64,000 nucleotides of DNA. It comes from Chitinophagaceae bacterium (GTDB lineage: Bacteria > Bacteroidota > Bacteroidia > Chitinophagales > Chitinophagaceae). The position numbers and the translations under genes were made by a program. Location: positions 1-64,000 of the forward strand of contig JAIYAN010000012.1 of the NCBI GenBank assembly GCA_027489035.1. The letters run 5' to 3'. Positions 1 through 64,000 of this stretch are shown piece by piece. The stretch's first letter is position 1. Each line of letters opens with the position of its first letter. The notes under the pieces were generated by a model. That model was not told the origin of the DNA. It saw nothing but the letters and a program-made list of their open reading frames with translations, and searched no databases.

Positions 1-176
1 TAAGGAATTATAAAGTAAAAAATAAGGAAGTGGATTTTGTTCATACATTTTAGAATCCCAAACAGAACAAGATACCTTCTATGGCTTTGATGATTGGTGA
101 AAAAAACAACATCGGCAGAAGAGAATCCCTAACCTTTTGAACGTCATAAACGTTATAAACCTCCCAAACCTCTTTT
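1..176. repeat. Dispersed composite intergenic repeat, left-edge copy
   Basis: Non-coding. It carries the pieces ATAAGGAAGTGGA, GAATCCC and AACCTTTTGAAC followed by CATAAAC/AAACCTC strings, in the same order as at 14513-14630 and 20262-20372. The copy is degenerate and I see no open reading frame of interest. It ends just before the tRNA terminator. Confidence 0.6.
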
Positions 177-187
177 ATATTTCAAAT

Positions 188-221
188 AAAAAAAGGTTCC
201 AATTGCTTGAAACCTTTTTTT
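188..221 (-). terminator. Intrinsic terminator of the tRNA gene
   Basis: Perfect 11-bp arms (188-198 and 211-221, AAAAAAAGGTT/AACCTTTTTTT) around a 12-nt loop. On the minus strand the hairpin ends in a T run immediately downstream of the tRNA, so it fits a rho-independent terminator. It is A/T-symmetric and could work in both directions. Confidence 0.6.
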
Positions 222-225
222 GAAG

Positions 226-302
226 TGGTGGGCCCACTAGGATTTGAACCTAGGACCACCTGATTATGAGTCAGGTGCTCTAACCAACTGAGCTATAGGC
301 CC
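226..302 (-). tRNA. tRNA with CAU anticodon (Met, or Ile2 with lysidine)
   Basis: A 77-nt cloverleaf reads on the minus strand. The acceptor stem is GGGCCTA/TGGGCCC (one G-U pair), the D-loop region is AGCTCAGTTGGTTAGAGC, the anticodon arm is CCTGA-CTCATAA-TCAGG giving anticodon CAU, the T-loop is GTTCAAATC, and 3' CCA is encoded at 226-228. It lacks the features of initiator tRNA (the first acceptor pair is G-C). Whether it is elongator Met or tRNA-Ile2 (where C34 becomes lysidine) cannot be decided by eye. The GGGCCTATAG start resembles isoleucine tRNAs of this phylum, so Ile2 is a real option. Confidence 0.93.
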
Positions 303-542
303 GTTCTTTTTTGTTAAAAAGAATAAGGATTGCAAAAATAGTGTAATTCATTTATTTTAAAAGATTTTTAAAATATTTCTTTTGTTTATGGAATCTTTTT
401 TCAAATTGAATTTTTAAAAAATCAGAAAACATAAATGGCTTTGTAAAAAATTATAGAAGCTCGATTTTAAACTTAAAATTGCTTATTTGTTTTAAAAAAT
501 GTTAGTAAAAAATATTTTTACTTTTGTGCGCTTCTCATTTAA

Positions 543-581
543 TTAACACAAACTTAACCTAAAGGTAATAAATAGGTAACT
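543..581 (+). promoter_or_regulatory. Pho-box-like array of 11-bp-spaced half-sites
   Basis: Half-sites begin at 543 (TTAACA), 554 (TTAACC), 565 (GTAATA) and 576 (GTAACT), exactly 11 bp apart. Direct repeats with 11-bp pitch are the signature of PhoB/PhoP-family response regulators, and TTAACA is the half-site known for Bacillus PhoP. The array lies upstream of the TonB receptor start. A similar array precedes the next gene (3625-3652). Binding by a Pho regulator is inference. Confidence 0.4.
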
Positions 582-613
582 TTAAAAACGGACATAAGGA
601 AATTCGATTTGCC

Positions 614-621
614 TACTTTCG
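614..621 (+). promoter_or_regulatory. Candidate Bacteroidota -7 element (TACTTTCG)
   Basis: Matches TAnnTTTG with one substitution and would place the transcript start about 10 nt before the ATG at 636. There is no TTG at the expected -33 position, as expected for an activator-dependent promoter. An exact TACTTTTG at 519-526 is an alternative that would give a leader of about 105 nt. Confidence 0.35.
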
Positions 622-635
622 CAAAAAATTTTAAG

Positions 636-3509
636 ATGCAAAAGCTTATTCTGTTTTTTATTGTATTGATTGGTTTTTCGGGTGTTGCAAAATCACAAAA
701 ATCCAAAATTGAAGGAAAAATTATAAATGCAGCAAACGCTGAGATTTTAATAGGTGCAACTATATCTATAGAGGGAACAAAAAAATCAACACAGTCGGAT
801 CAAAATGGATATTTTTCATTTTCGGGATTAGAAAAAGGGAAATACAAACTGACTGCATCTTATGTTTCCTTTACTTCAAAATCTATCAATGTAGAAATTA
901 CAAAAGAGGGTGAAGTAATTACTAACGATATTGTATTAGATAGAGCTACTGATATGAGTGGCGTTGTAGTAAAATCAACGAGTGGGGGATCAAGAAAACC
1001 AGTAGAAACCGTAAGTTCTTTGTTGATCGCACAAAAAAATAGTGCAAGTGTTAGTGATGGGATTTCTGCGGAAACGATTAAAAGAACGCCGGATAGAAAT
1101 ACAGGTGACATTTTAAAAAGAGTAAGTGGCGCGAGTTTACAAGATGATAAATTTGCTGTAATTAGAGGTTTAAATGATCGTTATAATACTGCTTCTCTAA
1201 ATGGCGCTCCTTTGCCAAGTTCTGAGAGTGACCGTAAAGCATTTGCTTTTGATATTTTTCCGGCCAATATGCTCGATAATTTGGTTATAACAAAAACAGC
1301 CACTCCCGACATGCCTGCAGAATTTGCAGGAGGTCAAATCCTTATCACTACAAAAGGTATTCCATCCGAAAATTTCGAATCATTTTCTATAGGTATGGGA
1401 TTCAATACTCAAAGTACTTTTCGCCAACGCAAATTTAGCGAAATAGGTCAATGGGACTTTTTAGGCATCGATAGTTATAGAAAACTTCCCACTCAATTCC
1501 CAGATATTATAACTTTTAAGAACTTGAGTGTAAATGACAGAACACCTTATTCAAAAAATTTTAATTTAAAAAATTGGGGTTATGAAACCAGAACAGCTTT
1601 ACCAAATACAAATTTTCAGTATGTTTTGGCTAGAAATATCCAAAGAAAAGAAAAAGATTTTTTCGGACTTCTAATGTCTGTTACCTATCAAAAAACACTT
1701 GCCAAAAATGATGGTGACAGAACATTTTTTGCCCCTGAATATGATAATGCACCACAAAGGGTGTTTCAAGAAGAATTCAATACAGTACAAACACTTTTGG
1801 GTGTAATCGGAAATATGTCTTTTAAAATCAATAACAACCATTCGATTAGTTCGAAAAACATATTTAGCATCAACGCTGACGATCGTGTAATAACTCGTGA
1901 TGGATTAAACGATATCATAAATGAGTCTAACCAGTATTTTAAATCGTATGCACTTTGGTTTACCTCCAACCGGATTTTCTCTTCTCAATTAATTGGTGAA
2001 CATTATATTCCTGCTTCAAAATTAAAAATCAATTGGGTTGCTTCTATCTCAGATATCAAGAGAGAAGTTCCAGCATTGAGGAGAATGGCATTTGATAGCA
2101 CTGGAGGTTTAACTGGGTTTCAAGCAAATCTATTTAACACAGCCCCTGTAGACAATGATATCACCGCCGGTTTAACTTTTTATTCAAAAAATAAGGAAGT
2201 TTCTCACAATGCTAAAATAGATTTATCTAGAAATTTTAAATTCAATAAAGATCATCAAATCAATGTAAAGTTTGGCGGTTATTATCAAATGAGAGATAGA
2301 GAATTCAATCCAAGACTACTTGCTTTTTGCCCCTTCGATATCAACACATTTAATACTTCGATATTAACTGTAAGTCCAAAAACAATCTTTCAGAAAAAAT
2401 ATATGGGTAATTTGGGAGGTGGAAAAACTGGTTTAATTTTAAAAGACATCACTGAGATTAGAGATTTGTACACCGCGGGAACTGAACTTTACGCATATTA
2501 TGGCATGTTTGACCAGAGACTTGGTAAAAAGTTGAGAATGATTTACGGGGCAAGGGTTGAGCATTTTCACCAAACACTGAACGCAGAATTCAATCAGTTT
2601 ACACCCGTTAGAATTAATACAAGAAAAACAGATATTCTTCCATCTGCTAATTTCGTGTATTCTATTAACACCAAACAAAATCTTAGATTATCGTATTCAA
2701 AAACACTTAACAGACCAGAATTTAGAGAATTGGCGCCATTTTTATTTAGAGATTATACCATTAGATACTCTGTTTTTGGAGATACTTCATTAAGAAGAGC
2801 AACTATTGATAATTTTGATTTTAGATATGAGTTTTATCCTGGAAAAGCGCAACTTATCACCGGCTCATTGTTCTACAAAAAATTTGTTGATCCTATCGAA
2901 TTGATTTCAACCAATCAAGATAGAACACTTGCTTATAAAAACACGCCATCTGCAACATTATTGGGAGCTGAATTTGAATTCAGAACTAAGGTTGGTAGCT
3001 TATTTGAAACAGGCGCTTCTTCAATTTGGAATAAGTTAACTGTTTATGGAAATTTAAGCATCATCAAATCGGATGTAAAACTTAATGTAATTGATACAAA
3101 CAATTATTATTACAAGCAAGGACGTGTTATGCAAGGTCAATCTCCCTATGTATTAAATGGAGGCGTTACCTATCAAGATGATGAAAAAAATATTTCTTCC
3201 ACTTTGTCATTCAATAGATATGGACAAAGAATTTTCCTTGCAAGTAATGGAGATGCAACACAAAGTGGGCTTTTAATTGAACCTAATTTGTGGGAAAATG
3301 GAAGAACACAAATTGATTTTCAATTTACAAAATCATTCCCTAAAAAAAATATAGACATTAAGTTAAACGTAAAAGATATATTGGCGCAACAATTGGTATT
3401 TTTTGAAGATAACAACAACAATAAAAAATATGACAAAGGGGTTGATCCTAAAAGGTCTTCTCTAAATTTTGGTCGTGTAATTTCTTTTACAATTTCTCAT
3501 AAATTCTAA
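636..3509 (+). CDS. TonB-dependent receptor with carboxypeptidase-like regulatory domain
   Basis: Outer-membrane active transporter, 957 aa. Residues 1-21 form a signal peptide. About 25-105 is the beta-sandwich CarboxypepD_reg-like domain typical of Bacteroidota receptors. About 130-240 is the plug domain (VIRGLNDRYN, PDMPAEFAGG). The rest is the 22-stranded barrel, ending in the aromatic C-terminus ISHKF needed for BAM insertion. I chose ATG 636 rather than the TTG at 609, because nine residues before the signal peptide make no sense and a -7-like box sits between the two. The substrate cannot be read from sequence. There is no SusD partner, so it is not a standard glycan system. The neighbour is a giant T9SS protein with a similar Pho-box-like upstream array, which suggests co-regulation, possibly in phosphate acquisition (inference). 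Confidence 0.93.
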   Translation: MQKLILFFIVLIGFSGVAKSQKSKIEGKIINAANAEILIGATISIEGTKKSTQSDQNGYFSFSGLEKGKYKLTASYVSFTSKSINVEITKEGEVITNDIVLDRATDMSGVVVKSTSGGSRKPVETVSSLLIAQKNSASVSDGISAETIKRTPDRNTGDILKRVSGASLQDDKFAVIRGLNDRYNTASLNGAPLPSSESDRKAFAFDIFPANMLDNLVITKTATPDMPAEFAGGQILITTKGIPSENFESFSIGMGFNTQSTFRQRKFSEIGQWDFLGIDSYRKLPTQFPDIITFKNLSVNDRTPYSKNFNLKNWGYETRTALPNTNFQYVLARNIQRKEKDFFGLLMSVTYQKTLAKNDGDRTFFAPEYDNAPQRVFQEEFNTVQTLLGVIGNMSFKINNNHSISSKNIFSINADDRVITRDGLNDIINESNQYFKSYALWFTSNRIFSSQLIGEHYIPASKLKINWVASISDIKREVPALRRMAFDSTGGLTGFQANLFNTAPVDNDITAGLTFYSKNKEVSHNAKIDLSRNFKFNKDHQINVKFGGYYQMRDREFNPRLLAFCPFDINTFNTSILTVSPKTIFQKKYMGNLGGGKTGLILKDITEIRDLYTAGTELYAYYGMFDQRLGKKLRMIYGARVEHFHQTLNAEFNQFTPVRINTRKTDILPSANFVYSINTKQNLRLSYSKTLNRPEFRELAPFLFRDYTIRYSVFGDTSLRRATIDNFDFRYEFYPGKAQLITGSLFYKKFVDPIELISTNQDRTLAYKNTPSATLLGAEFEFRTKVGSLFETGASSIWNKLTVYGNLSIIKSDVKLNVIDTNNYYYKQGRVMQGQSPYVLNGGVTYQDDEKNISSTLSFNRYGQRIFLASNGDATQSGLLIEPNLWENGRTQIDFQFTKSFPKKNIDIKLNVKDILAQQLVFFEDNNNNKKYDKGVDPKRSSLNFGRVISFTISHKF

Positions 3510-3530
3510 ATTTATTTATAATCAAATCAT

Positions 3531-3566
3531 CATTAAAAAAGGCAGGGTTTCCTGCCTTTTTTAATG
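3531..3566 (+). terminator. Intrinsic terminator after the TonB receptor
   Basis: Perfect 16-bp stem (3531-3546 with 3551-3566), GGCAGG core, 4-nt loop GTTT and a T6 tract. It is symmetric enough to be bidirectional. It separates the receptor from the T9SS gene, so the latter needs its own promoter. Confidence 0.9.
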
Positions 3567-3593
3567 TACATAAATTATGATTTTTCAAAAATG

Positions 3594-3652
3594 TACAATT
3601 TGGTTACAATTTGGTAATCTTTACTTAACATGTCATTAATGTTTTCTTAACA
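3594..3652 (+). promoter_or_regulatory. Phased direct repeats upstream of the T9SS gene
   Basis: Two adjacent perfect 11-bp copies of TACAATTTGGT (3594-3604, 3605-3615) are followed by TTAACA (3625), TTAATG (3636) and TTAACA (3647), again at 11-bp pitch. The arrangement resembles PhoB/PhoP boxes and mirrors that at 543-581. A TA-rich box (TACAATTTG, 3654-3662) follows directly and could act as the -7 region. The assignment to Pho control is inference. Confidence 0.4.
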
Positions 3653-3692
3653 TTACAATTTGAGATTTGCGTTAAACAAAAATCAAAACAAA

Positions 3693-6600
3693 ATGAAAAA
3701 AATTATTACGTTGCTTACCATGTTGTTCGTTCTTTCGACAACACAAGCACAAAACCCCTTCTTCGAGGTGGTAAACTACCGTGGAGCTTTTGCTCCTGCT
3801 CCGGCTAGTCCATGGACTAGTGGCTGGACAAATTTTGATCCACAGAATACTGTGTATCCTGCTGTAACAGACACTGTGTCTGCAAATATTACAGTAAACA
3901 CAACTTGGACAACTGGCAAAACTTATTTGCTTAGAGGTCCTATTTTTGTAAAGAATGGTGCAATCTTGACCATTCAGCCTGGTGTTGTAATTAAAGGTGA
4001 TGCTAGCGTGGCACAAACATCTCTAATTATTACCAAAGGATCTAAAATCAATGCGGTTGGTACTTCTTCAAACCCAATCGTATTTACATCAAGCAAAGAC
4101 ACTGGTCGTGTAGTGGGAGATTGGGGGGGTATAATCATGTTGGGTAAAGCTTCATTAAACAGAGCAGGTGGAGTAGCTAATATCGAAGGTCTTGCTACAT
4201 CTGATGACACACAATATGGTGGTGGAACAACTCCGGATGATAACGACAACTCAGGTAACTTGAAATATGTCCGCATTGAATTTGGCGGCTACATTTTTGC
4301 AACAAATCAAGAGATTAATGGCTTGACAATGGGTTCAGTAGGTAGAAATACCATCATTGATTTCGTACAAACTTCTTTCATCAATGATGATGCGTTTGAG
4401 TGGTTCGGTGGTACTGTAAACTGTTCTCACCTTGTTGCTTTCCGTTGCGTTGATGATGATTTTGATACTGATTTCGGTTATTCTGGATCTGTTCAATATG
4501 CTTTAGGTGTTCGTGATCCAAATTTATCAGACCAGGCGGGAGAATCAGAAGGATTTGAGTCTGATAATGATGGAACTAGTTCTACAAATACGCCATTTAC
4601 TTCAGCGGTGTTCTCAAACGTAACTTGGATTGGTGCTTACAGAGGTACTGTAGGAACAGCTGCTCCAAGTGGAACTTTTAAATTCCGTCGCGCACTACGT
4701 ATTCGTAGAAACTCTCGTTTGAAAGTGTTGAATTCCATCTTCACAGATGCACCTTATGGTGTGTTTATCGATGGTACTTTAAATAGAAACAATTTACAAA
4801 CTGGAAATGGTGTGTTTAAAAACAACATCATCGCTGGCTGTTTCCGTGCTGTTGAGCCAGGATCTACTTCAGGATTAACTGATTCATTATTTAATAATTC
4901 AATTTGGAATAATGATTCATTGGTTTCTACAACTGGCTTGTTAGAATCTCCTTATAGCTACACTGCAGGTGATTATCGTCCAGCTTCTGGATCACCAGCA
5001 TTATCTGATGTAAACTTTACTGACGCTGCTTTTAATAATCGTAAAATCATCGTTTCAGCTGCTTCTTCTATAAGAGAAGTATCATATCGTGGTGCTTTCG
5101 CTCCATCTCCGTCTGTTATGTGGACTGAAGGATGGTGCGAGTGGAATCCACAAACAAGGATTTATCCTGCAGTTACAGATACTATTTCTGGAAACATCAC
5201 AACAAACACTACTTGGACTTCTAACAAGACTTATTTGTTGAATGGTATTGTTTATGTAAATGCTGGTGTTACTTTAACTATCCAACCAGGTACTGTAATA
5301 AGAGGTAATGCAGCTGTATCAGGTGGTACTGCTTTGGTAATTACTAAAAATGCAAAAATTATTGCTCAAGGAACTGCTGAAGCGCCAATCGTATTTACTT
5401 CAAGTAAAGATACTGGTGCTCGCGTAACAGGAGATTGGGGCGGTTTGATTTTATTGGGAAGAGCGGCTATAAACCGTGCTGGTGGAGTTGCTAATATCGA
5501 AGGTATAGCTACAAGCACAGCCACTGAATATGGCGGTGGAGCAAGCCCTAACGATAATGACAACTCTGGTATTGTGAGTTTTGTACGTATTGAATATGGT
5601 GGATACATTTTTGCAACGAATCAAGAAATTAACGGTTTAACCATGGGCGGTGTTGGACGTGGAACACAAATAGATCACGTGCAGGTTTCTTACATCAATG
5701 ACGATGCATTTGAGTGGTTCGGTGGGGCTGTTAACTGTTCTTACTTAGTTGCTTACCGTTGTGTGGATGACAATTGGGATGCTGATTTTGGTTATTCTGG
5801 TTCAGTTCAGTTCGCTTTGGGTGTTCGTGATCCAAATTTATCAGATCAGGCTGGTGAGTCAGAAGGATTTGAGACTGATAATGATGGAACAGGTTCTACA
5901 AACACGCCTTTCACTAGTGGTTTGTTTACGAATGTAACTGAAATAGGTCCTTACAGAGGTACAGTAGGAACTTCCGCTCCTTCAGGTACATTTAAGTTCA
6001 GAAGAGCTGCTCGTATCCGCAGAAACAGTCGTTTGAAAATATTCAACTCTATCTTTACTGATTATCCTTATGGTGTATTTGTTGATGGAGCATCTAACCG
6101 TGCAAATCTTCAAACTGGCAATGGTAAATTTAAAAATAACTTAATTGCTGGTATGTTCCGTGCTACTGAACCAGGAACTGCAACTGCATTAGTTGATTCA
6201 ATTTTTAATTCTGCTATCTGGAAAAATGATTCATTAGCTACAACAGCAAATGTGTTGACTACTCCTTACAATTATTTTGCTCCTGATTATCGTCCAGGTT
6301 CTAATCCATTATCAACAACAGGTGCTGCATTTACTGATACAGCATTCAATGGATTAATCGTTCCATGTGATGAGGTTAACGCTGCTGGTGTAATCACTGG
6401 TGCTTCTAACATTTCAGGTTGTACAAATCCTGTAACTTACAGCATTCCTGCAATTGCAAATGCTTCTTCTTACACTTGGACTGTTCCAACAGGTGCAACA
6501 ATTGTATCTGGACAAGGAACTAGAACAATCACTGTTAATTTCGCTTCTACTTTAACAGCTACATTCACTGGAACAATTACAGTTGTAGGTAAAAACGATT

Positions 6601-8519
6601 GTGGAAACACTTCAGCTGCTTCTACAAGATCACTTACTAAAGTTACTTTAGGAACTGTTGGTGTTATTTCTGGACCTACAGCTTTTGCTACTAACGTTTG
6701 TTCTTTAGTAGGAAAAGATACTGCGATCACTTACTCTATTCCTGCTGTTGCTGGTGCATCTAACTATGCTTGGACTGCTCCATCAAACGCTACAATTATG
6801 ACTGGTCAAGGTACAAACTCAATTACAGTTAAATTTGCAAACGGATACACTACAGCAATTGCTGGTGATACTTTACGTGTTGTAGTTTCTTCAAGTTGTT
6901 CTACAGCTGCTCAAAAGAAATTAGCAATCAAAGCTGCTTTGCCTGGTGCTCCAACTGCAGTTACAATTGGTACAATTCAAACAAACGTTTGTGCTGCTCG
7001 TAAATATCGTTATTCAGTTCCAGTATCAACTGCTTCTGGATTTACAGGATATTCTTGGTCATTCCAAGGTCCATTGTCTAGCACAATGACTATCGATTCT
7101 GGTTCATTAACTTCAAGAGTATTAACAGTAACATTTACATCTAATGCTGCTGCAGGTTCTGCGGATAGCGTAAAATGTTTCTATACTTCATCTTGCGGAA
7201 ATTCTTTAGCAAAAGGTGCTAAATTATCAAATACTGCATTAGCAGCTCCTGGTGCACCAACAGTAATTACTATTCAATCTGTAGCACAGAATGTATGTAA
7301 TGCTCGTCAATACCGTTATTCAGCTCCAGCTTTACCTTTAGCTTCAACAACTGCAGGTGCTGCTTCAGCTTGGAATTGGGAATTAATTGGCAACTTAGCT
7401 GAATATGCTAATATCGATTCTGGAGATATCAACAGTCAAAGAATACTTGTTTCTTATTCGATCAATTCTGCTTCAGCAACTGGAGATAGCATCAAATTGT
7501 ACTATTCTTCAAATGGTTGTGGAGACAGCAAAGTAAAAGCAGCTAAAATGTCTAATACTAAATTATCTGCTCCATCTGCTCCATCTGCAATAACAATTAC
7601 AGCTATCCAAACTAACGTTTGCGGTGCTCGTAAATATCGTTATTCAGCTCCAGCTTTACCAGCTGCTTCTACAACAGCAGGTGTTGCTACAGGATATGTT
7701 TGGGAATTAAAAGGAACTTTGGGTCTTAATGCAACAATTGATTCAGGTTCATTAACATCTAGAACATTTACTGCTACGTATACTTCAAATGCAGCTTCTG
7801 CAACTGGAGATAGCGTTAAAGTTTATTACACTTCTGATTGCGGTAATACTGCAGCAAAAGCATCTAAATTATCTAATACTGCTTTAGGTAGACCAGCTGC
7901 TCCAACTGTATTAACTATCCAATTGAAGTCTGATGTTTGTGGTGCACGTACTTATCGTTATATCACTACAAACAACTTACCTACAGCTACAACAACTGCA
8001 GGTGCTGCAACTGGTTATGATTGGTCGTTTGTAGGAACTTTAGGTGCAAATGCAACTATTGATTCTGGAGATGCTACTTCAAAAATAATCACAGCTACAT
8101 TTACTTCAAATGCAGCAGCTGCAACAACTGGTGATAGCGTTAAATTAGCGTTCATCTCAGGTTGTGGTAACAGTGCTTTCAAAGCAACTAAATTATCAAA
8201 CCTTGCTAAAGTTTGTTTAACTTCTGGTACTGAAATCACTTCAAGAGTAGAAGCTACTACAACTAAAGCACAAGTTTATCCTAATCCAAACAACGGTAAC
8301 TTTACATTGAATGTGGCTACTGGTGTAACTGCTAAAGCAACTGCTACAGTTCAAATCGTAGATATGTTGGGTAAAGTAGTTATGACTACATTAGTTACAA
8401 ACAACAACGGTACTATCTTTGCAAACATCAACAATAGCAATTTGCAAAATGGTGTTTACACAGTAAAATATACTGTTGGAAACGTTACAAATTCTATCAA
8501 GATGGTAGTTAAGAAGTAA
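3693..8519 (+). CDS. Giant T9SS-secreted surface protein with internal duplication
   Basis: Predicted 1608-aa exported protein of unknown function. Signal peptide 1-20. Two near-copies of a 436-residue module follow (landmark YRGAFAP at residues 29 and 465), each with hydrophobic, Gly/Asn-rich repeats (TIQPG, NAxIxAxG, DWGG) suggestive of a right-handed beta-helix. About 890-1090 holds Ig/PKD-like domains. Four repeats of about 105 aa begin near residues 1098, 1199, 1307 and 1413, each with a C-A/G-AR-x-YRY motif. A type A T9SS sorting domain occupies about 1527-1608 (YPNPNNGNF, ending KMVVKK). The start is ATG 3693; the TTG at 3660 would add 11 residues before the signal peptide. It is probably displayed on the surface or released. 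It follows a TonB receptor but has its own promoter region, and pairing of the two is inferred from position and upstream boxes. Confidence 0.85.
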
Positions 8520-8559
8520 TTTCTTCTTATAGGTTTTCTTAGGAAAACGACATTATATT

Positions 8560-8595
8560 AAAACGGGTTGCTGGAAACAGCAGCCCGTTTTTTTT
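8560..8595 (+). terminator. Intrinsic terminator after the T9SS gene
   Basis: Stem CGGGTTGCTG/CAGCAGCCCG (8564-8573 with 8578-8587, one G-U pair), GAAA tetraloop and a T8 tract. This is a canonical rho-independent terminator 40 nt after the stop codon. Confidence 0.92.
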
Positions 8596-8600
8596 CAAGC

Positions 8601-8995
8601 CCCCTTCCCCACCCCTTCCCCCGAAAGGTGAAGGGAGTTTGATATCGTACTGTTGAAAATGCATAAAACGGAAAATGCTTCCAACCTTAAACCCTTAAAC
8701 TATTAAACTAGCGAAGCGATTTAAACATTTTTTGACACGAAGGTTTATGAAACACAAAGGCACGAAGACGCAAAGGCACAAAGATTTTTGTTTCACGCAA
8801 AGCACGCAAAGGAGCAAAGACGCGAAGGTTTTTGAAACACGAAGGCACGAAGACGCAAAGGCACTAAGATTTTTTAAAAACGAAGTTGCTAATAAATGGA
8901 AAATGCATCCAACCTTAAACCATTAAACTATTAAACCAGCATAGCGCATTGAACTTCATAAACGTCTTAAACCTCATAGACCTCTTGAACCTCTT
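8601..8995. repeat. Intergenic repeat cluster (C-rich hairpin, TTAAAC and ACGAAGGC families)
   Basis: No gene. 8601-8637 is a C-rich hairpin (CCCTTC at 8613-8618 with GAAGGG at 8630-8635). 8690-8726 is a TTAAACCCTTAAAC unit ending AGCGAAGCGATTTAAAC, found inverted at 14430-14465. 8732-8872 repeats CACGAAGGCACGAAGACGCAAAGG-type strings several times. 8908-9000 is another TTAAAC unit running into CATAAAC/AACCTC strings. A 64-codon frame through this region encodes only the repeat and is not a gene. Confidence 0.7.
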
Positions 8996-9271
8996 TTACC
9001 TCAATTTCCTATCCAAATAAAACGTTCCAAATGGAAGAAATGACAATAAAACAGCTAAACAAAACCAAGTGAATTTTCTCTTTTCTTCGAAGGAATAAAT
9101 GGTACAAAAAACTATAAAAAGGACAAAAAGAACGCCATGCATCATCCCGAATAATTTAACCGGTTCGGGCATGTTAGCCAAGTATTTTAATGGCATTGCT
9201 ATAAATAGGAGTATTAAAAAGGAAATCCCTTCGGCTAAAGCAATGTATCGGAATGTTTTTAGGATATTCAT
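8996..9271 (-). CDS. DUF3817 family small membrane protein
   Basis: 91 aa, predicted to form three transmembrane helices. The N-terminus (residues 1-20) has the FRYIALAEGISFLILL segment typical of DUF3817 proteins, followed by MHGVLFVLF and a short C-terminal helix ending in charged residues. Family members are small integral membrane proteins of unknown role. It stands alone between repeat blocks and has no clear operon partner. mqnC lies 194 bp upstream on the same strand, with repeats between. Confidence 0.8.
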   Translation of the reverse strand: MNILKTFRYIALAEGISFLILLFIAMPLKYLANMPEPVKLFGMMHGVLFVLFIVFCTIYSFEEKRKFTWFCLAVLLSFLPFGTFYLDRKLR

Positions 9272-9353
9272 GTTTTAAGCTTTGATAACTTGATATTGGA
9301 TGCTTGATAAAAGGCTGTTCCAAATTGGATGCTTCAAACAACAAACAACAAAC

Positions 9354-9464
9354 TTTTGTGCGGTTTGAATATTTTCAACCCCTACGAAAAACCCCAACCT
9401 TTTGAACTCATTGAACCTTTTGAACTTCATAAACCTCATAAACCTCATAAACCTCATAAACCTC
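9354..9464. repeat. GGTTGAATATTTTCAACC palindrome plus CATAAACCT tandem repeats
   Basis: 9354-9390 is a degenerate copy of a 36-bp near-palindrome (core TTGAATATTTTCAACCCC), also found at 37470-37500 and 39721-39757. It is followed by AACCTTTTGAAC strings and, at 9426-9464, about four tandem 9-bp units TCATAAACC directly abutting the mqnC stop codon. A 78-codon frame here translates to repeated FMR and is rejected as a gene. Confidence 0.75.
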
Positions 9465-9465
9465 T

Positions 9466-10587
9466 CTAATAATTCACCACCTGCTCTTCCATAACCGGCA
9501 TGTCGCGCCAACCGTATTGTTGGTTTCTCAATTGTGGTTCGAATCCTGCTTCTCTGATCGCATCTTGAATGGTTACACTTGTAAATCGATGAGGCGCTCC
9601 TGCTGCACTTACTACATTCTCTTCAATCATAATGCTTCCAAAATCATTTGCGCCAGCATTCAAACAAATTTGCGCTACTTGTTTGCCAACAGTTAACCAA
9701 CTTGCCTGTATGTTTTTTACATTTGGCAACATAATTCTACTCATGGCAATCATGCGAATATATTCTTCAGGTGTAGTAAGATTTTGAACGCCACGAATTT
9801 TAGTAAGTAGCGTGTCTACATCCTGGAAAGTCCAAGGGATGAACGCTAAAAATCCTTTTACATGTTCTGGTTTACGACTTTGAACTTCTCTGATTTTTAC
9901 CAAATGCTCAAATCTTTCTGTTATCGTTTCTACATGTCCAAACATCATCGTAGCCGATGTAGTAATGTCTAATTTATGACACTCATGCATGATGTCTAAC
10001 CATTCTTGCGCACCACATTTTCCTTTACTGATTAATCGTCTAACCCTGTCTGTTAGTATCTCCGCACCTGCACCTGGCAAACTATCCATACCGGCTTCTT
10101 TCAATGCCATCAACACTTCGCGGTGTGTACTTTTTTCTAGTTTGGTGATGTGTGCAATTTCTGGCGGACCAAGGGTGTGTAATTTAATATTGGGGTAAAG
10201 CGATTTTAATTCTTTAAACAAATTGACATAAAACGATAATCCTAATTCTGGATGATGTCCGCCTTGAAGCAACAATTGATCGCCACCGTATTTGATGGTT
10301 TCTTCTATTTTTTGCTTGTAGGTTTCAATATCAGTGATATATGCATCCGCATGTCCGGGGATTCTGTAAAAGTTACAAAACTTACAATTGGCAAGACAAA
10401 CATTTGTTGTGTTTACGTTTCTATCGATTTGCCAGGTTACTTTGCCATGAGGAACTTGTTTTTTACGCAATTCATCAGCAACAAACATCAACTCTGTTAA
10501 TGGTGCGTTTTCAAATAAATAAACACCTTCTTCCACAGTAAGAAATTCGAAATTTATAGCTCTTTCTAGTATTTGTTGATAATCCAT
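9466..10587 (-). CDS. mqnC: Cyclic dehypoxanthinyl futalosine synthase (MqnC)
   Basis: Radical SAM enzyme that converts dehypoxanthine futalosine into the cyclic form in the futalosine route to menaquinone; cytosolic. The 373-aa length is normal for the family. The 4Fe-4S/SAM cysteines are C64, C68 and C71 (CLANCKFC). Other family motifs are LLQGGHHPELG, TLGPPEIAH, PGAGAEIL and TMMFGHVET. The product feeds the menaquinol used by the alternative complex III encoded at 22.6 kb. No other mqn gene is in the window, so the pathway is dispersed. Confidence 0.95.
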   Translation of the reverse strand: MDYQQILERAINFEFLTVEEGVYLFENAPLTELMFVADELRKKQVPHGKVTWQIDRNVNTTNVCLANCKFCNFYRIPGHADAYITDIETYKQKIEETIKYGGDQLLLQGGHHPELGLSFYVNLFKELKSLYPNIKLHTLGPPEIAHITKLEKSTHREVLMALKEAGMDSLPGAGAEILTDRVRRLISKGKCGAQEWLDIMHECHKLDITTSATMMFGHVETITERFEHLVKIREVQSRKPEHVKGFLAFIPWTFQDVDTLLTKIRGVQNLTTPEEYIRMIAMSRIMLPNVKNIQASWLTVGKQVAQICLNAGANDFGSIMIEENVVSAAGAPHRFTSVTIQDAIREAGFEPQLRNQQYGWRDMPVMEEQVVNY

Positions 10588-10681
10588 TTTAAAATTTGTT
10601 TGAAAAACATGAGTTTATGAAGACCTTAATAATAACAAACAACAAAAATAAGTTCAATTGGTTGTAATTTGAAGAAGAAAA

Positions 10682-11863
10682 ATGAGAATCGCCCTTTTAA
10701 TATTATTATTTTCAATTAATGGTCTATGTGTAAAAGCACAGGAAATAAAAGCTAATGCACAACCTTTAACAATCATTCCCTTTAAACAAATCAGTGGTGG
10801 CGTAATTTTGATAAAAGCTTGTTTGAACCATCATAAAGACAGTCTAAGTTTTATTCTCGATACTGGAAGTGGAGGGATTTCATTGGATTCAAATACGTCT
10901 ATTTCGCTTGGTTTTAATACAATGGAAACCGATACGATTATTTCAGGAATCGGTGGTTTACAAAAAGTACGATTTGCTTTTGATGAAACACTGCATATTA
11001 GCGAATTAACTATTGACCATCTTGCTATTCACCGATACGATTATGGTTTACTATCGAATGTTTATGGCGAAAAAATAGATGGTGTTATAGGAGCTCCTTT
11101 TTTTAAAAGATATGTTGTTCAAATCAATTTTGAATTGAATCAAATTTTCGTTTTTGCGCCTGGAAGTTTTCAATATCCTAAAAACGGAACTTTAATGAAA
11201 ATGCCCTTAAAACCCTTACCCATACAACACATTTTGGTAAAAGATAAAAAGAAAGTTGGATTTGATTTTTATTTGGATACCGGAGCTGGATTGCCATTTT
11301 TGATGAGCGAACAATTTACACAAGACAGCAATATTTTATCTCCCTTTAAAAACAGATATTTAATACAAGCAGAAGGTTTGGGCGGAAAAAAGCAAATGCG
11401 GTTAACGGTTTTAAAGCAAATTAAATTTGGTCCATTTACATTTCACAAAGTACCCACGTATTTATTTAAAGATGATTATAACGTTACATCTTATCCGATT
11501 TCGGGCGGTTTGGTTGGAAACGAAATATTGCGCCGATTTAATCTTATCATTAACTATGGCCAAAATGAAATTCATTTTTTACCCAACAATCATTATTTCG
11601 ACCATTTTGATTATGGGTATAGTGGATTGAATTTACTTTTAATAAACGATCAAATTATCGTTGAAGACATCATTCCACAATCACCAGCGGATTTGGCTGG
11701 ATTTAAAATTGGCGATGAAGTAATTAGTGTAGATGGTAATTTTTCGGGCAACCTGCAGCAGTATAAAAACATGCTTCAAGAACCCGAAAAAAAATTGAAA
11801 ATAATTTTAAAGCGATCGGGTGTACTTTTATCCATAAATATGAACACTTGGAGTATTTTATAA
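10682..11863 (+). CDS. Exported retropepsin-like aspartyl protease with PDZ domain
   Basis: 393 aa with signal peptide 1-19. There are two retropepsin-like halves, each with an aspartate motif: DTGSGG at D60 and DTGAG at D199. A C-terminal PDZ domain runs from about 310 to 390 (SPADLAGFKIGDEVISVDG). With both aspartates present in one chain, a pseudo-dimeric active site can form. Periplasmic localisation is likely. Two M16 peptidase genes follow after 40 bp on the same strand, so a protein-turnover cluster is plausible, though co-function is inference. Confidence 0.85.
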   Translation: MRIALLILLFSINGLCVKAQEIKANAQPLTIIPFKQISGGVILIKACLNHHKDSLSFILDTGSGGISLDSNTSISLGFNTMETDTIISGIGGLQKVRFAFDETLHISELTIDHLAIHRYDYGLLSNVYGEKIDGVIGAPFFKRYVVQINFELNQIFVFAPGSFQYPKNGTLMKMPLKPLPIQHILVKDKKKVGFDFYLDTGAGLPFLMSEQFTQDSNILSPFKNRYLIQAEGLGGKKQMRLTVLKQIKFGPFTFHKVPTYLFKDDYNVTSYPISGGLVGNEILRRFNLIINYGQNEIHFLPNNHYFDHFDYGYSGLNLLLINDQIIVEDIIPQSPADLAGFKIGDEVISVDGNFSGNLQQYKNMLQEPEKKLKIILKRSGVLLSINMNTWSIL

Positions 11864-11903
11864 TTATTTTCAACATCAACATTTGCAACCCTAACTTTAC
11901 AAC

Positions 11904-13142
11904 ATGATTCAGTACGAAAAATTTATATTAGACAATGGACTTCGTGTATTGGTACATGAAGATAAAAGCACGCCAATGGCGGTGTTGAATGTATTATATG
12001 ATGTAGGTGCAAAAGACGAAAATCCCGATAAGACTGGCTTTGCGCATTTGTTTGAGCATTTGATGTTTGGCGGAAGTAAAAACATTCCTTCTTATGATGA
12101 GCCATTGCAAGTAGCAGGTGGTGAAAATAATGCCTTTACCACCAATGACCTTACGAATTATTATTGTCAGTTGCCAGCCGAAAATATCGAAACAGCTTTT
12201 TGGTTAGAAAGTGACAGGATGTTGAGTTTGGCATTCAGCAAAAAAAGTTTAGAAGTACAACGTAAAGTAGTATGCGAAGAATTTAAAGAGCATTATATCA
12301 ATAAACCATACGGGGATGTTTGGCATAAAATGCGTGAATTGGCTTATACTACTCATCCTTATCGCTGGATGACCATTGGTGCTTCATTAAAACATGTTGA
12401 AGATGCAACACTAGAAGATGTAAAGGCATTTTTTTACAAACATTACACACCTTGTAACGCCATATTGGTCGTAGCTGGAAATGTAGAAACTGCACAGATG
12501 AAGGTGTTGGCAGAAAAATGGTTTGGTCCTATCCCAATGGGTGAAAAATATAACCGACAATTGCCTGTTGAACCAAAGCAAACATCATCGCGTACGTTGG
12601 AAGTAATATCAAACGTGCCTTTGGATGCGTTGTACAAATGTTGGCATATGCCTTCGCGTATGGATGAGCGTTACTATGCTGCTGAATTGATATCAGATAT
12701 TTTAGGCGGTGGAGGGTCATCTCGATTATTTCAAAGTTTGGTGAAAGAAAAGCAATTGTTTAGCAACATAGATTGTTATCATTTTGGCAGTACAGATGCG
12801 GGTTTGCTAACAATAGAAGGTAAAATTGTAAAAGGGGTAAACATTAAAGATGCAGAAAATGCCTTAATGGAAGAGATCAATAAAATCGTTGAAAACGGCA
12901 TTTCAGTTTCCGAATTAGAGAAAGTAAAAAACAAAGCAGAAAGTGCTTTGGCATTTGAAGATATGAGTTTGATGAATCGCGCTTCGAATATTGCGATGTA
13001 TGAAAATTTAGGAGAAGCTGAATTGATCAACACTGAACTTTCGAAATATCAGGCGGTTACAGCAGAAGAGGTATTAGCACAAGCACGTATTATTTTTGAT
13101 GAAAACAATTGTAATACCATGCATTATTTAAGCAACAATTAA
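11904..13142 (+). CDS. M16 family zinc peptidase, catalytic subunit
   Basis: 412 aa. The inverted zinc motif HxxEH is H48-LF-E51-H52 (AHLFEHLMFGG), followed by the downstream glutamate region KVVCEEFKEH. No signal peptide is visible, so it is probably cytoplasmic. It degrades peptides, like bacterial relatives of mitochondrial processing peptidase. The next gene, 8 bp downstream, is the non-catalytic partner. Such pairs form heterodimers in bacteria, where one chain gives the zinc site and the other the R/Y substrate-binding pair. Confidence 0.93.
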   Translation: MIQYEKFILDNGLRVLVHEDKSTPMAVLNVLYDVGAKDENPDKTGFAHLFEHLMFGGSKNIPSYDEPLQVAGGENNAFTTNDLTNYYCQLPAENIETAFWLESDRMLSLAFSKKSLEVQRKVVCEEFKEHYINKPYGDVWHKMRELAYTTHPYRWMTIGASLKHVEDATLEDVKAFFYKHYTPCNAILVVAGNVETAQMKVLAEKWFGPIPMGEKYNRQLPVEPKQTSSRTLEVISNVPLDALYKCWHMPSRMDERYYAAELISDILGGGGSSRLFQSLVKEKQLFSNIDCYHFGSTDAGLLTIEGKIVKGVNIKDAENALMEEINKIVENGISVSELEKVKNKAESALAFEDMSLMNRASNIAMYENLGEAELINTELSKYQAVTAEEVLAQARIIFDENNCNTMHYLSNN

Positions 13143-13150
13143 ACAAAGAA

Positions 13151-14428
13151 ATGAACAGAAAAATAGCGCCACAAATAAAGGATGCCGTAGATTATACATT
13201 AGCATTAAAGCCTTACGAACATTATACCTTAGACAATGGCATTAATGTATATAGCATTGATGCGGGTGCTCAGGAAGTGGTACAATTAGAAATGGTGTAT
13301 TATGCAGGTAATTGTTATGATCCATTAAAAGGAATTGCAGCAGCCACAAATTTTCTATTAAAGAACGGTACTACAAATAAAACGGCATTTCAAATCAATG
13401 AAGCCTTTGATTATTATGGTGGATATTGTAATCGTGCCTGTTATAATGAAACGTCTGTAGTAACCTTACATAGTTTATCGAAGCATGTAGATAAACTACT
13501 TCCCATTTTGCATGAAATGCTTACTGATTCTGTTTTTTTACAACAGGAGCTCGACATTTACAAACAAAATGTAAAGCAACGATTAAAAGTAAATTTACAG
13601 AAGGCGGAGTTTGTAGCGGGTCGTTTAATTGATAGTTATATTTATGGCGAGCATCATCCATACGGCGTTTATACCAATCCGTTAGATATAGATGCAATGA
13701 ATATTGAAGCGTGCAAAGCATTTTATCAGGAGTATTATATAAATGGCAATTGCACCATTTTTGTGTCGGGTAAAATGCCAATAAATTTTAAAGAAAGTTT
13801 GAATGCAGTATTTGGACAAATGCCGGTAAACAAAAAGCCGGTAAAAAAACCTGTGAATAAATCAATTCAAATTGAACAAAGGAAATTTAGGATTGATATC
13901 GATCCCAATTCGGTGCAGGGTGCCATAAGAATTGCGATGCCTTTTCCAAATCGTCATCATCCAGACTTTAAAAAAGTGATGGTATTGAATACATTGTTTG
14001 GTGGGTTTTTTGGATCCCGATTGATGAGTAATATCAGAGAGGAGAAGGGATACACTTACGGCATTTACAGCTACATTCAAAATCACATTCAGGAATCTGC
14101 ATGGGTAATCAGTACGGAAGCGGGCAAAGATGTATCGGAGGCAACAATAGAAGAAGTGTATAAAGAAATGCGCATATTACGAGAAGAAAAAATTGGTGAT
14201 GAGGAATTGTTGTTGGTGCGTAATTATATGATTGGTGGTATTTTGGGCGAATTAGACGGACCGTTTCAAATCATGGCGAAATGGAAAAATATTATCTTGA
14301 ATGGCATGGATGAAAATTATTTTTACGATTCTGTGCATGAAATAAAATCGGTGAATGCGGATGAGTTGATGGCTTTGGCGAATAAGTATTTGCGTCCAGA
14401 GAATTTCTGGGAGTTGGTGGTTTATTAA
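13151..14428 (+). CDS. M16 family peptidase, non-catalytic subunit
   Basis: 425 aa with the M16 fold but no HxxEH: the corresponding segment reads AAATNFLLKNGT. The C-terminal half keeps the conserved R...Y region (GSRLMSNIREEKGYTYGIYS) that binds substrate carboxylate in two-chain M16 enzymes. It is separated from the catalytic subunit by 8 bp, so the two are co-transcribed and probably translationally coupled. It has no signal peptide. Confidence 0.9.
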   Translation: MNRKIAPQIKDAVDYTLALKPYEHYTLDNGINVYSIDAGAQEVVQLEMVYYAGNCYDPLKGIAAATNFLLKNGTTNKTAFQINEAFDYYGGYCNRACYNETSVVTLHSLSKHVDKLLPILHEMLTDSVFLQQELDIYKQNVKQRLKVNLQKAEFVAGRLIDSYIYGEHHPYGVYTNPLDIDAMNIEACKAFYQEYYINGNCTIFVSGKMPINFKESLNAVFGQMPVNKKPVKKPVNKSIQIEQRKFRIDIDPNSVQGAIRIAMPFPNRHHPDFKKVMVLNTLFGGFFGSRLMSNIREEKGYTYGIYSYIQNHIQESAWVISTEAGKDVSEATIEEVYKEMRILREEKIGDEELLLVRNYMIGGILGELDGPFQIMAKWKNIILNGMDENYFYDSVHEIKSVNADELMALANKYLRPENFWELVVY

Positions 14429-14429
14429 A

Positions 14430-14635
14430 GGTTTAAATCGCTTCGCTTGTTTAATGGTTTAATTTGCTGCGCTGGTTTAAGGGTTGAAACACGAAGGCAC
14501 GAAGACGCGGTGTAGGAATTAAGGAATAAGAAACAAAAAATAAAAAATAAGGAAGTGGAGCTCATAGATTTTCGGAATCCCCAACCTTTTGAACTTATTG
14601 AACACATTGAACCTCTTGAACCTTTTTATTGTTTA
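14430..14635. repeat. Dispersed composite intergenic repeat
   Basis: Non-coding. It contains GTTTAAATCGCTTCGC and GTTTAATGGTTTAA (the inverse of 8690-8726), ACGAAGGCACGAAGACGC (14487-14507), then ATAAGGAAGTGGAG...CGGAATCCCCAACCTTTTGAAC and AACCTCTTGAACC strings. The last part closely matches 20262-20372 and the left edge of the window. It marks the left border of the toxin-antitoxin cluster. Confidence 0.75.
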
Positions 14636-14731
14636 TTTCCTCATATTCTCAATGTTATTTTCTTTCTATTAAAGGCGTTTAAAAACAACCTCTACTTAAA
14701 AAGATTCTTGAATTTTATTGTTTAAAAATAA

Positions 14732-14761
14732 TTCCCAATTTGGGAACATTTCTTATCTTTA
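14732..14761 (+). promoter_or_regulatory. higBA promoter with palindromic operator
   Basis: A perfect 15-bp palindrome, TTCCCAA-T-TTGGGAA (14732-14746), lies just upstream of a -7-like box TATCTTTA (14754-14761). This is the arrangement expected for autoregulation by a HigA-type antitoxin. The box would start transcription near 14766-14768, only about 10 nt before the TTG at 14776, so the longer upstream reading frame from 14718 cannot be translated from this promoter. Confidence 0.55.
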
Positions 14762-14775
14762 TAAAACAATAAATT

Positions 14776-15068
14776 TTGAGAGTGATTGCAAAAAAACATT
14801 GAAAGACTTTTGGTTTAAATACCCAGATTGTGAACAGCAATTGAAATCCTGGCATCAGGAAGCAGAAAAAGAATCTTGGGAGAGTCCGAATATTATAAAA
14901 TTAAAATTTCCAACATCGAGTATTATATCAGACAATAGAATTGTGTTCAACATCAAGGGAAATAAATATCAATTGGTTGTAAAAATTAATTACGATTTTC
15001 AAATTATTTGGATAAGATTTATTGGCACACATGAACAATACAATAAAATCAATGCTAAAACAATCTAA
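14776..15068 (+). CDS. higB: HigB-family toxin, start and body in different frames
   Basis: mRNA interferase of the RelE superfamily (HigB type). The body (TLKDFWFKYPD, FNIKGNKYQLVVKINY, IRFIGTHEQYNKI) is intact and family-typical. The usual N-terminus is encoded from TTG 14776 as MRVIAKK, but that frame then reads CAT TGA. A -1 shift on the A7 tract at 14790-14796 restores MRVIAKK-TLKDFW exactly. Either programmed or transcriptional slippage makes the toxin, or one A has been lost and the toxin is crippled. The only alternative without a shift starts at TTG 14718 upstream of the predicted promoter, or at internal TTG 14799 without the first beta strand. The antitoxin follows 10 bp downstream. 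Confidence 0.75.
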
Positions 15069-15078
15069 ACGCTAACTT

Positions 15079-15429
15079 ATGAAAATAATCAAAACAGAAT
15101 CTGAATATAAATCAGCATTAATAAAATTAGAAAAGCTTTTTAATGCAAAACCGAATACACCCAAAGGAGATGAACTCGAATTATTGTCTTTACTGATTGA
15201 AAAATACGAACAAGAAAAATATCCCATAGATATGCCAGACCCAATAGAGGCTATAAAGTTTAGGATGGAGCAAATGGGATACACCCAAAATGATTTGGCA
15301 AAAATTATTGGTTTGAAAAGCAGGGCCAGCGAAATATTAAATAGAAAACGATCGCTCACATTAGAGATGATCAGAAACTTACATGAAAAAATGAATATCC
15401 CAACACAGGTATTGATACAGGCGTATTGA
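15079..15429 (+). CDS. higA: HigA-family antitoxin
   Basis: 116-aa antitoxin. The N-terminal half (LEKLFNAKPNTPKGDELELL) is the toxin-binding extension seen in HigA proteins partnered with this HigB type. About residues 60-110 form an HTH_XRE DNA-binding domain (YTQNDLAKIIGLKSRASEIL). It neutralises HigB and probably binds the palindrome at 14732-14746 to repress the operon. It is intact, unlike the toxin start. Confidence 0.92.
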   Translation: MKIIKTESEYKSALIKLEKLFNAKPNTPKGDELELLSLLIEKYEQEKYPIDMPDPIEAIKFRMEQMGYTQNDLAKIIGLKSRASEILNRKRSLTLEMIRNLHEKMNIPTQVLIQAY

Positions 15430-15454
15430 TGGGTAGAGAATAAGATGGAATAAA

Positions 15455-15829
15455 TTAGTCTTTCAATAATTTATCTAAAACCTTTTTTAAATAAGATACT
15501 TCTTCTTTTAGTTGAGTAATTTGATCTTCGTAAAGTTTTCTTTCATTTTCCGTAAAACCTTTATTTACCACAAATCCGTTACCTGTTTGATTGTGCATCA
15601 CATTGAAAATCATTTGTTCGTTAAAGGTCATGATTTCTTCTGGAGCAACTCCAAGTAATTCAGCGATTTTCGTAAGTTTAGAATAAGAAATTTCTGTTTC
15701 CCCAAGTTCCATTTTAGAATAGGCACTTTGAGTAATGCCCAATTCACTGGCAATATGTGATTGTGTAAAATTCTTCAACTCGCGAAGTTTTTTAATTTTT
15801 TGTCCGAGTTGTAAAGGTTGAAATTCCAT
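15455..15829 (-). CDS. XRE-family regulator with C-terminal coiled coil
   Basis: 124 aa. HTH_XRE occupies residues 10-65 (LRELKNFTQSHIASELGITQ). A C-terminal coiled coil (about 90-122, QITQLKEEVSYLKKVLDKLL) probably mediates oligomerisation. It has the same architecture as the gene at 58984-59361. It sits convergent to higA and divergent from the MazF pair, with no evident toxin of its own. It could be an orphan antitoxin-like repressor or a plain regulator. Confidence 0.85.
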   Translation of the reverse strand: MEFQPLQLGQKIKKLRELKNFTQSHIASELGITQSAYSKMELGETEISYSKLTKIAELLGVAPEEIMTFNEQMIFNVMHNQTGNGFVVNKGFTENERKLYEDQITQLKEEVSYLKKVLDKLLKD

Positions 15830-15847
15830 TTAAAGTTTGGTTTGTTT

Positions 15848-15879
15848 CAAAGATAATAAGAAAATAGATTGGTGTGCAA
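15848..15879 (-). promoter_or_regulatory. Promoter of the XRE gene (TTG-N21-TATCTTTG)
   Basis: On the minus strand a -33 TTG (15879-15877) is followed after 21 nt by an exact TAnnTTTG box (15855-15848). The predicted start leaves a leader of only about 13-15 nt before the ATG at 15829. Confidence 0.6.
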
Positions 15880-16009
15880 TATTTAAAACTTAGCATGTTC
15901 CCGTTTTTTTCTTTCCAAAATACCGTCTTTCCATCTTTTAAAATCCTAACATACAGTGTAGTTTTAACCTATTATTATTTTTTTCTTTTTAAATAATTTA
16001 GTATGTACT

Positions 16010-16039
16010 TTTGGTATATACCAGAATTGTTTATCTTTA
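16010..16039 (+). promoter_or_regulatory. Promoter and palindromic operator of the MazF pair
   Basis: TTTG (16010-16013), 18 nt, TATCTTTA (16032-16039). A perfect 12-bp palindrome TGGTATATACCA (16012-16023) overlaps the -33 box, which is where an autorepressing RHH antitoxin would bind. Confidence 0.6.
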
Positions 16040-16053
16040 AATAAATAAATAAA

Positions 16054-16284
16054 ATGAAAACACTATCATTAAAACTAGACAATAAAATTTTTGATGAAAC
16101 AGAGCAAATCACGTATTCTCTAAAATTAGCTAGAAATCGTTATATAAATGAAGCAGTAAACATGTACAATCTATACAATAAAAGAAAACTATTAAAAAAA
16201 CAATTGGTTAAGGAATCAACATTAACCAGTAATGATGCTATGGAAGTTTTACACGAATTTGAAAAATTGATTGATGGAATTTAA
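16054..16284 (+). CDS. Ribbon-helix-helix antitoxin partner of MazF
   Basis: 76 aa. The N-terminus LSLKLDNKIFDETEQI followed by ARNRYINEAVNMYN has the beta-helix-helix pattern of RHH/CopG DNA-binding proteins. The charged C-terminal half would wrap the toxin. Its stop overlaps the toxin ATG by 11 bp, giving translational coupling. A palindrome lies in its promoter. The family is inferred from pattern and partner, and sequence similarity to named antitoxins is not obvious. Confidence 0.8.
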   Translation: MKTLSLKLDNKIFDETEQITYSLKLARNRYINEAVNMYNLYNKRKLLKKQLVKESTLTSNDAMEVLHEFEKLIDGI

Positions 16285-16609
16285 GCAATACGATATCTGG
16301 CTTGCAGATTTGAATCCAACTATAGGGACTGAGCCTGGTAAAACTAGGCCTGTTGTTATTATTCAAACCAATTTGTTAAACGATACCCATTTGTCAACAT
16401 TGATTTGCCCAATTACGTCAAAAATTAATAAAGAAATTGAATTGCTACGCGTTCATTTAAAAAAAGGTCAATTGGATATGCCTAGTGATATACTGATAGA
16501 CCAGATTAGGGCTATAGACAACAAACGATTCATAAAAAAATTAGGCAGTTTGACTTCGGAACAATCCAAAAAACTAAAATCTAACATTTGCATTGTTTTA
16601 GATTTATAA
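16274..16609 (+). CDS. mazF: MazF/PemK-family toxin endoribonuclease
   Basis: 111 aa. It is sequence-specific mRNA interferase-like, with family motifs YDIWLADLNPTIGTEPGKTRPVVIIQ, then LICPITS and QIRAIDNKRF. The conserved Arg/Pro turn (GKTRPVV) and the Ser/Thr region expected in active MazF are present, so it looks functional. I start at ATG 16274; TTG 16271 directly before it is less likely. It overlaps the antitoxin gene. Confidence 0.93.
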   Translation: MEFKQYDIWLADLNPTIGTEPGKTRPVVIIQTNLLNDTHLSTLICPITSKINKEIELLRVHLKKGQLDMPSDILIDQIRAIDNKRFIKKLGSLTSEQSKKLKSNICIVLDL

Positions 16610-16723
16610 AACCAATTGATCCAATTAAACGAAATTAAATCCAGTATCCAATGCTATAAAAATTAATATACTAGTAACTATTTATTTTAAAAACATCATT
16701 TTTTACTGGGACACTCTCTAAAC

Positions 16724-17707
16724 TTAGTTTTTCAAATCACACTCTTCAAGTGCACATTTTCTTGAACAAAATGCGCTGCGATATACAACTCCAATCGGGT
16801 CACTACAAGGTTTATTACTTCTTCCCCATCCCGTAAAATCAAAAGATTCTCCAGTATATTCTTTATTGCAAAATTTGCACTTTTTCACCTCTTTCAAAAA
16901 TTTATCGTTGTTTGTCTTTTGAACCTGAGCATCACTTATTTTATTAATGTCACGAATATTTTTTGCAATATTCATGTCAATAGAATAAAATTTATAAGAA
17001 ACATATAAACTCATTAAATCAAAATTATCTCCACCGGTATATTCAAAAATCTGTTTGTTTTTATTATCATAAACTATTCCATTTTCAAATCTAATAACCC
17101 AAGCGCCTAAATCATTAACCTGTTCTTTTGCTGATTTTTCATCAGATGGGGAAGAAATTAAATATACAGTATCACCAATAAGTTTATAAGTATCAATAGT
17201 GTTTTTATCTTTTAATTCTGAAATATTTGAGATTATTTCTTTAGAAAACGTTCTTCTTATTTGAATTGTATTTTTTCTTGGTTCTGAAATGAAGGCAACA
17301 ACCCAAAGACCCATTGATTTTGAAGAATAGTACTCTGTATTACTTTGAATCTGTTCATCACCTTGCGTAACACAATCTTTTCCCTCTTTGTAAAGAAAAA
17401 GTCTTATTTCTTGGTTGTTCGAATTTTTGAAAAATAATCCCCTTGATTTAGTTTTATTTTGAGAAAAACCACACAATGATTCAAATTGTGTCAAATAAAT
17501 ATTTGCTTTCGAATCTCCATTTTTAAAAGTAAATGTTGCGGGTCCTTCAATTTTATATTTTACATCATCAATTTTTCTATTAATTTCATCTGCCTTATTA
17601 ATTATCGCTGCAGCTTTTTTTGCTTTGTCTTGTAATGATTTAAATCCTTGACAGTAAGAAATTTCGAAAACCAATAACGATGATAACAAAAAAAAGATTT
17701 GCTTCAT
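16724..17707 (-). CDS. Exported protein with C-terminal zinc-ribbon-like cysteines
   Basis: I do not recognise the family. 327 aa with signal peptide 1-19 (ending SYC-Q). Residues 20-45 form an amphipathic/coiled segment, followed by a mixed beta-rich middle. The C-terminal 55 residues carry CKFCNKEYTG, then CSDP, then FCSRKCALEEC: paired cysteines resembling a treble-clef or zinc ribbon, unusual for an exported protein. It stands alone between the toxin-antitoxin cluster and a repeat block. Confidence concerns the gene, not its function. Confidence 0.7.
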   Translation of the reverse strand: MKQIFFLLSSLLVFEISYCQGFKSLQDKAKKAAAIINKADEINRKIDDVKYKIEGPATFTFKNGDSKANIYLTQFESLCGFSQNKTKSRGLFFKNSNNQEIRLFLYKEGKDCVTQGDEQIQSNTEYYSSKSMGLWVVAFISEPRKNTIQIRRTFSKEIISNISELKDKNTIDTYKLIGDTVYLISSPSDEKSAKEQVNDLGAWVIRFENGIVYDNKNKQIFEYTGGDNFDLMSLYVSYKFYSIDMNIAKNIRDINKISDAQVQKTNNDKFLKEVKKCKFCNKEYTGESFDFTGWGRSNKPCSDPIGVVYRSAFCSRKCALEECDLKN

Positions 17708-17879
17708 AAAATAAGAATTTAAAATTATTATTGTTTTTAATTATTAATTAAATGCAAATAACAATCTTATTCAGTCAGACAATTGAAATTGTTGGTATTA
17801 ATTTATTCTGTTAAGCAATAATTTATTCTTATTGTTTTGATGTTACTTGCTTGTTTCAAACAAAATTGTCCCTTCCAAT

Positions 17880-18200
17880 ACAACTATTTTATTTTCTTGA
17901 CACAAAGTCACGAAGACGCAAAGGCACAAAGTAATTTTGATTAAAGCGAGAAACAGTATGTGAATGAAGAAAAAAGCCAAAACTCAATATTCGTTCTCGC
18001 GTTCATTTTCACTTTGACTTTTTGAAACTTTCGGAAACCTTTTTTAGACACCGGTTTGGAAACTGGAGCCAAAGGTGCTTCGACAGACCTAAATTCCCAA
18101 ACTTTTGAACCTTTTGAACGCATTGAACCTCTTGAACGTCCCAAACCTCATAAACTTCTCAAACCTCATAAACCTCCAAAACCTCTCAAACATATTCCAA
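17880..18200. repeat. Repeat-filled intergenic region
   Basis: The 535-bp gap 17708-18242 holds no gene. 17896-17933 is a CACAAAGTCACGAAGACGC string. 18085-18192 is a run of TTTTGAACCTTTTGAACGCATTGAACC and CATAAAC/AAACCTC strings. 17708-17880 is AT-rich with no recognisable element. The repeats end about 10 bp before the -33 box of the E1 gene. Confidence 0.65.
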
Positions 18201-18208
18201 CTTTTCCC

Positions 18209-18238
18209 TTTGCCGTTTCAGCAATAATTGTAAATTCG
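18209..18238 (+). promoter_or_regulatory. Promoter of the E1 gene, predicted leaderless
   Basis: TTTG (18209-18212), 18 nt, TAAATTCG (18231-18238). The start of transcription, 4-6 nt downstream, falls on or next to the A of the ATG at 18243, so the mRNA would have essentially no 5' leader. Confidence 0.55.
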
Positions 18239-18242
18239 CCTC

Positions 18243-20252
18243 ATGCAATTTTTAAGAAAAAATAATACCAACGAAGTACTTGTAGATTTATACAAATCGA
18301 TTTTATTTCCTCGATTGATTGAAGAGAAAATGCTTGTGTTATTGCGTCAGGGAAGAATTTCAAAATGGTTTAGTGGAATCGGACAAGAAGCGATTGCTGT
18401 AGGCGTTACCAAGGCGCTTGATATGGATGAATGGATTATGCCGCTTCATAGAAATCTTGGTGTATTTACCACGCGTAATATGCCTTTGAGCAAATTGTTC
18501 AAACAATGGCAAGGCAATAAAGATGGCTACAGCAAAGGCAGAGAAAGAAGTTTTCATTTTGGCAGTAAAGAGCATCATATCTGTGGCATGATTTCTCACC
18601 TCGGTCCGCAAATGGCATTGGCAGATGGCGTGGCTTTGGCACATAAATTAAAAAAAGAATCAAAAATATCTGTAGCGTTTACGGGTGATGGTGGTACCAG
18701 TGAGGGTGATTTTCACGAAGCGCTGAATGTGGCTGCTGTTTGGGATTTGCCGGTAATATTTATAATTGAAAATAATGGCTACGGATTAAGTACACCCACC
18801 AATGAGCAATATCGTTGTAAAAATTTGGTGGATAAAGCGGTTGGTTATGGCATTGAAGGTATTCAAATTGATGGCAACAATATTTTAGAAGTTTACGAAA
18901 CCATAAAAGAGGCGCGTGATTTCTGTATTAAAAACCAAAAGCCATATTTAATTGAATGCATGACCTTTCGTATGCGCGGTCATGAAGAGGCGAGTGGTGT
19001 AAAATATGTACCCAAGCACTTGTTTGACATGTGGGAACAAAAAGATCCGATTAAAAACTTTGAAACTTGGCTTAAAGAAGAAAACATTTTATCAGAAGGT
19101 GAAATAGAAGAAATCAGGGCCAACACAAAAGCGCATATCGAAGCAGAATTGGCAATAGGGTTTAACTCTGCACATCTTGTGCCCAACACAACTGAAGAAG
19201 TAAATGATGTGTATGCACCTAGAATAAACAGAGCACAAACCATCATTGATAATAGCAGTACGCATGATGTAATATTTAACGGCACACAATCCGAAAAGAA
19301 ATTCATCAATGCCATTAGTGATGCGATTGAACAATCGTTGCAACGTTTTGATGATTTTGTGGTGATGGGACAAGACATTGCAGAATATGGCGGCGCGTTT
19401 AAAGTAACAGAAGGGTTTGTAGAAAAATTTGGAAAAGAAAGAATTCGCAATACGCCTATTTGTGAAAGTGCCATTGTAGGTACAGCATTGGGGTTGAGTT
19501 TGAAAGGAATGAAATCTATGATGGAAATGCAGTTTGCCGATTTCGCCACAGTAGGTTTTAATCAGATCATAAATAATTTAGCCAAAATCTATTATCGTTG
19601 GGGGCAATCAGCCGATGTGGTGGTACGTATGCCAACGGGCGGCGGTGTGGGCGCGGGTCCTTTTCACAGTCAGAGTAATGAGGCTTGGTTTGTACATACG
19701 CCAGGATTAAAAGTGGTTTATCCAAGTTCTCCAATAGATGCAAAGGGCTTGTTGGTAGCATCGATAAATGATCCCAATCCAGTCTTGTTTTTTGAGCATA
19801 AAGGATTGTATAGAAGTGTGAGTGGAATGGTGCCAGATGATTATTATGAAATTGAAATAGGCAAAGCAAAGCATGTAAAAGCTGGAACCGATATTTCAAT
19901 CATAACCTACGGCGCTGGTGTACATTGGGCCTTGGATTATCAAAAAAACAACACCCATATTTCTTTAGATATATTGGATTTAAGAACCTTGTTGCCTTTG
20001 GATTATGATGCCATAAAAGATTCGGTTATGCGTACGGGTAAGGTGTTGATTTTACATGAAGATTCATTGATCGGAGGTATAGGTGGTGAAATTTCTGCTT
20101 GGATAAATGAGCATTGTTTTACCTCATTAGATGCGCCGATTTTGCGTTGCGCAAGTTTGGATACTCCGATTCCGTTTAATTTAGATTTGGAGAAAAACTT
20201 CATGGCGTATTCACGTTTGGGTGAAACGGTGGAGCGGTTGATGAAGTATTGA
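18243..20252 (+). CDS. 2-oxoacid dehydrogenase E1, fused alpha and beta subunits
   Basis: 669 aa thiamine-diphosphate enzyme that decarboxylates 2-oxoacids and passes the acyl group to E2 lipoyl domains; the branched-chain 2-oxoacid (2-oxoisovalerate) type is most likely. The alpha half spans about 1-320, with the ThDP/Mg motif GDG at 148-150 continuing to ENNGYGLS, and the phosphorylation-loop-like RMRGHEE. The beta half spans about 345-669 (MGQDIAEYGGAFKVTEG, EMQFADF, EHKGLYR, LDLRTLLPLD). The alpha/beta fusion is common in Bacteroidota. No E2 or E3 gene is adjacent. The N-terminus LYKSILFPRLIEEKM is family-typical, which supports the ATG at 18243 despite the predicted leaderless transcript. 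Confidence 0.93.
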   Translation: MQFLRKNNTNEVLVDLYKSILFPRLIEEKMLVLLRQGRISKWFSGIGQEAIAVGVTKALDMDEWIMPLHRNLGVFTTRNMPLSKLFKQWQGNKDGYSKGRERSFHFGSKEHHICGMISHLGPQMALADGVALAHKLKKESKISVAFTGDGGTSEGDFHEALNVAAVWDLPVIFIIENNGYGLSTPTNEQYRCKNLVDKAVGYGIEGIQIDGNNILEVYETIKEARDFCIKNQKPYLIECMTFRMRGHEEASGVKYVPKHLFDMWEQKDPIKNFETWLKEENILSEGEIEEIRANTKAHIEAELAIGFNSAHLVPNTTEEVNDVYAPRINRAQTIIDNSSTHDVIFNGTQSEKKFINAISDAIEQSLQRFDDFVVMGQDIAEYGGAFKVTEGFVEKFGKERIRNTPICESAIVGTALGLSLKGMKSMMEMQFADFATVGFNQIINNLAKIYYRWGQSADVVVRMPTGGGVGAGPFHSQSNEAWFVHTPGLKVVYPSSPIDAKGLLVASINDPNPVLFFEHKGLYRSVSGMVPDDYYEIEIGKAKHVKAGTDISIITYGAGVHWALDYQKNNTHISLDILDLRTLLPLDYDAIKDSVMRTGKVLILHEDSLIGGIGGEISAWINEHCFTSLDAPILRCASLDTPIPFNLDLEKNFMAYSRLGETVERLMKY

Positions 20253-20261
20253 TTGGAGCGG

Positions 20262-20372
20262 AGGGAAATAAGGAATAAGAAATAAAGAATTAAGAATAAG
20301 GAAGTGGAGCGTATATATGTTCGAAATCCCGACCTCTTGAACCTTTTGAACCCATTGAACCTCTTGAACGTT
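20262..20372. repeat. Dispersed composite intergenic repeat
   Basis: It contains AATAAGGAATAAGAAATAAAG, then ATAAGGAAGTGGAGCG, TTCGAAATCCC and CCTTTTGAACCCATTGAACC strings. Element order and sequence match 14513-14630. It fills the whole gap between two convergent genes. Confidence 0.75.
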
Positions 20373-21452
20373 CTACTCCTTCTCCACAAACTTCATCGAA
20401 ATCGAATTCACACAATGACGTGTATTTTTTTTGGTGAACATTTCTCCGGTGAATACATGGCCTAAATGTCCGCCGCATTTTGCACAAATAATTTCAGTGC
20501 GTCTGCCATCGGCATCCAAAACCTTTGTTACAGCACCTTCAATTTCATCATCAAAACTGGGCCAGCCGCATCTTGAATCAAATTTATCTTCTGATTTATA
20601 TAATGGTGCATCGCAGTGTCTACAGATATACGTTCCTTCTTTTTTGTTGTTGGTATATTCTCCTGTAAAAGGCATCTCTGTGCCTTTGTATAATATTACA
20701 TATTCTTCCTCAGGGGTTAATTTGTTGTACTCCATAACAATGTGCGTTTTTTTAAATTCTTTGTAAGATGCTATAACGTAATTTGTAAAAATAAGTTCAT
20801 CCGCATTTTTTAAAAACTCAAAACCTGGATTATATATATTCATGAATTGCTCCAATTCTGGAGTACGTAAACCCGTTATTCTTTTTACAATTGTTTTACT
20901 GAATCGGTAATGAATGTATTTCTCTTGTTCTTGTTCCTCTAATCTTTTTTGAAATGCCAGCATGCGTTTGTTTCTTCTAAATCTAAACATATTAATCAAC
21001 TCATTCAAATCAGCACCAGCAACACCATCTGGCGAAATGGTGCTGCTTACGCCCGGCTTAGTGAAATTGTAAATGTCGCGATATGCAACTCTGTTTTCTA
21101 TCGAATCCAATGTATACGATTTAGAAAAAACCGTTACCTCCTTCATGGTTTTATATTTACCATTGACTTGTATATGTAACGAAATATCAAACTGATTCGG
21201 ATTTATAACTTGTGCTACCGAAAATTTTTGTGTGGGCTTATTATTGTAAAAAAAAGTAAGCGAGTCATTTTCAAAAACCTCAATTTCATATTTCCCCAAA
21301 CTGTCGGTTGTGGTCGTTTTTCCCGAACTGCTTTCTACACGTACATGAGGCACATAGTTTACTTTAGTTACATCATATACCGTTCCATGAATTTTCATCT
21401 GCGCATTCGCAGTTAGATTGAACAGTAAAATGGTAAAAAGTAAAAATTTCAA
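20373..21452 (-). CDS. msrB: Exported carboxypeptidase-like protein fused to MsrB
   Basis: 359 aa. Residues 1-17 form a signal peptide. About 20-100 is a carboxypeptidase-regulatory-like beta sandwich ([20 protein letters not shown]), then an alpha-rich segment ends near 235; together they make the usual stand-alone Bacteroidota protein. Residues 240-359 are a complete methionine-R-sulfoxide reductase B: zinc pairs CRHC and [13 protein letters not shown], and catalytic C347 in TRHCVNS. The junction contains an in-frame ATG (20735, residue 240) where a free MsrB would start, just after an A7 tract (20747-20753). So the fusion may arise from a one-base change, and an internal start could still yield cytosolic MsrB. 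Exported MsrB would repair oxidised periplasmic proteins (inference). Confidence 0.85.
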
Positions 21453-21494
21453 ATTGTCAGTTTAAGGCAAACAATATTAAATCAGAAAAATTAA

Positions 21495-22112
21495 TCAATT
21501 GGTTTCGTTGGTTTTTTTAACGTTGATTTTGGTTTTTAACAGATTTGCTATTACCTCAGGATAATGTTTATACTCCAGTTGATGAATTTTTTCCGCTAAG
21601 CTTTCTGCAGTATCATTTTCTGAAATGATGCATTTTTCTTGTAAGATAATTTCTCCGTTATCGTAAATCTCATCTACAAAATGAATCGTTATCCCAGATT
21701 CTGTCTCGTTATTTTCTATTACAGCTTGATGTACATACTTTCCATACATGCCTTTTCCGCCATATTTGGGCAACAACGCAGGATGAATATTAATTACATT
21801 TTGCTCATAAGCTTGTAAAATATTTGTGGGGATTTTCTTTAAATAACCAGCCAAGACTATAAATTCAATTTGGTGTTTCCTTAAATTTTCTAAAATTTCT
21901 GTCCCAATATTGATGTCGGATTTTGGAATAACAAAAATGGGAATGTTATTTTTGAGAGCAACGTTATGAATGCCTGCATTTTCTTTATCTGAAACAATCA
22001 AAGAAACATTTATGTTTGAAATATTTTTCAAATGGGATATTATATTTTCCGCATTCGTTCCGTTTCCACTTGCAAATATGGCTATCTGAATATTTTCAAG
22101 TGCTTGACTCAT
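21495..22112 (-). CDS. purN: Phosphoribosylglycinamide formyltransferase PurN
   Basis: 205 aa, cytosolic. It transfers formyl from 10-formyltetrahydrofolate to GAR in purine synthesis. It shows the N-terminal loop ASGNGTN, the catalytic NIHPALLP with Asn and His, and HFVDEIYDNGEII with the essential Asp. Its start overlaps the stop of the upstream small membrane protein gene by 4 bp (ATGA), so they form an operon. The window also holds the folate-independent alternative purT at 47.9 kb. Confidence 0.94.
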   Translation of the reverse strand: MSQALENIQIAIFASGNGTNAENIISHLKNISNINVSLIVSDKENAGIHNVALKNNIPIFVIPKSDINIGTEILENLRKHQIEFIVLAGYLKKIPTNILQAYEQNVINIHPALLPKYGGKGMYGKYVHQAVIENNETESGITIHFVDEIYDNGEIILQEKCIISENDTAESLAEKIHQLEYKHYPEVIANLLKTKINVKKTNETN

Positions 22113-22390
22113 TTTTTACCAACAATTTTTTTTGCTATTCGTTGAATATAATTTTTAAAAAAGGAAAACTGTCCAAGCGGAATGCTGATTAACAGTACAC
22201 AAAATGGCCACAATATCGTTACCAAAATAATGTACAACAACCACCAGATAAACGTTTTGTCGTTGCTCCAAAGATTTAATAGGATGCCTGATAATTTACC
22301 ACAAGCCGAACCTCCTAAGGCAAAAGTTATAAGAATGAGCAACAAATTCCAGATGTTTACTTTCCAGCGTTCTTGTAATTTTTTAAACAT
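22109..22390 (-). CDS. Small membrane protein (resembles DUF6787)
   Basis: 93 aa with two long hydrophobic segments (about 14-38 and 47-73) and a basic C-terminus (KNYIQRIAKKIVGKK). It resembles short Bacteroidota membrane proteins annotated DUF6787 (FKKLQERWKVN start, PLGQFSFFKNY). Function unknown. It is first in an operon with purN (4-bp overlap). A TAATTTTG -7-like box lies upstream on the minus strand (22412-22419), without a clear -33. Confidence 0.75.
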   Translation of the reverse strand: MFKKLQERWKVNIWNLLLILITFALGGSACGKLSGILLNLWSNDKTFIWWLLYIILVTILWPFCVLLISIPLGQFSFFKNYIQRIAKKIVGKK

Positions 22391-22545
22391 GTTGCAAAAT
22401 TGCAGAAAACAAAATTATTTTGAACTTTAATTTTATCTGTTTTACGTTTTGTTGAATTGTTTACAATTTTATGACAATTAAACATTCATCATTTAAATAT
22501 TTTAAAACTTTAGGTATAAAAAAGTTAAAAATTTTTTTAAAAATG

Positions 22546-22578
22546 TTGATATAATGTCAACAACGTCCCTTACTTTTG
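22546..22578 (+). promoter_or_regulatory. Promoter of the respiratory operon
   Basis: TTG (22546-22548), 22 nt, TACTTTTG (22571-22578), an exact TAnnTTTG. The apparent TTG start of the longer actA frame (22576) lies inside this box, which supports translation from ATG 22621 with a leader of about 38 nt. Confidence 0.55.
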
Positions 22579-22620
22579 CTTCCGAAAAAGGACATTACCC
22601 ACATTAGACCCGATAACAGT

Positions 22621-23910
22621 ATGAGTCTCTATAGAATTTTCATCAACAAAGCCTTAACAGGATTACTTCTTGTAGTATTACTAGCAACTTCAAATATTTC
22701 GTTTGCTGCAGACGGAGAAGCGCTTTTTAAAGCAAATTGTTCCAACTGTCACAAACCAGATGCGGATTATACTGGTCCGGCACTTAAGGGTTGGGCAGAC
22801 AGAGAACCAAATAAAGAGTGGATATACAAATGGGTGGCTAATCCTGCACAAATGATTGCAACTGATGCTTACGCAAAGCAATTATTTGAAAAATGGAAGC
22901 CAACAGTTATGACGGCTTTTGCCAATCTTAAAAAAGATGAGGTTGATGCCATCATGAAATATGTGGATGATTACACACCACCAGTTGCAACTGCTCAAAC
23001 TGGAGGAGCTGGAGCAGCAGCTGGAGCTGAATCAGAAGATAATTCAATGCTTTTTGGCATTCTTACTTTAATTCTTGCATTAGTAGCTTTTATTTTATTA
23101 CAAGTAAATAGTAATCTTAGAAAATTAACCGATGATAAAGAAGGTGTTAATCGCGGTGAACCAGTTCCATTCTACAGAAACAAAACCTATTTAATGCTTG
23201 GCGTTTTGGTTTTATTTATGATTGGTGGTTACAATACCGTTTCAAGTGCAATCGAATTGGGCAGAATGAAAGATTATCAACCAGAACAACCTATTTATTA
23301 TTCACATAAAGTGCATGCTGGTACAAATCAAATCAGTTGTTTGTATTGCCACGGAAGTGCACAGGATGGTAAACATTCAGGTATTCCATCTGTAAATGTT
23401 TGTATGAATTGCCACATGGCTATCAAAGAATACAAAGGTGATCCTATCGTATTAGAAGATGGAAAAACACTTGACGCAAACGCTGAAATTCAAAAATTAT
23501 ACAGCTACGCAGGATGGAATCCGGACACAAAGCAATACAATCCGGATAACAATAAAGATGGCGTTCCTGATGGCGCAAGCGCAATTCCTTGGGTGAAAAT
23601 CCACAATTTACCTGATCACGTTTACTTCAACCATAGCCAACACGTAAAAGTTGGAAAGCAACAATGTCAAACTTGTCATGGCAACATACAAGAAATGCCT
23701 GAAGTAAAACAATTTTCAGATTTAAGTATGGGATGGTGTATCAATTGTCACCGCGAAAGCAAAGTGGATTTCTACAACAAAGAAACCAAAGAAGGCAATA
23801 AATTCTATAGCATTTACGAGAAATTCCATACCGATATTAAAAATAAAAAATTGGATAGCGTAACCGTAGAAAAAATTGGCGGAACAGAGTGTCAAAAATG
23901 TCACTACTAG
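22621..23910 (+). CDS. actA: Alternative complex III multihaem cytochrome c subunit ActA
   Basis: 429 aa. Electron-transfer subunit of quinol:cytochrome c oxidoreductase on the periplasmic side. It has six CxxCH haem sites: C40, C240, C261, C349, C373 and C424 (first cysteine of each). The last five match classical pentahaem ActA. The first is an added mono-haem domain before two membrane helices (about 145-165 and 195-215). Residues 1-30 form a signal/anchor. Bis-His coordination is likely for the C-terminal haems. It is first in a 12-gene same-strand operon that supplies electrons to the aa3 oxidase downstream. Confidence 0.93.
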   Translation: MSLYRIFINKALTGLLLVVLLATSNISFAADGEALFKANCSNCHKPDADYTGPALKGWADREPNKEWIYKWVANPAQMIATDAYAKQLFEKWKPTVMTAFANLKKDEVDAIMKYVDDYTPPVATAQTGGAGAAAGAESEDNSMLFGILTLILALVAFILLQVNSNLRKLTDDKEGVNRGEPVPFYRNKTYLMLGVLVLFMIGGYNTVSSAIELGRMKDYQPEQPIYYSHKVHAGTNQISCLYCHGSAQDGKHSGIPSVNVCMNCHMAIKEYKGDPIVLEDGKTLDANAEIQKLYSYAGWNPDTKQYNPDNNKDGVPDGASAIPWVKIHNLPDHVYFNHSQHVKVGKQQCQTCHGNIQEMPEVKQFSDLSMGWCINCHRESKVDFYNKETKEGNKFYSIYEKFHTDIKNKKLDSVTVEKIGGTECQKCHY

Positions 23911-23968
23911 TATTCATTTGAATGGGATTGTTTAAATAGCACATTACCGAATTTTAGAATTATAAACT

Positions 23969-26900
23969 ATGAGTAATAATAAATATTGGCAGAATTTCGG
24001 GGAACTAAATCAAACAGAGGCGTATAAAGATGCTGCTGAAAAGGAATTCAAAGAAGATTTACTTCCTATTGAAGAATTATCTAAAGAAGGGTTAACCTTA
24101 GGGAAAACTCCAAGAAGAGATTTCTTAAAATATTTAGGTTTCAGTACAGCTGCGGCTACTATTGCTGCTAGTTGCGAAATGCCTGTTCGCAAATCAATTC
24201 CATTTTTACAAAAACCAGATAATGTAATTCCAGGCGTTTCTAATTATTATGCTTCTACCTATGTTAATGGCGGAGATGCAATTAGCGTTATCGTTAAACA
24301 AAGAGACGGTCGTCCAATTAAAATAGAGGGAAACGATTTATCATCAATCACAAAAGGTGGAACCAACGCTCAAGCTCAGGCTTCTGTATTGGATTTATAT
24401 GATACAACTCGTTTACGTCACCCATTACAAAAATCGGGTAACGATTTTAAAGAAGTGAGCTCATTTGATGCTTTTGATGCAATGATTGCAAATGCAATGG
24501 GATCAATGGGCAACAAACCGGTAGTTTTATTAACATCTACCATTACTTCTCCTTCAACTTTACAAATCATCAATAATTTTTTAGCCAAACATCCTGGTAG
24601 CCAACACGTTCAATACGATGAAGTGAGCTACAGCGGTATGATGATGGCTAACGAAGCTTGTTATGGTAAAAAGGCAATTCCTGATTATCGTTTTGACAAC
24701 GCAAAAACAATCGTGAGTTTAGGCGCTGATTTCTTAGGTACTTGGTTAAGTCCAGTTGAATTCAGCAAACAATATGCTTCAAATAGAAAAATCACCGGTG
24801 AAAAACCTACATTAAGTCGTCACTTTCATTTCGAAAGTATGTTGAGTTTAACAGGTAGTAACGCCGATGATAGATATACACACAAACCATCAGAAACTGG
24901 TGCTATTGCATTGGCGCTTTTGGCTAAATTAGGTGGAGCAGTTTCTGCACCTTCAATTGCTGATGCACATTTAAAAGCAGGTATCAATAAAGCAGCTGAA
25001 GAATTGATGAAATCAAAAGGTGCTTCAATGGTGGTATGTGGAAGTAATGATGTAAATGTTCAAGTAGTTGTAAACGCAATCAATGAAATTATTGGTGCAA
25101 ATGGTACTACGATTAATTGGTCTGTTACAAACAATACACGTAAAGGTTCTGATGCTGAAATGGCAAAACTGATTACAGATATCAACGCTGGTCAAATTGG
25201 TGCGTTATTGGTTTACGGTTGCAACCCAGTTTATTCAACTGCTGATGGAAAGAAATTGGGAGAAGCGATTGCTAAACTTCCAGTGAGTATTTCAATGAAT
25301 GGCACGCTTGATGAAACTACTGAACAATGTAAATTCGTAATGCCTGCTCACCATTGGTTAGAAAGCTGGGGTGATGCAGAAATCAAAACTGGACAATATA
25401 GTTTTATTCAACCTTTAATAAATCCTTTATTTAAAACAAGGGCATTCCAATCTTCTTTGATGAAATGGAGTGGTGGTGCGGTAGCAACAACTACAACAGC
25501 TGCAAAAGACAGTACTGGAAAAGCTGTTGCTAAAGTTGAAGGTGCAGATTACGATGCATTCTTTAAAAACTATTGGACTTCAAAATTAGGAAGCGCAGAC
25601 TTATTTGATAAAGCTTTGCAAGATGGTGTTGCAGAAACAGCATATACATTAGCTACTGCAACTTTCAACGGTGGTGGTATAGCAGCATCAGCATCAAAAT
25701 TAGCATCTGCAAAATCTGGTGCTATCGAAGTGGTTTTATATCAAAAGATAGCAATGGGAACAGGTACTCAAGCAAACAATCCATGGTTGCAAGAATTACC
25801 AGATCCAATTTCAAAAGTAACTTGGGACAACTATGCAATGGTTAGTCCAGAATTGGCAAAAACTTTGGTTGGTTTGGATGTTATGACCAATCAGCGTCAG
25901 GCGGATAGTTATGAAGTAACACCAGAAAAACCAGTAATAAAAATAACAGCAAACGGAAAATCTATTGAGCTTCCAGTGTTGATTTTACCAGGATTAAACA
26001 ACTCAACCATTGCTGTTGCATTGGGTTATGGTAGAGCAAGTGCTGATGAGAAATTATCATTAGAAAGAATTGGACGTTCTGCAACTGGCGCTGGTAAAAA
26101 CGCTTATCCATTAGTTGGTTTTGATGGTAGTTCATTCACTTATAACAGTGTTGCTACTGCAGAAAAAACAAACAATACATATCCATTGGCTCAAACTCAG
26201 GTGCATGGTTCATCTGAATCAAGACCTGTGATTTATGAAACCAATTTGTCAAGTTTCTTAGCTAATCCAGAGGCGGTTTTAGAAGAACCAAATCATGAAA
26301 AAGTTATTTTACTTGCAGAAGGAAAAACAGATTTCGTAAAAGAAGGAACCATTTATCCAGACTTCGAAAAGCCAGGTATTAAATGGGGAATGAGTATCGA
26401 TTTAAATACTTGTACAGGTTGTAGCGCTTGCGTAGTGGCTTGTACAGCTGAAAATAACGTGAGTGTTGTAGGTAAAATTCAAGTGCAAAAAGCACATGAA
26501 ATGCATTGGTTAAGAATCGATCGTTATTTTACGGGAGATGTAAAAAATCCAGATGTAGTTTTCCAACCGATGATGTGTCAACATTGTGATAACGCTCCTT
26601 GTGAAAACGTTTGTCCAGTTGCTGCAACAAACCATAGTTCGGAAGGTTTAAACCAAATGACGTACAATCGTTGTATTGGTACAAGATATTGCGCAAACAA
26701 CTGTCCATTTAAAGTTCGTCGTTTCAACTGGTTGGATTTCACTGGTTCTGATAGCTTTAAAGACAATCAACAACCATTACGTGGTTCTGAATTAGACGAA
26801 GTGGTATTCCAAATGAATGACGATTTAACCAGAATGGTGTTGAATCCAGATGTTACTGTTCGTTCAAGAGGGGTAATCGAAAAATGTTCTTTCTGCGTAC

Positions 26901-27220
26901 AACGTTTACAAGAAAATAAATTAGAAGCTAAAAAACAACAAGATCCATCTTTGGTACGCGATGTAAAAACAGCTTGTATGCAAGCTTGTCCTACAAATGC
27001 CATCAGTTTTGGTAATGTAAATGATAAGCAAAGTATGGTATCAAAAGCAAGAGCAGATAAGCACCGTAATTTCTATGTTTTAGAACAATTACACGTTTTA
27101 CCAAATGTGAGTTATTTGGCTAAAATCAGAAATACAGACAGACACATTGGTGTAATCGAAGAACACGAATCTGGTGCTGAACATAAAGCAACAGAAAAAC
27201 ATAAGCAAAATCACGGTTAA
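23969..27220 (+). CDS. actB: Alternative complex III iron-sulfur/molybdopterin-like subunit ActB
   Basis: 1083 aa. Residues 45-70 hold a Tat signal (PRRDFLKYLG, R49-R50). About 75-760 is a molybdopterin-oxidoreductase-like domain, which in this family carries no molybdenum cofactor. About 800-1040 is a ferredoxin domain with four cysteine clusters: CTGCSACVVAC from C815, CQHCDNAPCENVC, CIGTRYCANNC and CSFCVQRL...CMQACP. It relays electrons between quinol and the ActA/ActE haems at the periplasmic face. The first and second ActB modules (B1/B2) are fused here, as is usual. Confidence 0.95.
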   Translation: MSNNKYWQNFGELNQTEAYKDAAEKEFKEDLLPIEELSKEGLTLGKTPRRDFLKYLGFSTAAATIAASCEMPVRKSIPFLQKPDNVIPGVSNYYASTYVNGGDAISVIVKQRDGRPIKIEGNDLSSITKGGTNAQAQASVLDLYDTTRLRHPLQKSGNDFKEVSSFDAFDAMIANAMGSMGNKPVVLLTSTITSPSTLQIINNFLAKHPGSQHVQYDEVSYSGMMMANEACYGKKAIPDYRFDNAKTIVSLGADFLGTWLSPVEFSKQYASNRKITGEKPTLSRHFHFESMLSLTGSNADDRYTHKPSETGAIALALLAKLGGAVSAPSIADAHLKAGINKAAEELMKSKGASMVVCGSNDVNVQVVVNAINEIIGANGTTINWSVTNNTRKGSDAEMAKLITDINAGQIGALLVYGCNPVYSTADGKKLGEAIAKLPVSISMNGTLDETTEQCKFVMPAHHWLESWGDAEIKTGQYSFIQPLINPLFKTRAFQSSLMKWSGGAVATTTTAAKDSTGKAVAKVEGADYDAFFKNYWTSKLGSADLFDKALQDGVAETAYTLATATFNGGGIAASASKLASAKSGAIEVVLYQKIAMGTGTQANNPWLQELPDPISKVTWDNYAMVSPELAKTLVGLDVMTNQRQADSYEVTPEKPVIKITANGKSIELPVLILPGLNNSTIAVALGYGRASADEKLSLERIGRSATGAGKNAYPLVGFDGSSFTYNSVATAEKTNNTYPLAQTQVHGSSESRPVIYETNLSSFLANPEAVLEEPNHEKVILLAEGKTDFVKEGTIYPDFEKPGIKWGMSIDLNTCTGCSACVVACTAENNVSVVGKIQVQKAHEMHWLRIDRYFTGDVKNPDVVFQPMMCQHCDNAPCENVCPVAATNHSSEGLNQMTYNRCIGTRYCANNCPFKVRRFNWLDFTGSDSFKDNQQPLRGSELDEVVFQMNDDLTRMVLNPDVTVRSRGVIEKCSFCVQRLQENKLEAKKQQDPSLVRDVKTACMQACPTNAISFGNVNDKQSMVSKARADKHRNFYVLEQLHVLPNVSYLAKIRNTDRHIGVIEEHESGAEHKATEKHKQNHG

Positions 27221-27277
27221 GATTTTAATTAATAAAAGAGAAACAGCTATATAAACTGGCAAAAAGCTAAAAAGAAT

Positions 27278-28729
27278 ATGTCATTACTCAAATACGAATC
27301 ACAGATTAGAGAACCATTGATTGGTGGGGAAAAGGATTATCATCAAATAACTGAAGATATTATCAGTCCTATTGAGATGAAGCCATCACGTCTTTGGTAC
27401 ATTGGTTTTTTCATTAGTCTTGGACTATTACTTTTTGGCGCATATAGCGTTTACAGAGAGGTAACTTATGGTATCGGTCAGTGGAATTTGAACAAAACCA
27501 TTGGATGGGGTTGGGATATTACCAATTTCGTTTGGTGGGTTGGTATTGGTCATGCGGGTACGTTGATTTCTGCGATATTATTATTATTCCGTCAAGGTTG
27601 GAGAACAGGTGTAAACAGAGCTGCAGAAGCGATGACAATCTTTGCGGTGATGTGCGCAGGTCAGTTTCCAATTTGGCATATGGGTCGTGTTTGGATGGCG
27701 TTTTTCGTATTGCCTTACCCAAATTCACGTGGCCCATTGTGGGTAAACTTTAACTCTCCGTTACTTTGGGACGTATTTGCGATTTCAACTTATTTCACCG
27801 TTTCTTTATTGTTCTGGTATTCTGGTTTAATTCCAGATATGGCAACTGTTAGAGATCGTGCAAAAACAAAATTGCGTAAATTATTATACGGTGTTGCCTC
27901 ATTTGGTTGGACAGGAAGTACCAAACACTGGCAACGTCATGAATCATTATCATTGGTATTGGCAGGATTAAGTACACCGCTTGTACTTTCGGTACATACG
28001 ATTGTATCTTTTGACTTCGCAACTTCTGTAATTCCAGGTTGGCATACGACTATCTTCCCGCCTTACTTCGTTGCAGGTGCGGTATTTAGTGGATTTGCGA
28101 TGGTACAAACGCTTTTGATTGTAGTAAGAAAAGTAATGGGATTACAAGATTACATTACTTTAGGCCATATCGAAGCGATGAACAAAATCATCGTATTAAC
28201 AGGTAGTATCGTTGGTTGTGCATACTTAACAGAGTTATTCATCGCTTGGTACGGACAAAATCCATACGAGTGGTATGCATTTAGTCAAAACAGAGCAAAC
28301 TTATTTAGTCCTTATGGATGGAGTTATTGGTTGATGATGTTCTGTAACGTGGTTTCTCCTCAGTTATTCTGGAGTAGCAAATTAAGAAGAAACATCACCG
28401 TAACATTCTTCATGAGTATCATTGTGAATATCGGTATGTGGTACGAGCGTTTTGTAATCATCGTTACTTCAATTTACCGTGATTTCTTACCATCAAGTTG
28501 GAGTACATATTACAGCCCTACAATTTGGGAAATTGGATTCTACTTGGGTACGTTTGGTTTGTTCTTTACTTGTTTCTTCCTATTTGCAAAATACTTCCCG
28601 GTTGTAGCTGTAGCTGAGGTAAAATCTATCTTGAAAACAACAGGAGAAAATTACAAAGCAAAAATGACAGAAACGGATAAAATGGATGCGGAGAAATTTT
28701 ATATCGAAGAAGTAGAACACGCACATTAA
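27278..28729 (+). CDS. actC: Alternative complex III membrane subunit ActC (NrfD family)
   Basis: 483 aa polytopic NrfD/PsrC-like protein with about ten transmembrane helices. It binds and oxidises menaquinol at the periplasmic side. Family features include WNLNKTIGWGWDITNFVWWVGIGHAG split over residues 70-95 and HTIVSFDFATSVIPGWHTT further on, with conserved His in membrane. The length is normal. It lies 57 bp after actB. Confidence 0.95.
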   Translation: MSLLKYESQIREPLIGGEKDYHQITEDIISPIEMKPSRLWYIGFFISLGLLLFGAYSVYREVTYGIGQWNLNKTIGWGWDITNFVWWVGIGHAGTLISAILLLFRQGWRTGVNRAAEAMTIFAVMCAGQFPIWHMGRVWMAFFVLPYPNSRGPLWVNFNSPLLWDVFAISTYFTVSLLFWYSGLIPDMATVRDRAKTKLRKLLYGVASFGWTGSTKHWQRHESLSLVLAGLSTPLVLSVHTIVSFDFATSVIPGWHTTIFPPYFVAGAVFSGFAMVQTLLIVVRKVMGLQDYITLGHIEAMNKIIVLTGSIVGCAYLTELFIAWYGQNPYEWYAFSQNRANLFSPYGWSYWLMMFCNVVSPQLFWSSKLRRNITVTFFMSIIVNIGMWYERFVIIVTSIYRDFLPSSWSTYYSPTIWEIGFYLGTFGLFFTCFFLFAKYFPVVAVAEVKSILKTTGENYKAKMTETDKMDAEKFYIEEVEHAH

Positions 28730-28833
28730 TAAACAAAAATTAAAAATTCAAAAAACAGAAGAGAGCGCTTAAAAAATAAGATTTAGCTTTTAAATTTTGA
28801 CTTTTAAATTAATTAATAAGAAATATAAATAAC

Positions 28834-29424
28834 ATGGCTGGAGGAATAAAAAAATTTGTAGTTGGTTCATTTGATGATGAGGCCGTTTTGTTTCCCGCGG
28901 TAAAAAATGTACGCAAAGCTGGATATAAAATCCATGATGTGTATACGCCATTTCCAATTCATGGTTTAGATCATGCAATGGGATTAAGAGAAACAAGCTT
29001 ACACACTGCAGGATTCATTTTTGCTGCAACTGGAACTACAACAGCATTAAGTTGCATCAGTTGGATATTTACCAAAGACTGGCCTTTAAACATTGGTGGC
29101 AAACCAAATTTTGCTTTGCCAGCCTGGATTCCAATTACATTCGAATTAACTGTATTATTTTCTGCGGTAGGAATGGTGCTAACATTTTGTTACTTATGTC
29201 AATTGTCTCCTTTTATTAAAAAACATCATTTTCATGCGCGTGCTACAGATGATCTTTTTGTAATGGCAATTGAATGTACAGACAAAACAAATGATGCAGA
29301 ATTACAAAGTTTTTTAGAGAAAGCTGGTGCAAAAGAAGTTAATGTTCAAGTAGCAGAAACAGGATGGTGGATAGGCAGATACGATAAAGAACAAAAATTA
29401 TACAGAGAAGAAAAAGGATACTAA
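28834..29424 (+). CDS. actD: Alternative complex III subunit ActD (DUF3341)
   Basis: 196 aa. Two transmembrane helices (about 60-85 and 105-130) are flanked by soluble parts. It shows the DUF3341 pattern KIHDVYTPFPIHGLD at residues 30-45 and a C-terminal AKEVNVQVAETGWW-like segment. It is a structural subunit in the complex with no cofactor motifs. The preceding 104-bp gap contains AT-rich repeats of the AAAATTCAAAA type. Confidence 0.93.
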   Translation: MAGGIKKFVVGSFDDEAVLFPAVKNVRKAGYKIHDVYTPFPIHGLDHAMGLRETSLHTAGFIFAATGTTTALSCISWIFTKDWPLNIGGKPNFALPAWIPITFELTVLFSAVGMVLTFCYLCQLSPFIKKHHFHARATDDLFVMAIECTDKTNDAELQSFLEKAGAKEVNVQVAETGWWIGRYDKEQKLYREEKGY

Positions 29425-29498
29425 TTTGAAATAAATCAAATTGTTATAGTTTTCAAATTCAACCAAGTTGAAATTAATAAGAAAAAGAATTTAGAATA

Positions 29499-30131
29499 AT
29501 GAAAAAAATTGCAACACTCGGTTTACTGGTTTTATCAGCAGCAATTGCCTTCGTTTCTTGCGACGACAAGCGACGCGTGCCAGGGAAAATATATATGCCA
29601 GACATGACGTACAGTAGAGCTTATGAAACATATGCTGAAAGAGACTCTGCAATATTTACCAATGACGCAACTAATAAAGGGGGTAAAATATTTTACAACA
29701 ACATGCCTGTTTCTGGAACAATAAAAAGAAACGAATTATTTCCATACACTTTACCAAATGACAGCAATGGATATAAAATGAGTGCAATGGTAAAGAATCC
29801 AATTGAAAACATGACAGAAGCTGAATTGAAAGAATCTGCTCGTTTGTATAATATCAATTGTGCCATTTGCCATGGCGAAAAAGGAGCTGGAAACGGTCCT
29901 ATTGCAACAGCTGGTAAAATTGGTGGAATTGCAAATCTAACATTAGATTCTTATGTAAAAATGGCGGACGGTACTATGTTTCATTCCATTAATTATGGAA
30001 AAAACAGCATGGGAAGTTATGCTTCACAGTTAGATAGAAAGCAACGTTGGATGATTATTAAATACATCCGCACATTGCAACCAAAGGCAGTTGTAGAAAC
30101 AGCAAAAGCAGACACAACTAAAAAAATATAA
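29499..30131 (+). CDS. actE: Alternative complex III mono-haem cytochrome c ActE
   Basis: 210 aa lipoprotein. The lipobox FVSC is cleaved before C21. It has a single haem site C121-AI-C124-H125 (NCAICHGEKGAGNG) and a downstream methionine ligand candidate in MGSYASQL. It is anchored at the periplasmic face and is the likely exit for electrons to the oxidase, since CoxB here has no fused cytochrome c. Confidence 0.94.
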   Translation: MKKIATLGLLVLSAAIAFVSCDDKRRVPGKIYMPDMTYSRAYETYAERDSAIFTNDATNKGGKIFYNNMPVSGTIKRNELFPYTLPNDSNGYKMSAMVKNPIENMTEAELKESARLYNINCAICHGEKGAGNGPIATAGKIGGIANLTLDSYVKMADGTMFHSINYGKNSMGSYASQLDRKQRWMIIKYIRTLQPKAVVETAKADTTKKI

Positions 30132-30191
30132 TAACAAAAAAGAACCAACTCCTCTAGAGAAGGTGTTTTATAAAAAATAAAGTTTACTTAG

Positions 30192-31475
30192 ATGAATCAT
30201 CAATTTGAATTACCAAGCAACTACAAAAAATGGACATGGGGACTGATCGGAGCGGGAGCAATTGCCGTGTTGTATGGTATAATAATGTTTCACCCATTTT
30301 CTGCACCAGTAGCTCATGGACATGGTGGCGGCGCACACGAAGTAGCAACAGCAGATTCTGGAACAAGATTTTGGGCAGTATTATTACAAAATAGTGTGTT
30401 TTTCTTATTGGTAGTAAATGCAGCGATGTTTTTCATCTGTGTAACTACAATGGCTATGGGTGCTTGGCAAGTTGCTTTAAGAAGAGTGCCAGAAGCTATT
30501 TCAAGTGTAGTGCCGATTCTTGGAATCGTTACATTTCTAGTATTGATGGGAATTGTACTTTTTGGAAGAACAGACATTTTCCATTGGCTAGATGCAGATG
30601 CTGTAAAACACGATAGAATATTAAATGGTAAAAAAGGATTTTTAAATCCAACATTCTTCACCATTTGGTCTGCAATAAGCATTTTTATGTGGTGGTTTTT
30701 AGGAAAGAAAATGCGTACGCTTAGTTTAGAATCTGATAAGAATGGCCCAATGGATTACGAAACCGGAAAAAAATGGATATTTAAGAATACAGTTTGGGCT
30801 TCTTTATATTGTGTATTTTTTGGATTATCAGTAGCTTCAACCATTCCATGGTTGTGGTTGATGAGTATTGATGCACATTGGTACAGTACAATGTACAGCT
30901 GGTATACATTTGCAAGTAGCTTTGTATCTGGGATGTCTTTGATTGCAATATTTGTTGTGTATCTAAAAAACAAAGGCAAATTGGAATATGTTACTGAAGA
31001 GCATTTACATGACGTAGGTAAATTCATGTTTGCGTTTTCTGTTTTCTGGACATACTTATGGTTTTCTCAATACATGTTGATTTGGTATAGTAATCAGCCA
31101 GAGGAAACAAAATATTTTATCGAAAGAATCGGAACTGCAGGAAAATCGGGTCCTTATCACGCATTGTTCTTTGTAAACTTAGCGATGAACTTTTTATGTC
31201 CTTTGTTGATTTTAATGAAGAGAGGCGCAAAAAGAAACTGGACTTTGTTAACTATAATGGCCGTTTTAATTATTGTTGGTCACTGGATTGATTTTTATCA
31301 AATGGTTATGCCAGGTACGGTAAAATCACATCCTAAATTTGGCATATTTGAGATAGGAATACCAATGTTATTTATTGGTTTAATTATGTTGGGTGTAGGT
31401 AAATATTTATCTAAACATTCTTTATTGATGAAAAATCATCCTTTCCTGAAAGAAAGTATGATTCATCATACGTAA
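30192..31475 (+). CDS. actF: Alternative complex III membrane subunit ActF
   Basis: 427 aa with about ten transmembrane helices, related to ActC (NrfD-like). The N-terminal helix is followed by a His-rich loop (HGHGGGAH). It shows SVVPILGIVTFLVLMG and, later, WIDFYQMVMPG typical of ActF. The gene lies 60 bp after actE. It may take part in quinone binding or proton translocation, as proposed for the family. Confidence 0.94.
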   Translation: MNHQFELPSNYKKWTWGLIGAGAIAVLYGIIMFHPFSAPVAHGHGGGAHEVATADSGTRFWAVLLQNSVFFLLVVNAAMFFICVTTMAMGAWQVALRRVPEAISSVVPILGIVTFLVLMGIVLFGRTDIFHWLDADAVKHDRILNGKKGFLNPTFFTIWSAISIFMWWFLGKKMRTLSLESDKNGPMDYETGKKWIFKNTVWASLYCVFFGLSVASTIPWLWLMSIDAHWYSTMYSWYTFASSFVSGMSLIAIFVVYLKNKGKLEYVTEEHLHDVGKFMFAFSVFWTYLWFSQYMLIWYSNQPEETKYFIERIGTAGKSGPYHALFFVNLAMNFLCPLLILMKRGAKRNWTLLTIMAVLIIVGHWIDFYQMVMPGTVKSHPKFGIFEIGIPMLFIGLIMLGVGKYLSKHSLLMKNHPFLKESMIHHT

Positions 31476-31557
31476 TTGAACTACAAACACAGAAAATTGT
31501 TTTAATAAAAATACCTGTTGATTACAAAAAGTAAAAAACAGAACAAAATTTTTACCA

Positions 31558-32622
31558 ATGAAGGAGCTTTTATTTGTTGCTATTATCGTGATGGTTTTTA
31601 TTGTGATTTTTCAAATTGCAAAAGCAAGTGAATATGTAAGTGTTTTAAAAGGCGAAGAAAAAACACGTAAACAAAATAATAAAATCAATGGATTTTTATT
31701 CATTGCATTTTTAATTGTTGGATTGTTTGGCGCTTGGTATTGCAACCATTTGTATTATGGTAAAACATTATTTCCACAAGGTTCAGCATCTGTTGAAGGA
31801 GAGAAAATTGATTTAATGCTTTACATTACAATTGCAGTAACAGGTGTTGTTTTTGTTATCACTCAAGTTTTATTATTTTGGTTTGCTTTTAAATACCAAG
31901 AATCAGACAATAAAAAAGCATATTATTTTCCACACGATAACAAATTAGAGTTGTTATGGACAACTGTACCTGCAATTTTCTTAACAATCTTGGTTGTATT
32001 TGGATTAAAATATTGGTTTAAAATGACAGGAGATGCTCCAAAAGATGCAGTATTGGTAGAAATTACAGGCCATCAATTTGCATGGGATATGCGTTATCCA
32101 GGTAAAGATGGAAAATTAGGAAAGAAGAATTATAAATTATACAATAATCCAAGTGGTAACACTTTAGGTGTTGATTTTGAAGATCCTGAATCTTGGGATG
32201 ATTTGCATACTACTGAAATGCACCTTCCATTAGGTAAGCCTGTAAAATTGGTAATCAATGCAATGGACGTAATTCATGATGTGGGTTTGTCTCATTTCAG
32301 AATGAAAATGGATGCTGTTCCAGGAATTCCAACTACCTTATGGTTTACACCTAAATATACCACTGAAGAAATGAAAAAGCGTACAGGGAATCCAAATTTC
32401 GTCTACGAAATCAGTTGCGATCAAATGTGCGGAAAAGGTCACTTTTCAATGAGAGGGGTTATTGTAGTAGAATCTGAAGCTGATTACAACAAATGGTTGG
32501 CATCTCAAAAGCCAGAATACTATACGTTGTTCCCAGATAAAGATCCGTCAAAAAAAGAAGCAGTTGCAACTGATACAACAACAGCTTCAAAACCAATGGC
32601 TCAATTAACAACAAATCCGTAA
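31558..32622 (+). CDS. coxB: Cytochrome c oxidase subunit II
   Basis: 354 aa. Two or three N-terminal helices (about 1-25, 50-72, 90-115) precede a periplasmic cupredoxin domain. CuA ligands are visible: a His in IHDVGLSHF and the block SCDQMCGKGHFSM (two Cys, His, Met). No cytochrome c domain is attached, so this is aa3 rather than caa3 type. It accepts electrons from ActE or another cytochrome. Confidence 0.96.
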   Translation: MKELLFVAIIVMVFIVIFQIAKASEYVSVLKGEEKTRKQNNKINGFLFIAFLIVGLFGAWYCNHLYYGKTLFPQGSASVEGEKIDLMLYITIAVTGVVFVITQVLLFWFAFKYQESDNKKAYYFPHDNKLELLWTTVPAIFLTILVVFGLKYWFKMTGDAPKDAVLVEITGHQFAWDMRYPGKDGKLGKKNYKLYNNPSGNTLGVDFEDPESWDDLHTTEMHLPLGKPVKLVINAMDVIHDVGLSHFRMKMDAVPGIPTTLWFTPKYTTEEMKKRTGNPNFVYEISCDQMCGKGHFSMRGVIVVESEADYNKWLASQKPEYYTLFPDKDPSKKEAVATDTTTASKPMAQLTTNP

Positions 32623-32643
32623 AAGTAATTAATAATAATAGTT

Positions 32644-34446
32644 ATGAGTACAGTAGCATTACACGAAACAGCACATCACGAAGCACATGGCGAAGCTCAT
32701 CACGAGCATCACCATCAGGAAACATTCATTACTAAATACATTTTTAGTCAAGATCATAAAATGATCGCTAAACAATTCTTGATTACAGGAATTATTTGGG
32801 CTTTCATTGGTGGTTTATTTTCGGTAATATTCCGTTTACAATTGGCAGATCCAAATGCTACTTATCCTTTTCTTGAGGATTTCTTAGGACATTGGGCTAA
32901 AGGTGGTAAACTTCAACCTGAATTCTATTATGCATTGGTTACTATGCATGGAACTATCTTGGTTTTCTTTGTATTAACAGCGGGTTTGAGTGGAACTTTT
33001 GCAAACTTTCTAATTCCACTTCAAATTGGAGCTAGAGATATGGCATCTCCTTTATTAAACATGTTAAGCTATTGGTTCTTCTTCTTAGCTTCTGTAATAA
33101 TGATGTCTTCTTTATTCGTACAAACCGGTCCTGCAAGTGGCGGTTGGACAATTTATCCTCCATTAAGTGCTTTAGGTGAAGCTTCTTCAGGTAGTAAAAT
33201 AGGGATGGATTTGTGGTTGGTAAGTATGGCAATGTTTATTGTTTCTTCATTATTAGGAGGACTAAACTATATCACTACCATTTTAAACATGCGTACCAAA
33301 GGAATGAGCATGACAAGAATGCCATTAACCATTTGGGCTTTATTCTTTACCGCAGTTTTAGGGGTATTGTCATTCCCTGTATTATTATCAGGTGCTATCT
33401 TATTATTGTTTGATAGAAATTTAGGAACAAGTTTTTATTTGAGTGATATCGTAGTTGCTGGAAAAATCATGCCTAACGAAGGTGGAAGTGCTATTCTTTT
33501 CCAACATTTATTTTGGTTCTTAGGTCACCCAGAAGTATATATCATTCTATTGCCTGCAATGGGAATGTCTTCTGAGATATTATCTGTAAATAGCCGTAAA
33601 CCTATTTTCGGTTACATGGCAATGGTAGGTTCTTTATTTGCGATTACCATTCTTGCGTTTTTAGTTTGGGCGCATCACATGTTCGTAACCGGATTAAATC
33701 CATTCTTAGGATCGGTTTTTGTACTATTAACATTATTAATTGCTGTACCATCAGCTATCAAAGTATTTAACTGGCTTACTACACTATGGAAAGGAAACAT
33801 CCGTTTCACGCCAGCGATGATGTTTGCCATTGGTTTTGTAAGTTTATTCATCAGTGGTGGTTTAACTGGTATTTTCTTAGGAAACTCTGCATTGGATATA
33901 CATCTTCATGATACTTACTTTGTAATTGCGCATTTCCATATAGTAATGGGTGTCGCTTCATTCTTTGGAATGTACGCTGGTGTTTACCATTGGTTTCCTA
34001 AAATGTTTGGTCGTCACTTAAACAATACATTATCATACGTACATTTCTGGATTACAATTGTAGGAGCGTATTTGATTTTCTGGCCAATGCACTACGAAGG
34101 TTTAGCAGGTATGCCACGCCGTTATTATGATTTCTCAAACTGGGAATCATTTAAAAATTTTGGTGGATTAAATCAATTCATAAGCATCATTGCTTTGTTG
34201 GTATTCGCTGCTCAATTGTTATTTGTGATAAACTTTTTCTATAGCATTTTCAAAGGAAGAAAACTAACCACTTTGAATCCTTGGAATGCAAACACATTAG
34301 AGTGGACAACACCAATTCGTCCGGGACATGGAAACTGGCCTGGCGATATTCCAGAAGTACATCGTTGGCCGTATGATTATGCTAAAGACGGAAAAGATTT
34401 TATTCCGCAAGATGTACCGGTAGGGGATGATGAAAGTAAACATTAA
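32644..34446 (+). CDS. coxA: Cytochrome c oxidase subunit I
   Basis: 600 aa, 12 or more helices. Haem-copper oxidase of the A family: GHPEVY gives the CuB His cross-linked to Tyr, WAHHMFVTG gives the two other CuB His, and HDTYFVIAHFHIVMG carries the haem a3 and haem a ligands. The N-terminus is His-rich (residues 7-26), probably metal-binding or merely an extension. It reduces O2 to water and pumps protons. Confidence 0.97.
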   Translation: MSTVALHETAHHEAHGEAHHEHHHQETFITKYIFSQDHKMIAKQFLITGIIWAFIGGLFSVIFRLQLADPNATYPFLEDFLGHWAKGGKLQPEFYYALVTMHGTILVFFVLTAGLSGTFANFLIPLQIGARDMASPLLNMLSYWFFFLASVIMMSSLFVQTGPASGGWTIYPPLSALGEASSGSKIGMDLWLVSMAMFIVSSLLGGLNYITTILNMRTKGMSMTRMPLTIWALFFTAVLGVLSFPVLLSGAILLLFDRNLGTSFYLSDIVVAGKIMPNEGGSAILFQHLFWFLGHPEVYIILLPAMGMSSEILSVNSRKPIFGYMAMVGSLFAITILAFLVWAHHMFVTGLNPFLGSVFVLLTLLIAVPSAIKVFNWLTTLWKGNIRFTPAMMFAIGFVSLFISGGLTGIFLGNSALDIHLHDTYFVIAHFHIVMGVASFFGMYAGVYHWFPKMFGRHLNNTLSYVHFWITIVGAYLIFWPMHYEGLAGMPRRYYDFSNWESFKNFGGLNQFISIIALLVFAAQLLFVINFFYSIFKGRKLTTLNPWNANTLEWTTPIRPGHGNWPGDIPEVHRWPYDYAKDGKDFIPQDVPVGDDESKH

Positions 34447-34455
34447 AAAAAATAA

Positions 34456-35418
34456 GTGCAGGAAAATAAAGCCATATCCAATTCAACATCGTTTGCATTG
34501 GCAAGTAAAGTGAAAGATTACTTTTTATTAATCAAATTCACTTTGAGTTTTATGGTTGTGTTTAGTACAGTAATCAGTTACTTACTTGCACCAAACATCA
34601 GTTTTAACCTGATACAAGTTCTTTTACTTTTTGTAGGTGGTTTATTGGTAACAGGATCAGCAAATACCATCAACCAGATTCTTGAAAAAGATACGGATGC
34701 TTTGATGAAGCGTACTGCGAGTAGGCCAATTTCAAGTGGTCGTATGTCGTCAAATGAAGCTTGGGCTTTTGCAGGAATTTCTGGTGCTGTTGGTATACTA
34801 ATTATGTACACTTTCAGCATAGAAGCAGCATGGATAAGTTTATTGAGTTTGGTATTATACGGTTTCGTTTATACGCCGCTCAAAAAAATAAATTCAACAG
34901 CAGTTTTTGTTGGTGCAATACCTGGAGCTTTACCTTGCTTGATTGGTTGGGTAGCAAGTTTTGGAGATGGTAACGACAACAATTGGACAGGTGGCTGGAT
35001 TTTATTTGCGATTCAATTTCTATGGCAGTTTCCTCATTTTTGGGCAATTGCTTGGGTAGCACATAAAGATTACAGTGCGGCCGGTTTTAAATTGTTGCCA
35101 AGTGATAAAGGACCTACAAAGTTTACGGCTATACAAACAATCATGTATAGTGCGTTGATGATTCCAGTAGGAATTTTGCCATTCATGTATCACATCAGTG
35201 GCGAAATAAGCATGTGGATTTTGTTAGCATGCAATTTATATATGGTGTACGTGAGTGTGATGTTGTATATAAAAATGGACATTCCTGCAGCAAGAAAGGT
35301 AATGTTTAGTTCTTATTTTTATTTAATGATTGTTTTTCTAAGTTTGTATGCCAATAAATGGCCTACACAAAACAGATCTTTAGGCATTCAAAACAATGTG
35401 GAATGGAAACAGAGGTAA
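34456..35418 (+). CDS. ctaB: Protohaem IX farnesyltransferase
   Basis: 320 aa UbiA-family membrane enzyme that makes haem O for the oxidase. It shows NTINQILEKDTDALMKRTASRP, with the Asp-rich prenyl-diphosphate site, and a second motif around YTPLKK. Nine helices are expected. I use the GTG at 34456, 10 bp after coxA; no better in-frame ATG precedes the first helix. The haem A synthase gene (ctaA) is not in the window. Confidence 0.93.
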   Translation: MQENKAISNSTSFALASKVKDYFLLIKFTLSFMVVFSTVISYLLAPNISFNLIQVLLLFVGGLLVTGSANTINQILEKDTDALMKRTASRPISSGRMSSNEAWAFAGISGAVGILIMYTFSIEAAWISLLSLVLYGFVYTPLKKINSTAVFVGAIPGALPCLIGWVASFGDGNDNNWTGGWILFAIQFLWQFPHFWAIAWVAHKDYSAAGFKLLPSDKGPTKFTAIQTIMYSALMIPVGILPFMYHISGEISMWILLACNLYMVYVSVMLYIKMDIPAARKVMFSSYFYLMIVFLSLYANKWPTQNRSLGIQNNVEWKQR

Positions 35419-35969
35419 TAAAACCAAAAAATAAAATACATCCACACAAGTTTACCTTGTGGGTAGGCATTGGTAGTATTGTAATGATGTTTGCCGGATT
35501 AACAAGCGCTTACATTGTAAAACGAAATCAAGCAGGATGGGTCAGCTATAATTTACCCACTGCTTTTTGGTATAGTACTATTGTAATTTTATTAAGTAGT
35601 TTAACGGTACATCTGGCAGAAAAAGCTTTTAAATTAAGGGAAATGCCTAAGTATAGAAAATTGATGGCAGTAACATTAATTTTAGGTCTTATTTTTATAG
35701 TAACTCAAATTGTTGGGTTTAAAGAATTTTGGAAAATGGGCATGACGCTTCAAGCTAATGTTTCGTTTTCATTTTTGTATGTAATTGTTGGTTTACATGC
35801 GGTGCACGTAGTTGGAGGCGTAATTGCTTTAATTGTAATGTCGCTTAGTGCATTCAGTAAAAAAACTAGAAATTACAGTGTAGTACCAGTTGAATTGATA
35901 TCTACATACTGGCATTTTGTAGATATATTATGGGTTTATTTATTGATCTTTTTGATCATGATTAAGTAA
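35403..35969 (+). CDS. coxC: Cytochrome c oxidase subunit III, first copy
   Basis: 188 aa with five helices. A short form of subunit III with HPHKFTLWVGIGSIVMMFAGLTSAY at residues 10-35 and a C-terminal STYWHFVDILWVYL. Start ATG 35403 (METEV) overlaps ctaB by 16 bp; the in-frame ATG at 35358 would overlap by 61 bp and add residues unlike the family. It is one of two tandem subunit III genes, the usual Bacteroidota arrangement. Confidence 0.9.
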   Translation: METEVIKPKNKIHPHKFTLWVGIGSIVMMFAGLTSAYIVKRNQAGWVSYNLPTAFWYSTIVILLSSLTVHLAEKAFKLREMPKYRKLMAVTLILGLIFIVTQIVGFKEFWKMGMTLQANVSFSFLYVIVGLHAVHVVGGVIALIVMSLSAFSKKTRNYSVVPVELISTYWHFVDILWVYLLIFLIMIK

Positions 35970-36054
35970 GAAAAAATTAAAATTAAAAGGTAAAAATTAA
36001 AAAAACGGAGATTGATTTTTTGAGTTTTTACTTCGATAAAACAAAAGAATAATT

Positions 36055-36936
36055 ATGGGATCAACAGCAATTCCTACAGGAACAAAATGGTGGAGCGGTG
36101 GTAAAAGTCCATTTAATGTGAGCTATGGTAAAGTGATGATGTGGTACTTTCTAATGAGTGATGCTTTTACTTTCGGCGCTTTCCTTATAAGTTACGGAAC
36201 AATCCGTTTTAGTGTAAACAATTGGGCTGATCCAAACAAAGTATTTAATTCATTTCCTTTTGCAGGTCATGCAAATCTTCCACTAGCTTTCGTGAGTTTA
36301 ATGACATTCATATTGATTTTCAGTTCAGTAACCATGGTGTTAGCTGTTCATGAAGGTCATCAAATGAACAAGAAAGGGGTAGAGAAATATATGATTTTAA
36401 CCATTATTGGTGGTGCAGCTTTCTTAGGTTGTCAGGCTTGGGAGTGGACGCATTTATTAACTGGAGAACACGTTGCTTTGTTAAACGATGGCACTTTATC
36501 AGTATTACCAACCACTGTAAAAATGAATCCTTGGGGCGAAGCATTATCTCATAGTGAAATGGTAAACGCATTACAAAAAACGTCACATGAGCAATTGGTA
36601 GCTATTGCAAACACATTACACCATGGTGCTGAAAACGCACATCATGCAGCAGCTTCATTAACAAATCAAGAGTTAATCAATCAAATTGCTTCATCTGAAA
36701 TTCATGCAACACATACTGGTCCAATTGCATTTGGTGGTTACTTCTTTGGTATTACTGGTTTCCATGGTTTCCACGTATTAAGTGGTGTGGTTATCAATAT
36801 CATAATGTACATCAAAACCAAATTAGGTCATTTCGAACAAAGAGGTCATTATGAAATGATTGAAAAAGCTGGATTATACTGGCATTTCGTAGATCTAGTT
36901 TGGGTATTTGTATTCCTTTGTTTTTATCTAGTTTAA
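36055..36936 (+). CDS. coxC: Cytochrome c oxidase subunit III, second copy
   Basis: 293 aa. Family motifs are KVMMWYFLMSDAFTFGAF at the first helix, LGCQAWEWTHLL and YWHFVDLVWVFVFLC at the end. Between helices there is an insertion of about 75 residues rich in His, Asn and Glu (about 145-220, with HHGAENAHHA). It is the longer partner of the preceding short subunit III. The role of the insertion is unknown. Confidence 0.93.
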   Translation: MGSTAIPTGTKWWSGGKSPFNVSYGKVMMWYFLMSDAFTFGAFLISYGTIRFSVNNWADPNKVFNSFPFAGHANLPLAFVSLMTFILIFSSVTMVLAVHEGHQMNKKGVEKYMILTIIGGAAFLGCQAWEWTHLLTGEHVALLNDGTLSVLPTTVKMNPWGEALSHSEMVNALQKTSHEQLVAIANTLHHGAENAHHAAASLTNQELINQIASSEIHATHTGPIAFGGYFFGITGFHGFHVLSGVVINIIMYIKTKLGHFEQRGHYEMIEKAGLYWHFVDLVWVFVFLCFYLV

Positions 36937-36970
36937 TTTTTATTTAAAATCTTATTAAAGAATCATAATT

Positions 36971-37396
36971 ATGTCGGCACAACATTACGAAAATCCAGAA
37001 ATTACTTTTCAACCAGATCATTCTGGCGGAACAAAAAAAATATGGAAAATATTTTGGGTTTTATCTGCGCTAACAATCGTTGAATTGGCGTTAGGTTATT
37101 TTTTATATGCAAAGGATGGTCAATTAGGCAATGCAGCCGTATTAACTACAAAAATTGTTATTGGAATTCTAACCTTAGCAAAAGCATATTATATCGTTTC
37201 GGTTTTCATGCATTTGGGAGACGAAGTTAGAAACCTAATCATGACCATCGTAGTTCCTTTGGTTTTGTTTGTTTGGTTTATTATTGCATTTTTAGCAGAT
37301 GGAGAGAGTTGGAAAAATTTGAGAAATACAAGAGGAAAAAGCAGAACATACCAAACTGAGGAAGTAAGCAAAGGAGCTGTTGAATCACATAAATAA
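36971..37396 (+). CDS. coxD: Cytochrome c oxidase subunit IV (CtaF-like)
   Basis: 141 aa with three helices (about 25-45, 58-80, 86-108). Belongs to the prokaryotic COX4/cyt-c-oxidase IV family that stabilises the oxidase core. The motif AKAYYIVSVFMHLGDEVRN is diagnostic. It is the last gene before a strong terminator. Confidence 0.92.
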   Translation: MSAQHYENPEITFQPDHSGGTKKIWKIFWVLSALTIVELALGYFLYAKDGQLGNAAVLTTKIVIGILTLAKAYYIVSVFMHLGDEVRNLIMTIVVPLVLFVWFIIAFLADGESWKNLRNTRGKSRTYQTEEVSKGAVESHK

Positions 37397-37419
37397 TCAA
37401 TTTTTAGAACAATTTATAC

Positions 37420-37458
37420 AAAACCATCGTTTACCATTGGGGAACGATGGTTTTTTTT
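37420..37458 (+). terminator. Intrinsic terminator of the act-cox operon
   Basis: 12-bp stem AAAACCATCGTT (37420-37431) with AACGATGGTTTT (37443-37454), 11-nt loop, T8 tract. It closes the 14.8-kb operon, so the SCO1/DUF420 genes need their own promoter or readthrough. Confidence 0.92.
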
Positions 37459-37469
37459 AGAGATAGATT

Positions 37470-37500
37470 TGGTAGGGGTTGAATATTTTCAACACTTACC
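37470..37500. repeat. GGGGTTGAATATTTTCAAC near-palindrome
   Basis: Copy of the dispersed unit at 9354-9390 and 39721-39757. The core is GTTGAA-TATT-TTCAAC with flanking GGTAG/CTTACC. It lies directly after the operon terminator. Confidence 0.7.
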
Positions 37501-37558
37501 ATGAAGTTTCAGAAGTTTTTGAGGTTTGATATGTTTTAGAAGTTGGGCTCACCCCCCT

Positions 37559-37611
37559 AAACACCAAACACCAAACACCAAACACCAAACACCAAACACC
37601 AAACACCAAAC
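37559..37611. repeat. Tandem array AAACACC x7
   Basis: Seven perfect 7-bp units plus AAAC, ending 22 bp before the SCO1 ATG (5 bp before an alternative TTG start at 37616). The minus strand is (GGTGTTT)n, with regularly spaced GG pairs. Unit number is likely to vary between isolates. In one frame it reads as repeated Asn-Thr-Lys-His-Gln-Thr-Pro, which I do not take as protein. Confidence 0.95.
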
Positions 37612-37633
37612 GAAATTGAACAAGAAAACAATA

Positions 37634-38413
37634 ATGGCGCTCATTTTAGCAATGCTACTTCCATTAACTGGATATTGGCTTGTGAAATATTACGGCAAAG
37701 ATGCTGTACATATGCCCGCACATTATTTTTACGATAGCATAGGCGTTATACAAAAAAGAGGCAAAACGGTAAACGATACCCTTTGGCACCAAGTTAAAAA
37801 CATCCAGTTTACCAATCAGCTTGGCAAAAAAGTTTCTCTAGATGATTTGCACGGAAAAATTATTGTCATCGATTTTTTCTTTTCTAGATGTCCTTCTATA
37901 TGCCCTGGATTGGCACGTTCAATGAAAAAAGTACAAGAATCCTTTAAAAAAAATCCGGAAATTGTACAATTCATCAGTATCAGTGTTGATCCCGAAAATG
38001 ATAGCGTTCCACAATTGAGAAAATTTGCAGACAAATTAAACATCAATCACGATTATTGGTGGTTTGTAACGGGTGATAAAAAGGAGATTTATGACTTTGC
38101 ATTTAATGAAATGAAGGCAAGCATTGCAGATACAAAAGTAGATACCGCTTTTATTCATACAGAAAACTTTTTCTTATTAGATACCAATCGTGTGATTCGT
38201 GGATGGTATAATGGTTTTGACACTTTAAAAATGGCAAAATTGGCAAGAGATATCCCGACAATTATGTTGGAAAAAGACAAAAAAAGCCCGTCGATTTTCA
38301 GGGAATTTATCCCATATTTACCGGTAATATTTATCGGAATCGGGTTGATTATATTTGTAGTAGGATTATTAAACAGAATAAAAAACAAAACAAATGCTAA
38401 CACCAACATTTAA
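37634..38413 (+). CDS. SCO1/SenC family copper chaperone
   Basis: 259 aa. N-terminal membrane anchor (about 1-20), thioredoxin-like periplasmic domain with copper/redox site SRCPSICPG (CxxxC) and partner His in FIHTENFFLLD, then a C-terminal helix (about 230-252). It delivers copper to the CuA site of CoxB. The start is ambiguous: ATG 37634 is used here, but TTG 37616 would give MNKKTIMALIL, closer to the lysine-rich start seen in relatives. It overlaps DUF420 by 20 bp. An AAACACC array lies just upstream. Confidence 0.9.
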   Translation: MALILAMLLPLTGYWLVKYYGKDAVHMPAHYFYDSIGVIQKRGKTVNDTLWHQVKNIQFTNQLGKKVSLDDLHGKIIVIDFFFSRCPSICPGLARSMKKVQESFKKNPEIVQFISISVDPENDSVPQLRKFADKLNINHDYWWFVTGDKKEIYDFAFNEMKASIADTKVDTAFIHTENFFLLDTNRVIRGWYNGFDTLKMAKLARDIPTIMLEKDKKSPSIFREFIPYLPVIFIGIGLIIFVVGLLNRIKNKTNANTNI

Positions 38414-38936
38414 AAAAAATGATCAAAAAGCAAAGTTGTTTATATATGCAGTTTCAATTGTTGTATTTGCTGCAGTGGTTATTTTAAGCAAAGTAAAATT
38501 ACAATTAGACTTACCATTTAATCCGCATGTATTTGCTACCGTTAGTGCAGGCATAAATTCTATAGTGGCTGTTTTATTGTTGTTAGGATTGATTACAGCA
38601 AAGCAGAAAAAATACGAGTTACATAAAAAAATAATGATAACGGCCATCATTTTATCTGTGTTGTTTTTATTGAGTTATATCGCACATCATCTATTAACAG
38701 ACGAAACAAAATTTGGTGGGGTTGGTATGATAAAAACGGTTTATTATGTAATTCTATTAACGCATATTCCTTTAGCAGGAATTATTTTACCATTTATTTT
38801 ATTTACTGCTTATCGTGCATTGATTGGAGAGTATGAGCAACATAAAAAGCTCACTAGAATAACTTGGCCAATATGGTTTTATGTAGCCGTTACAGGTGTA
38901 ATTGTATATTGGATGATTAGTCCTTATTATGTTTAG
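38394..38936 (+). CDS. DUF420 family membrane protein
   Basis: 180 aa with five helices. DUF420 proteins accompany oxidase clusters and SCO1 in Bacteroidota and Bacillus (CtaM-like role proposed in assembly). Motifs are FNPHVFATVSAGINS and HIPLAGIILPF. It overlaps SCO1 by 20 bp at the start, and its 3' end overlaps the convergent DUF502 gene by 20 bp. Confidence 0.9.
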   Translation: MLTPTFKKNDQKAKLFIYAVSIVVFAAVVILSKVKLQLDLPFNPHVFATVSAGINSIVAVLLLLGLITAKQKKYELHKKIMITAIILSVLFLLSYIAHHLLTDETKFGGVGMIKTVYYVILLTHIPLAGIILPFILFTAYRALIGEYEQHKKLTRITWPIWFYVAVTGVIVYWMISPYYV

Positions 38937-39558
38937 TTGTTTTCTGGTCTTTTTCGTCTTCGCCTAATGTAGTAATACCGCCACTTACAGCAAATTTCAT
39001 GAATTGAGTACTGTTCACATTCTTGATGTGTTTAACCTTTGATTTTGGAACTATATAAACATTCCCAGCTACCGAATAAGCAGAAGGTATATAAACAGCC
39101 ACATGCTCCGGTAAATCAAAATCATGCATATCATCTTTGGTTATAAAACCTAAACGCCAAACTTCAGTATCATCAACATTTGCCAAAACACTTTGCGTAA
39201 ACTTTTTTTTATCTCCTGTAAATGCTTCAAAAAAATCACGGGTAGTGGAATAGATGTGCTTTAATCCTGGCACTTTATGCATAATTCTATCGAAATAATT
39301 TACTAAGCGGTTTGTAATAAAAAAATAACTGAAGTAGCCGATAACAATAATTACAAAAATTATGGCAATAAATCCAAGACCATAATTCTGAACATGCACA
39401 TTTCCCTTTTCATCTGTAAATGTAAAAAATGGAATTAAGCTATCTACAGAACTAACTACAACGAAAATCACATAGAACGTAATGAGCAATGGTGCCAATA
39501 CCAAAAGGCCTTGTAAAAAATATTGTAGCAGCTTCTTGTAGTGAAATTTGTTTTGCAT
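38917..39558 (-). CDS. DUF502 family membrane protein
   Basis: 213 aa. Two N-terminal helices (about 14-37 and 55-78) are followed by a soluble domain with HKVPGLKHIYSTTRDF and the PSAYSVAGNVYIVPKSKV-type segment. DUF502 proteins are inner-membrane proteins related to plant COV1. Function in bacteria unknown. It is convergent with DUF420, with a 20-bp 3' overlap and no terminator between, so the two mRNAs overlap at their ends. Confidence 0.88.
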   Translation of the reverse strand: MQNKFHYKKLLQYFLQGLLVLAPLLITFYVIFVVVSSVDSLIPFFTFTDEKGNVHVQNYGLGFIAIIFVIIVIGYFSYFFITNRLVNYFDRIMHKVPGLKHIYSTTRDFFEAFTGDKKKFTQSVLANVDDTEVWRLGFITKDDMHDFDLPEHVAVYIPSAYSVAGNVYIVPKSKVKHIKNVNSTQFMKFAVSGGITTLGEDEKDQKTTKHNKD

Positions 39559-39629
39559 TTAAATGAAATTATGCTCAAAATTAAAGTATTATAAATGATA
39601 GAAAGGAAATTTAAATCATAGTGAGGGAA

Positions 39630-39757
39630 TTTTAGCCGCGAAGACGCGAAACATTTGAAACACAAAGACACGAATTCACGAAGGCACAAAGAAGAGAATT
39701 TATGGAAAATACTCCCAACCTTTTGTAAGGGTTGAATATTTTCAACCCCTACAAAAG
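39630..39757. repeat. ACGAAGGCAC strings and GGGTTGAATATTTTCAACCC palindrome
   Basis: 39633-39690 repeats GCGAAGACGCGAAAC/CACAAAGACACGAATTCACGAAGGCACAAAG. 39721-39757 is the best copy of the dispersed 36-bp palindrome: TTTTGTA.GGGTTGAA pairs with TTCAACCC.TACAAAA. Confidence 0.75.
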
Positions 39758-39805
39758 CCATTTCCCTTTTCAAGCCCCTAATACCGTTTTAAAAAAACTT
39801 CCATA

Positions 39806-39841
39806 GAAACTTTTTATACACAAAAAGTTTCCATAGTTTTG
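39806..39841 (+). promoter_or_regulatory. TetR operator and promoter of the efflux operon
   Basis: Perfect 10-bp inverted repeat GAAACTTTTT (39806-39815) / AAAAAGTTTC (39822-39831), 6-nt spacer, next to the -7-like box TAGTTTTG (39834-39841). Transcription would begin a few bases before the ATG at 39850. Repression by the adjacent TetR is the natural reading. Confidence 0.6.
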
Positions 39842-39849
39842 CGCCGTCA

Positions 39850-40488
39850 ATGAAAGAATTAAACGATACCGGAAAACGAATTCTTACACAAGCCCATGGA
39901 TTGTTTATGCAATATGGGCTAAAAAGTGTAAGCATGGACGACATCGCTTCTAAAATCGGCATTAGCAAAAAAACGATATATCTCTATTTTGAAGATAAAG
40001 AGCAACTGGTTGCTGAAGTGGTAAAATATATCACCCAAAATAACCAGGAAGTTTGTGATGATGATTCAGCTAATGCAGAAGATGCCATTCATGAAATATT
40101 TTTAGCCATGATACAAATGTCTAAATTATTTCAGACCATGAATCCCTCAATATTATTTGATTTACGAAAATATTATCCCAAAGCATTTAATCATTTCCTG
40201 GTACATAAAAACGAATACATCTACAATAAGATAAAAAATAACTTAATTAAAGGAATAAAAGAAAACCTTTATCGAGATGATTTGGATTTGGAAATCATAA
40301 CAAAGTTACGTGTAGAATCTATTGTAATGCCTTTCAATATTGAATTTCAACAGAATACAAAAATAGACTTAGTTCATATCTCTCAGGAGATAACCATTCA
40401 TTTTTTACATGGTATTGCAAGTGCAAAGGGGTTAAAACAAATTTCAAAACACCATAAAAAACTTTCAAAAAAAACAATAATAAAATGA
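39850..40488 (+). CDS. TetR/AcrR family regulator
   Basis: 212 aa. The N-terminal HTH (about 10-55: LFMQYGLKSVSMDDIASKIG, ISKKTIYLYFEDKEQL) is typical TetR; the C-terminal helical domain would sense a ligand. It is first gene of the RND efflux operon, overlapping the TolC-like gene by 4 bp (ATGA). It probably autoregulates through the inverted repeat at 39806-39831. Confidence 0.94.
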   Translation: MKELNDTGKRILTQAHGLFMQYGLKSVSMDDIASKIGISKKTIYLYFEDKEQLVAEVVKYITQNNQEVCDDDSANAEDAIHEIFLAMIQMSKLFQTMNPSILFDLRKYYPKAFNHFLVHKNEYIYNKIKNNLIKGIKENLYRDDLDLEIITKLRVESIVMPFNIEFQQNTKIDLVHISQEITIHFLHGIASAKGLKQISKHHKKLSKKTIIK

Positions 40489-41885
40489 TGAAATTAAAAT
40501 CTGTATTAATTGTATTATTTTTTTCCCTGTCCATATTTGGATTGAGGGCTCAAAATATACGTTCATTCTCCGCAAAACAAGCAGTAGATTTTGCCATGCA
40601 AAATGCCATTGAAGTAAAAAATGCGTTGATAGATATTCAAATTCAAAAACAATCCAATCGCGAAATTACTGCGCTTGCTTATCCTCAAATAAATGGTTCA
40701 ATTGGAGGTACCCATTACATCGATATTCCAGTTACAAACCTTCCAAATTTCATTTCACCATCTGTATATAGCGTTTTGATAAATAATGGTGTGGTTGATG
40801 GCGGTGGAAATCCAATTCAATTTCCAGCTGGTGGATTTGGAAACATTGCTGCAAAATTTGGTACCTCTTGGAATGCAAATGGTGGAATGGACATTTCACA
40901 AATTCTTTTTGATGGCCAAGTATTTATTGGATTAAAAGCTAGAAGCGCAGCCATTACTTTAGCTACTCAATCAGCAGCAGTTACAAAAGAGCAAATAAAA
41001 GCAAACGTGTACAAGCTTTATTATCAATTGATCGTAGGAAAAAAACAAGCTACCAGTATAGATGCCAATATCGAACGATTTGAAAAGCTGCTATATGATA
41101 CCAAAGAAATTTACAAAAACGGTTTCGCCGAGCAATTGGATGTGGATAAAGTAGAAGTGCAATTAAACAATTTAAAAACAGAAAAAATTAAAATTGACAA
41201 CCAACTTGAAATTGGAAATGCAGCTTTAAAATTTTTAATTAACCTACCTCAAAAAGAAACACTCATACTAACGGATAGCCTAAACGAAGACGAGATAAAT
41301 TCTGTTTCATTAACAGACAGTATCAATTTTAAAAATCGAGTTGAATATCAACAATTATCTACTGTTTTAAAATTAAACAACTACAACATTAAACGTTATC
41401 AATATAGTAAAATTCCTACTTTGGCCGCTTTTGGATCTTATTCAAAAAATGCACAGCGTAATTCTTTTAATTTCTTTGAAAAAGGAGATTGGTTTACTAC
41501 TTCTATTGTTGGTATAAAAATGACTGTTCCTATTTTTGATGGTAATGCAAGAAACGCGCGTATCCAAAAAGCAAAATTGGAATTGTTGAAAACAAAAAAT
41601 ACCATGAAGAAATTAGAAGAAGGAATTGAGTTTGAAGTTAGCAATGCTTCAATAAAATTGAAATCTGCATTAACAACATTAACAAACCAAAAAGCAAATA
41701 CAGCTTTGGCTGAAAAAGTTTTCAATACGACCAAACTCAAATATGAGCAGGGTTTGGGCAGTAATATTGAAATCTACAATGCACAAACAGAGCTCAAAGT
41801 GGCTCAAAATAATTTATACGCGGCGCTTTATGATGCCATCATTGCTAAAATTGATTTTCAAAAAGCAAACGGAACCCTTCAATAA
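40485..41885 (+). CDS. TolC-family outer-membrane efflux protein
   Basis: 466 aa. Signal peptide about 1-23. Two OEP repeats rich in coiled helices (QAVDFAMQNAIEVKNALIDI; LKYEQGLGSNIEIYNAQTEL) form the trans-periplasmic channel. It has no lipobox. Translationally coupled to tetR upstream; the adaptor and permease genes follow. Confidence 0.94.
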   Translation: MMKLKSVLIVLFFSLSIFGLRAQNIRSFSAKQAVDFAMQNAIEVKNALIDIQIQKQSNREITALAYPQINGSIGGTHYIDIPVTNLPNFISPSVYSVLINNGVVDGGGNPIQFPAGGFGNIAAKFGTSWNANGGMDISQILFDGQVFIGLKARSAAITLATQSAAVTKEQIKANVYKLYYQLIVGKKQATSIDANIERFEKLLYDTKEIYKNGFAEQLDVDKVEVQLNNLKTEKIKIDNQLEIGNAALKFLINLPQKETLILTDSLNEDEINSVSLTDSINFKNRVEYQQLSTVLKLNNYNIKRYQYSKIPTLAAFGSYSKNAQRNSFNFFEKGDWFTTSIVGIKMTVPIFDGNARNARIQKAKLELLKTKNTMKKLEEGIEFEVSNASIKLKSALTTLTNQKANTALAEKVFNTTKLKYEQGLGSNIEIYNAQTELKVAQNNLYAALYDAIIAKIDFQKANGTLQ

Positions 41886-41928
41886 ATCATAACATTAATT
41901 CAAAAACTCAAAATTTAAAACTCAAAAT

Positions 41929-43134
41929 ATGAAGTCGATTAACAATTATTTTATTTGGACATTAGTGTTCGTGATGATTTTTGCTTCTTGTAAAAATGCG
42001 GGCAATAACGATAGTAAATTACTTTTAGAGAAAAAAGCACAATTGCAAAAATTAACTGCTGAAAAAAGCAAATTAGATGCAGAGATCAAAAAATTACAAG
42101 AAGAAATAAATTTATTAGATACCAACTCATCAAGTCAATCAAAATTTACTTTAGTTGCGGTAACGCCCGTTTCTGTTCAAAAATTTGATCACTATATAGA
42201 TTTACGTGGAAGAATAGACGCAGAAAATATTTCGTATATCTCTCCGCGAGGTATGGGCGGACAAGTAAAAGAACTTTTTGTAAAAGAAGGCGACAATGTA
42301 AAGAAAGGTCAGCTTTTATTAAAATTAGATGATGCCATAATGAAGCAATCTATTGCTGCGGCACGTCAACAATTAGAAGGCATTAAAACACAATTGAATT
42401 TTGCTAAAGACGTGTATGATCGTCAAAATAAACTATGGCAAAAAGGTATTGGAACTGAAGTTCAAGTAATCAGTGCAAAAACAAATGTAGAGGCCTTACA
42501 AAATCAATTAAAATCTGCCGAGGAACAAGTTAAAGTAGCACAAGAACAATTAAATACAACTTCCGTTTACAGCGATGTGGATGGTGTTGCTGAAACAGTG
42601 ATGGTGAAAGTTGGTGAATTATTTGGCGGGATGGGACAAATTAAAATTGTAAACACCAGCAAATTAAAAGTTGTAGCCAACGTTCCTGAAAATTATATCA
42701 CACAAGTTAAACAAGGATTACCAGTGTTGATTAATGTAGCAGAAGCAGGAAAAACAATCAATGCCAACATTTCATTAATTGGTCAAACCATTGAAAATTC
42801 GCAACGTGGTTTTACTGCTGAAGCTAAAATAGCGAGCGAAAGCTTTCTAAAACCCAATCAATCTGTAGTAATGAAAATTTTGGATTATAATTCACCTAAT
42901 GCTGTTGTTATTCCGATTAACACATTACAAAGTGATGAGAACAACAAATACGTTTATGTAATGGAAAAACTAAGTAATGGGAAAACGGTTGCCACTAGAA
43001 AAGTAATTGTATTAGGGTTGGTTTATGGCGATTTAGTAGAAGTAAAATCAGGTTTAACTGGCGGTGAGCAATTGATTACAGCAGGGTACCAAAATTTATA
43101 TGAAGGTCAAGTAGTGAGTACTGAAATGAAATAA
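41929..43134 (+). CDS. RND efflux periplasmic adaptor (lipoprotein)
   Basis: 401 aa. Lipobox FASC near residue 21. About 28-65 is a predicted coiled coil (KKAQLQKLTAEKSKLDAEI), longer than usual before the barrel-sandwich domain. Then come the biotinyl-lipoyl-like half-motifs GGQVKELFVKEGDNVKKGQ and VYSDVDGVAETVMVKVGE, a hairpin and beta-barrel domains. It bridges the permease to the TolC-like channel. Confidence 0.94.
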   Translation: MKSINNYFIWTLVFVMIFASCKNAGNNDSKLLLEKKAQLQKLTAEKSKLDAEIKKLQEEINLLDTNSSSQSKFTLVAVTPVSVQKFDHYIDLRGRIDAENISYISPRGMGGQVKELFVKEGDNVKKGQLLLKLDDAIMKQSIAAARQQLEGIKTQLNFAKDVYDRQNKLWQKGIGTEVQVISAKTNVEALQNQLKSAEEQVKVAQEQLNTTSVYSDVDGVAETVMVKVGELFGGMGQIKIVNTSKLKVVANVPENYITQVKQGLPVLINVAEAGKTINANISLIGQTIENSQRGFTAEAKIASESFLKPNQSVVMKILDYNSPNAVVIPINTLQSDENNKYVYVMEKLSNGKTVATRKVIVLGLVYGDLVEVKSGLTGGEQLITAGYQNLYEGQVVSTEMK

Positions 43135-43180
43135 TATCACCTACATTTCAACAAATCAATTTTCAGTAAAAAAATATTTT

Positions 43181-46100
43181 ATGCAAATAATAGAAGGGAT
43201 TAAAGAAAAGATAAAAGAATTTAAACCAACGAGTTGGGCCGTAGACAATCGAACAGCGGTGTATATCATTGCTATTTTGATTTCTGCTTTTGGGTTGTAT
43301 AAATTTAATACGTTGCCTAAAGAACAGTATCCAGATATTGTGGTGCCTACAATCAGTGTGGCAACCGTGTACGTAGGAAATTCACCAAAGGATATCGAAA
43401 ACTTAGTAACACGCCCTATTGAAAAGCAATTGAAAGGCATTAGTGGCGCTAAGGTTAAAAAAATTACCAGTACATCTCAAACCGATTATAGCCTTATTGT
43501 GGTTGAATTTGATACAGATGTAAAAACAGAATTGGCTAAGCAAAAAGTAAAGGATGCGATTGATAAAGCACAATCTGATTTGCCCAACAATTTAACCCAA
43601 CAACCCAATGTGCAAGAGTTTGCGTTTAGCGAAATGCCCATCATGTTTGTAAATGTGAGTGGTGATTATGATGGCATCAAACTAAAACAATTTGCAGATA
43701 AGCTTCAAGATAAATTTGAAGAACTTCCAGAGATTACCCGCGCCGAAATTGTAGGCGCACCAGAAAGAGAAATTCAAGTAAATGTAGATCCATACAAAAT
43801 GCAAGCGGCTCGCATTAGTTTCATGGATATTGAAAATGCAATTTCTAGAGAAAATAATGACATCACAGGTGGTTTGATTGAGGTTGGCGATATGAAAAGA
43901 ACCTTAAAAGTAAGGGGTCAATTCAATTCGGTTTACGACCTTAATAATATTGTTGTAAGAAGTAGTGCACAAGGATCAACGGTTTATTTAAGAGACATTG
44001 CGGTTTTAAAAGATACCATCAAAGACAGAGAAAGCTATGCGCGTTTGGATGGTAAAAATGTAGTAACCATCAATATTGTAAAAAGAGCTGGTGAAAATTT
44101 AATTGCAGCTGCAGGAAAAGTAAAAGACATCGTAGCTAAAATGAAAGAGAGCGAGGAATTGCCACCAAGTTTAAAAGTGGTTATAACGGGCGATCAAAGT
44201 AAGGCTACTGCCACATCTTTCAACGACCTTGTAAATACCATCATCATTGGGTTTGTGCTTGTACTAATTGTGTTGATGTTTTTCATGGGTGTTACCAATG
44301 CGTTTTTCGTGGCATTGAGTGTGCCTTTAAGTGTATTTGTTGCCTTCTTGTTTTTGCCGATTGCAGATTCAATTGTAGGCACTCCGGTTACCTTAAACTT
44401 CATTGTATTGTTTGCGCTGCTCTTTGGTTTGGGCATTATTGTAGATGATGCCATTGTGGTAATTGAAAACACGCATCGTATATACAACAACGGAAAAATT
44501 AAAATTATTAAAAGTGCAAAAGAAGCTGCGGGTGAAGTGTTTATACCGGTTTTGGCTGGAACGGCTACTACACTTGCGCCATTTTTCCCCTTACTATTTT
44601 GGAAAGGTATCATTGGTAAATTCATGATTTATTTACCCACGATGTTGATTCTTACACTAGCCGCTTCTTTAATTGTGGCATTTATATTTAACCCGGTTTT
44701 TGCAGTAAGCTTCATGAAACCAGAAGGAAAGGAACATGAAGAAGAAAAGAAATTATTGTTTAAAAAATGGTGGTTTTGGACTGCTATCATTTCTGCGGTG
44801 ATTATGCATTTGCTAGGGTCTCATGGCTTTGCTAATTTCTTATTGTTTATGATGGTGCTGGCAGTGATGAATCGATATATTTTTAACGGCGTGATTCATT
44901 ATTTCCAAAATTCAGTGCTGCCGAATTTAATGAACAAGTATGAAAAATTATTGAAATGGATTTTAAAAGGAACGCGTCCGGTTTGGGCAGTTGTGTTTTT
45001 ATTTATCTTATTTCCCATCTCTGTATTTCTGTTGATTGCAAGAGGAAATAAAGCCACATTCTTTCCAAGTGGTGATCCCAATTTTATTTATGTGTATTTA
45101 AAAATGCCCGTGGGTACAGATGTAAAAACTACAGATAGTGTAACGCATGTATTAGAGCAAAGGGTGTTTAAAGTTCTTGAAAATGAAAAGCCTGGAACCG
45201 AAGGCAGCATTGTAGAAAGTATCATTGCCAATGTGGCAAACAGTGCAAACAATCCTAGAAGTAACAATAGGAGCGTTCAGCCAAACCTAGGAAGAATCCA
45301 GGTTTCATTTGTTGAATATGAAAAACGTGATGGTAAAAAAACACTTCCATTTTTAGATGCCATTCGTGCTAATATGGGCGGTATTCCTGGCGCAAGTGTG
45401 GAAGTAACTAAAGAAGAAGGCGGTCCGCCAACTGATCCTCCAGTAAACATAGAAATCGTTGGTGATAAATTTGAAGACATTGCCTCTGTAGCTACTAAAC
45501 TGAATAATTTTTTAGATACAAATCAAATCAATGGAATTGAAAATCTGAAGCTTGATGTAGATTTAAACAGTCCGGAAATTACCATCAAAGTAGATCGTGA
45601 AAAAGCAATGATGGAAGGTTTAAGTACGGGTCAAATTGGTATGGAAATTAGAACGGCTGTTTTTGGTAAAGAAGTAAGTAAGTTAAAAGATGGCGAAGAT
45701 GAATATAAGATTCAATTGAGGTATAGCGATTTAATAAGAAATAATGTTACCGACTTAATGAATATGCGTATTACGTTTATGGATATGAATACGATGCGTA
45801 TAAAATCTGTTCCTATTAGTTCGGTTGCGTCTATAGACTATACTAACACTTCGGGTGCCATTGCACGTAAAAATGTAAAGCGTACCATTCAATTGCAATC
45901 TAATGTGCTTGATCCATCAATGACGGCAAAAGTTAACCAAGAGCTTGCCGTAAAAATTGCACAGTTTAAATCTCAATACACTTTACCAGGAAATGTAACC
46001 ATTAAGCAAACTGGGCAGGGTGAGCAAGAAGCAGAAACCAACAGCTTTTTAGGCATGGCATTGACAATCGCATTGGGATTAATTTTCTTGATTTTAGTAC

Positions 46101-46729
46101 TTCAGTTTAATTCATTGAGTAAACCGTTTATTGTACTTACCGAAATTTTCTTCTCGGTGATTGGAGTATTATTGGGATATGCATTAACCGGAATGACCAT
46201 TGCAAGTATTATGCTTGGCGTAGGGGTTATTGGCTTAGCAGGTATTGTAATAAAAAACGGGATTTTATTGATTGAGTTTACGGATGAATTGAGGGGCAGG
46301 GGAATGAAAACGCGCGAGGCGGCAATCATGGCTGGTAAAATCAGAATTATTCCGGTTATGCTAACGGCCATCGCTACTATTCTTGGATTGTTGCCATTGG
46401 CGGTTGGGTTTAATATCGACTTTGTGTCGTTGTTTCAACATTTCAATCCGCATATATTCTTTGGTGGAGATAGCGTGGTATTCTGGGGTCCATTAAGCTG
46501 GACGATTATATTTGGGTTGGTATTTGCGTTTTTCTTAACGCTGATCATGGTGCCAAGTATGTATGTGATATCAGAAAGATTAAGAAGACCAATGGATAAG
46601 TTTTACGGAACAAAATATGTCGCATTATTTGGTTTTACTGGTCCGTTGTTTTTTGTGTTTGTGTTGATTATGTATGTAGGCAGAAGGTTACAAGGAAAAC
46701 GTGTGTGGAATGGTAAGATGCGGGCTTAG
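43181..46729 (+). CDS. RND family efflux permease (AcrB/MexB-like)
   Basis: 1182 aa, longer than the usual 1030-1060. Twelve helices. TM4 carries the proton-relay Asp pair (GLGIIVDDAIVVIENTHR). Two large periplasmic loops are present. Extra length comes from hydrophobic insertion around residues 515-600 and at the C-terminus (about 1085-1182). The TM1 region (QYPDIVVPTISVATVYVG) fits the HAE family. It exports hydrophobic compounds driven by proton motive force; the substrate is unknown. Confidence 0.94.
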   Translation: MQIIEGIKEKIKEFKPTSWAVDNRTAVYIIAILISAFGLYKFNTLPKEQYPDIVVPTISVATVYVGNSPKDIENLVTRPIEKQLKGISGAKVKKITSTSQTDYSLIVVEFDTDVKTELAKQKVKDAIDKAQSDLPNNLTQQPNVQEFAFSEMPIMFVNVSGDYDGIKLKQFADKLQDKFEELPEITRAEIVGAPEREIQVNVDPYKMQAARISFMDIENAISRENNDITGGLIEVGDMKRTLKVRGQFNSVYDLNNIVVRSSAQGSTVYLRDIAVLKDTIKDRESYARLDGKNVVTINIVKRAGENLIAAAGKVKDIVAKMKESEELPPSLKVVITGDQSKATATSFNDLVNTIIIGFVLVLIVLMFFMGVTNAFFVALSVPLSVFVAFLFLPIADSIVGTPVTLNFIVLFALLFGLGIIVDDAIVVIENTHRIYNNGKIKIIKSAKEAAGEVFIPVLAGTATTLAPFFPLLFWKGIIGKFMIYLPTMLILTLAASLIVAFIFNPVFAVSFMKPEGKEHEEEKKLLFKKWWFWTAIISAVIMHLLGSHGFANFLLFMMVLAVMNRYIFNGVIHYFQNSVLPNLMNKYEKLLKWILKGTRPVWAVVFLFILFPISVFLLIARGNKATFFPSGDPNFIYVYLKMPVGTDVKTTDSVTHVLEQRVFKVLENEKPGTEGSIVESIIANVANSANNPRSNNRSVQPNLGRIQVSFVEYEKRDGKKTLPFLDAIRANMGGIPGASVEVTKEEGGPPTDPPVNIEIVGDKFEDIASVATKLNNFLDTNQINGIENLKLDVDLNSPEITIKVDREKAMMEGLSTGQIGMEIRTAVFGKEVSKLKDGEDEYKIQLRYSDLIRNNVTDLMNMRITFMDMNTMRIKSVPISSVASIDYTNTSGAIARKNVKRTIQLQSNVLDPSMTAKVNQELAVKIAQFKSQYTLPGNVTIKQTGQGEQEAETNSFLGMALTIALGLIFLILVLQFNSLSKPFIVLTEIFFSVIGVLLGYALTGMTIASIMLGVGVIGLAGIVIKNGILLIEFTDELRGRGMKTREAAIMAGKIRIIPVMLTAIATILGLLPLAVGFNIDFVSLFQHFNPHIFFGGDSVVFWGPLSWTIIFGLVFAFFLTLIMVPSMYVISERLRRPMDKFYGTKYVALFGFTGPLFFVFVLIMYVGRRLQGKRVWNGKMRA

Positions 46730-46794
46730 TTTTTGGATGACAAGAATCCTTTAAATTTTTTCCAGACAATATTAAAAATTTAAACGGAATCCTA

Positions 46795-46802
46795 TATCTT
46801 CG
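46795..46802 (+). promoter_or_regulatory. Candidate -7 element TATCTTCG
   Basis: One substitution from TAnnTTTG, 32 nt before the lipoprotein ATG. No matching -33 TTG is seen, so this is a weak call. Confidence 0.3.
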
Positions 46803-46834
46803 TCTCATTAAAAAATAATTTAAAAAATAAAATC

Positions 46835-47635
46835 ATGAAATTATCTCATTTCTTTGCATTGATTGCTTTAAGCGCCATCACTTTCGTATCCTGCAAAAAG
46901 GATTCTCCAGCTCCTGCTGTTGCAGGCATTTCTGCACTTAACTGTGCTGGTACTACATTCTCTACAAGTGCTATTGTGGGTGTTGCTTACACTGGAACCG
47001 CAACAGTTCCTTACACAGGAGGTAACGCTATAGTTTACCCAGCTGGAACAGCTATTGCTTCAACTGGTGTAACTGGATTAACTGCAACTTTATCAGCAGG
47101 TACATTGGCAAACGGAGTTGGTAATCTTACTTATACAATCACAGGTACTCCTTCAGCTTCTGGAAACGCAAATTTTGCACTTTCTTTTGCTGGACAAAAT
47201 TGCGCTATGACATTGGTAGTATCTAAGGCTTATACTGGTAAATGGGCTTATCAGTATATTCGTGACACTATTTACAATTGGGCTCAATTGGTTTACAACA
47301 ACACTTTTGTAGTTGATTCTGTAACAACTCCTCAAGATTTAAGAAATAGTACTGGCTACTTCCAATTTAATAGTAACAATACTTACACTTGGAAAACAAC
47401 TACTGCAACTCAATACAGTGGTTCTTTTTCAGCAACGACTAACAATGGATATGCTTATGGTACAACATTAAATTGCTTGGGCATTTCTACTGCACCTGCA
47501 CCTAATGATACTACTAAATTTTACATCTATAAGTTGCAATCTCCTAATATGACTTTGAACAGAATATACGGAGCTCTTACTGCAAATAATGATACTATTG
47601 TAATTGATAGATACTATGAATTATTGAAACAATAA
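46835..47635 (+). CDS. Lipoprotein with putative Ig-like domain
   Basis: 266 aa. Lipobox VSC-K cleaved before C20. Residues 35-130 form an Ig-like beta domain of a type repeated in Bacteroidota surface proteins (GVTGLTATLSAGTLANG, then YTITGTPSASGNANF), with two cysteines that may pair. The C-terminal half (140-266) is an unrecognised beta-rich, Asn/Thr-rich domain (YWELLKQ-type end). Cell-surface or periplasmic; function unknown. Monocistronic, closed by a strong terminator. Confidence 0.8.
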   Translation: MKLSHFFALIALSAITFVSCKKDSPAPAVAGISALNCAGTTFSTSAIVGVAYTGTATVPYTGGNAIVYPAGTAIASTGVTGLTATLSAGTLANGVGNLTYTITGTPSASGNANFALSFAGQNCAMTLVVSKAYTGKWAYQYIRDTIYNWAQLVYNNTFVVDSVTTPQDLRNSTGYFQFNSNNTYTWKTTTATQYSGSFSATTNNGYAYGTTLNCLGISTAPAPNDTTKFYIYKLQSPNMTLNRIYGALTANNDTIVIDRYYELLKQ

Positions 47636-47660
47636 TAATTAATAATACTTCATACTTTTT

Positions 47661-47697
47661 AAAAAAGAGGCTGTCTGAAAAGGGCAGCCTCTTTTTA
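47661..47697 (+). terminator. Intrinsic terminator after the lipoprotein gene
   Basis: Stem AAAAAGAGGCTG (47662-47673) / CAGCCTCTTTTT (47685-47696), 11-nt loop, T5 tract. Confidence 0.9.
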
Positions 47698-47834
47698 TTA
47701 AATCGATTTATAATCTACTTTTTAAAATATGGGCTAAAGGATAATGATGTTTTTTAACGTTTTAAAACTTGTTTCATTCACAAATTTTGTCTCGCCCACC
47801 ATTTTAATGTTGGGCTAATTTTATGAAGTATTAT

Positions 47835-47861
47835 TTAGATTTGCAAAATCATAAAATCTAA
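47835..47861 (+). promoter_or_regulatory. purT promoter region with inverted repeat
   Basis: An exact TAGATTTG -7 box (47836-47843) lies inside the left arm of an 8-bp inverted repeat TTAGATTT (47835-47842) / AAATCTAA (47854-47861). A TTG is 23 nt upstream, somewhat far. The repeat could be an operator or a 5'-end hairpin. The leader would be about 88 nt. Confidence 0.4.
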
Positions 47862-47934
47862 GAGTAAAAATTCAAAAAATAACATTTTTTACTTTTTACT
47901 TTTTCATTTTTAATTATGACTTAAACATTCAATC

Positions 47935-49098
47935 ATGAATAAAAAAATACTTCTACTTGGAAGCGGAGAGTTGGGTAAAGAATTAACCATCTCTTTAAAA
48001 AGATTGGGGCAAACTGTAATTGCCGTTGATAATTATCCTGGAGCGCCTGCAATGCAAGTGGCAGATGGCTTTGAAGTAATTGATATGCTTGATGGATATG
48101 CTTTGGATGCTGTTGTAAAAAAACATCAACCCCATTTAATCGTACCCGAAGTAGAAGCTATTCGCACCGAACGTTTTTATGTATACGAGCAACAAGGCAT
48201 TCAAGTTGTGCCAAGTGCAAAAGCTGCTAATTTCACCATGAATCGAAAACTGATTCGCGATTTGGCAAGTAAAGAGCTTGGATTAAGAACGGCTGATTAT
48301 GCCTATGCTACCGAATACGATCAATTTTGCGAAGCGGTGTCAAAAATTGGTTTTCCTTGTGTGGTAAAACCTTTGATGTCTTCATCTGGTAAAGGGCAAT
48401 CTGTTTTGAGATCAGAAGAAGATAAAAAATTCGTTTGGGATTATGCCATCAATAATTCAAGAGGCGATATTCAAGAAGTAATTATCGAATCATTTGTTTC
48501 CTTTCACACTGAAATTACCTTACTTACCGTAACACAAAATAATGGTAAAACATTGTTCTGTCCTGCTATTGGTCATCGTCAGGAGCGTGGCGATTATCAA
48601 GAAAGTTGGCAACCTTGTGCCATCTCAAATGCACATTATGAAGAAGCATGTGAAATGGCAGAAAAAGTAACTGCTGCATTAACTGGTTCAGGCATTTGGG
48701 GTGTAGAATTTTTTCTTACAGATGAAGGTGTTTATTTTTCAGAGCTTAGTCCTAGGCCACATGATACGGGAATGGTAACACTTGCTGGAACTCAAAACTT
48801 ATCTGAATTTGAATTACATGCGAGAGCCATTTTAGGATTTCCAATACCCGAAATTAAATTAGAGAAATCAGGCGTAAGCGCAGTGATTCTTGCGGATAAA
48901 AACGCCGATTTATATTCTTTTTCAGGCATTGAAGAAGCATTAACGACTTCGAATACGGATATACGTTTGTTTGGCAAACCATCCACCAGAAAATACAGAA
49001 GAATGGGTGTTGTGTTGGTTAATGATGTATTAGAAGCAGATATGGATTTGCTTAGAAAGAAAGCAATTGAAGTGGCGGGTAAGGTGAGGGTTGTTTAA
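47935..49098 (+). CDS. purT: Formate-dependent GAR transformylase PurT
   Basis: 387 aa ATP-grasp enzyme. It makes formyl-GAR from formate and ATP, independent of folate. N-terminal [17 protein letters not shown](R)TER, ATP-grasp [27 protein letters not shown], all diagnostic. Monocistronic. It duplicates the step of PurN (21.5 kb), as in E. coli. That gives a supply route when formyl-folate is short. Confidence 0.95.
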
Positions 49099-49660
49099 AG
49101 GTTTAAATTGCTACGTGGGTTTAATGGTTTAAGGTTGATTGATTCAAAAAAAGGTGGGCATCTAATAACCCCAGCGGGGTGAAATTTCACTAGAATTGTT
49201 TGATGATTTATTAAAGCCCCAGCGGGGTGATATAAAAAAATCGCACAAATTTTTCAACTTGTTGAAAAATAAACGTTGCAGTTAAAATAGAAAATATTTC
49301 CAATCCTAAACAACCATTAAACCACCTCAATTTTCAACAAGAAAATTCTCTTTCAAATCAGTTGTTTTCAACATTGAAATGAATTTAAGGCTACACAAGC
49401 AGGTTTTTAAAACCGGCGCGATTTTTTATGCCGCCCCGCTGGGGCTGTAATTTGTCAGCATCATCTGTTTGGTAGTATGTCACCCCGCTGGGGTTGTGTA
49501 TAGTCATGCGACCTTCATTGTTTTGTAAGGTTCAAACAAACTTCTTGAACCTATTGAACTTTTACAGTTTCAAGAAGTTTTTTTATATAATAAAGTTGTT
49601 AATTAATGGAAATACATCCAACCTCTTGAACCCATTAAACTCATTGAACCTTTTGAACGT
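49099..49660. repeat. Palindrome array with CCCCAGCGGGG units and other repeats
   Basis: No gene in this 564-bp gap. CCCCAGCGGGG units occur in direct orientation at 49169-49179 and 49217-49227 and inverted at 49434-49444 and 49483-49493. The two inner units extend to about 30 bp of inverted similarity (AGCCCCAGCGGGG...ATAAAAAAATCGC). A perfect hairpin ATTTTTCAAC-TT-GTTGAAAAAT sits at 49249-49270. A TTTAAATTGC/GTTTAATGG unit is at 49098-49130, and 49545-49660 repeats AACCTATTGAAC-type strings. Confidence 0.8.
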
Positions 49661-49662
49661 TT

Positions 49663-50550
49663 TTATCCTCCCCCAAAAATATCATTCACATTCTTCTTGA
49701 TATTCTCAGCCATTTTTTGCATGGGTAAATCATTGGAATCTTTCCCAAATGGATCTTCTATTTCTTCTGCGATTAACTCCAAACTTGCAAGTACATAAAA
49801 TAAAAATGTAGTTACCGGAATTGTAAATAACCCCAATGAAAATGCTAATCCAACTGGCATAGACAATACATAAATAAAAATAAATTTTTTGATGAAAGAA
49901 CTATAACTATATGGAATTGGCGTGTTTTTGATACGCTCACAAGCTCCACAGATGTCTGTAAAAGATTGTAATTCGTTATTTAAAAAAAGCAATTGTTCGC
50001 CAGAAATTTTTTGTTCAATATACAGTTGATTAATTTTTTTTATGATGCTTTCTGCCATTTTATTGGGAACATGTGGAACCGAATCTAAATTGGGTAATTC
50101 TGAATGTGCTTTTTCATCTAATTCAAACAACGTGCTATCCTTGTGTAAATGACGCTGCAAGGATAATGCATAAAGCGGAATAATTTGTTTGAAAAATGTC
50201 CGAGATGCCAAATCGTTTTCATGCAACATTACATTTAATTTGATAGCAAGATTTCGGCTATTATTAACCAAAGCGCCCCATAATTTTCTACCTTCCCACC
50301 ATCTGTCATAAGCTGTATTTGTTCTAAATACCAATAGCATCGAAATCGCAAAACCAAGTAAAGAATGCATAATTATTATGTTCTTTGCATAACTTTTCTC
50401 GTTCATTTTTAATACATTCAATTCAAGGTAAACAACGCCCCAAGAATACAATGCTATAAAAATAAGCATCACTAAGAGTGCACGAAAGGTATCCGATTTA
50501 TGAAAATTAAAAATGGCAATAAACCAATCTTTGGTGTTGTAAAAAATCAT
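49663..50550 (-). CDS. Bestrophin-family ion channel
   Basis: 295 aa. Bacterial bestrophin (formerly UPF0187) with four helices. Conserved segments are FRTNTAYDRWWEGRKLWGALVNNSRN and the C-terminal IAEEIEDPFGKDSNDLP, where the acidic cluster corresponds to the calcium-clasp region of animal homologues. Bacterial members form pentameric channels; ion selectivity cannot be told here. The 3' end abuts the repeat block. Confidence 0.93.
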   Translation of the reverse strand: MIFYNTKDWFIAIFNFHKSDTFRALLVMLIFIALYSWGVVYLELNVLKMNEKSYAKNIIIMHSLLGFAISMLLVFRTNTAYDRWWEGRKLWGALVNNSRNLAIKLNVMLHENDLASRTFFKQIIPLYALSLQRHLHKDSTLFELDEKAHSELPNLDSVPHVPNKMAESIIKKINQLYIEQKISGEQLLFLNNELQSFTDICGACERIKNTPIPYSYSSFIKKFIFIYVLSMPVGLAFSLGLFTIPVTTFLFYVLASLELIAEEIEDPFGKDSNDLPMQKMAENIKKNVNDIFGGG

Positions 50551-50608
50551 GCATCAAAAATAAACTATAAAGTGTAATTGAATTTAAACTTTATTATTTT
50601 TACACCCC

Positions 50609-51316
50609 ATGGGACAAAAAAAATTACTTCGTTTTTCGCAGATAAAAGCATTCTCTAATTTATATGAATATCCAAAAGATATAGCAGGTACTTGGCACGA
50701 AAAATTTCAAAATAACCATCCAATTATTTTGGAGTTGGCTTGTGGCAGAGGTGAATATGCGGTTGGGTTGGGACAATTATATGCTGATCAAAACTTTATT
50801 GGTGTTGATGTAAAAGGTAACCGAATGTATTTAGGCGCGAAGAAAGCATTGGACTTGCCTTTAAATAATGTTCGTTTTTTACGCACACAAATTGAAATGC
50901 TTCCCGATTATTTTGCTGCTGAAGAAGTGGATGAAATATGGATTACGTTTCCTGATCCCCAATTGCGTACTTCCAGAGCAAAGAAAAGATTAACACATCC
51001 TCGCTTCTTACGTTTATATCAGCAGGTGTTGAAAAAAAATGGATGCATTCATTTAAAAACCGACTCGCCCGATTTGTTTCATTTCACGCATAAAGTGATA
51101 AACATGTATGGCATTACACTGCTCGAATCTTGCGATGATGTATATGCGCAAGCGGTTGTAGATGAACGCTTAAAATTAAAAACCCATTACGAGAGTTTAG
51201 ACATTGCGGGCAGCAACAAAATATTTTACATCAAATTTCAATTGCCAGAAATCATTCCCCATCAGGATGATGTACTTCAACTATTATTAAAAGAAACCGA
51301 ACAATCAGAGGCGTAA
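50609..51316 (+). CDS. trmB: tRNA (guanine-N7-)-methyltransferase TrmB
   Basis: 235 aa. Class I SAM-dependent enzyme that makes m7G46 in the tRNA variable loop. It shows ELACGRGEYAVGL (SAM-binding), WITFPDPQLR and KRLTHPRFL with the family's conserved Asp and Thr. The last 27 nt and the stop codon lie in a 31-bp sequence that recurs 418 bp downstream. Confidence 0.94.
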   Translation: MGQKKLLRFSQIKAFSNLYEYPKDIAGTWHEKFQNNHPIILELACGRGEYAVGLGQLYADQNFIGVDVKGNRMYLGAKKALDLPLNNVRFLRTQIEMLPDYFAAEEVDEIWITFPDPQLRTSRAKKRLTHPRFLRLYQQVLKKNGCIHLKTDSPDLFHFTHKVINMYGITLLESCDDVYAQAVVDERLKLKTHYESLDIAGSNKIFYIKFQLPEIIPHQDDVLQLLLKETEQSEA

Positions 51317-51327
51317 AATTTTAATAT
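51278..51327. repeat. Direct repeat A at the trmB 3' end
   Basis: Core 51290-51320 (31 bp, spanning the last codons and stop of trmB) is identical to 51708-51738. Flanks extend similarity to about 50 bp with three mismatches. Confidence 0.93.
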
Positions 51328-51397
51328 CTTTATAAACGATTAAAATAAATTGATGTAGTAAAATACAAACTATTTTTTAATAAAAAATTGGTACAAA

Positions 51398-51619
51398 ATG
51401 TATAAAGCAATTGACATAGACCGAAAAAATCTAACGATCATGGGCGTAAAATTTGCAAATCTTAATGCATTGGAAAGCGCCGCAAATGCTCTAGGTACCA
51501 ATATGTTTGAGGGTTTTGAACCAACTCAAGAGCTAATACAATTATATGTTGATTGGAAAGTTGGAATAGTTTCTGAATCAGATTTTTTAACCAAGTTATT
51601 TATCATTTATGGAAAATAA
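51398..51619 (+). CDS. Small protein, C-terminus resembles VbhA-type antitoxins
   Basis: 73 aa. Not confidently recognised. The C-terminal stretch FEGFEPTQELIQLYVDWKVG followed by ESDFLTKLF resembles the motif of Fic-antitoxin (VbhA-like) small proteins, but there is no Fic gene nearby, so this is weak. A TATCTTTA box lies at 51325-51332. The gene sits entirely within a 418-bp segment bounded by two copies of the trmB 3' end, suggesting it was inserted there. Confidence 0.6.
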   Translation: MYKAIDIDRKNLTIMGVKFANLNALESAANALGTNMFEGFEPTQELIQLYVDWKVGIVSESDFLTKLFIIYGK

Positions 51620-51695
51620 CTACCATACAGTGATGTAAAAATATTGACTGCATTGATTCTAGAACAAATAGAAATCACATAACAACTATTCGGTC

Positions 51696-51745
51696 CAACA
51701 ATTATTGAAAGAAACCGAACAATCAGAGGCGTAAAATTGTAATAA
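51696..51745. repeat. Direct repeat B, second copy of the trmB 3' end
   Basis: Core 51708-51738, identical over 31 bp to 51290-51320. It is outside any reading frame here and probably marks the right border of the inserted segment. Confidence 0.93.
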
Positions 51746-51757
51746 CAAAAACAAGAA

Positions 51758-51949
51758 ATGAAAAACCAGCTGATTGAAGGAGTTGATTTTTATTACAATG
51801 AAGCCGGTTACATTGTGCTTACCGAAAAATACCATCTCGATAAAGGTTTTTGCTGTGGAAACGGTTGTAAACATTGTCCTTATAATTATGAAGCTGTACC
51901 TGAACCCAAAAGGTCGGAGTTGTTGTTACAAGTAATTAAGAAATTATAA
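51758..51949 (+). CDS. DUF5522 small cysteine-rich protein
   Basis: 63 aa. Contains FCCGNGCKHCPYNY, a CC-x3-C-x2-C cluster likely to bind a metal, and a basic C-terminus. DUF5522 proteins are common in Bacteroidota and have no known function. Starts 19 bp after direct repeat B. It was probably the original gene next to trmB. Confidence 0.85.
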   Translation: MKNQLIEGVDFYYNEAGYIVLTEKYHLDKGFCCGNGCKHCPYNYEAVPEPKRSELLLQVIKKL

Positions 51950-52038
51950 ATGTTGGAATAAGTAAAAAATAAAAATTTAAAAGTTAAAAAGAGCAGTTGA
52001 TAATTTTGACTTTTTAATTTTGAATAAAATTCTATTTC

Positions 52039-52410
52039 ATGAAAAAGCTGAAAAATACTTCCTCAAAATCCGAAGAAAAAAAATATACCTTTTTTGATGA
52101 TGTATTTGCTGTAGCACTTCAAATCCCCAAAGGGCGGGTTACTTCTTATGGTGCTATTGCCAATTATTTAGGTACAAAAATGAGCGCTCGAATGGTAGGT
52201 TGGGCAATGAACGCAGCACATTCATCCCCTTTAAATATTCCCGCACAAAGGGTGGTGAATAGAAATGGAATGCTTACCGGTAAACATCATTTTGAAACAC
52301 CCGAACGCATGCAAGAACTTTTGGAACAAGATGGATTAGAAGTTAAAGATGATACCGTAGTTGATTTTAAAAACAAATTTTGGGATCCTTCGAAAGCATT
52401 AAATTTATAG
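52039..52410 (+). CDS. Alkyltransferase-like (MGMT-family) DNA-binding protein
   Basis: 123 aa. Has the DNA-binding domain of O6-alkylguanine transferases (GRVTSYGAIANYLG, ARMVGWAMNAA), but the PCHRV active-site motif reads PAQRVVNRNG, so the alkyl-acceptor cysteine is absent. Such ATL proteins flip and bind O6-alkylguanine and route it to nucleotide excision repair. A C-terminal FKNKFWDPSK segment is a Bacteroidota feature. Confidence 0.9.
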   Translation: MKKLKNTSSKSEEKKYTFFDDVFAVALQIPKGRVTSYGAIANYLGTKMSARMVGWAMNAAHSSPLNIPAQRVVNRNGMLTGKHHFETPERMQELLEQDGLEVKDDTVVDFKNKFWDPSKALNL

Positions 52411-52425
52411 TTTAATATATTGACT

Positions 52426-52971
52426 ATGTCTGATGTTGACAATATTGATGATTTAATGTCTGATGATAAATCTTATGCACTCCAGCTGCAGGATTTGGAA
52501 TATATGATTCAGCTCAGGGAAGAGGAGTTGATGGAGATGAAAGCCAGTGTAGTAAAGCTCTCCGAACTTCAAAGTAAAATAGACAATCAATTGATTGCTT
52601 TTGAGCACTTGCAAAATATCATTGGAAATCATCAGCAAAAAGAAATTGGTTTTTTAAAAAGAGAAGCCTCAATGGAAGAAGAAATGCTTCAATCTATTGA
52701 GGGTGAATCAGCATTTTATCAATTGCAAAAAAAATTGGAAAGCAATGAAATTGAAATCAATAAACAAATGCGTGAACTAAAAGAAGCCGTTGAATTGTAT
52801 CACGAAATTTCTGATTTGCAAAAGAAAAATACGGAGTTGGAAAGCGCATTAGAAATGGCAAATTTGGACAATCAATTTTTAAAAGAAGAGCTTGAAGAAT
52901 TAAGAAATCGAAATCATTTTCAAATAGATAACATCAATGAATCGCAAGATGACACTGCATTTGAACATTGA
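52426..52971 (+). CDS. Coiled-coil protein of unknown function
   Basis: 181 aa, almost entirely predicted coiled coil (about 15-160), acidic, Glu/Leu-rich, with no signal peptide. I use ATG 52426; the TTG at 52420 adds two residues. It lies between the ATL gene (15 bp upstream) and pdxH (36 bp downstream), so it is probably co-transcribed with them. Not recognised. Confidence 0.75.
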   Translation: MSDVDNIDDLMSDDKSYALQLQDLEYMIQLREEELMEMKASVVKLSELQSKIDNQLIAFEHLQNIIGNHQQKEIGFLKREASMEEEMLQSIEGESAFYQLQKKLESNEIEINKQMRELKEAVELYHEISDLQKKNTELESALEMANLDNQFLKEELEELRNRNHFQIDNINESQDDTAFEH

Positions 52972-53007
52972 TAAAAAATTACGTTTAAAAATAAACATTT
53001 AAAAACC

Positions 53008-53649
53008 ATGAGTTCAATTGCAGATATAAGAAAAGACTATCAGTTGCAATCTTTATTAGAAAGCGACATCCAAAAAAATCCGATTGATCAATTTTCAACT
53101 TGGTGGAATCAAGCCATTGAAAGTCAAATTGATGAAGTAAATGCAATGACATTGGCTACAGTTGATGCCAATCATAAGCCATCTGCAAGAATCGTATTAT
53201 TGAAAGATTTTGATGAAAATGGTTTCGTTTTTTTTACCAACTACAACAGCAAAAAAGGGCTTAACATGTTGAGCAATAAAAATGTAGCGTTGGTATTTTT
53301 TTGGAAAGAGCTGGAAAGGCAAGTAAGGATTGAAGGAACAGTAGAAAAAGTGTCAGAATCTGTAAGTGATGCCTATTTTAATTCAAGGCCAGAAATGAGC
53401 AGAATAGGGGCTTGGGCCTCACCACAAAGTACAGTTATCCATTCAAGAGAAATATTGGAAAACAATTTTCAAAACTATCAAACCGAATTTGATAAAAAGG
53501 AAATCAATCGTCCACCGCATTGGGGAGGATATAATGTAAAGCCTGAATTGATTGAATTTTGGCAAGGTAGGTCAAGTCGCTTGCACGATAGAATTGTGTA
53601 TGAAAAAGATGGCAGTAATGAGTGGATGATAAATAGATTGGCGCCATAG
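53008..53649 (+). CDS. pdxH: Pyridoxamine 5'-phosphate oxidase PdxH
   Basis: 213 aa FMN enzyme that makes pyridoxal 5'-phosphate (vitamin B6 salvage/biosynthesis). Family motifs are PSARIVLLKDFDENGFVFFTNY, GAWASPQS and WQGRSSRLHDRIVY, with the C-terminal WMINRLAP. Length is normal. Confidence 0.96.
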   Translation: MSSIADIRKDYQLQSLLESDIQKNPIDQFSTWWNQAIESQIDEVNAMTLATVDANHKPSARIVLLKDFDENGFVFFTNYNSKKGLNMLSNKNVALVFFWKELERQVRIEGTVEKVSESVSDAYFNSRPEMSRIGAWASPQSTVIHSREILENNFQNYQTEFDKKEINRPPHWGGYNVKPELIEFWQGRSSRLHDRIVYEKDGSNEWMINRLAP

Positions 53650-53704
53650 TAATTGATAAGCTGAGAGGAATCCAATCAACTTATCAATTTAAAAGATTTA
53701 AAAA

Positions 53705-53836
53705 CTATGCTTTCTTTTCAGCTGCTTTTTTAGCTGCTAATGCTTTAACAGTTGCTGCAGACTTTGCAGGTCTTGTTTTACCAAAACTTCCCGCAAATGT
53801 TTTTCCTTTTTTTGTTCTGATGTCTCCGCGTCCCAT
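53705..53836 (-). CDS. 30S ribosomal protein bTHX
   Basis: 43 aa, too short for usual ORF cut-offs. The N-terminus MGRGDIRTKKGKTFAGSFGK continuing TRP matches the bTHX family (Thermus: MGKGDRRTRRGKI...), a small basic peptide bound at the top of the 30S head. The C-terminal half is an Ala/Lys-rich tail (ATVKALAAKKAAEKKA) longer than in Thermus, as in other Bacteroidota. It lies downstream of HU on the same strand, but a terminator separates them. Confidence 0.88.
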   Translation of the reverse strand: MGRGDIRTKKGKTFAGSFGKTRPAKSAATVKALAAKKAAEKKA

Positions 53837-53871
53837 TTTATTTTTATATTTAAGTGATTGATTCGAATAAA

Positions 53872-53899
53872 AAAGCAAGACGCAAAAGCGCCTTGCTTT
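53872..53899 (-). terminator. Intrinsic terminator of the HU gene
   Basis: Stem AAAGCAAGACGC (53872-53883) / GCGCCTTGCTTT (53888-53899) with one mismatch and an AAAA loop; on the minus strand it is followed by a T-rich tract (rc of 53867-53874). Confidence 0.8.
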
Positions 53900-53912
53900 A
53901 AATAGCTTTCAA

Positions 53913-54182
53913 TTAGATTTTAGCAGATAAAGTTTTTCCTGCTTTAAACTTAGCAACTTTTTTTGCTTTGATTTTAATCACAGCACCAGTTTGTGGGTTA
54001 CGTCCGTTACGAGCAGCTCTTTTTGAAACAGAGAAAGTTCCAAAACCAACTAAAGTAACTTTGTTGCCACTTTTTAAAGTTTTTGTTACTGCAGCTACAA
54101 ATGAGTCAAGACTTGCATTTGCCTGAGTTTTTGTGATGCCAGCGTCATCAGCAATTTTTGCGATTAATTCTGCTTTGTTCAT
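53913..54182 (-). CDS. hup: HU-family DNA-binding protein
   Basis: 89-aa nucleoid protein that bends DNA. Near-perfect HU: MNKAELIAKIADDAGITKTQ start, GFGTFSVSKRAARNGRNPQTG arm with the intercalating Pro. It has a strong consensus promoter (54211-54240) and its own terminator, as expected for an abundant protein. Confidence 0.97.
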   Translation of the reverse strand: MNKAELIAKIADDAGITKTQANASLDSFVAAVTKTLKSGNKVTLVGFGTFSVSKRAARNGRNPQTGAVIKIKAKKVAKFKAGKTLSAKI

Positions 54183-54210
54183 AATTGTTTGTTTGAAGTT
54201 TTAAGAAGAA

Positions 54211-54240
54211 CAAATATAAAAGGTTTTTACATCGAACAAA
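54211..54240 (-). promoter_or_regulatory. Consensus Bacteroidota promoter of HU
   Basis: On the minus strand: TTTG (54240-54237), 18 nt, TATATTTG (54218-54211), an exact match to TTTG-N~19-TAnnTTTG. Leader about 24 nt. This is the clearest promoter in the window. Confidence 0.8.
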
Positions 54241-54440
54241 ATTATTTTTTTCTACAATTTCTTTAAAAACCAACAATACAAAGGCATTCACATCTAATAA
54301 AGGAAAAAAATCTAACGTTTATTTTGGTTTAATTTGCTTAAACGATTGATTTTGTTGAGTTTCAGGCTAATTACTGTGTTCATTTCCTTTATGTACCTAT
54401 CTTTTGGCCTGTTGAAAAAAATGTTTTTTTGTGGAAAAAC

Positions 54441-54746
54441 TTATTGCACTATTTGCATAATAGAACGAAATGCAATAAATGCATCACCCCATTTATCATA
54501 GGATTTCTGACGAAGTGCAGCTGCATGTTTATCCATATATTGGTTGTATGCGGCTTTACTTTCAGCATTATATTGAACAGCAAATGTTGGTCCTTCGGTA
54601 TCATCAACTTCTAATAGTTGCAAAATAGTAGCATCATAAAAACAACCTGTTTCCAATACTTCGGGGATATGAATTTCCTTAAGCCATGTTAACCATTCTT
54701 GATGGATTTCTGCCCTTACTTTTATCGTTACATTGTAAATAAACAT
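54441..54746 (-). CDS. DUF4286 family protein
   Basis: 101 aa cytosolic alpha/beta (ferredoxin-like) protein. The start MFIYNVTIKV and HIPEVLETGCFYDATILQLL are typical of DUF4286, widespread in Bacteroidota with unknown function. Separated by 12 bp from the upstream exonuclease III gene on the same strand, so co-transcribed with it. Confidence 0.9.
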   Translation of the reverse strand: MFIYNVTIKVRAEIHQEWLTWLKEIHIPEVLETGCFYDATILQLLEVDDTEGPTFAVQYNAESKAAYNQYMDKHAAALRQKSYDKWGDAFIAFRSIMQIVQ

Positions 54747-54758
54747 TGGTAAGTATTT

Positions 54759-55526
54759 TTAATTTTTTAATTCTACATAAATAGGACAATGGTCGCTATG
54801 TTTTATATCTGGAAAAATTTCTGCATCAATTAAATTATTTCTAAGTGCTTCAGTAACCGTGATATAATCAATGCGCCAACCTTTATTATTCAAACGAACA
54901 CTCGGAAAACGTTGACTCCACCAAGAATAGCGATGCGGCTCTTGATGAAAAACGCGGAAAGTATCTACCCAACCAGCCGCTAAAAATTTGGTCATCCACT
55001 CACGCTCTTCTGGCAAAAATCCGGTTGTATTTTTATTGCCCTTTGGGTCGTGAATGTCAATAGCTTCATGCGCAATATTGTAATCGCCACACAAAATTAT
55101 TTTTGGGTTTGTCTTTTTTACTTCTTCAACATAAGCAAACATTTCATCAAGCCATTGATATTTATAGGTTTGACGCTCATCGCCAGATGTACCCGATGGA
55201 AAATAGGCATTGATTAATTTGATGTCGCCAAATTGCATTTCAATTACTCTGCCTTCAAAATCACTCATTTCAAAACCATTACCTTTTTTAACTGCTGTTG
55301 GTTTAATCTTTGAAAAAATCGCTACACCGCTGTAACCTTTTTTATTGGCACTAAACCAATGATGCTCAAAACCTAATGCTTCAAGTTCTTTAATATCCAC
55401 ATCGGCTTCGGTAGCTTTGGTTTCTTGTAAACAAATAATATCTGCAGGATTTGTTTTTAGCCAATCGTAAAATCCTTTTTTTATAGCTGCTCGAATGCCA
55501 TTTACGTTGTAAGAAATGATGCGCAT
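54759..55526 (-). CDS. xth: Exodeoxyribonuclease III (AP endonuclease)
   Basis: 255 aa. Base-excision-repair endonuclease/3'-5' exonuclease of the ExoIII/ExoA type. Catalytic signatures: ISYNVNGIRAA, Glu in CLQETKA, CGDYNIAHEAIDIHDP, and the C-terminal DYITVT...HSDHCPI with the essential Asp and His. Length typical. Confidence 0.96.
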   Translation of the reverse strand: MRIISYNVNGIRAAIKKGFYDWLKTNPADIICLQETKATEADVDIKELEALGFEHHWFSANKKGYSGVAIFSKIKPTAVKKGNGFEMSDFEGRVIEMQFGDIKLINAYFPSGTSGDERQTYKYQWLDEMFAYVEEVKKTNPKIILCGDYNIAHEAIDIHDPKGNKNTTGFLPEEREWMTKFLAAGWVDTFRVFHQEPHRYSWWSQRFPSVRLNNKGWRIDYITVTEALRNNLIDAEIFPDIKHSDHCPIYVELKN

Positions 55527-55584
55527 GATTTAAATTTTAGGCAAGATAAATTAATTAGGGTTAGTAATAATTTATGGTTGAATA

Positions 55585-55690
55585 TTTAAGTAAAAAGTAA
55601 AAATTCAAAAATGAAAATTCATAAATCTAAAATCGAAGATGGGTAAAAATTAGTGCGGTTACTTTTAAATTTTTACTTTTTACTTCTTCA
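55585..55690. repeat. AT-rich long inverted repeat
   Basis: AAGTAAAAAGTAAAAATTCA at about 55588-55607 is inverted as AAATTTTTACTTTTTACTT at about 55667-55686, leaving a loop of about 55 nt. Similar half-units occur at 47863-47910, 51960-52025, 59380-59415 and 60434-60600. No transposase. MITE-like in form; a simple AT-rich bias is the alternative. Confidence 0.55.
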
Positions 55691-55822
55691 CAAAATGTTA
55701 ATGTTATCCTACAAACTAACAGACATCATGTTTTTTAATTTTCATTTTTTTAATTTCCATTTTAATCGAAATGAAAATTATGCAGTCTTGAATGAGCATT
55801 AATCATTTTTAAACTTAAAATC

Positions 55823-57100
55823 ATGAAAAAATCATTACACCTTTTGTTGCTATGCTTTTGTTCTTTCTTTATTTCAAATGTTTTTGCACAAAAATATCAA
55901 CAACCAGATTCGCTTGGATTGCCTGGCGATAACCTTAATTTATATGCGGTGATGGAATTGTTTCAAACGTCCGAAACCCTTGAAGGATTTGAACGAAAAC
56001 TGAATTCAGAAACCGAAAAAATCAATAACCTGGATTTAAACAACGACGATAAAATAGATTATATCCGGGTGATGGATCATGTAGATGGCAATACGCATAA
56101 CATCGTTTTACAAGTTTCTATAAATGAAAAAGAAAATCAGGATGTGGCCTATTTTATTGTAGATAAAAATGATAAAGGAGGCGTGCAAATTCAACTTATT
56201 GGCGATGAAGCCCTTTATGGTAAAGATTATATTCTAGAACCCAATTACAAAGAAACTGTTGATGTAAATGAAACACCAAATCCTGGTTATGTAAAACAAT
56301 CTACACAACAAACTACGGATGCAAATGGCAATACAACTATTATTAATAATTACACTACCTATGAAACGGCTTCTTGGCCTGTAGTGCGTTACATGTATGC
56401 ACCCAATTATATTATATGGGTTTCTCCTTGGCATTGGTTTTATTATCCAGATTATTGGACACCATGGGAACCTTGGTATTGGCATCGTTATTATGGATAT
56501 CATTCGTACAGATACAACTATTATTACGGCAATTATCGTTACTGTCACAATTATAGAAATCCTATTGCGCGTAATCGATATTATGGTAGAAGAATGGTAT
56601 CTAATTCGGTAGTAGTGGTGATAAGATCTGGAAATTTTAGAAGAACATATTCTCGCCCAAATGAAAAACCAGCAGGTAAAATGGAATATTTTAAAGACAA
56701 AGGAATAAGTCCCAATAAAGGCCGCGCATTAGAAGAAGGTAAACCAAAGATTACCATTGAAACGCCAAAAACAAACATTCGCAAAGTGCCTAAAAATAAA
56801 AAGATTGACAATTCTATTGAAAATAACCAACAACCGGAAGAAAGACCATTGAATAAAAGATCTTCAAAGGTGAATGTTGAGGATAACGAAAAGCCCAAAA
56901 ATACAAGGCCTTCTAGAGAAAGAACAATTGAAAATATAAAACCGAATAAAATAAAACCGTCAATTGAAAAGTCAAATGATAATATTAATCAAAACAATAC
57001 AAGACCTTCGCGTGAAAGAACAATTGAAAATATTAAAATTCAAAGAAATCAATCTTCAGGTTCGGGAAAACCATCTGGAAAAGGAAGGGTAAAGCCTTAG
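55823..57100 (+). CDS. Exported Trp/Tyr-rich protein of unknown function
   Basis: 425 aa. Signal peptide 1-22 ending FAQ. About 40-145 is a domain with NLDLNNDDKIDYIRVMDH, an EF-hand-like Asp loop. About 185-260 is extremely Trp/Tyr-rich (WPVVRYMYAPNYIIW, PWHWFYYPDYWTPWEPWYW). About 285-425 is a basic, low-complexity, disordered tail with the unit TRPSRERTIENIK twice. This architecture recurs in Bacteroidota hypothetical proteins. Periplasmic or outer surface; function unknown. Confidence 0.8.
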   Translation: MKKSLHLLLLCFCSFFISNVFAQKYQQPDSLGLPGDNLNLYAVMELFQTSETLEGFERKLNSETEKINNLDLNNDDKIDYIRVMDHVDGNTHNIVLQVSINEKENQDVAYFIVDKNDKGGVQIQLIGDEALYGKDYILEPNYKETVDVNETPNPGYVKQSTQQTTDANGNTTIINNYTTYETASWPVVRYMYAPNYIIWVSPWHWFYYPDYWTPWEPWYWHRYYGYHSYRYNYYYGNYRYCHNYRNPIARNRYYGRRMVSNSVVVVIRSGNFRRTYSRPNEKPAGKMEYFKDKGISPNKGRALEEGKPKITIETPKTNIRKVPKNKKIDNSIENNQQPEERPLNKRSSKVNVEDNEKPKNTRPSRERTIENIKPNKIKPSIEKSNDNINQNNTRPSRERTIENIKIQRNQSSGSGKPSGKGRVKP

Positions 57101-57136
57101 ATGTAATTGAAAAGGAGAAATTAAAAAGTTTTGTAT

Positions 57137-57172
57137 AAAAAAATGCCTACGAATTTTCGTAGGCATTTTTTA
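57137..57172. terminator. Bidirectional intrinsic terminator between convergent genes
   Basis: Perfect 16-bp stem AAAAAATGCCTACGAA (57138-57153) / TTCGTAGGCATTTTTT (57156-57171), 2-nt loop as written. It serves the plus gene ending at 57100 and the minus operon ending at 57211. Confidence 0.92.
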
Positions 57173-57210
57173 TTGGGATTTTTCAGTTGTTGAAAAGAGT
57201 ATTTGATAGA

Positions 57211-57759
57211 CTATAAAACACATTTAATTAATTCTTGAATATCATCTTGATTTTTCTTTTTTATATCGTTATCAATTGAGTCTTCTTTTCCATTGCTTTC
57301 TGTTCTAAAAAATCTGATTGATTTTACTTTTGATTTAAAAAACTTGTCAATTTGCGCTTTGGAAATGGGATAACTAACATTGGTTAAATAGCAAACATAA
57401 ACTGGCGGTATTCCAGCAATTGTTTTTTTTGTACCTATTATATTGTCGGCAGAATTTAGGGTTTCAACTTCACCATTCTCCAATAAAAAAATCAATTTGG
57501 CTCCTTTATTAATACTGTAAGGTGAAAAATTAGAGTAACTAGATAATTCATAATCAAAAATAAAATAGAAAGAAGTATCTACTTTTTTAACACTAAACTC
57601 ACCAGTGGTATAAAAAGTACCAATCACTTTCTCTGATTTTGTAATTTTTGTGTATTGATTTGTAAACTTGTCTATGTCATTAACCTTGTATTTGCATTTT
57701 TGTGAAAAGCCTTTAAAAGAAAGAAGAACAAGTGCTGTGAGAAGGATTTTATTTTTCAT
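57211..57759 (-). CDS. Exported hypothetical protein
   Basis: 182 aa, signal peptide 1-19 (GFSQ). Mixed beta-rich body with TYTTGEFSVKKVD-type strands and a Lys/Asp-rich C-terminus ending IKCVL. Three cysteines. I do not recognise a family. It is last of three minus-strand genes encoding exported proteins, 16 bp after the collagen-like gene, so probably co-transcribed. Confidence 0.7.
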   Translation of the reverse strand: MKNKILLTALVLLSFKGFSQKCKYKVNDIDKFTNQYTKITKSEKVIGTFYTTGEFSVKKVDTSFYFIFDYELSSYSNFSPYSINKGAKLIFLLENGEVETLNSADNIIGTKKTIAGIPPVYVCYLTNVSYPISKAQIDKFFKSKVKSIRFFRTESNGKEDSIDNDIKKKNQDDIQELIKCVL

Positions 57760-57775
57760 TGTTTGTTTTTATTGA

Positions 57776-58405
57776 CTAGTCTTGTAAATGATAAAACTCT
57801 TTAACTGAATTGTAACTGAGATCTTTTGGTAGCGTTGGTTTCATTTTATTCGTACTCTTGATATGAATCATTTTATAATATAATGTCCCTGTAGTCATAG
57901 ATACGTATGGCGCAACTCCTTGAGAATTTCTAACACTAATGGTGATAATGTTAGACGTCCCTGTAGACGCTAATTGAAATGAATGATAATTATAAACTGA
58001 TCCTGTTGTGTAAAAATCTTGAAATGGCATGGCTTGATAATAGTCAGTTGAACCAATTGTTTCGTTAAAAATGTATAATAATACAGCATCATTTGATCCA
58101 ATTGCACCTGTCCATCCAGCAATGTTGAAAGGGTTTAGTATGTAGGTATACTCATTGTTTGCAACAGGGCCAATGAAACTAGCTAATGGAATACCAAATT
58201 TGTATCCGTAAACATTTGCATTTCCTTGTGGCCCTTGAGGTCCTTGTGGTCCCTGAGGTCCTTGTGGCCCAGTAGCGCCAGTAGCACCTGTTGCACCAGT
58301 AGCACCATTCGTACCATTGGCTCCCGCTGGACCTTCCTTAGCACAACTTGTAATGAATAGAGTAATAAGCGTAATGAATATTATACTTTTAAAATTATTT
58401 TTCAT
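57776..58405 (-). CDS. Collagen-like repeat lipoprotein
   Basis: 209 aa. Lipobox ITSC, C21. Residues 25-63 are 13 uninterrupted Gly-X-Y triplets (GAT x4, GPQ x5), enough for a short collagen-like triple helix, followed by a globular beta domain (YGYKFGIPL to the end). Such lipoproteins with GPQGPQG stalks are frequent in Bacteroidota, presumably trimeric surface stalks. Function unknown. The triplet block is a short tandem DNA repeat and may vary in length. Confidence 0.88.
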   Translation of the reverse strand: MKNNFKSIIFITLITLFITSCAKEGPAGANGTNGATGATGATGATGPQGPQGPQGPQGPQGNANVYGYKFGIPLASFIGPVANNEYTYILNPFNIAGWTGAIGSNDAVLLYIFNETIGSTDYYQAMPFQDFYTTGSVYNYHSFQLASTGTSNIITISVRNSQGVAPYVSMTTGTLYYKMIHIKSTNKMKPTLPKDLSYNSVKEFYHLQD

Positions 58406-58446
58406 GTTAAATTTTTTAATCGTGATTTATGTTTATCTATTCTTTT

Positions 58447-58872
58447 CTACTTAGATAAGCTTGTTGTATAGGTATAATTAACAATATCTCCAGTTGCTAA
58501 ATCTGTCTCTTGTTCTGTTCCATTTTCTACAATAAAATTGCCATTTATTGTCCCAGTTCCATTTATTAAATATGAATAAGACCCATCTGATAAAGTAACG
58601 TTTGAGATAGTGTATGAGCTGCCATTTACTGTTGCTTGTACAGTTACACCACCCACGTTAATCAATATTTTGCTAGAAATATTTGCATCTTTAGTGATAG
58701 TATATGTTGTTGGATCAGTTGAAATTAATGCACCAGCTTCGTAATAATTAGAAGTGCCATTCCAAGTTCCAACAAATTTGTCTCTAGGATCAGTAACTGT
58801 TGGTGTATCTTTTGTACAAGATGTCAATACAACTCCAACTAAAAGGAGTAAAGCAAATAGATTTTTTTTCAT
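58447..58872 (-). CDS. Small lipoprotein, lipocalin-like
   Basis: 141 aa. Lipobox LTSC, C19. The remainder is a single beta-barrel-like domain starting DKFVGTWNGTSNY, the pattern of the Bacteroidota lipocalin-like lipoprotein group. No catalytic motif. First gene of the minus-strand trio and divergent from an XRE regulator, with an inverted-repeat operator between. Confidence 0.75.
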   Translation of the reverse strand: MKKNLFALLLLVGVVLTSCTKDTPTVTDPRDKFVGTWNGTSNYYEAGALISTDPTTYTITKDANISSKILINVGGVTVQATVNGSSYTISNVTLSDGSYSYLINGTGTINGNFIVENGTEQETDLATGDIVNYTYTTSLSK

Positions 58873-58910
58873 GTTTTAATTTTTTTATTGTTTTAAAATG
58901 TAATGTTTAG

Positions 58911-58976
58911 CAATATTATATACTAATTGTCAAAATGCCAAATTATTCACATTTTGACAATTTATTTTTTTGTCAA
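58911..58976. promoter_or_regulatory. Divergent operator with 11-bp inverted repeat
   Basis: TTGTCAAAATG (58927-58937) and CATTTTGACAA (58950-58960) form a perfect inverted repeat with 12-nt spacer; a third half-site TTGTCAA lies at 58970-58976. On the minus strand TTTG (58942-58939)-N20-TAATATTG (58918-58911) forms a promoter for the lipoprotein trio that overlaps the left arm. The adjacent XRE protein is the likely ligand and could repress both directions. Confidence 0.6.
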
Positions 58977-58983
58977 TTACAAT

Positions 58984-59361
58984 ATGAAATTCAAAAAAGA
59001 ACATCTTGGGGAGAAGTTAAAAAAAATCAGGGTTTTACATGGAATGAGCCAAGAAGATTTGGCAAAAGCAATTGGAAAAACAAGATCACTTATTTCACAT
59101 TTAGAAACTTCGGGGAATATAAATAAATATACACTTCAAGAGATTGCAGCAGCACTTGAAATTGATATCGCAACAATCGAAAATTTTAACTACGAAAATG
59201 CCAATGTGGTTCGCGAACTAGACCCGACTACGGAGTATAACAAAGATGAAATTCAAAAACTTAAACAAGAAATTATCGACCTCAAGGCAACTATAAAAGA
59301 ACAATGGAAAGTCATACAAAACCTCACTAAAGGAACGAATACTAAAAGTAAAAAAGCTTAA
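58984..59361 (+). CDS. XRE-family regulator with C-terminal coiled coil
   Basis: 125 aa. HTH_XRE about 8-62 (LHGMSQEDLAKAIGKTRSLI), coiled coil about 85-115 (DEIQKLKQEIIDLKATIKEQ), Lys-rich tail. The start is ATG 58984; a frame open from 58927 would put the operator inside the gene. It has the same layout as the regulator at 15455-15829. Probably binds the inverted repeat upstream. Confidence 0.85.
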   Translation: MKFKKEHLGEKLKKIRVLHGMSQEDLAKAIGKTRSLISHLETSGNINKYTLQEIAAALEIDIATIENFNYENANVVRELDPTTEYNKDEIQKLKQEIIDLKATIKEQWKVIQNLTKGTNTKSKKA

Positions 59362-59425
59362 AACAAAAATCGTTCATTTCGCTTTTTTTACTTTTTAATT
59401 TTCACTTTTTACTTGCGTCCCGCCC

Positions 59426-60430
59426 TTACTTCTTCAACTTCAAAATCGAAAACGCACTTTCATCTTTTACAATAGTATTTGAAAGTAAACCCAAACCATC
59501 AATCGCCATTTCCACCACATCGCCAGCTTGAAGCCATTGTTCGGTATAATTGGGATCATTTAATTTTCCAGTGCCATTCAATTCTAAGAAACAACCCGTT
59601 CCCACAGTTCCACTTCCTATCACATCGCCGGGATGTACGTTTACGCCATAACTACAACGTTCAATAATTTCGGCAAAGGTCCAATCCATATCACCCAAAT
59701 TTCCTACACTCACTTCTACACCGTTTACTTTGCAAGTCATTTTTAAATTCCAAGCTTTACCTGTATGGTTTTCTTTACAAGGAATTTCAAACGCAGTTAA
59801 TTCATCTAACGTAACCAACATCGGTCCAATCACGGTTGAAAAATCTTTTCCTTTCGCAGGTCCTAAATTCAGCAACATCTCTTCCATTTGTAAGCGACGT
59901 GCACTCATATCGTTCATAATCATCAAACCGCCAATATATTGATCTGCTTGATTTGCCGGAATGTTTCTGCCTTTTTTGTTGATTACAACAGCTGCTTCCA
60001 ATTCAAAATCCAGTTTTTCAAAATGATCGGGCATACAAACAATATCGCCTGGTCCTTGAATGCTATTGTGGTTGGTAAAATAAAAAATAGGATATTGATC
60101 AAATTCTGGAATCATATCCACTTTACGATTTCTTCTAGCAGCAGCCACATGTTGTCTAAATGCATATCCATCTCTACAACTGGTGGGATGTGGAACAGGG
60201 GCTAAAATTGGGGTTGTGCTAAATGCGGTATTCGATTGTTTTGCCAAAGCACCATCTTTAAGTTGCTTTTCGGCATTCATCGCCAAAGGATAAAAATCAT
60301 CCCAATGGTTTAAAAATGTAGACATGTTATTGGGAAGCTCTGGGTGCAAGTTGTTCAAATCATACAACATGCCATCCAACAACATTGCCAATTGCTCTTT
60401 ATTATCTTTTAAGTAGGTAACTAGTTTCAT
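59426..60430 (-). CDS. Fumarylacetoacetate hydrolase family protein
   Basis: 334 aa. FAH-fold hydrolase with metal-binding acidic residues: KLDFELEAAVVINKKGRNI carries the Glu pair and IMNDMSARRLQ the Asp. The C-terminal region (GDVIGSGTVGTGCFLELNGTG) is typical. It most resembles the fumarylacetoacetase-like enzymes of tyrosine breakdown, but the family also includes acylpyruvate hydrolases, and no tyrosine-pathway gene is adjacent. Confidence 0.9.
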   Translation of the reverse strand: MKLVTYLKDNKEQLAMLLDGMLYDLNNLHPELPNNMSTFLNHWDDFYPLAMNAEKQLKDGALAKQSNTAFSTTPILAPVPHPTSCRDGYAFRQHVAAARRNRKVDMIPEFDQYPIFYFTNHNSIQGPGDIVCMPDHFEKLDFELEAAVVINKKGRNIPANQADQYIGGLMIMNDMSARRLQMEEMLLNLGPAKGKDFSTVIGPMLVTLDELTAFEIPCKENHTGKAWNLKMTCKVNGVEVSVGNLGDMDWTFAEIIERCSYGVNVHPGDVIGSGTVGTGCFLELNGTGKLNDPNYTEQWLQAGDVVEMAIDGLGLLSNTIVKDESAFSILKLKK

Positions 60431-60688
60431 TTTAAAAAAGTAAAAATTAAAAAGTAAAAAATGTGAATTTAAGTAAAAAGTAAAAATTTAAAAGTAAAAA
60501 CTTACAGGTTGTCGTTATTCAAACTCAATGATTCTCAATTTCCATTCTCCTTTTTTGAATTTTGAATTTTTACTTTTGAATTCTCAACAAATGTATGGCA
60601 AACCTAAAATTATCGCTTAATTAATTGCTGAAAACAGCAAAAAGCGGATAAAAAGCCTAGAATTAATAAACTAATTACATTGAAGTCC
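60431..60688. repeat. AT-rich inverted repeats in the FAH-bipA gap
   Basis: The 335-bp gap holds no gene. 60434-60505 repeats AAGTAAAAATTTAAAAAGT-like strings, and 60551-60590 carries the complementary GAATTTTGAATTTTTACTTTTG. The rest before the typA promoter has no visible element. Confidence 0.55.
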
Positions 60689-60718
60689 TTGCCAACCCAC
60701 TTTAAACCTTTACCTTCG
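60689..60718 (+). promoter_or_regulatory. Promoter of typA (TTG-N19-TACCTTCG)
   Basis: TTG (60689-60691), 19 nt, TACCTTCG (60711-60718), one substitution from TAnnTTTG. Leader about 42 nt. Confidence 0.6.
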
Positions 60719-60765
60719 CACGTCAAAAATCAAATGCTTTGAAAAAAAGCAACAAAAATTAAACA

Positions 60766-62574
60766 ATGAATATTCGCAACATCGCAATTATTGCCCACGT
60801 AGATCACGGTAAAACAACATTGGTGGACAAAATTTTACACGCAACTAAAGTATTTAGAGAAAATCAGGAAACTGGTGAATTGATTATGGATAGCAATGAC
60901 CTTGAGAGAGAAAGAGGTATTACTATTTTTAGTAAAAACGTATCTGTAACTTATAAAGACGTTAAAATTAACGTAATTGATACCCCTGGTCACTCGGATT
61001 TTGGCGGTGAAGTAGAAAGGGTGTTGAAAATGGCGGATGGGGTTTTGTTATTGGTGGATGCTTTTGAAGGACCAATGCCTCAAACCCGTTTCGTATTACA
61101 AAAAGCGTTGGCTTTGGGATTAAGACCAATCGTAGTTATCAATAAAGTAGATAAACCAAATTGTCGTCCGGATGAAGTGCATGATGCTGTATTTGAATTG
61201 TTTTTCAATTTAGATGCAACTGAAGAACAATTGGATTTCCCAACTTTTTATGGTTCAGGAAAAAATGGTTGGTTCAACAGCTCACTTACTCAAATCGACA
61301 ATATCGCTCCATTATTAGATGGTATTATTCAATACGTTCCAGAGCCAAAAGTAAATGAAGGATATTCTCAAATGCAAATCACTTCATTGGATTACTCTTC
61401 ATTTTTGGGAAGAATTGCGGTTGGAAAAGTGGCGCGTGGTAGCTTAAAAGAAAACCAACAAATCGCTTTGATGCAAGCTGATGGTTCAATTAAGAAAATG
61501 CGTATCAAAGAATTGTATGTATTTGAAGGTATGGGCAAAAAGAAAGCTACAGAAGTATTTGCTGGAGATATTTGTGCCGTTGTAGGTTTGGATGAGTTCA
61601 ACATTGGAGATACCATTGCTGACGCAGAAAATCCGGAAGCATTACCAGTAATCAGCGTAGATGAGCCAACAATGAGCATGTTGTTTGGTATCAACAACTC
61701 ACCTTTCTTTGGTAAAGAAGGAAAGTTTGTAACCAGTCGCCATTTACGTGATCGTTTATTTAAAGAAACAGAAAAAAACTTAGCACTTCGTGTAGAGGAT
61801 AGCGATAGTGCAGATAGCTTCTTAGTATATGGAAGAGGTATTTTGCATTTAGGTATCTTAATCGAAACCATGAGAAGAGAAGGTTTTGAGTTGACCATTG
61901 GACAACCTCAGGTTTTGGTGAAAACAATTGATGGTAAAAAACACGAACCATACGAGAATTTGGTAGTAGACGTTCCTCAAGAGTTTAGTGGAAAAGTAAT
62001 TGACTTGGTTACACAACGCAAGGGCGAAATGTTGATCATGGAAACTAAAGGTGAAATGCAACATCTTGAATTTGAAATTCCTTCAAGAGGGTTGATCGGT
62101 TTGAGAAGCAACATGTTGACCAACACAGCTGGAGAAGCAGTAATGGCGCATCGTTTCATCGATTACAAACCATGGAAAGGACATATTCCTGGTAGAAATA
62201 ACGGGGTGTTATTGTCTAAAACAACAGAAAAAACAACCGCATATTCAATTGATAAATTACAAGATAGAGGACGCTTTTTTGTAGATCCAGGAGATGAGGT
62301 TTATGCAGGTCAAATTATTGCTGAGCACATTAAGCCAGGAGATTTAGTGGTAAATGCTACGGAAGCAAAAAAATTAACCAACCATCGTGCGAGCGGATCG
62401 GATGATGCTTCTAAAGCAGCACCAAAAATCTTAATGACTTTGGAAGAATGTATGGAATATATTCAACAAGATGAGTGTATTGAAGTAACACCAAAAAGCG
62501 TAAGATTGAGAAAAACAATTTTAAACGAAGAGGATAGAAAGCGTGCATCAAAATCTATCAGTCAGGAAGCATAA
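60766..62574 (+). CDS. typA: Ribosome-associated GTPase TypA/BipA
   Basis: 602 aa translational GTPase involved in 50S assembly and stress adaptation. G1 AHVDHGKTTLVDKI, G2 RERGITI, G3 DTPGHSDFGGEV, G4 NKVDKPN; then beta-barrel, two EF-G-like domains and the BipA C-terminal domain (HRASGSDDA). Full length. The DHS-like gene follows after 53 bp on the same strand. Confidence 0.97.
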   Translation: MNIRNIAIIAHVDHGKTTLVDKILHATKVFRENQETGELIMDSNDLERERGITIFSKNVSVTYKDVKINVIDTPGHSDFGGEVERVLKMADGVLLLVDAFEGPMPQTRFVLQKALALGLRPIVVINKVDKPNCRPDEVHDAVFELFFNLDATEEQLDFPTFYGSGKNGWFNSSLTQIDNIAPLLDGIIQYVPEPKVNEGYSQMQITSLDYSSFLGRIAVGKVARGSLKENQQIALMQADGSIKKMRIKELYVFEGMGKKKATEVFAGDICAVVGLDEFNIGDTIADAENPEALPVISVDEPTMSMLFGINNSPFFGKEGKFVTSRHLRDRLFKETEKNLALRVEDSDSADSFLVYGRGILHLGILIETMRREGFELTIGQPQVLVKTIDGKKHEPYENLVVDVPQEFSGKVIDLVTQRKGEMLIMETKGEMQHLEFEIPSRGLIGLRSNMLTNTAGEAVMAHRFIDYKPWKGHIPGRNNGVLLSKTTEKTTAYSIDKLQDRGRFFVDPGDEVYAGQIIAEHIKPGDLVVNATEAKKLTNHRASGSDDASKAAPKILMTLEECMEYIQQDECIEVTPKSVRLRKTILNEEDRKRASKSISQEA

Positions 62575-62627
62575 TTTTTAATCATTAAATTCATTAACTA
62601 AATAATTATTTTTTAAATTTTTTAGTC

Positions 62628-63602
62628 ATGCAAAAAGGACCGGTTTCTCAATACATTCAACATCATTATCGCCATTTTAATGCAGCCGCTTTAATGGATG
62701 CCGCTAAAGGTTACGAAACCCATCTAACTGAAGGTGGTAAAATGATGGTTACATTAGCAGGTGCGATGAGTACTGCTGAATTAGGATTGAGTTTTGCAGA
62801 AATGATCAGACAAGGAAAAGTGGACATCATCAGTTGCACCGGTGCCAATTTGGAAGAAGACATCATGAATTTGGTGGCGCACTCTCATTACAAAAGAGTA
62901 CCTAACTATCGCGATTTAAGTCCACAAGACGAATGGGATTTATTGGAAAACCATTACAATCGTGTAACTGATACATGTATTCCAGAGGAAGAAGCATTTA
63001 GAAGATTACAAAAGCACATCCATCAATTGTGGAAAGAGGCTAATGATAAAGGCGAAAGCTATTTCCCACATGAATACATGTATAAAATGTTGTTGAGTGG
63101 GGTGTTGGAGCAGTATTACGAAATAGATCCAAAAAACAGCTGGATGTTGGCTGCTGCGGAAAAAAATATTCCTATTGTAGTTCCAGGTTGGGAAGACAGT
63201 ACCATGGGAAACATCTTTGCTTCTTATGTGATTAAAAATGAAATGAAAGCCACTACCATGAAATCAGGTATTGAATACATGGTATGGTTGGCAGATTGGT
63301 ACAGAAATAATTCATCAGGCAAAGGCGTTGGCTTTTTTCAAATTGGTGGCGGTATTGCTGGTGACTTTCCAATTTGTGTGGTGCCAATGATGTATCAAGA
63401 TTTGGAATGGCACGACGTTCCATTTTGGAGCTATTTCTGTCAGATAAGTGATTCAACTACTTCTTACGGTTCATATTCTGGTGCTGTACCAAATGAAAAA
63501 ATCACTTGGGGTAAGTTAGATATCAATACACCGAAATTTATTGTAGAAAGTGATGCTACGATTGTAGCACCATTGATTTTTGCTTGGGTGTTGGGCTGGT
63601 AG
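62628..63602 (+). CDS. Deoxyhypusine synthase-like protein
   Basis: 324 aa of the DHS superfamily, NAD-dependent, spermidine-type chemistry. Matches include MVTLAGAMSTAELGLSFAEM, SCTGANLEEDIMN, VPGWEDSTMGN and FFQIGGGIAGDFPICV. The active-site lysine of DHS is kept (ITWGKLD, K296). In eukaryotes and archaea the enzyme modifies eIF5A/aIF5A, which bacteria lack. Bacterial members may make homospermidine or modify another target; the substrate is unknown. Located 53 bp after typA, so possibly co-transcribed. Confidence 0.9.
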   Translation: MQKGPVSQYIQHHYRHFNAAALMDAAKGYETHLTEGGKMMVTLAGAMSTAELGLSFAEMIRQGKVDIISCTGANLEEDIMNLVAHSHYKRVPNYRDLSPQDEWDLLENHYNRVTDTCIPEEEAFRRLQKHIHQLWKEANDKGESYFPHEYMYKMLLSGVLEQYYEIDPKNSWMLAAAEKNIPIVVPGWEDSTMGNIFASYVIKNEMKATTMKSGIEYMVWLADWYRNNSSGKGVGFFQIGGGIAGDFPICVVPMMYQDLEWHDVPFWSYFCQISDSTTSYGSYSGAVPNEKITWGKLDINTPKFIVESDATIVAPLIFAWVLGW

Positions 63603-63603
63603 A

Positions 63604-64000
63604 TTATAAAAAATAATTTGCTGCAATTTGTGTGGCGATACCAATTAATAATCCAGCGTAAATATCTTTAGGCGTGTGTGTGTTTAAAAGCAAACGCGCC
63701 GTACAAACCATTCCCGAAATAATTAATACTAAAGCCAGAGGCCAAGCCATTGACAGATTGTTGATATAAAATAATACAGCAAATATCCCCAACAAGCCGC
63801 CCATTCCAATGGCGTGCATGCTTACTTTAAAATAAATATTGGCCAACAGCGCTGCCGATGAAGCTAGGAAAATCCCTAAAATAAATACGACCAAAACGAT
63901 TGGGTATTTTGTTTGTTCTTTAAAAACGGTAAACGCCCAAAAGAAAAATATACCACATGCGATATAGGGAATGATTCTATCTTTTTGCGTTTTTAAATAA
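63604..64000 (-). CDS. PAP2-like membrane protein, N-terminus beyond window
   Basis: The frame is open to the right edge, so the N-terminus is missing; the visible 132 codons end at 63604, one base after the DHS stop. Several helices. Motifs KVSMHAIGMGG and RLLLNTHTPKDIYAGLLIG correspond to the last two PAP2 phosphatase motifs (SxH; R...H...D). The first motif (KxxxxxxRP) must lie outside the window. Probably a membrane lipid phosphatase-like protein; specificity unknown. Confidence 0.75.
   Translation of the reverse strand, partial: YLKTQKDRIIPYIACGIFFFWAFTVFKEQTKYPIVLVVFILGIFLASSAALLANIYFKVSMHAIGMGGLLGIFAVLFYINNLSMAWPLALVLIISGMVCTARLLLNTHTPKDIYAGLLIGIATQIAANYFL

Follow-up and report, generated by a model that had tools for sequence, protein, structure and literature searches.

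Two arrays of 11-bp direct repeats in the window (the whole 64-kb stretch of DNA analysed here), one ahead of a TonB-dependent receptor gene and the other ahead of the gene for a beta-helix surface protein with a T9SS sorting domain, are genuine and not products of chance. Because these operators look like those of phosphate starvation, and because relatives of the two genes often lie beside phosphate genes, the pair is probably a phosphate-scavenging module. We think it likely that PhoB-type operators switch on the receptor together with a surface protein that would capture or process a phosphorus-bearing ligand; the arrays, their conservation, their helical phase, the gene context and the predicted fold are observed, and PhoB as the binder, activation, capture and the ligand are inferred. 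This gives the phylum's phosphate regulator a concrete operator sequence and spacing rule that are open to testing. It also ties an unexplained pair of surface protein and receptor to phosphate supply, so that the cargo these TonB receptors take up under phosphate starvation becomes directly testable. The features concerned are listed in Table 1.

Table 1. Arrays, candidate promoter elements and genes of the receptor/surface protein pair, in window coordinates
Feature	Position	Strand	Remarks
11-bp direct-repeat array, 4 clear copies	543..586	+	ahead of TonB receptor gene; weight-matrix score 28.6, matched by 0/200 shuffles
Candidate -7 box region, receptor promoter	608..621	+	putative; TTTGC at 608-612 or TACTTTCG at 614-621
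TonB-dependent receptor gene	636..3509	+	CarboxypepD_reg-like domain, plug and barrel; start set at ATG 636
11-bp direct-repeat array, 6 in-register copies	3592..3657	+	ahead of beta-helix/T9SS gene; score 38.5, matched by 0/200 shuffles
Candidate -7 box GAGATTTG, beta-helix promoter	3662..3669	+	putative; one mismatch to TAnnTTTG
Surface protein, 1,608 residues	3693..8519	+	from ATG 3693; two beta-helix domains, PKD_6 repeats, T9SS C-terminal sorting domain
Beta-helix domain 1	3750..5069	+	12 acidic residues invariant in 24/24 aligned rows
Beta-helix domain 2	5073..6374	+	70-71% identical to domain 1

The first-pass annotation had placed half-sites TTAACA, TTAACC, GTAATA and GTAACT at positions 543, 554, 565 and 576 and half-sites TTAACA, TTAATG and TTAACA at positions 3625, 3636 and 3647, and these were confirmed; the receptor array also has a weak fifth copy at 532-542. 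A tandem repeat that had been listed separately at 3594-3615 is present but is not a separate element, since it lies in register with the six-copy array and forms its start. The units of that array are, in order, TGTACAATTTG (a weak copy of 1.0 bit), GTTACAATTTG, GTAATCTTTAC, TTAACATGTCA, TTAATGTTTTC and TTAACATTACA. Three copies of [GT]TAA[CT] at a pitch of 11 begin at four positions in the 64 kb (543, 554, 3614 and 3625), all within the two arrays, and there are none at pitches of 7-10 or 12-17 anywhere in the window. In 100 trinucleotide-Markov sequences the mean number of pitch-11 triples was 0.04 and the maximum one.

Using the best hits to the receptor we collected 29 related loci, 25 of which have more than 200 bases ahead of the match, and scored them with a weight matrix trained on the window and on these same relatives. 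Arrays lie ahead of the receptor gene in 22 of the 25, each at a score that 0 of 200 Markov shuffles reach, and the conserved unit is [GT]TAACATTnn[CG], repeated at a pitch of 11. In 28 of the 29 loci a beta-helix sequence lies within the flanks of the receptor. A second set of 80 named loci, among the matches listed, was found by beta-helix alignment. There, among the matches listed, the median array score is 17.1 ahead of beta-helix genes (n = 72; 32 score at least 18 and 40 score below 18) and 6.5 ahead of other genes (n = 357), a difference with p ~1e-24 in a rank test; 20 of these other genes reach at least 18, and seven of the 20 are PHO4 phosphate transporters. The beta-helix and receptor genes are adjacent on one strand in 69 of the 80 named loci among the matches listed. 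The 11-bp pitch, which the first-pass annotation expected to find in orthologous receptor regions, is thus kept in most receptor relatives and recurs in the named set.

The arrays also keep a fixed phase to the promoter. The flavobacterial -7 box TAnnTTTG spans positions -12 to -5 (PMC9723704), so an array at an offset of 8 has its end near -17 and spans the -33 region. Most arrays end 8, 19 or 30 nt before the -7 box TTTG, and one ends 52 nt before it. Of the 23 arrays scoring at least 18 in the first set, which includes both window arrays, 22 are followed by a TTTG at most 60 nt away, and 20 of these 22 share a phase of 8 modulo 11. Among the matches listed for the named set, 170 promoters of beta-helix, receptor, OprP, Na/Pi, PlcP-like and PhoB-like genes yielded 48 arrays scoring at least 18; 40 of these have a TTTG, and 29 of the 40 lie at 8 modulo 11. 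These main counts prefer TTTGC over TTTG, and the phase is robust to the counting rule: under the stricter rule of taking the first TTTG it holds for 17 of 22 arrays in the first set and 29 of 40 among the named matches listed, and with every TTTG counted for 21 of 28 and 31 of 49, respectively. A match by chance is expected once in 11, the related loci not being independent of one another. In the window the beta-helix promoter has TTTGC at an offset of 8, the conserved phase (a second TTTG stands at offset 1), with a predicted transcription start near 3674. The receptor promoter is off the conserved phase by 1-2 nt, its nearest TTTGC standing at offset 21 and TACTTTCG lying one base off. With start sites predicted in this way, the arrays are placed as Pho boxes are, upstream of the promoter core and over the -35/-33 element.

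The Pho boxes of E. coli PhoB, Bacillus PhoP and cyanobacterial SphR are likewise direct repeats at an 11-bp pitch, and the half-sites TTAACA and TTAACC are shared with PhoP and SphR sites. Unlike those Pho boxes, the arrays described here run to as many as 6-7 units, follow their own consensus and keep a constant helical phase relative to the -7 box of Bacteroidota.

Phosphate genes are found both near the pair and behind arrays. At least one is present in 39 of the 80 named loci among the matches listed, and in 25 of the 51 that exceed 14 kb, both being counts without matched control loci. By class, again among the matches listed, PhoB-like regulators occur in 17 loci, PHO4 in 13, OprP in 8, Pst and Na/Pi in 5 each, PhoU in 4 and a PlcP-like gene in 1. 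In a genome labelled as the same genus (G015) the receptor and a beta-helix lipoprotein gene are followed by an array and then by pstS-pstC-pstA-pstB-phoU, with genes for a PhoR-like kinase and a PhoB-like regulator beyond phoU on the other strand. The G015 pstS matches TIGR00975 at 379.8 bits, pstC, pstA, pstB and phoU all exceed their cut-offs, and the pstS array scores 26.7 with, by inspection, TTTGC at offset 19. Array scores at PstS loci are mixed: an array stands ahead of pstS at L084/L108 (26.7 at L084), and the scores at L079, L078 and L080 are 17.0, 13.5 and 9.7; three loci below the PstS cut-off (L081-L083) score 5.9-7.7. In Pontibacter diazotrophicus (L247) an in-phase array scoring 36.0 precedes a Porin_O_P gene that is followed, after a gap of 217 bases, by pstS (TIGR02136, 319 bits, over the cut-off), pstC, pstA, pstB and phoU. 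At L157 an array precedes a Porin_O_P gene and then a Na/Pi cotransporter with a PhoU domain, and 7 of 13 PHO4 transporters among the matches listed score at least 18.

Arrays also precede genes of 433-449 codons, upstream of the receptor at L162, L168 and L169 and elsewhere at L152 and L171; those of L168 and L169 match Porin_O_P, and no Pfam family matched those of L152 and L162. At L154, L164 and L165 they stand ahead of metallophosphatase-glycosyltransferase gene pairs resembling the PlcP lipid-remodelling pair; putative Pho boxes have been described in plcP gene clusters (PMC4796936). One genome (G031) has arrays at a phoB-like gene (19.9), the beta-helix gene (29.0) and the receptor (26.4), and an array precedes the phoB-like gene of L158. 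Outside the phylum, a plasmid of Alteromonas macleodii carries the row phoB-phoR-PstS-like-oxygenase-beta-helix-receptor-DUF3450-ExbB-ExbB-ExbD-TonB, and in Indioceanicola the beta-helix, receptor and T2SS genes lie together. Separately, two relatives have genes resembling phosphonate-degradation enzymes upstream of the pair.

We propose the following sequence of events. In phosphate starvation an OmpR-family PhoB would bind the 11-bp units head to tail over the -33 region, and the helical phase between array and -7 box would let bound PhoB touch RNA polymerase, a contact that would turn on the receptor and surface protein genes. The T9SS-anchored, PKD-stalked pair of beta-helix domains, with its invariant acidic residues, might then capture or process a phosphorus-bearing ligand, with bridging metal ions perhaps taking part, and would hand it to the TonB receptor.

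The two beta-helix domains of the window protein are 70-71% identical to each other. A Por_Secre_tail domain (PF18962, 44.2 bits, residues 1539-1617 of P0002) marks the protein as type A T9SS cargo, and no lipobox cysteine of a lipoprotein anchor was seen on sight at its N-terminus. Among 81 related proteins, a regular expression found a lipobox in 55, a T9SS motif in 8, neither in 18 and both in none. SusCD/PusCD systems likewise encode a TonB receptor alongside a surface partner, but that partner is of the SusD type, and neither PF07980 nor PF14322 was found in the window surface protein.

Two published systems offer further parallels. In Caulobacter the surface lipoprotein ElpS is made in phosphate starvation and co-occurs with its proposed partner, the TonB receptor Cc0171 (PMC2996285); Caulobacter TonB receptors under PhoB control are also described (PMC11208175). 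By context this pairing is similar to that in the window, and at one locus (L297) a relative of the window domain adjoins receptor and T2SS genes just as elpS adjoins T2SS genes. ElpS differs in being a lipoprotein whose release is aided by the T2SS, whereas the window protein carries such a domain in duplicate on a PKD stalk and ends in a T9SS tail. In F. johnsoniae, PUSIV consists of the TonB receptor Fjoh_0545 and lipoprotein FII (Fjoh_0546), which lie beside phoBR in the PhoBR operon and whose listed fold changes upon Pi depletion, taken as log2, are 8.02 and 9.91 (PMC8115612). PUSIV resembles the window pair in its two genes and neighbourhood and its IPR011050 surface protein; it is strongly induced by Pi depletion, as the window pair would be, and differs in having a lipoprotein anchor rather than T9SS. 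PMC8115612 relates FI-FIII to the Caulobacter lipoprotein, and its main text describes no operator. Judged by gene context, the window pair resembles both ElpS and Fjoh_0546, neither of which is among the 80 named loci listed. The first-pass proposal of a phosphate-starvation uptake module gains support from these look-alike pairs, as described in PMC8115612 and PMC2996285, as well as from array conservation and from the phosphate-gene context in relatives.

In outline, then, the pair module is already known from what PMC2996285, PMC8115612 and PMC11208175 describe. Our full-text literature searches, which covered few subscription papers, found no Bacteroidota Pho box of this form and no phase rule. 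As far as the literature searched extends, the T9SS-anchored, duplicated form and the spread within the phylum are new. Of 148 genomes sampled from the phylum, 101 encode the beta-helix domain (E 1e-20 or less). We tentatively suggest, at somewhat less than even confidence, that most Bacteroidota possess a PhoB-controlled TonB route for a phosphorus-bearing ligand, in which a beta-helix protein, marked by 12 invariant acidic residues, makes the capture and serves a dedicated receptor. The 11-bp operator of this route would be phase-fixed to the -7 box in Bacteroidota and as far afield as MAGs labelled Ignavibacteriaceae and Chlorobiota, and some lineages would use a T9SS anchor in place of lipid and a duplicated capture domain.

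What the surface protein does for the receptor may also be read differently. The operator may be a genuine Pho operator and the protein nonetheless an enzyme (a phosphatase, a nuclease or a glycan-active beta-helix) or an accessory, with the receptor importing freed metal or sugar. This is a possibility to be taken seriously, although we hold it somewhat doubtful. The predicted beta-helix fold is common to polygalacturonases, epimerases and lyases, and ElpS secretion is accompanied by raised alkaline phosphatase activity (PMC2996285). On the other hand, the beta-helix part of the window protein matched no Pfam family, and the adjacency of the pair on one strand among the matches listed favours a joint task without naming it. 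We give capture on behalf of the receptor, as opposed to an enzymatic or accessory role, about an even chance.

Several OmpR-family regulators share direct-repeat sites, and the arrays might accordingly bind another member of the family, responding for instance to envelope stress or metal, with the phosphate neighbourhood a partial overlap. Two findings lend this some weight, namely that PhoX genes lack arrays and that the PhoB-like protein of the window's own genome scores below curated cut-offs. Of 12 different PhoX genes for which 300 upstream bases were available, none has an array (maximum score 12.0), so the regulon is not uniform. It also speaks against the PhoB reading that, among the matches listed, 3 of 19 PhoB-like genes in named loci score at least 18. 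The first-pass expectation that such boxes would precede known Pho genes is borne out in relatives, where they precede pstS, porin-pst, PHO4, porin-Na/Pi and phoB-like genes, though not at PhoX; the window's own genome offers no convincing case. In that genome (3.04 Mb) we found no further convincing array and no other Pho gene with one. The PHO4 gene scores 3.5 (191 of 200 shuffles score as high) and the phoB-like gene 9.1 (13 of 200), and searches of the genome returned no PstB over the cut-off, no Pst and no PhoX match. The candidate PhoB (G000:C20:276316-276981, with a kinase also at C20) is 71% identical to the regulator of G015, the next best protein in the genome reaching 35%. Both it and the kinase fall below the NCBIfam cut-offs, the regulator scoring 207 against 296.2 for TIGR02154 and 199.1 against 270 for NF053854, its two best models. 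Against another regulator stand the arrays ahead of pstS, porin-pst, PHO4 and porin-Na/Pi genes and the nature of the regulator beside the pair, which in 17 of the 80 named loci among the matches listed is at least 45% identical to reference PhoB-like proteins; TIGR02154 PhoB is the best model for all three regulators tested. We therefore consider a different regulator improbable and, judging from these sequences, regulation by PhoB very likely.

In the 3.04-Mb genome the sole array picked up by a three-copy consensus with at most three mismatches is the second one in the window (2 hits; 1 for the reversed-pattern control). A plainer TTAAC pattern with at most two mismatches gives 19 hits, both arrays included, against 78 for its reversed control, so that only the single one-mismatch hit, at 3625, stands out. 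Loose patterns thus match often, with reversed controls exceeding hits, but the idea that the repeats arose by chance or are common to A+T-rich promoters throughout the phylum is scarcely credible given the pitch and phase tests, the conservation in relatives, the low scores at the 357 other genes among the matches listed and a footprint in the sister species G017, in which 28 of the 33 bases of copies 4-6 of the six-copy array are kept and none of the five changes touches a TTAAY core.

On a plasmid of Alteromonas macleodii, phoB and phoR lie in one row with beta-helix and receptor genes and a dedicated ExbB/ExbD/TonB set (L296:1149-16975). A single cluster joins pst, receptor and beta-helix genes in two MAGs labelled Latescibacterota (L259, L261) and in one labelled Opitutaceae (L245), and clear 11-bp arrays are absent at these three clusters. 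Strong in-phase arrays were found 5' of the receptor gene in MAGs labelled Ignavibacteriaceae (L257, weight-matrix score 36.1) and Chlorobiota (L260, 47.0). The window's own genome has a weak 11-bp array (G000:C7:20195-20232) 5' of a gene whose 2031-aa product contains Ig_7 and fn3 domains.

In two relatives, G018 (L118:557-4273) and G022 (L121:4258-7967), phosphonate-degradation-like genes are located 5' of the receptor/beta-helix pair. Among these genes TIGR03364 scored above its cut-off in both loci and TIGR03351 in one of the two; the TIGR03276 match fell slightly below cut-off.

Within the window, the region 3' of the surface-protein gene (8600-9470) carries dispersed intergenic repeats together with runs of AACCTCATAAACCTC.

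Exact copies of intergenic repeats in the window
Repeat	Positions
CACGAAGACGCAAAGGCAC	8761, 8846, 17909
AACCTTAAACCATTAAAC	8911, 49119
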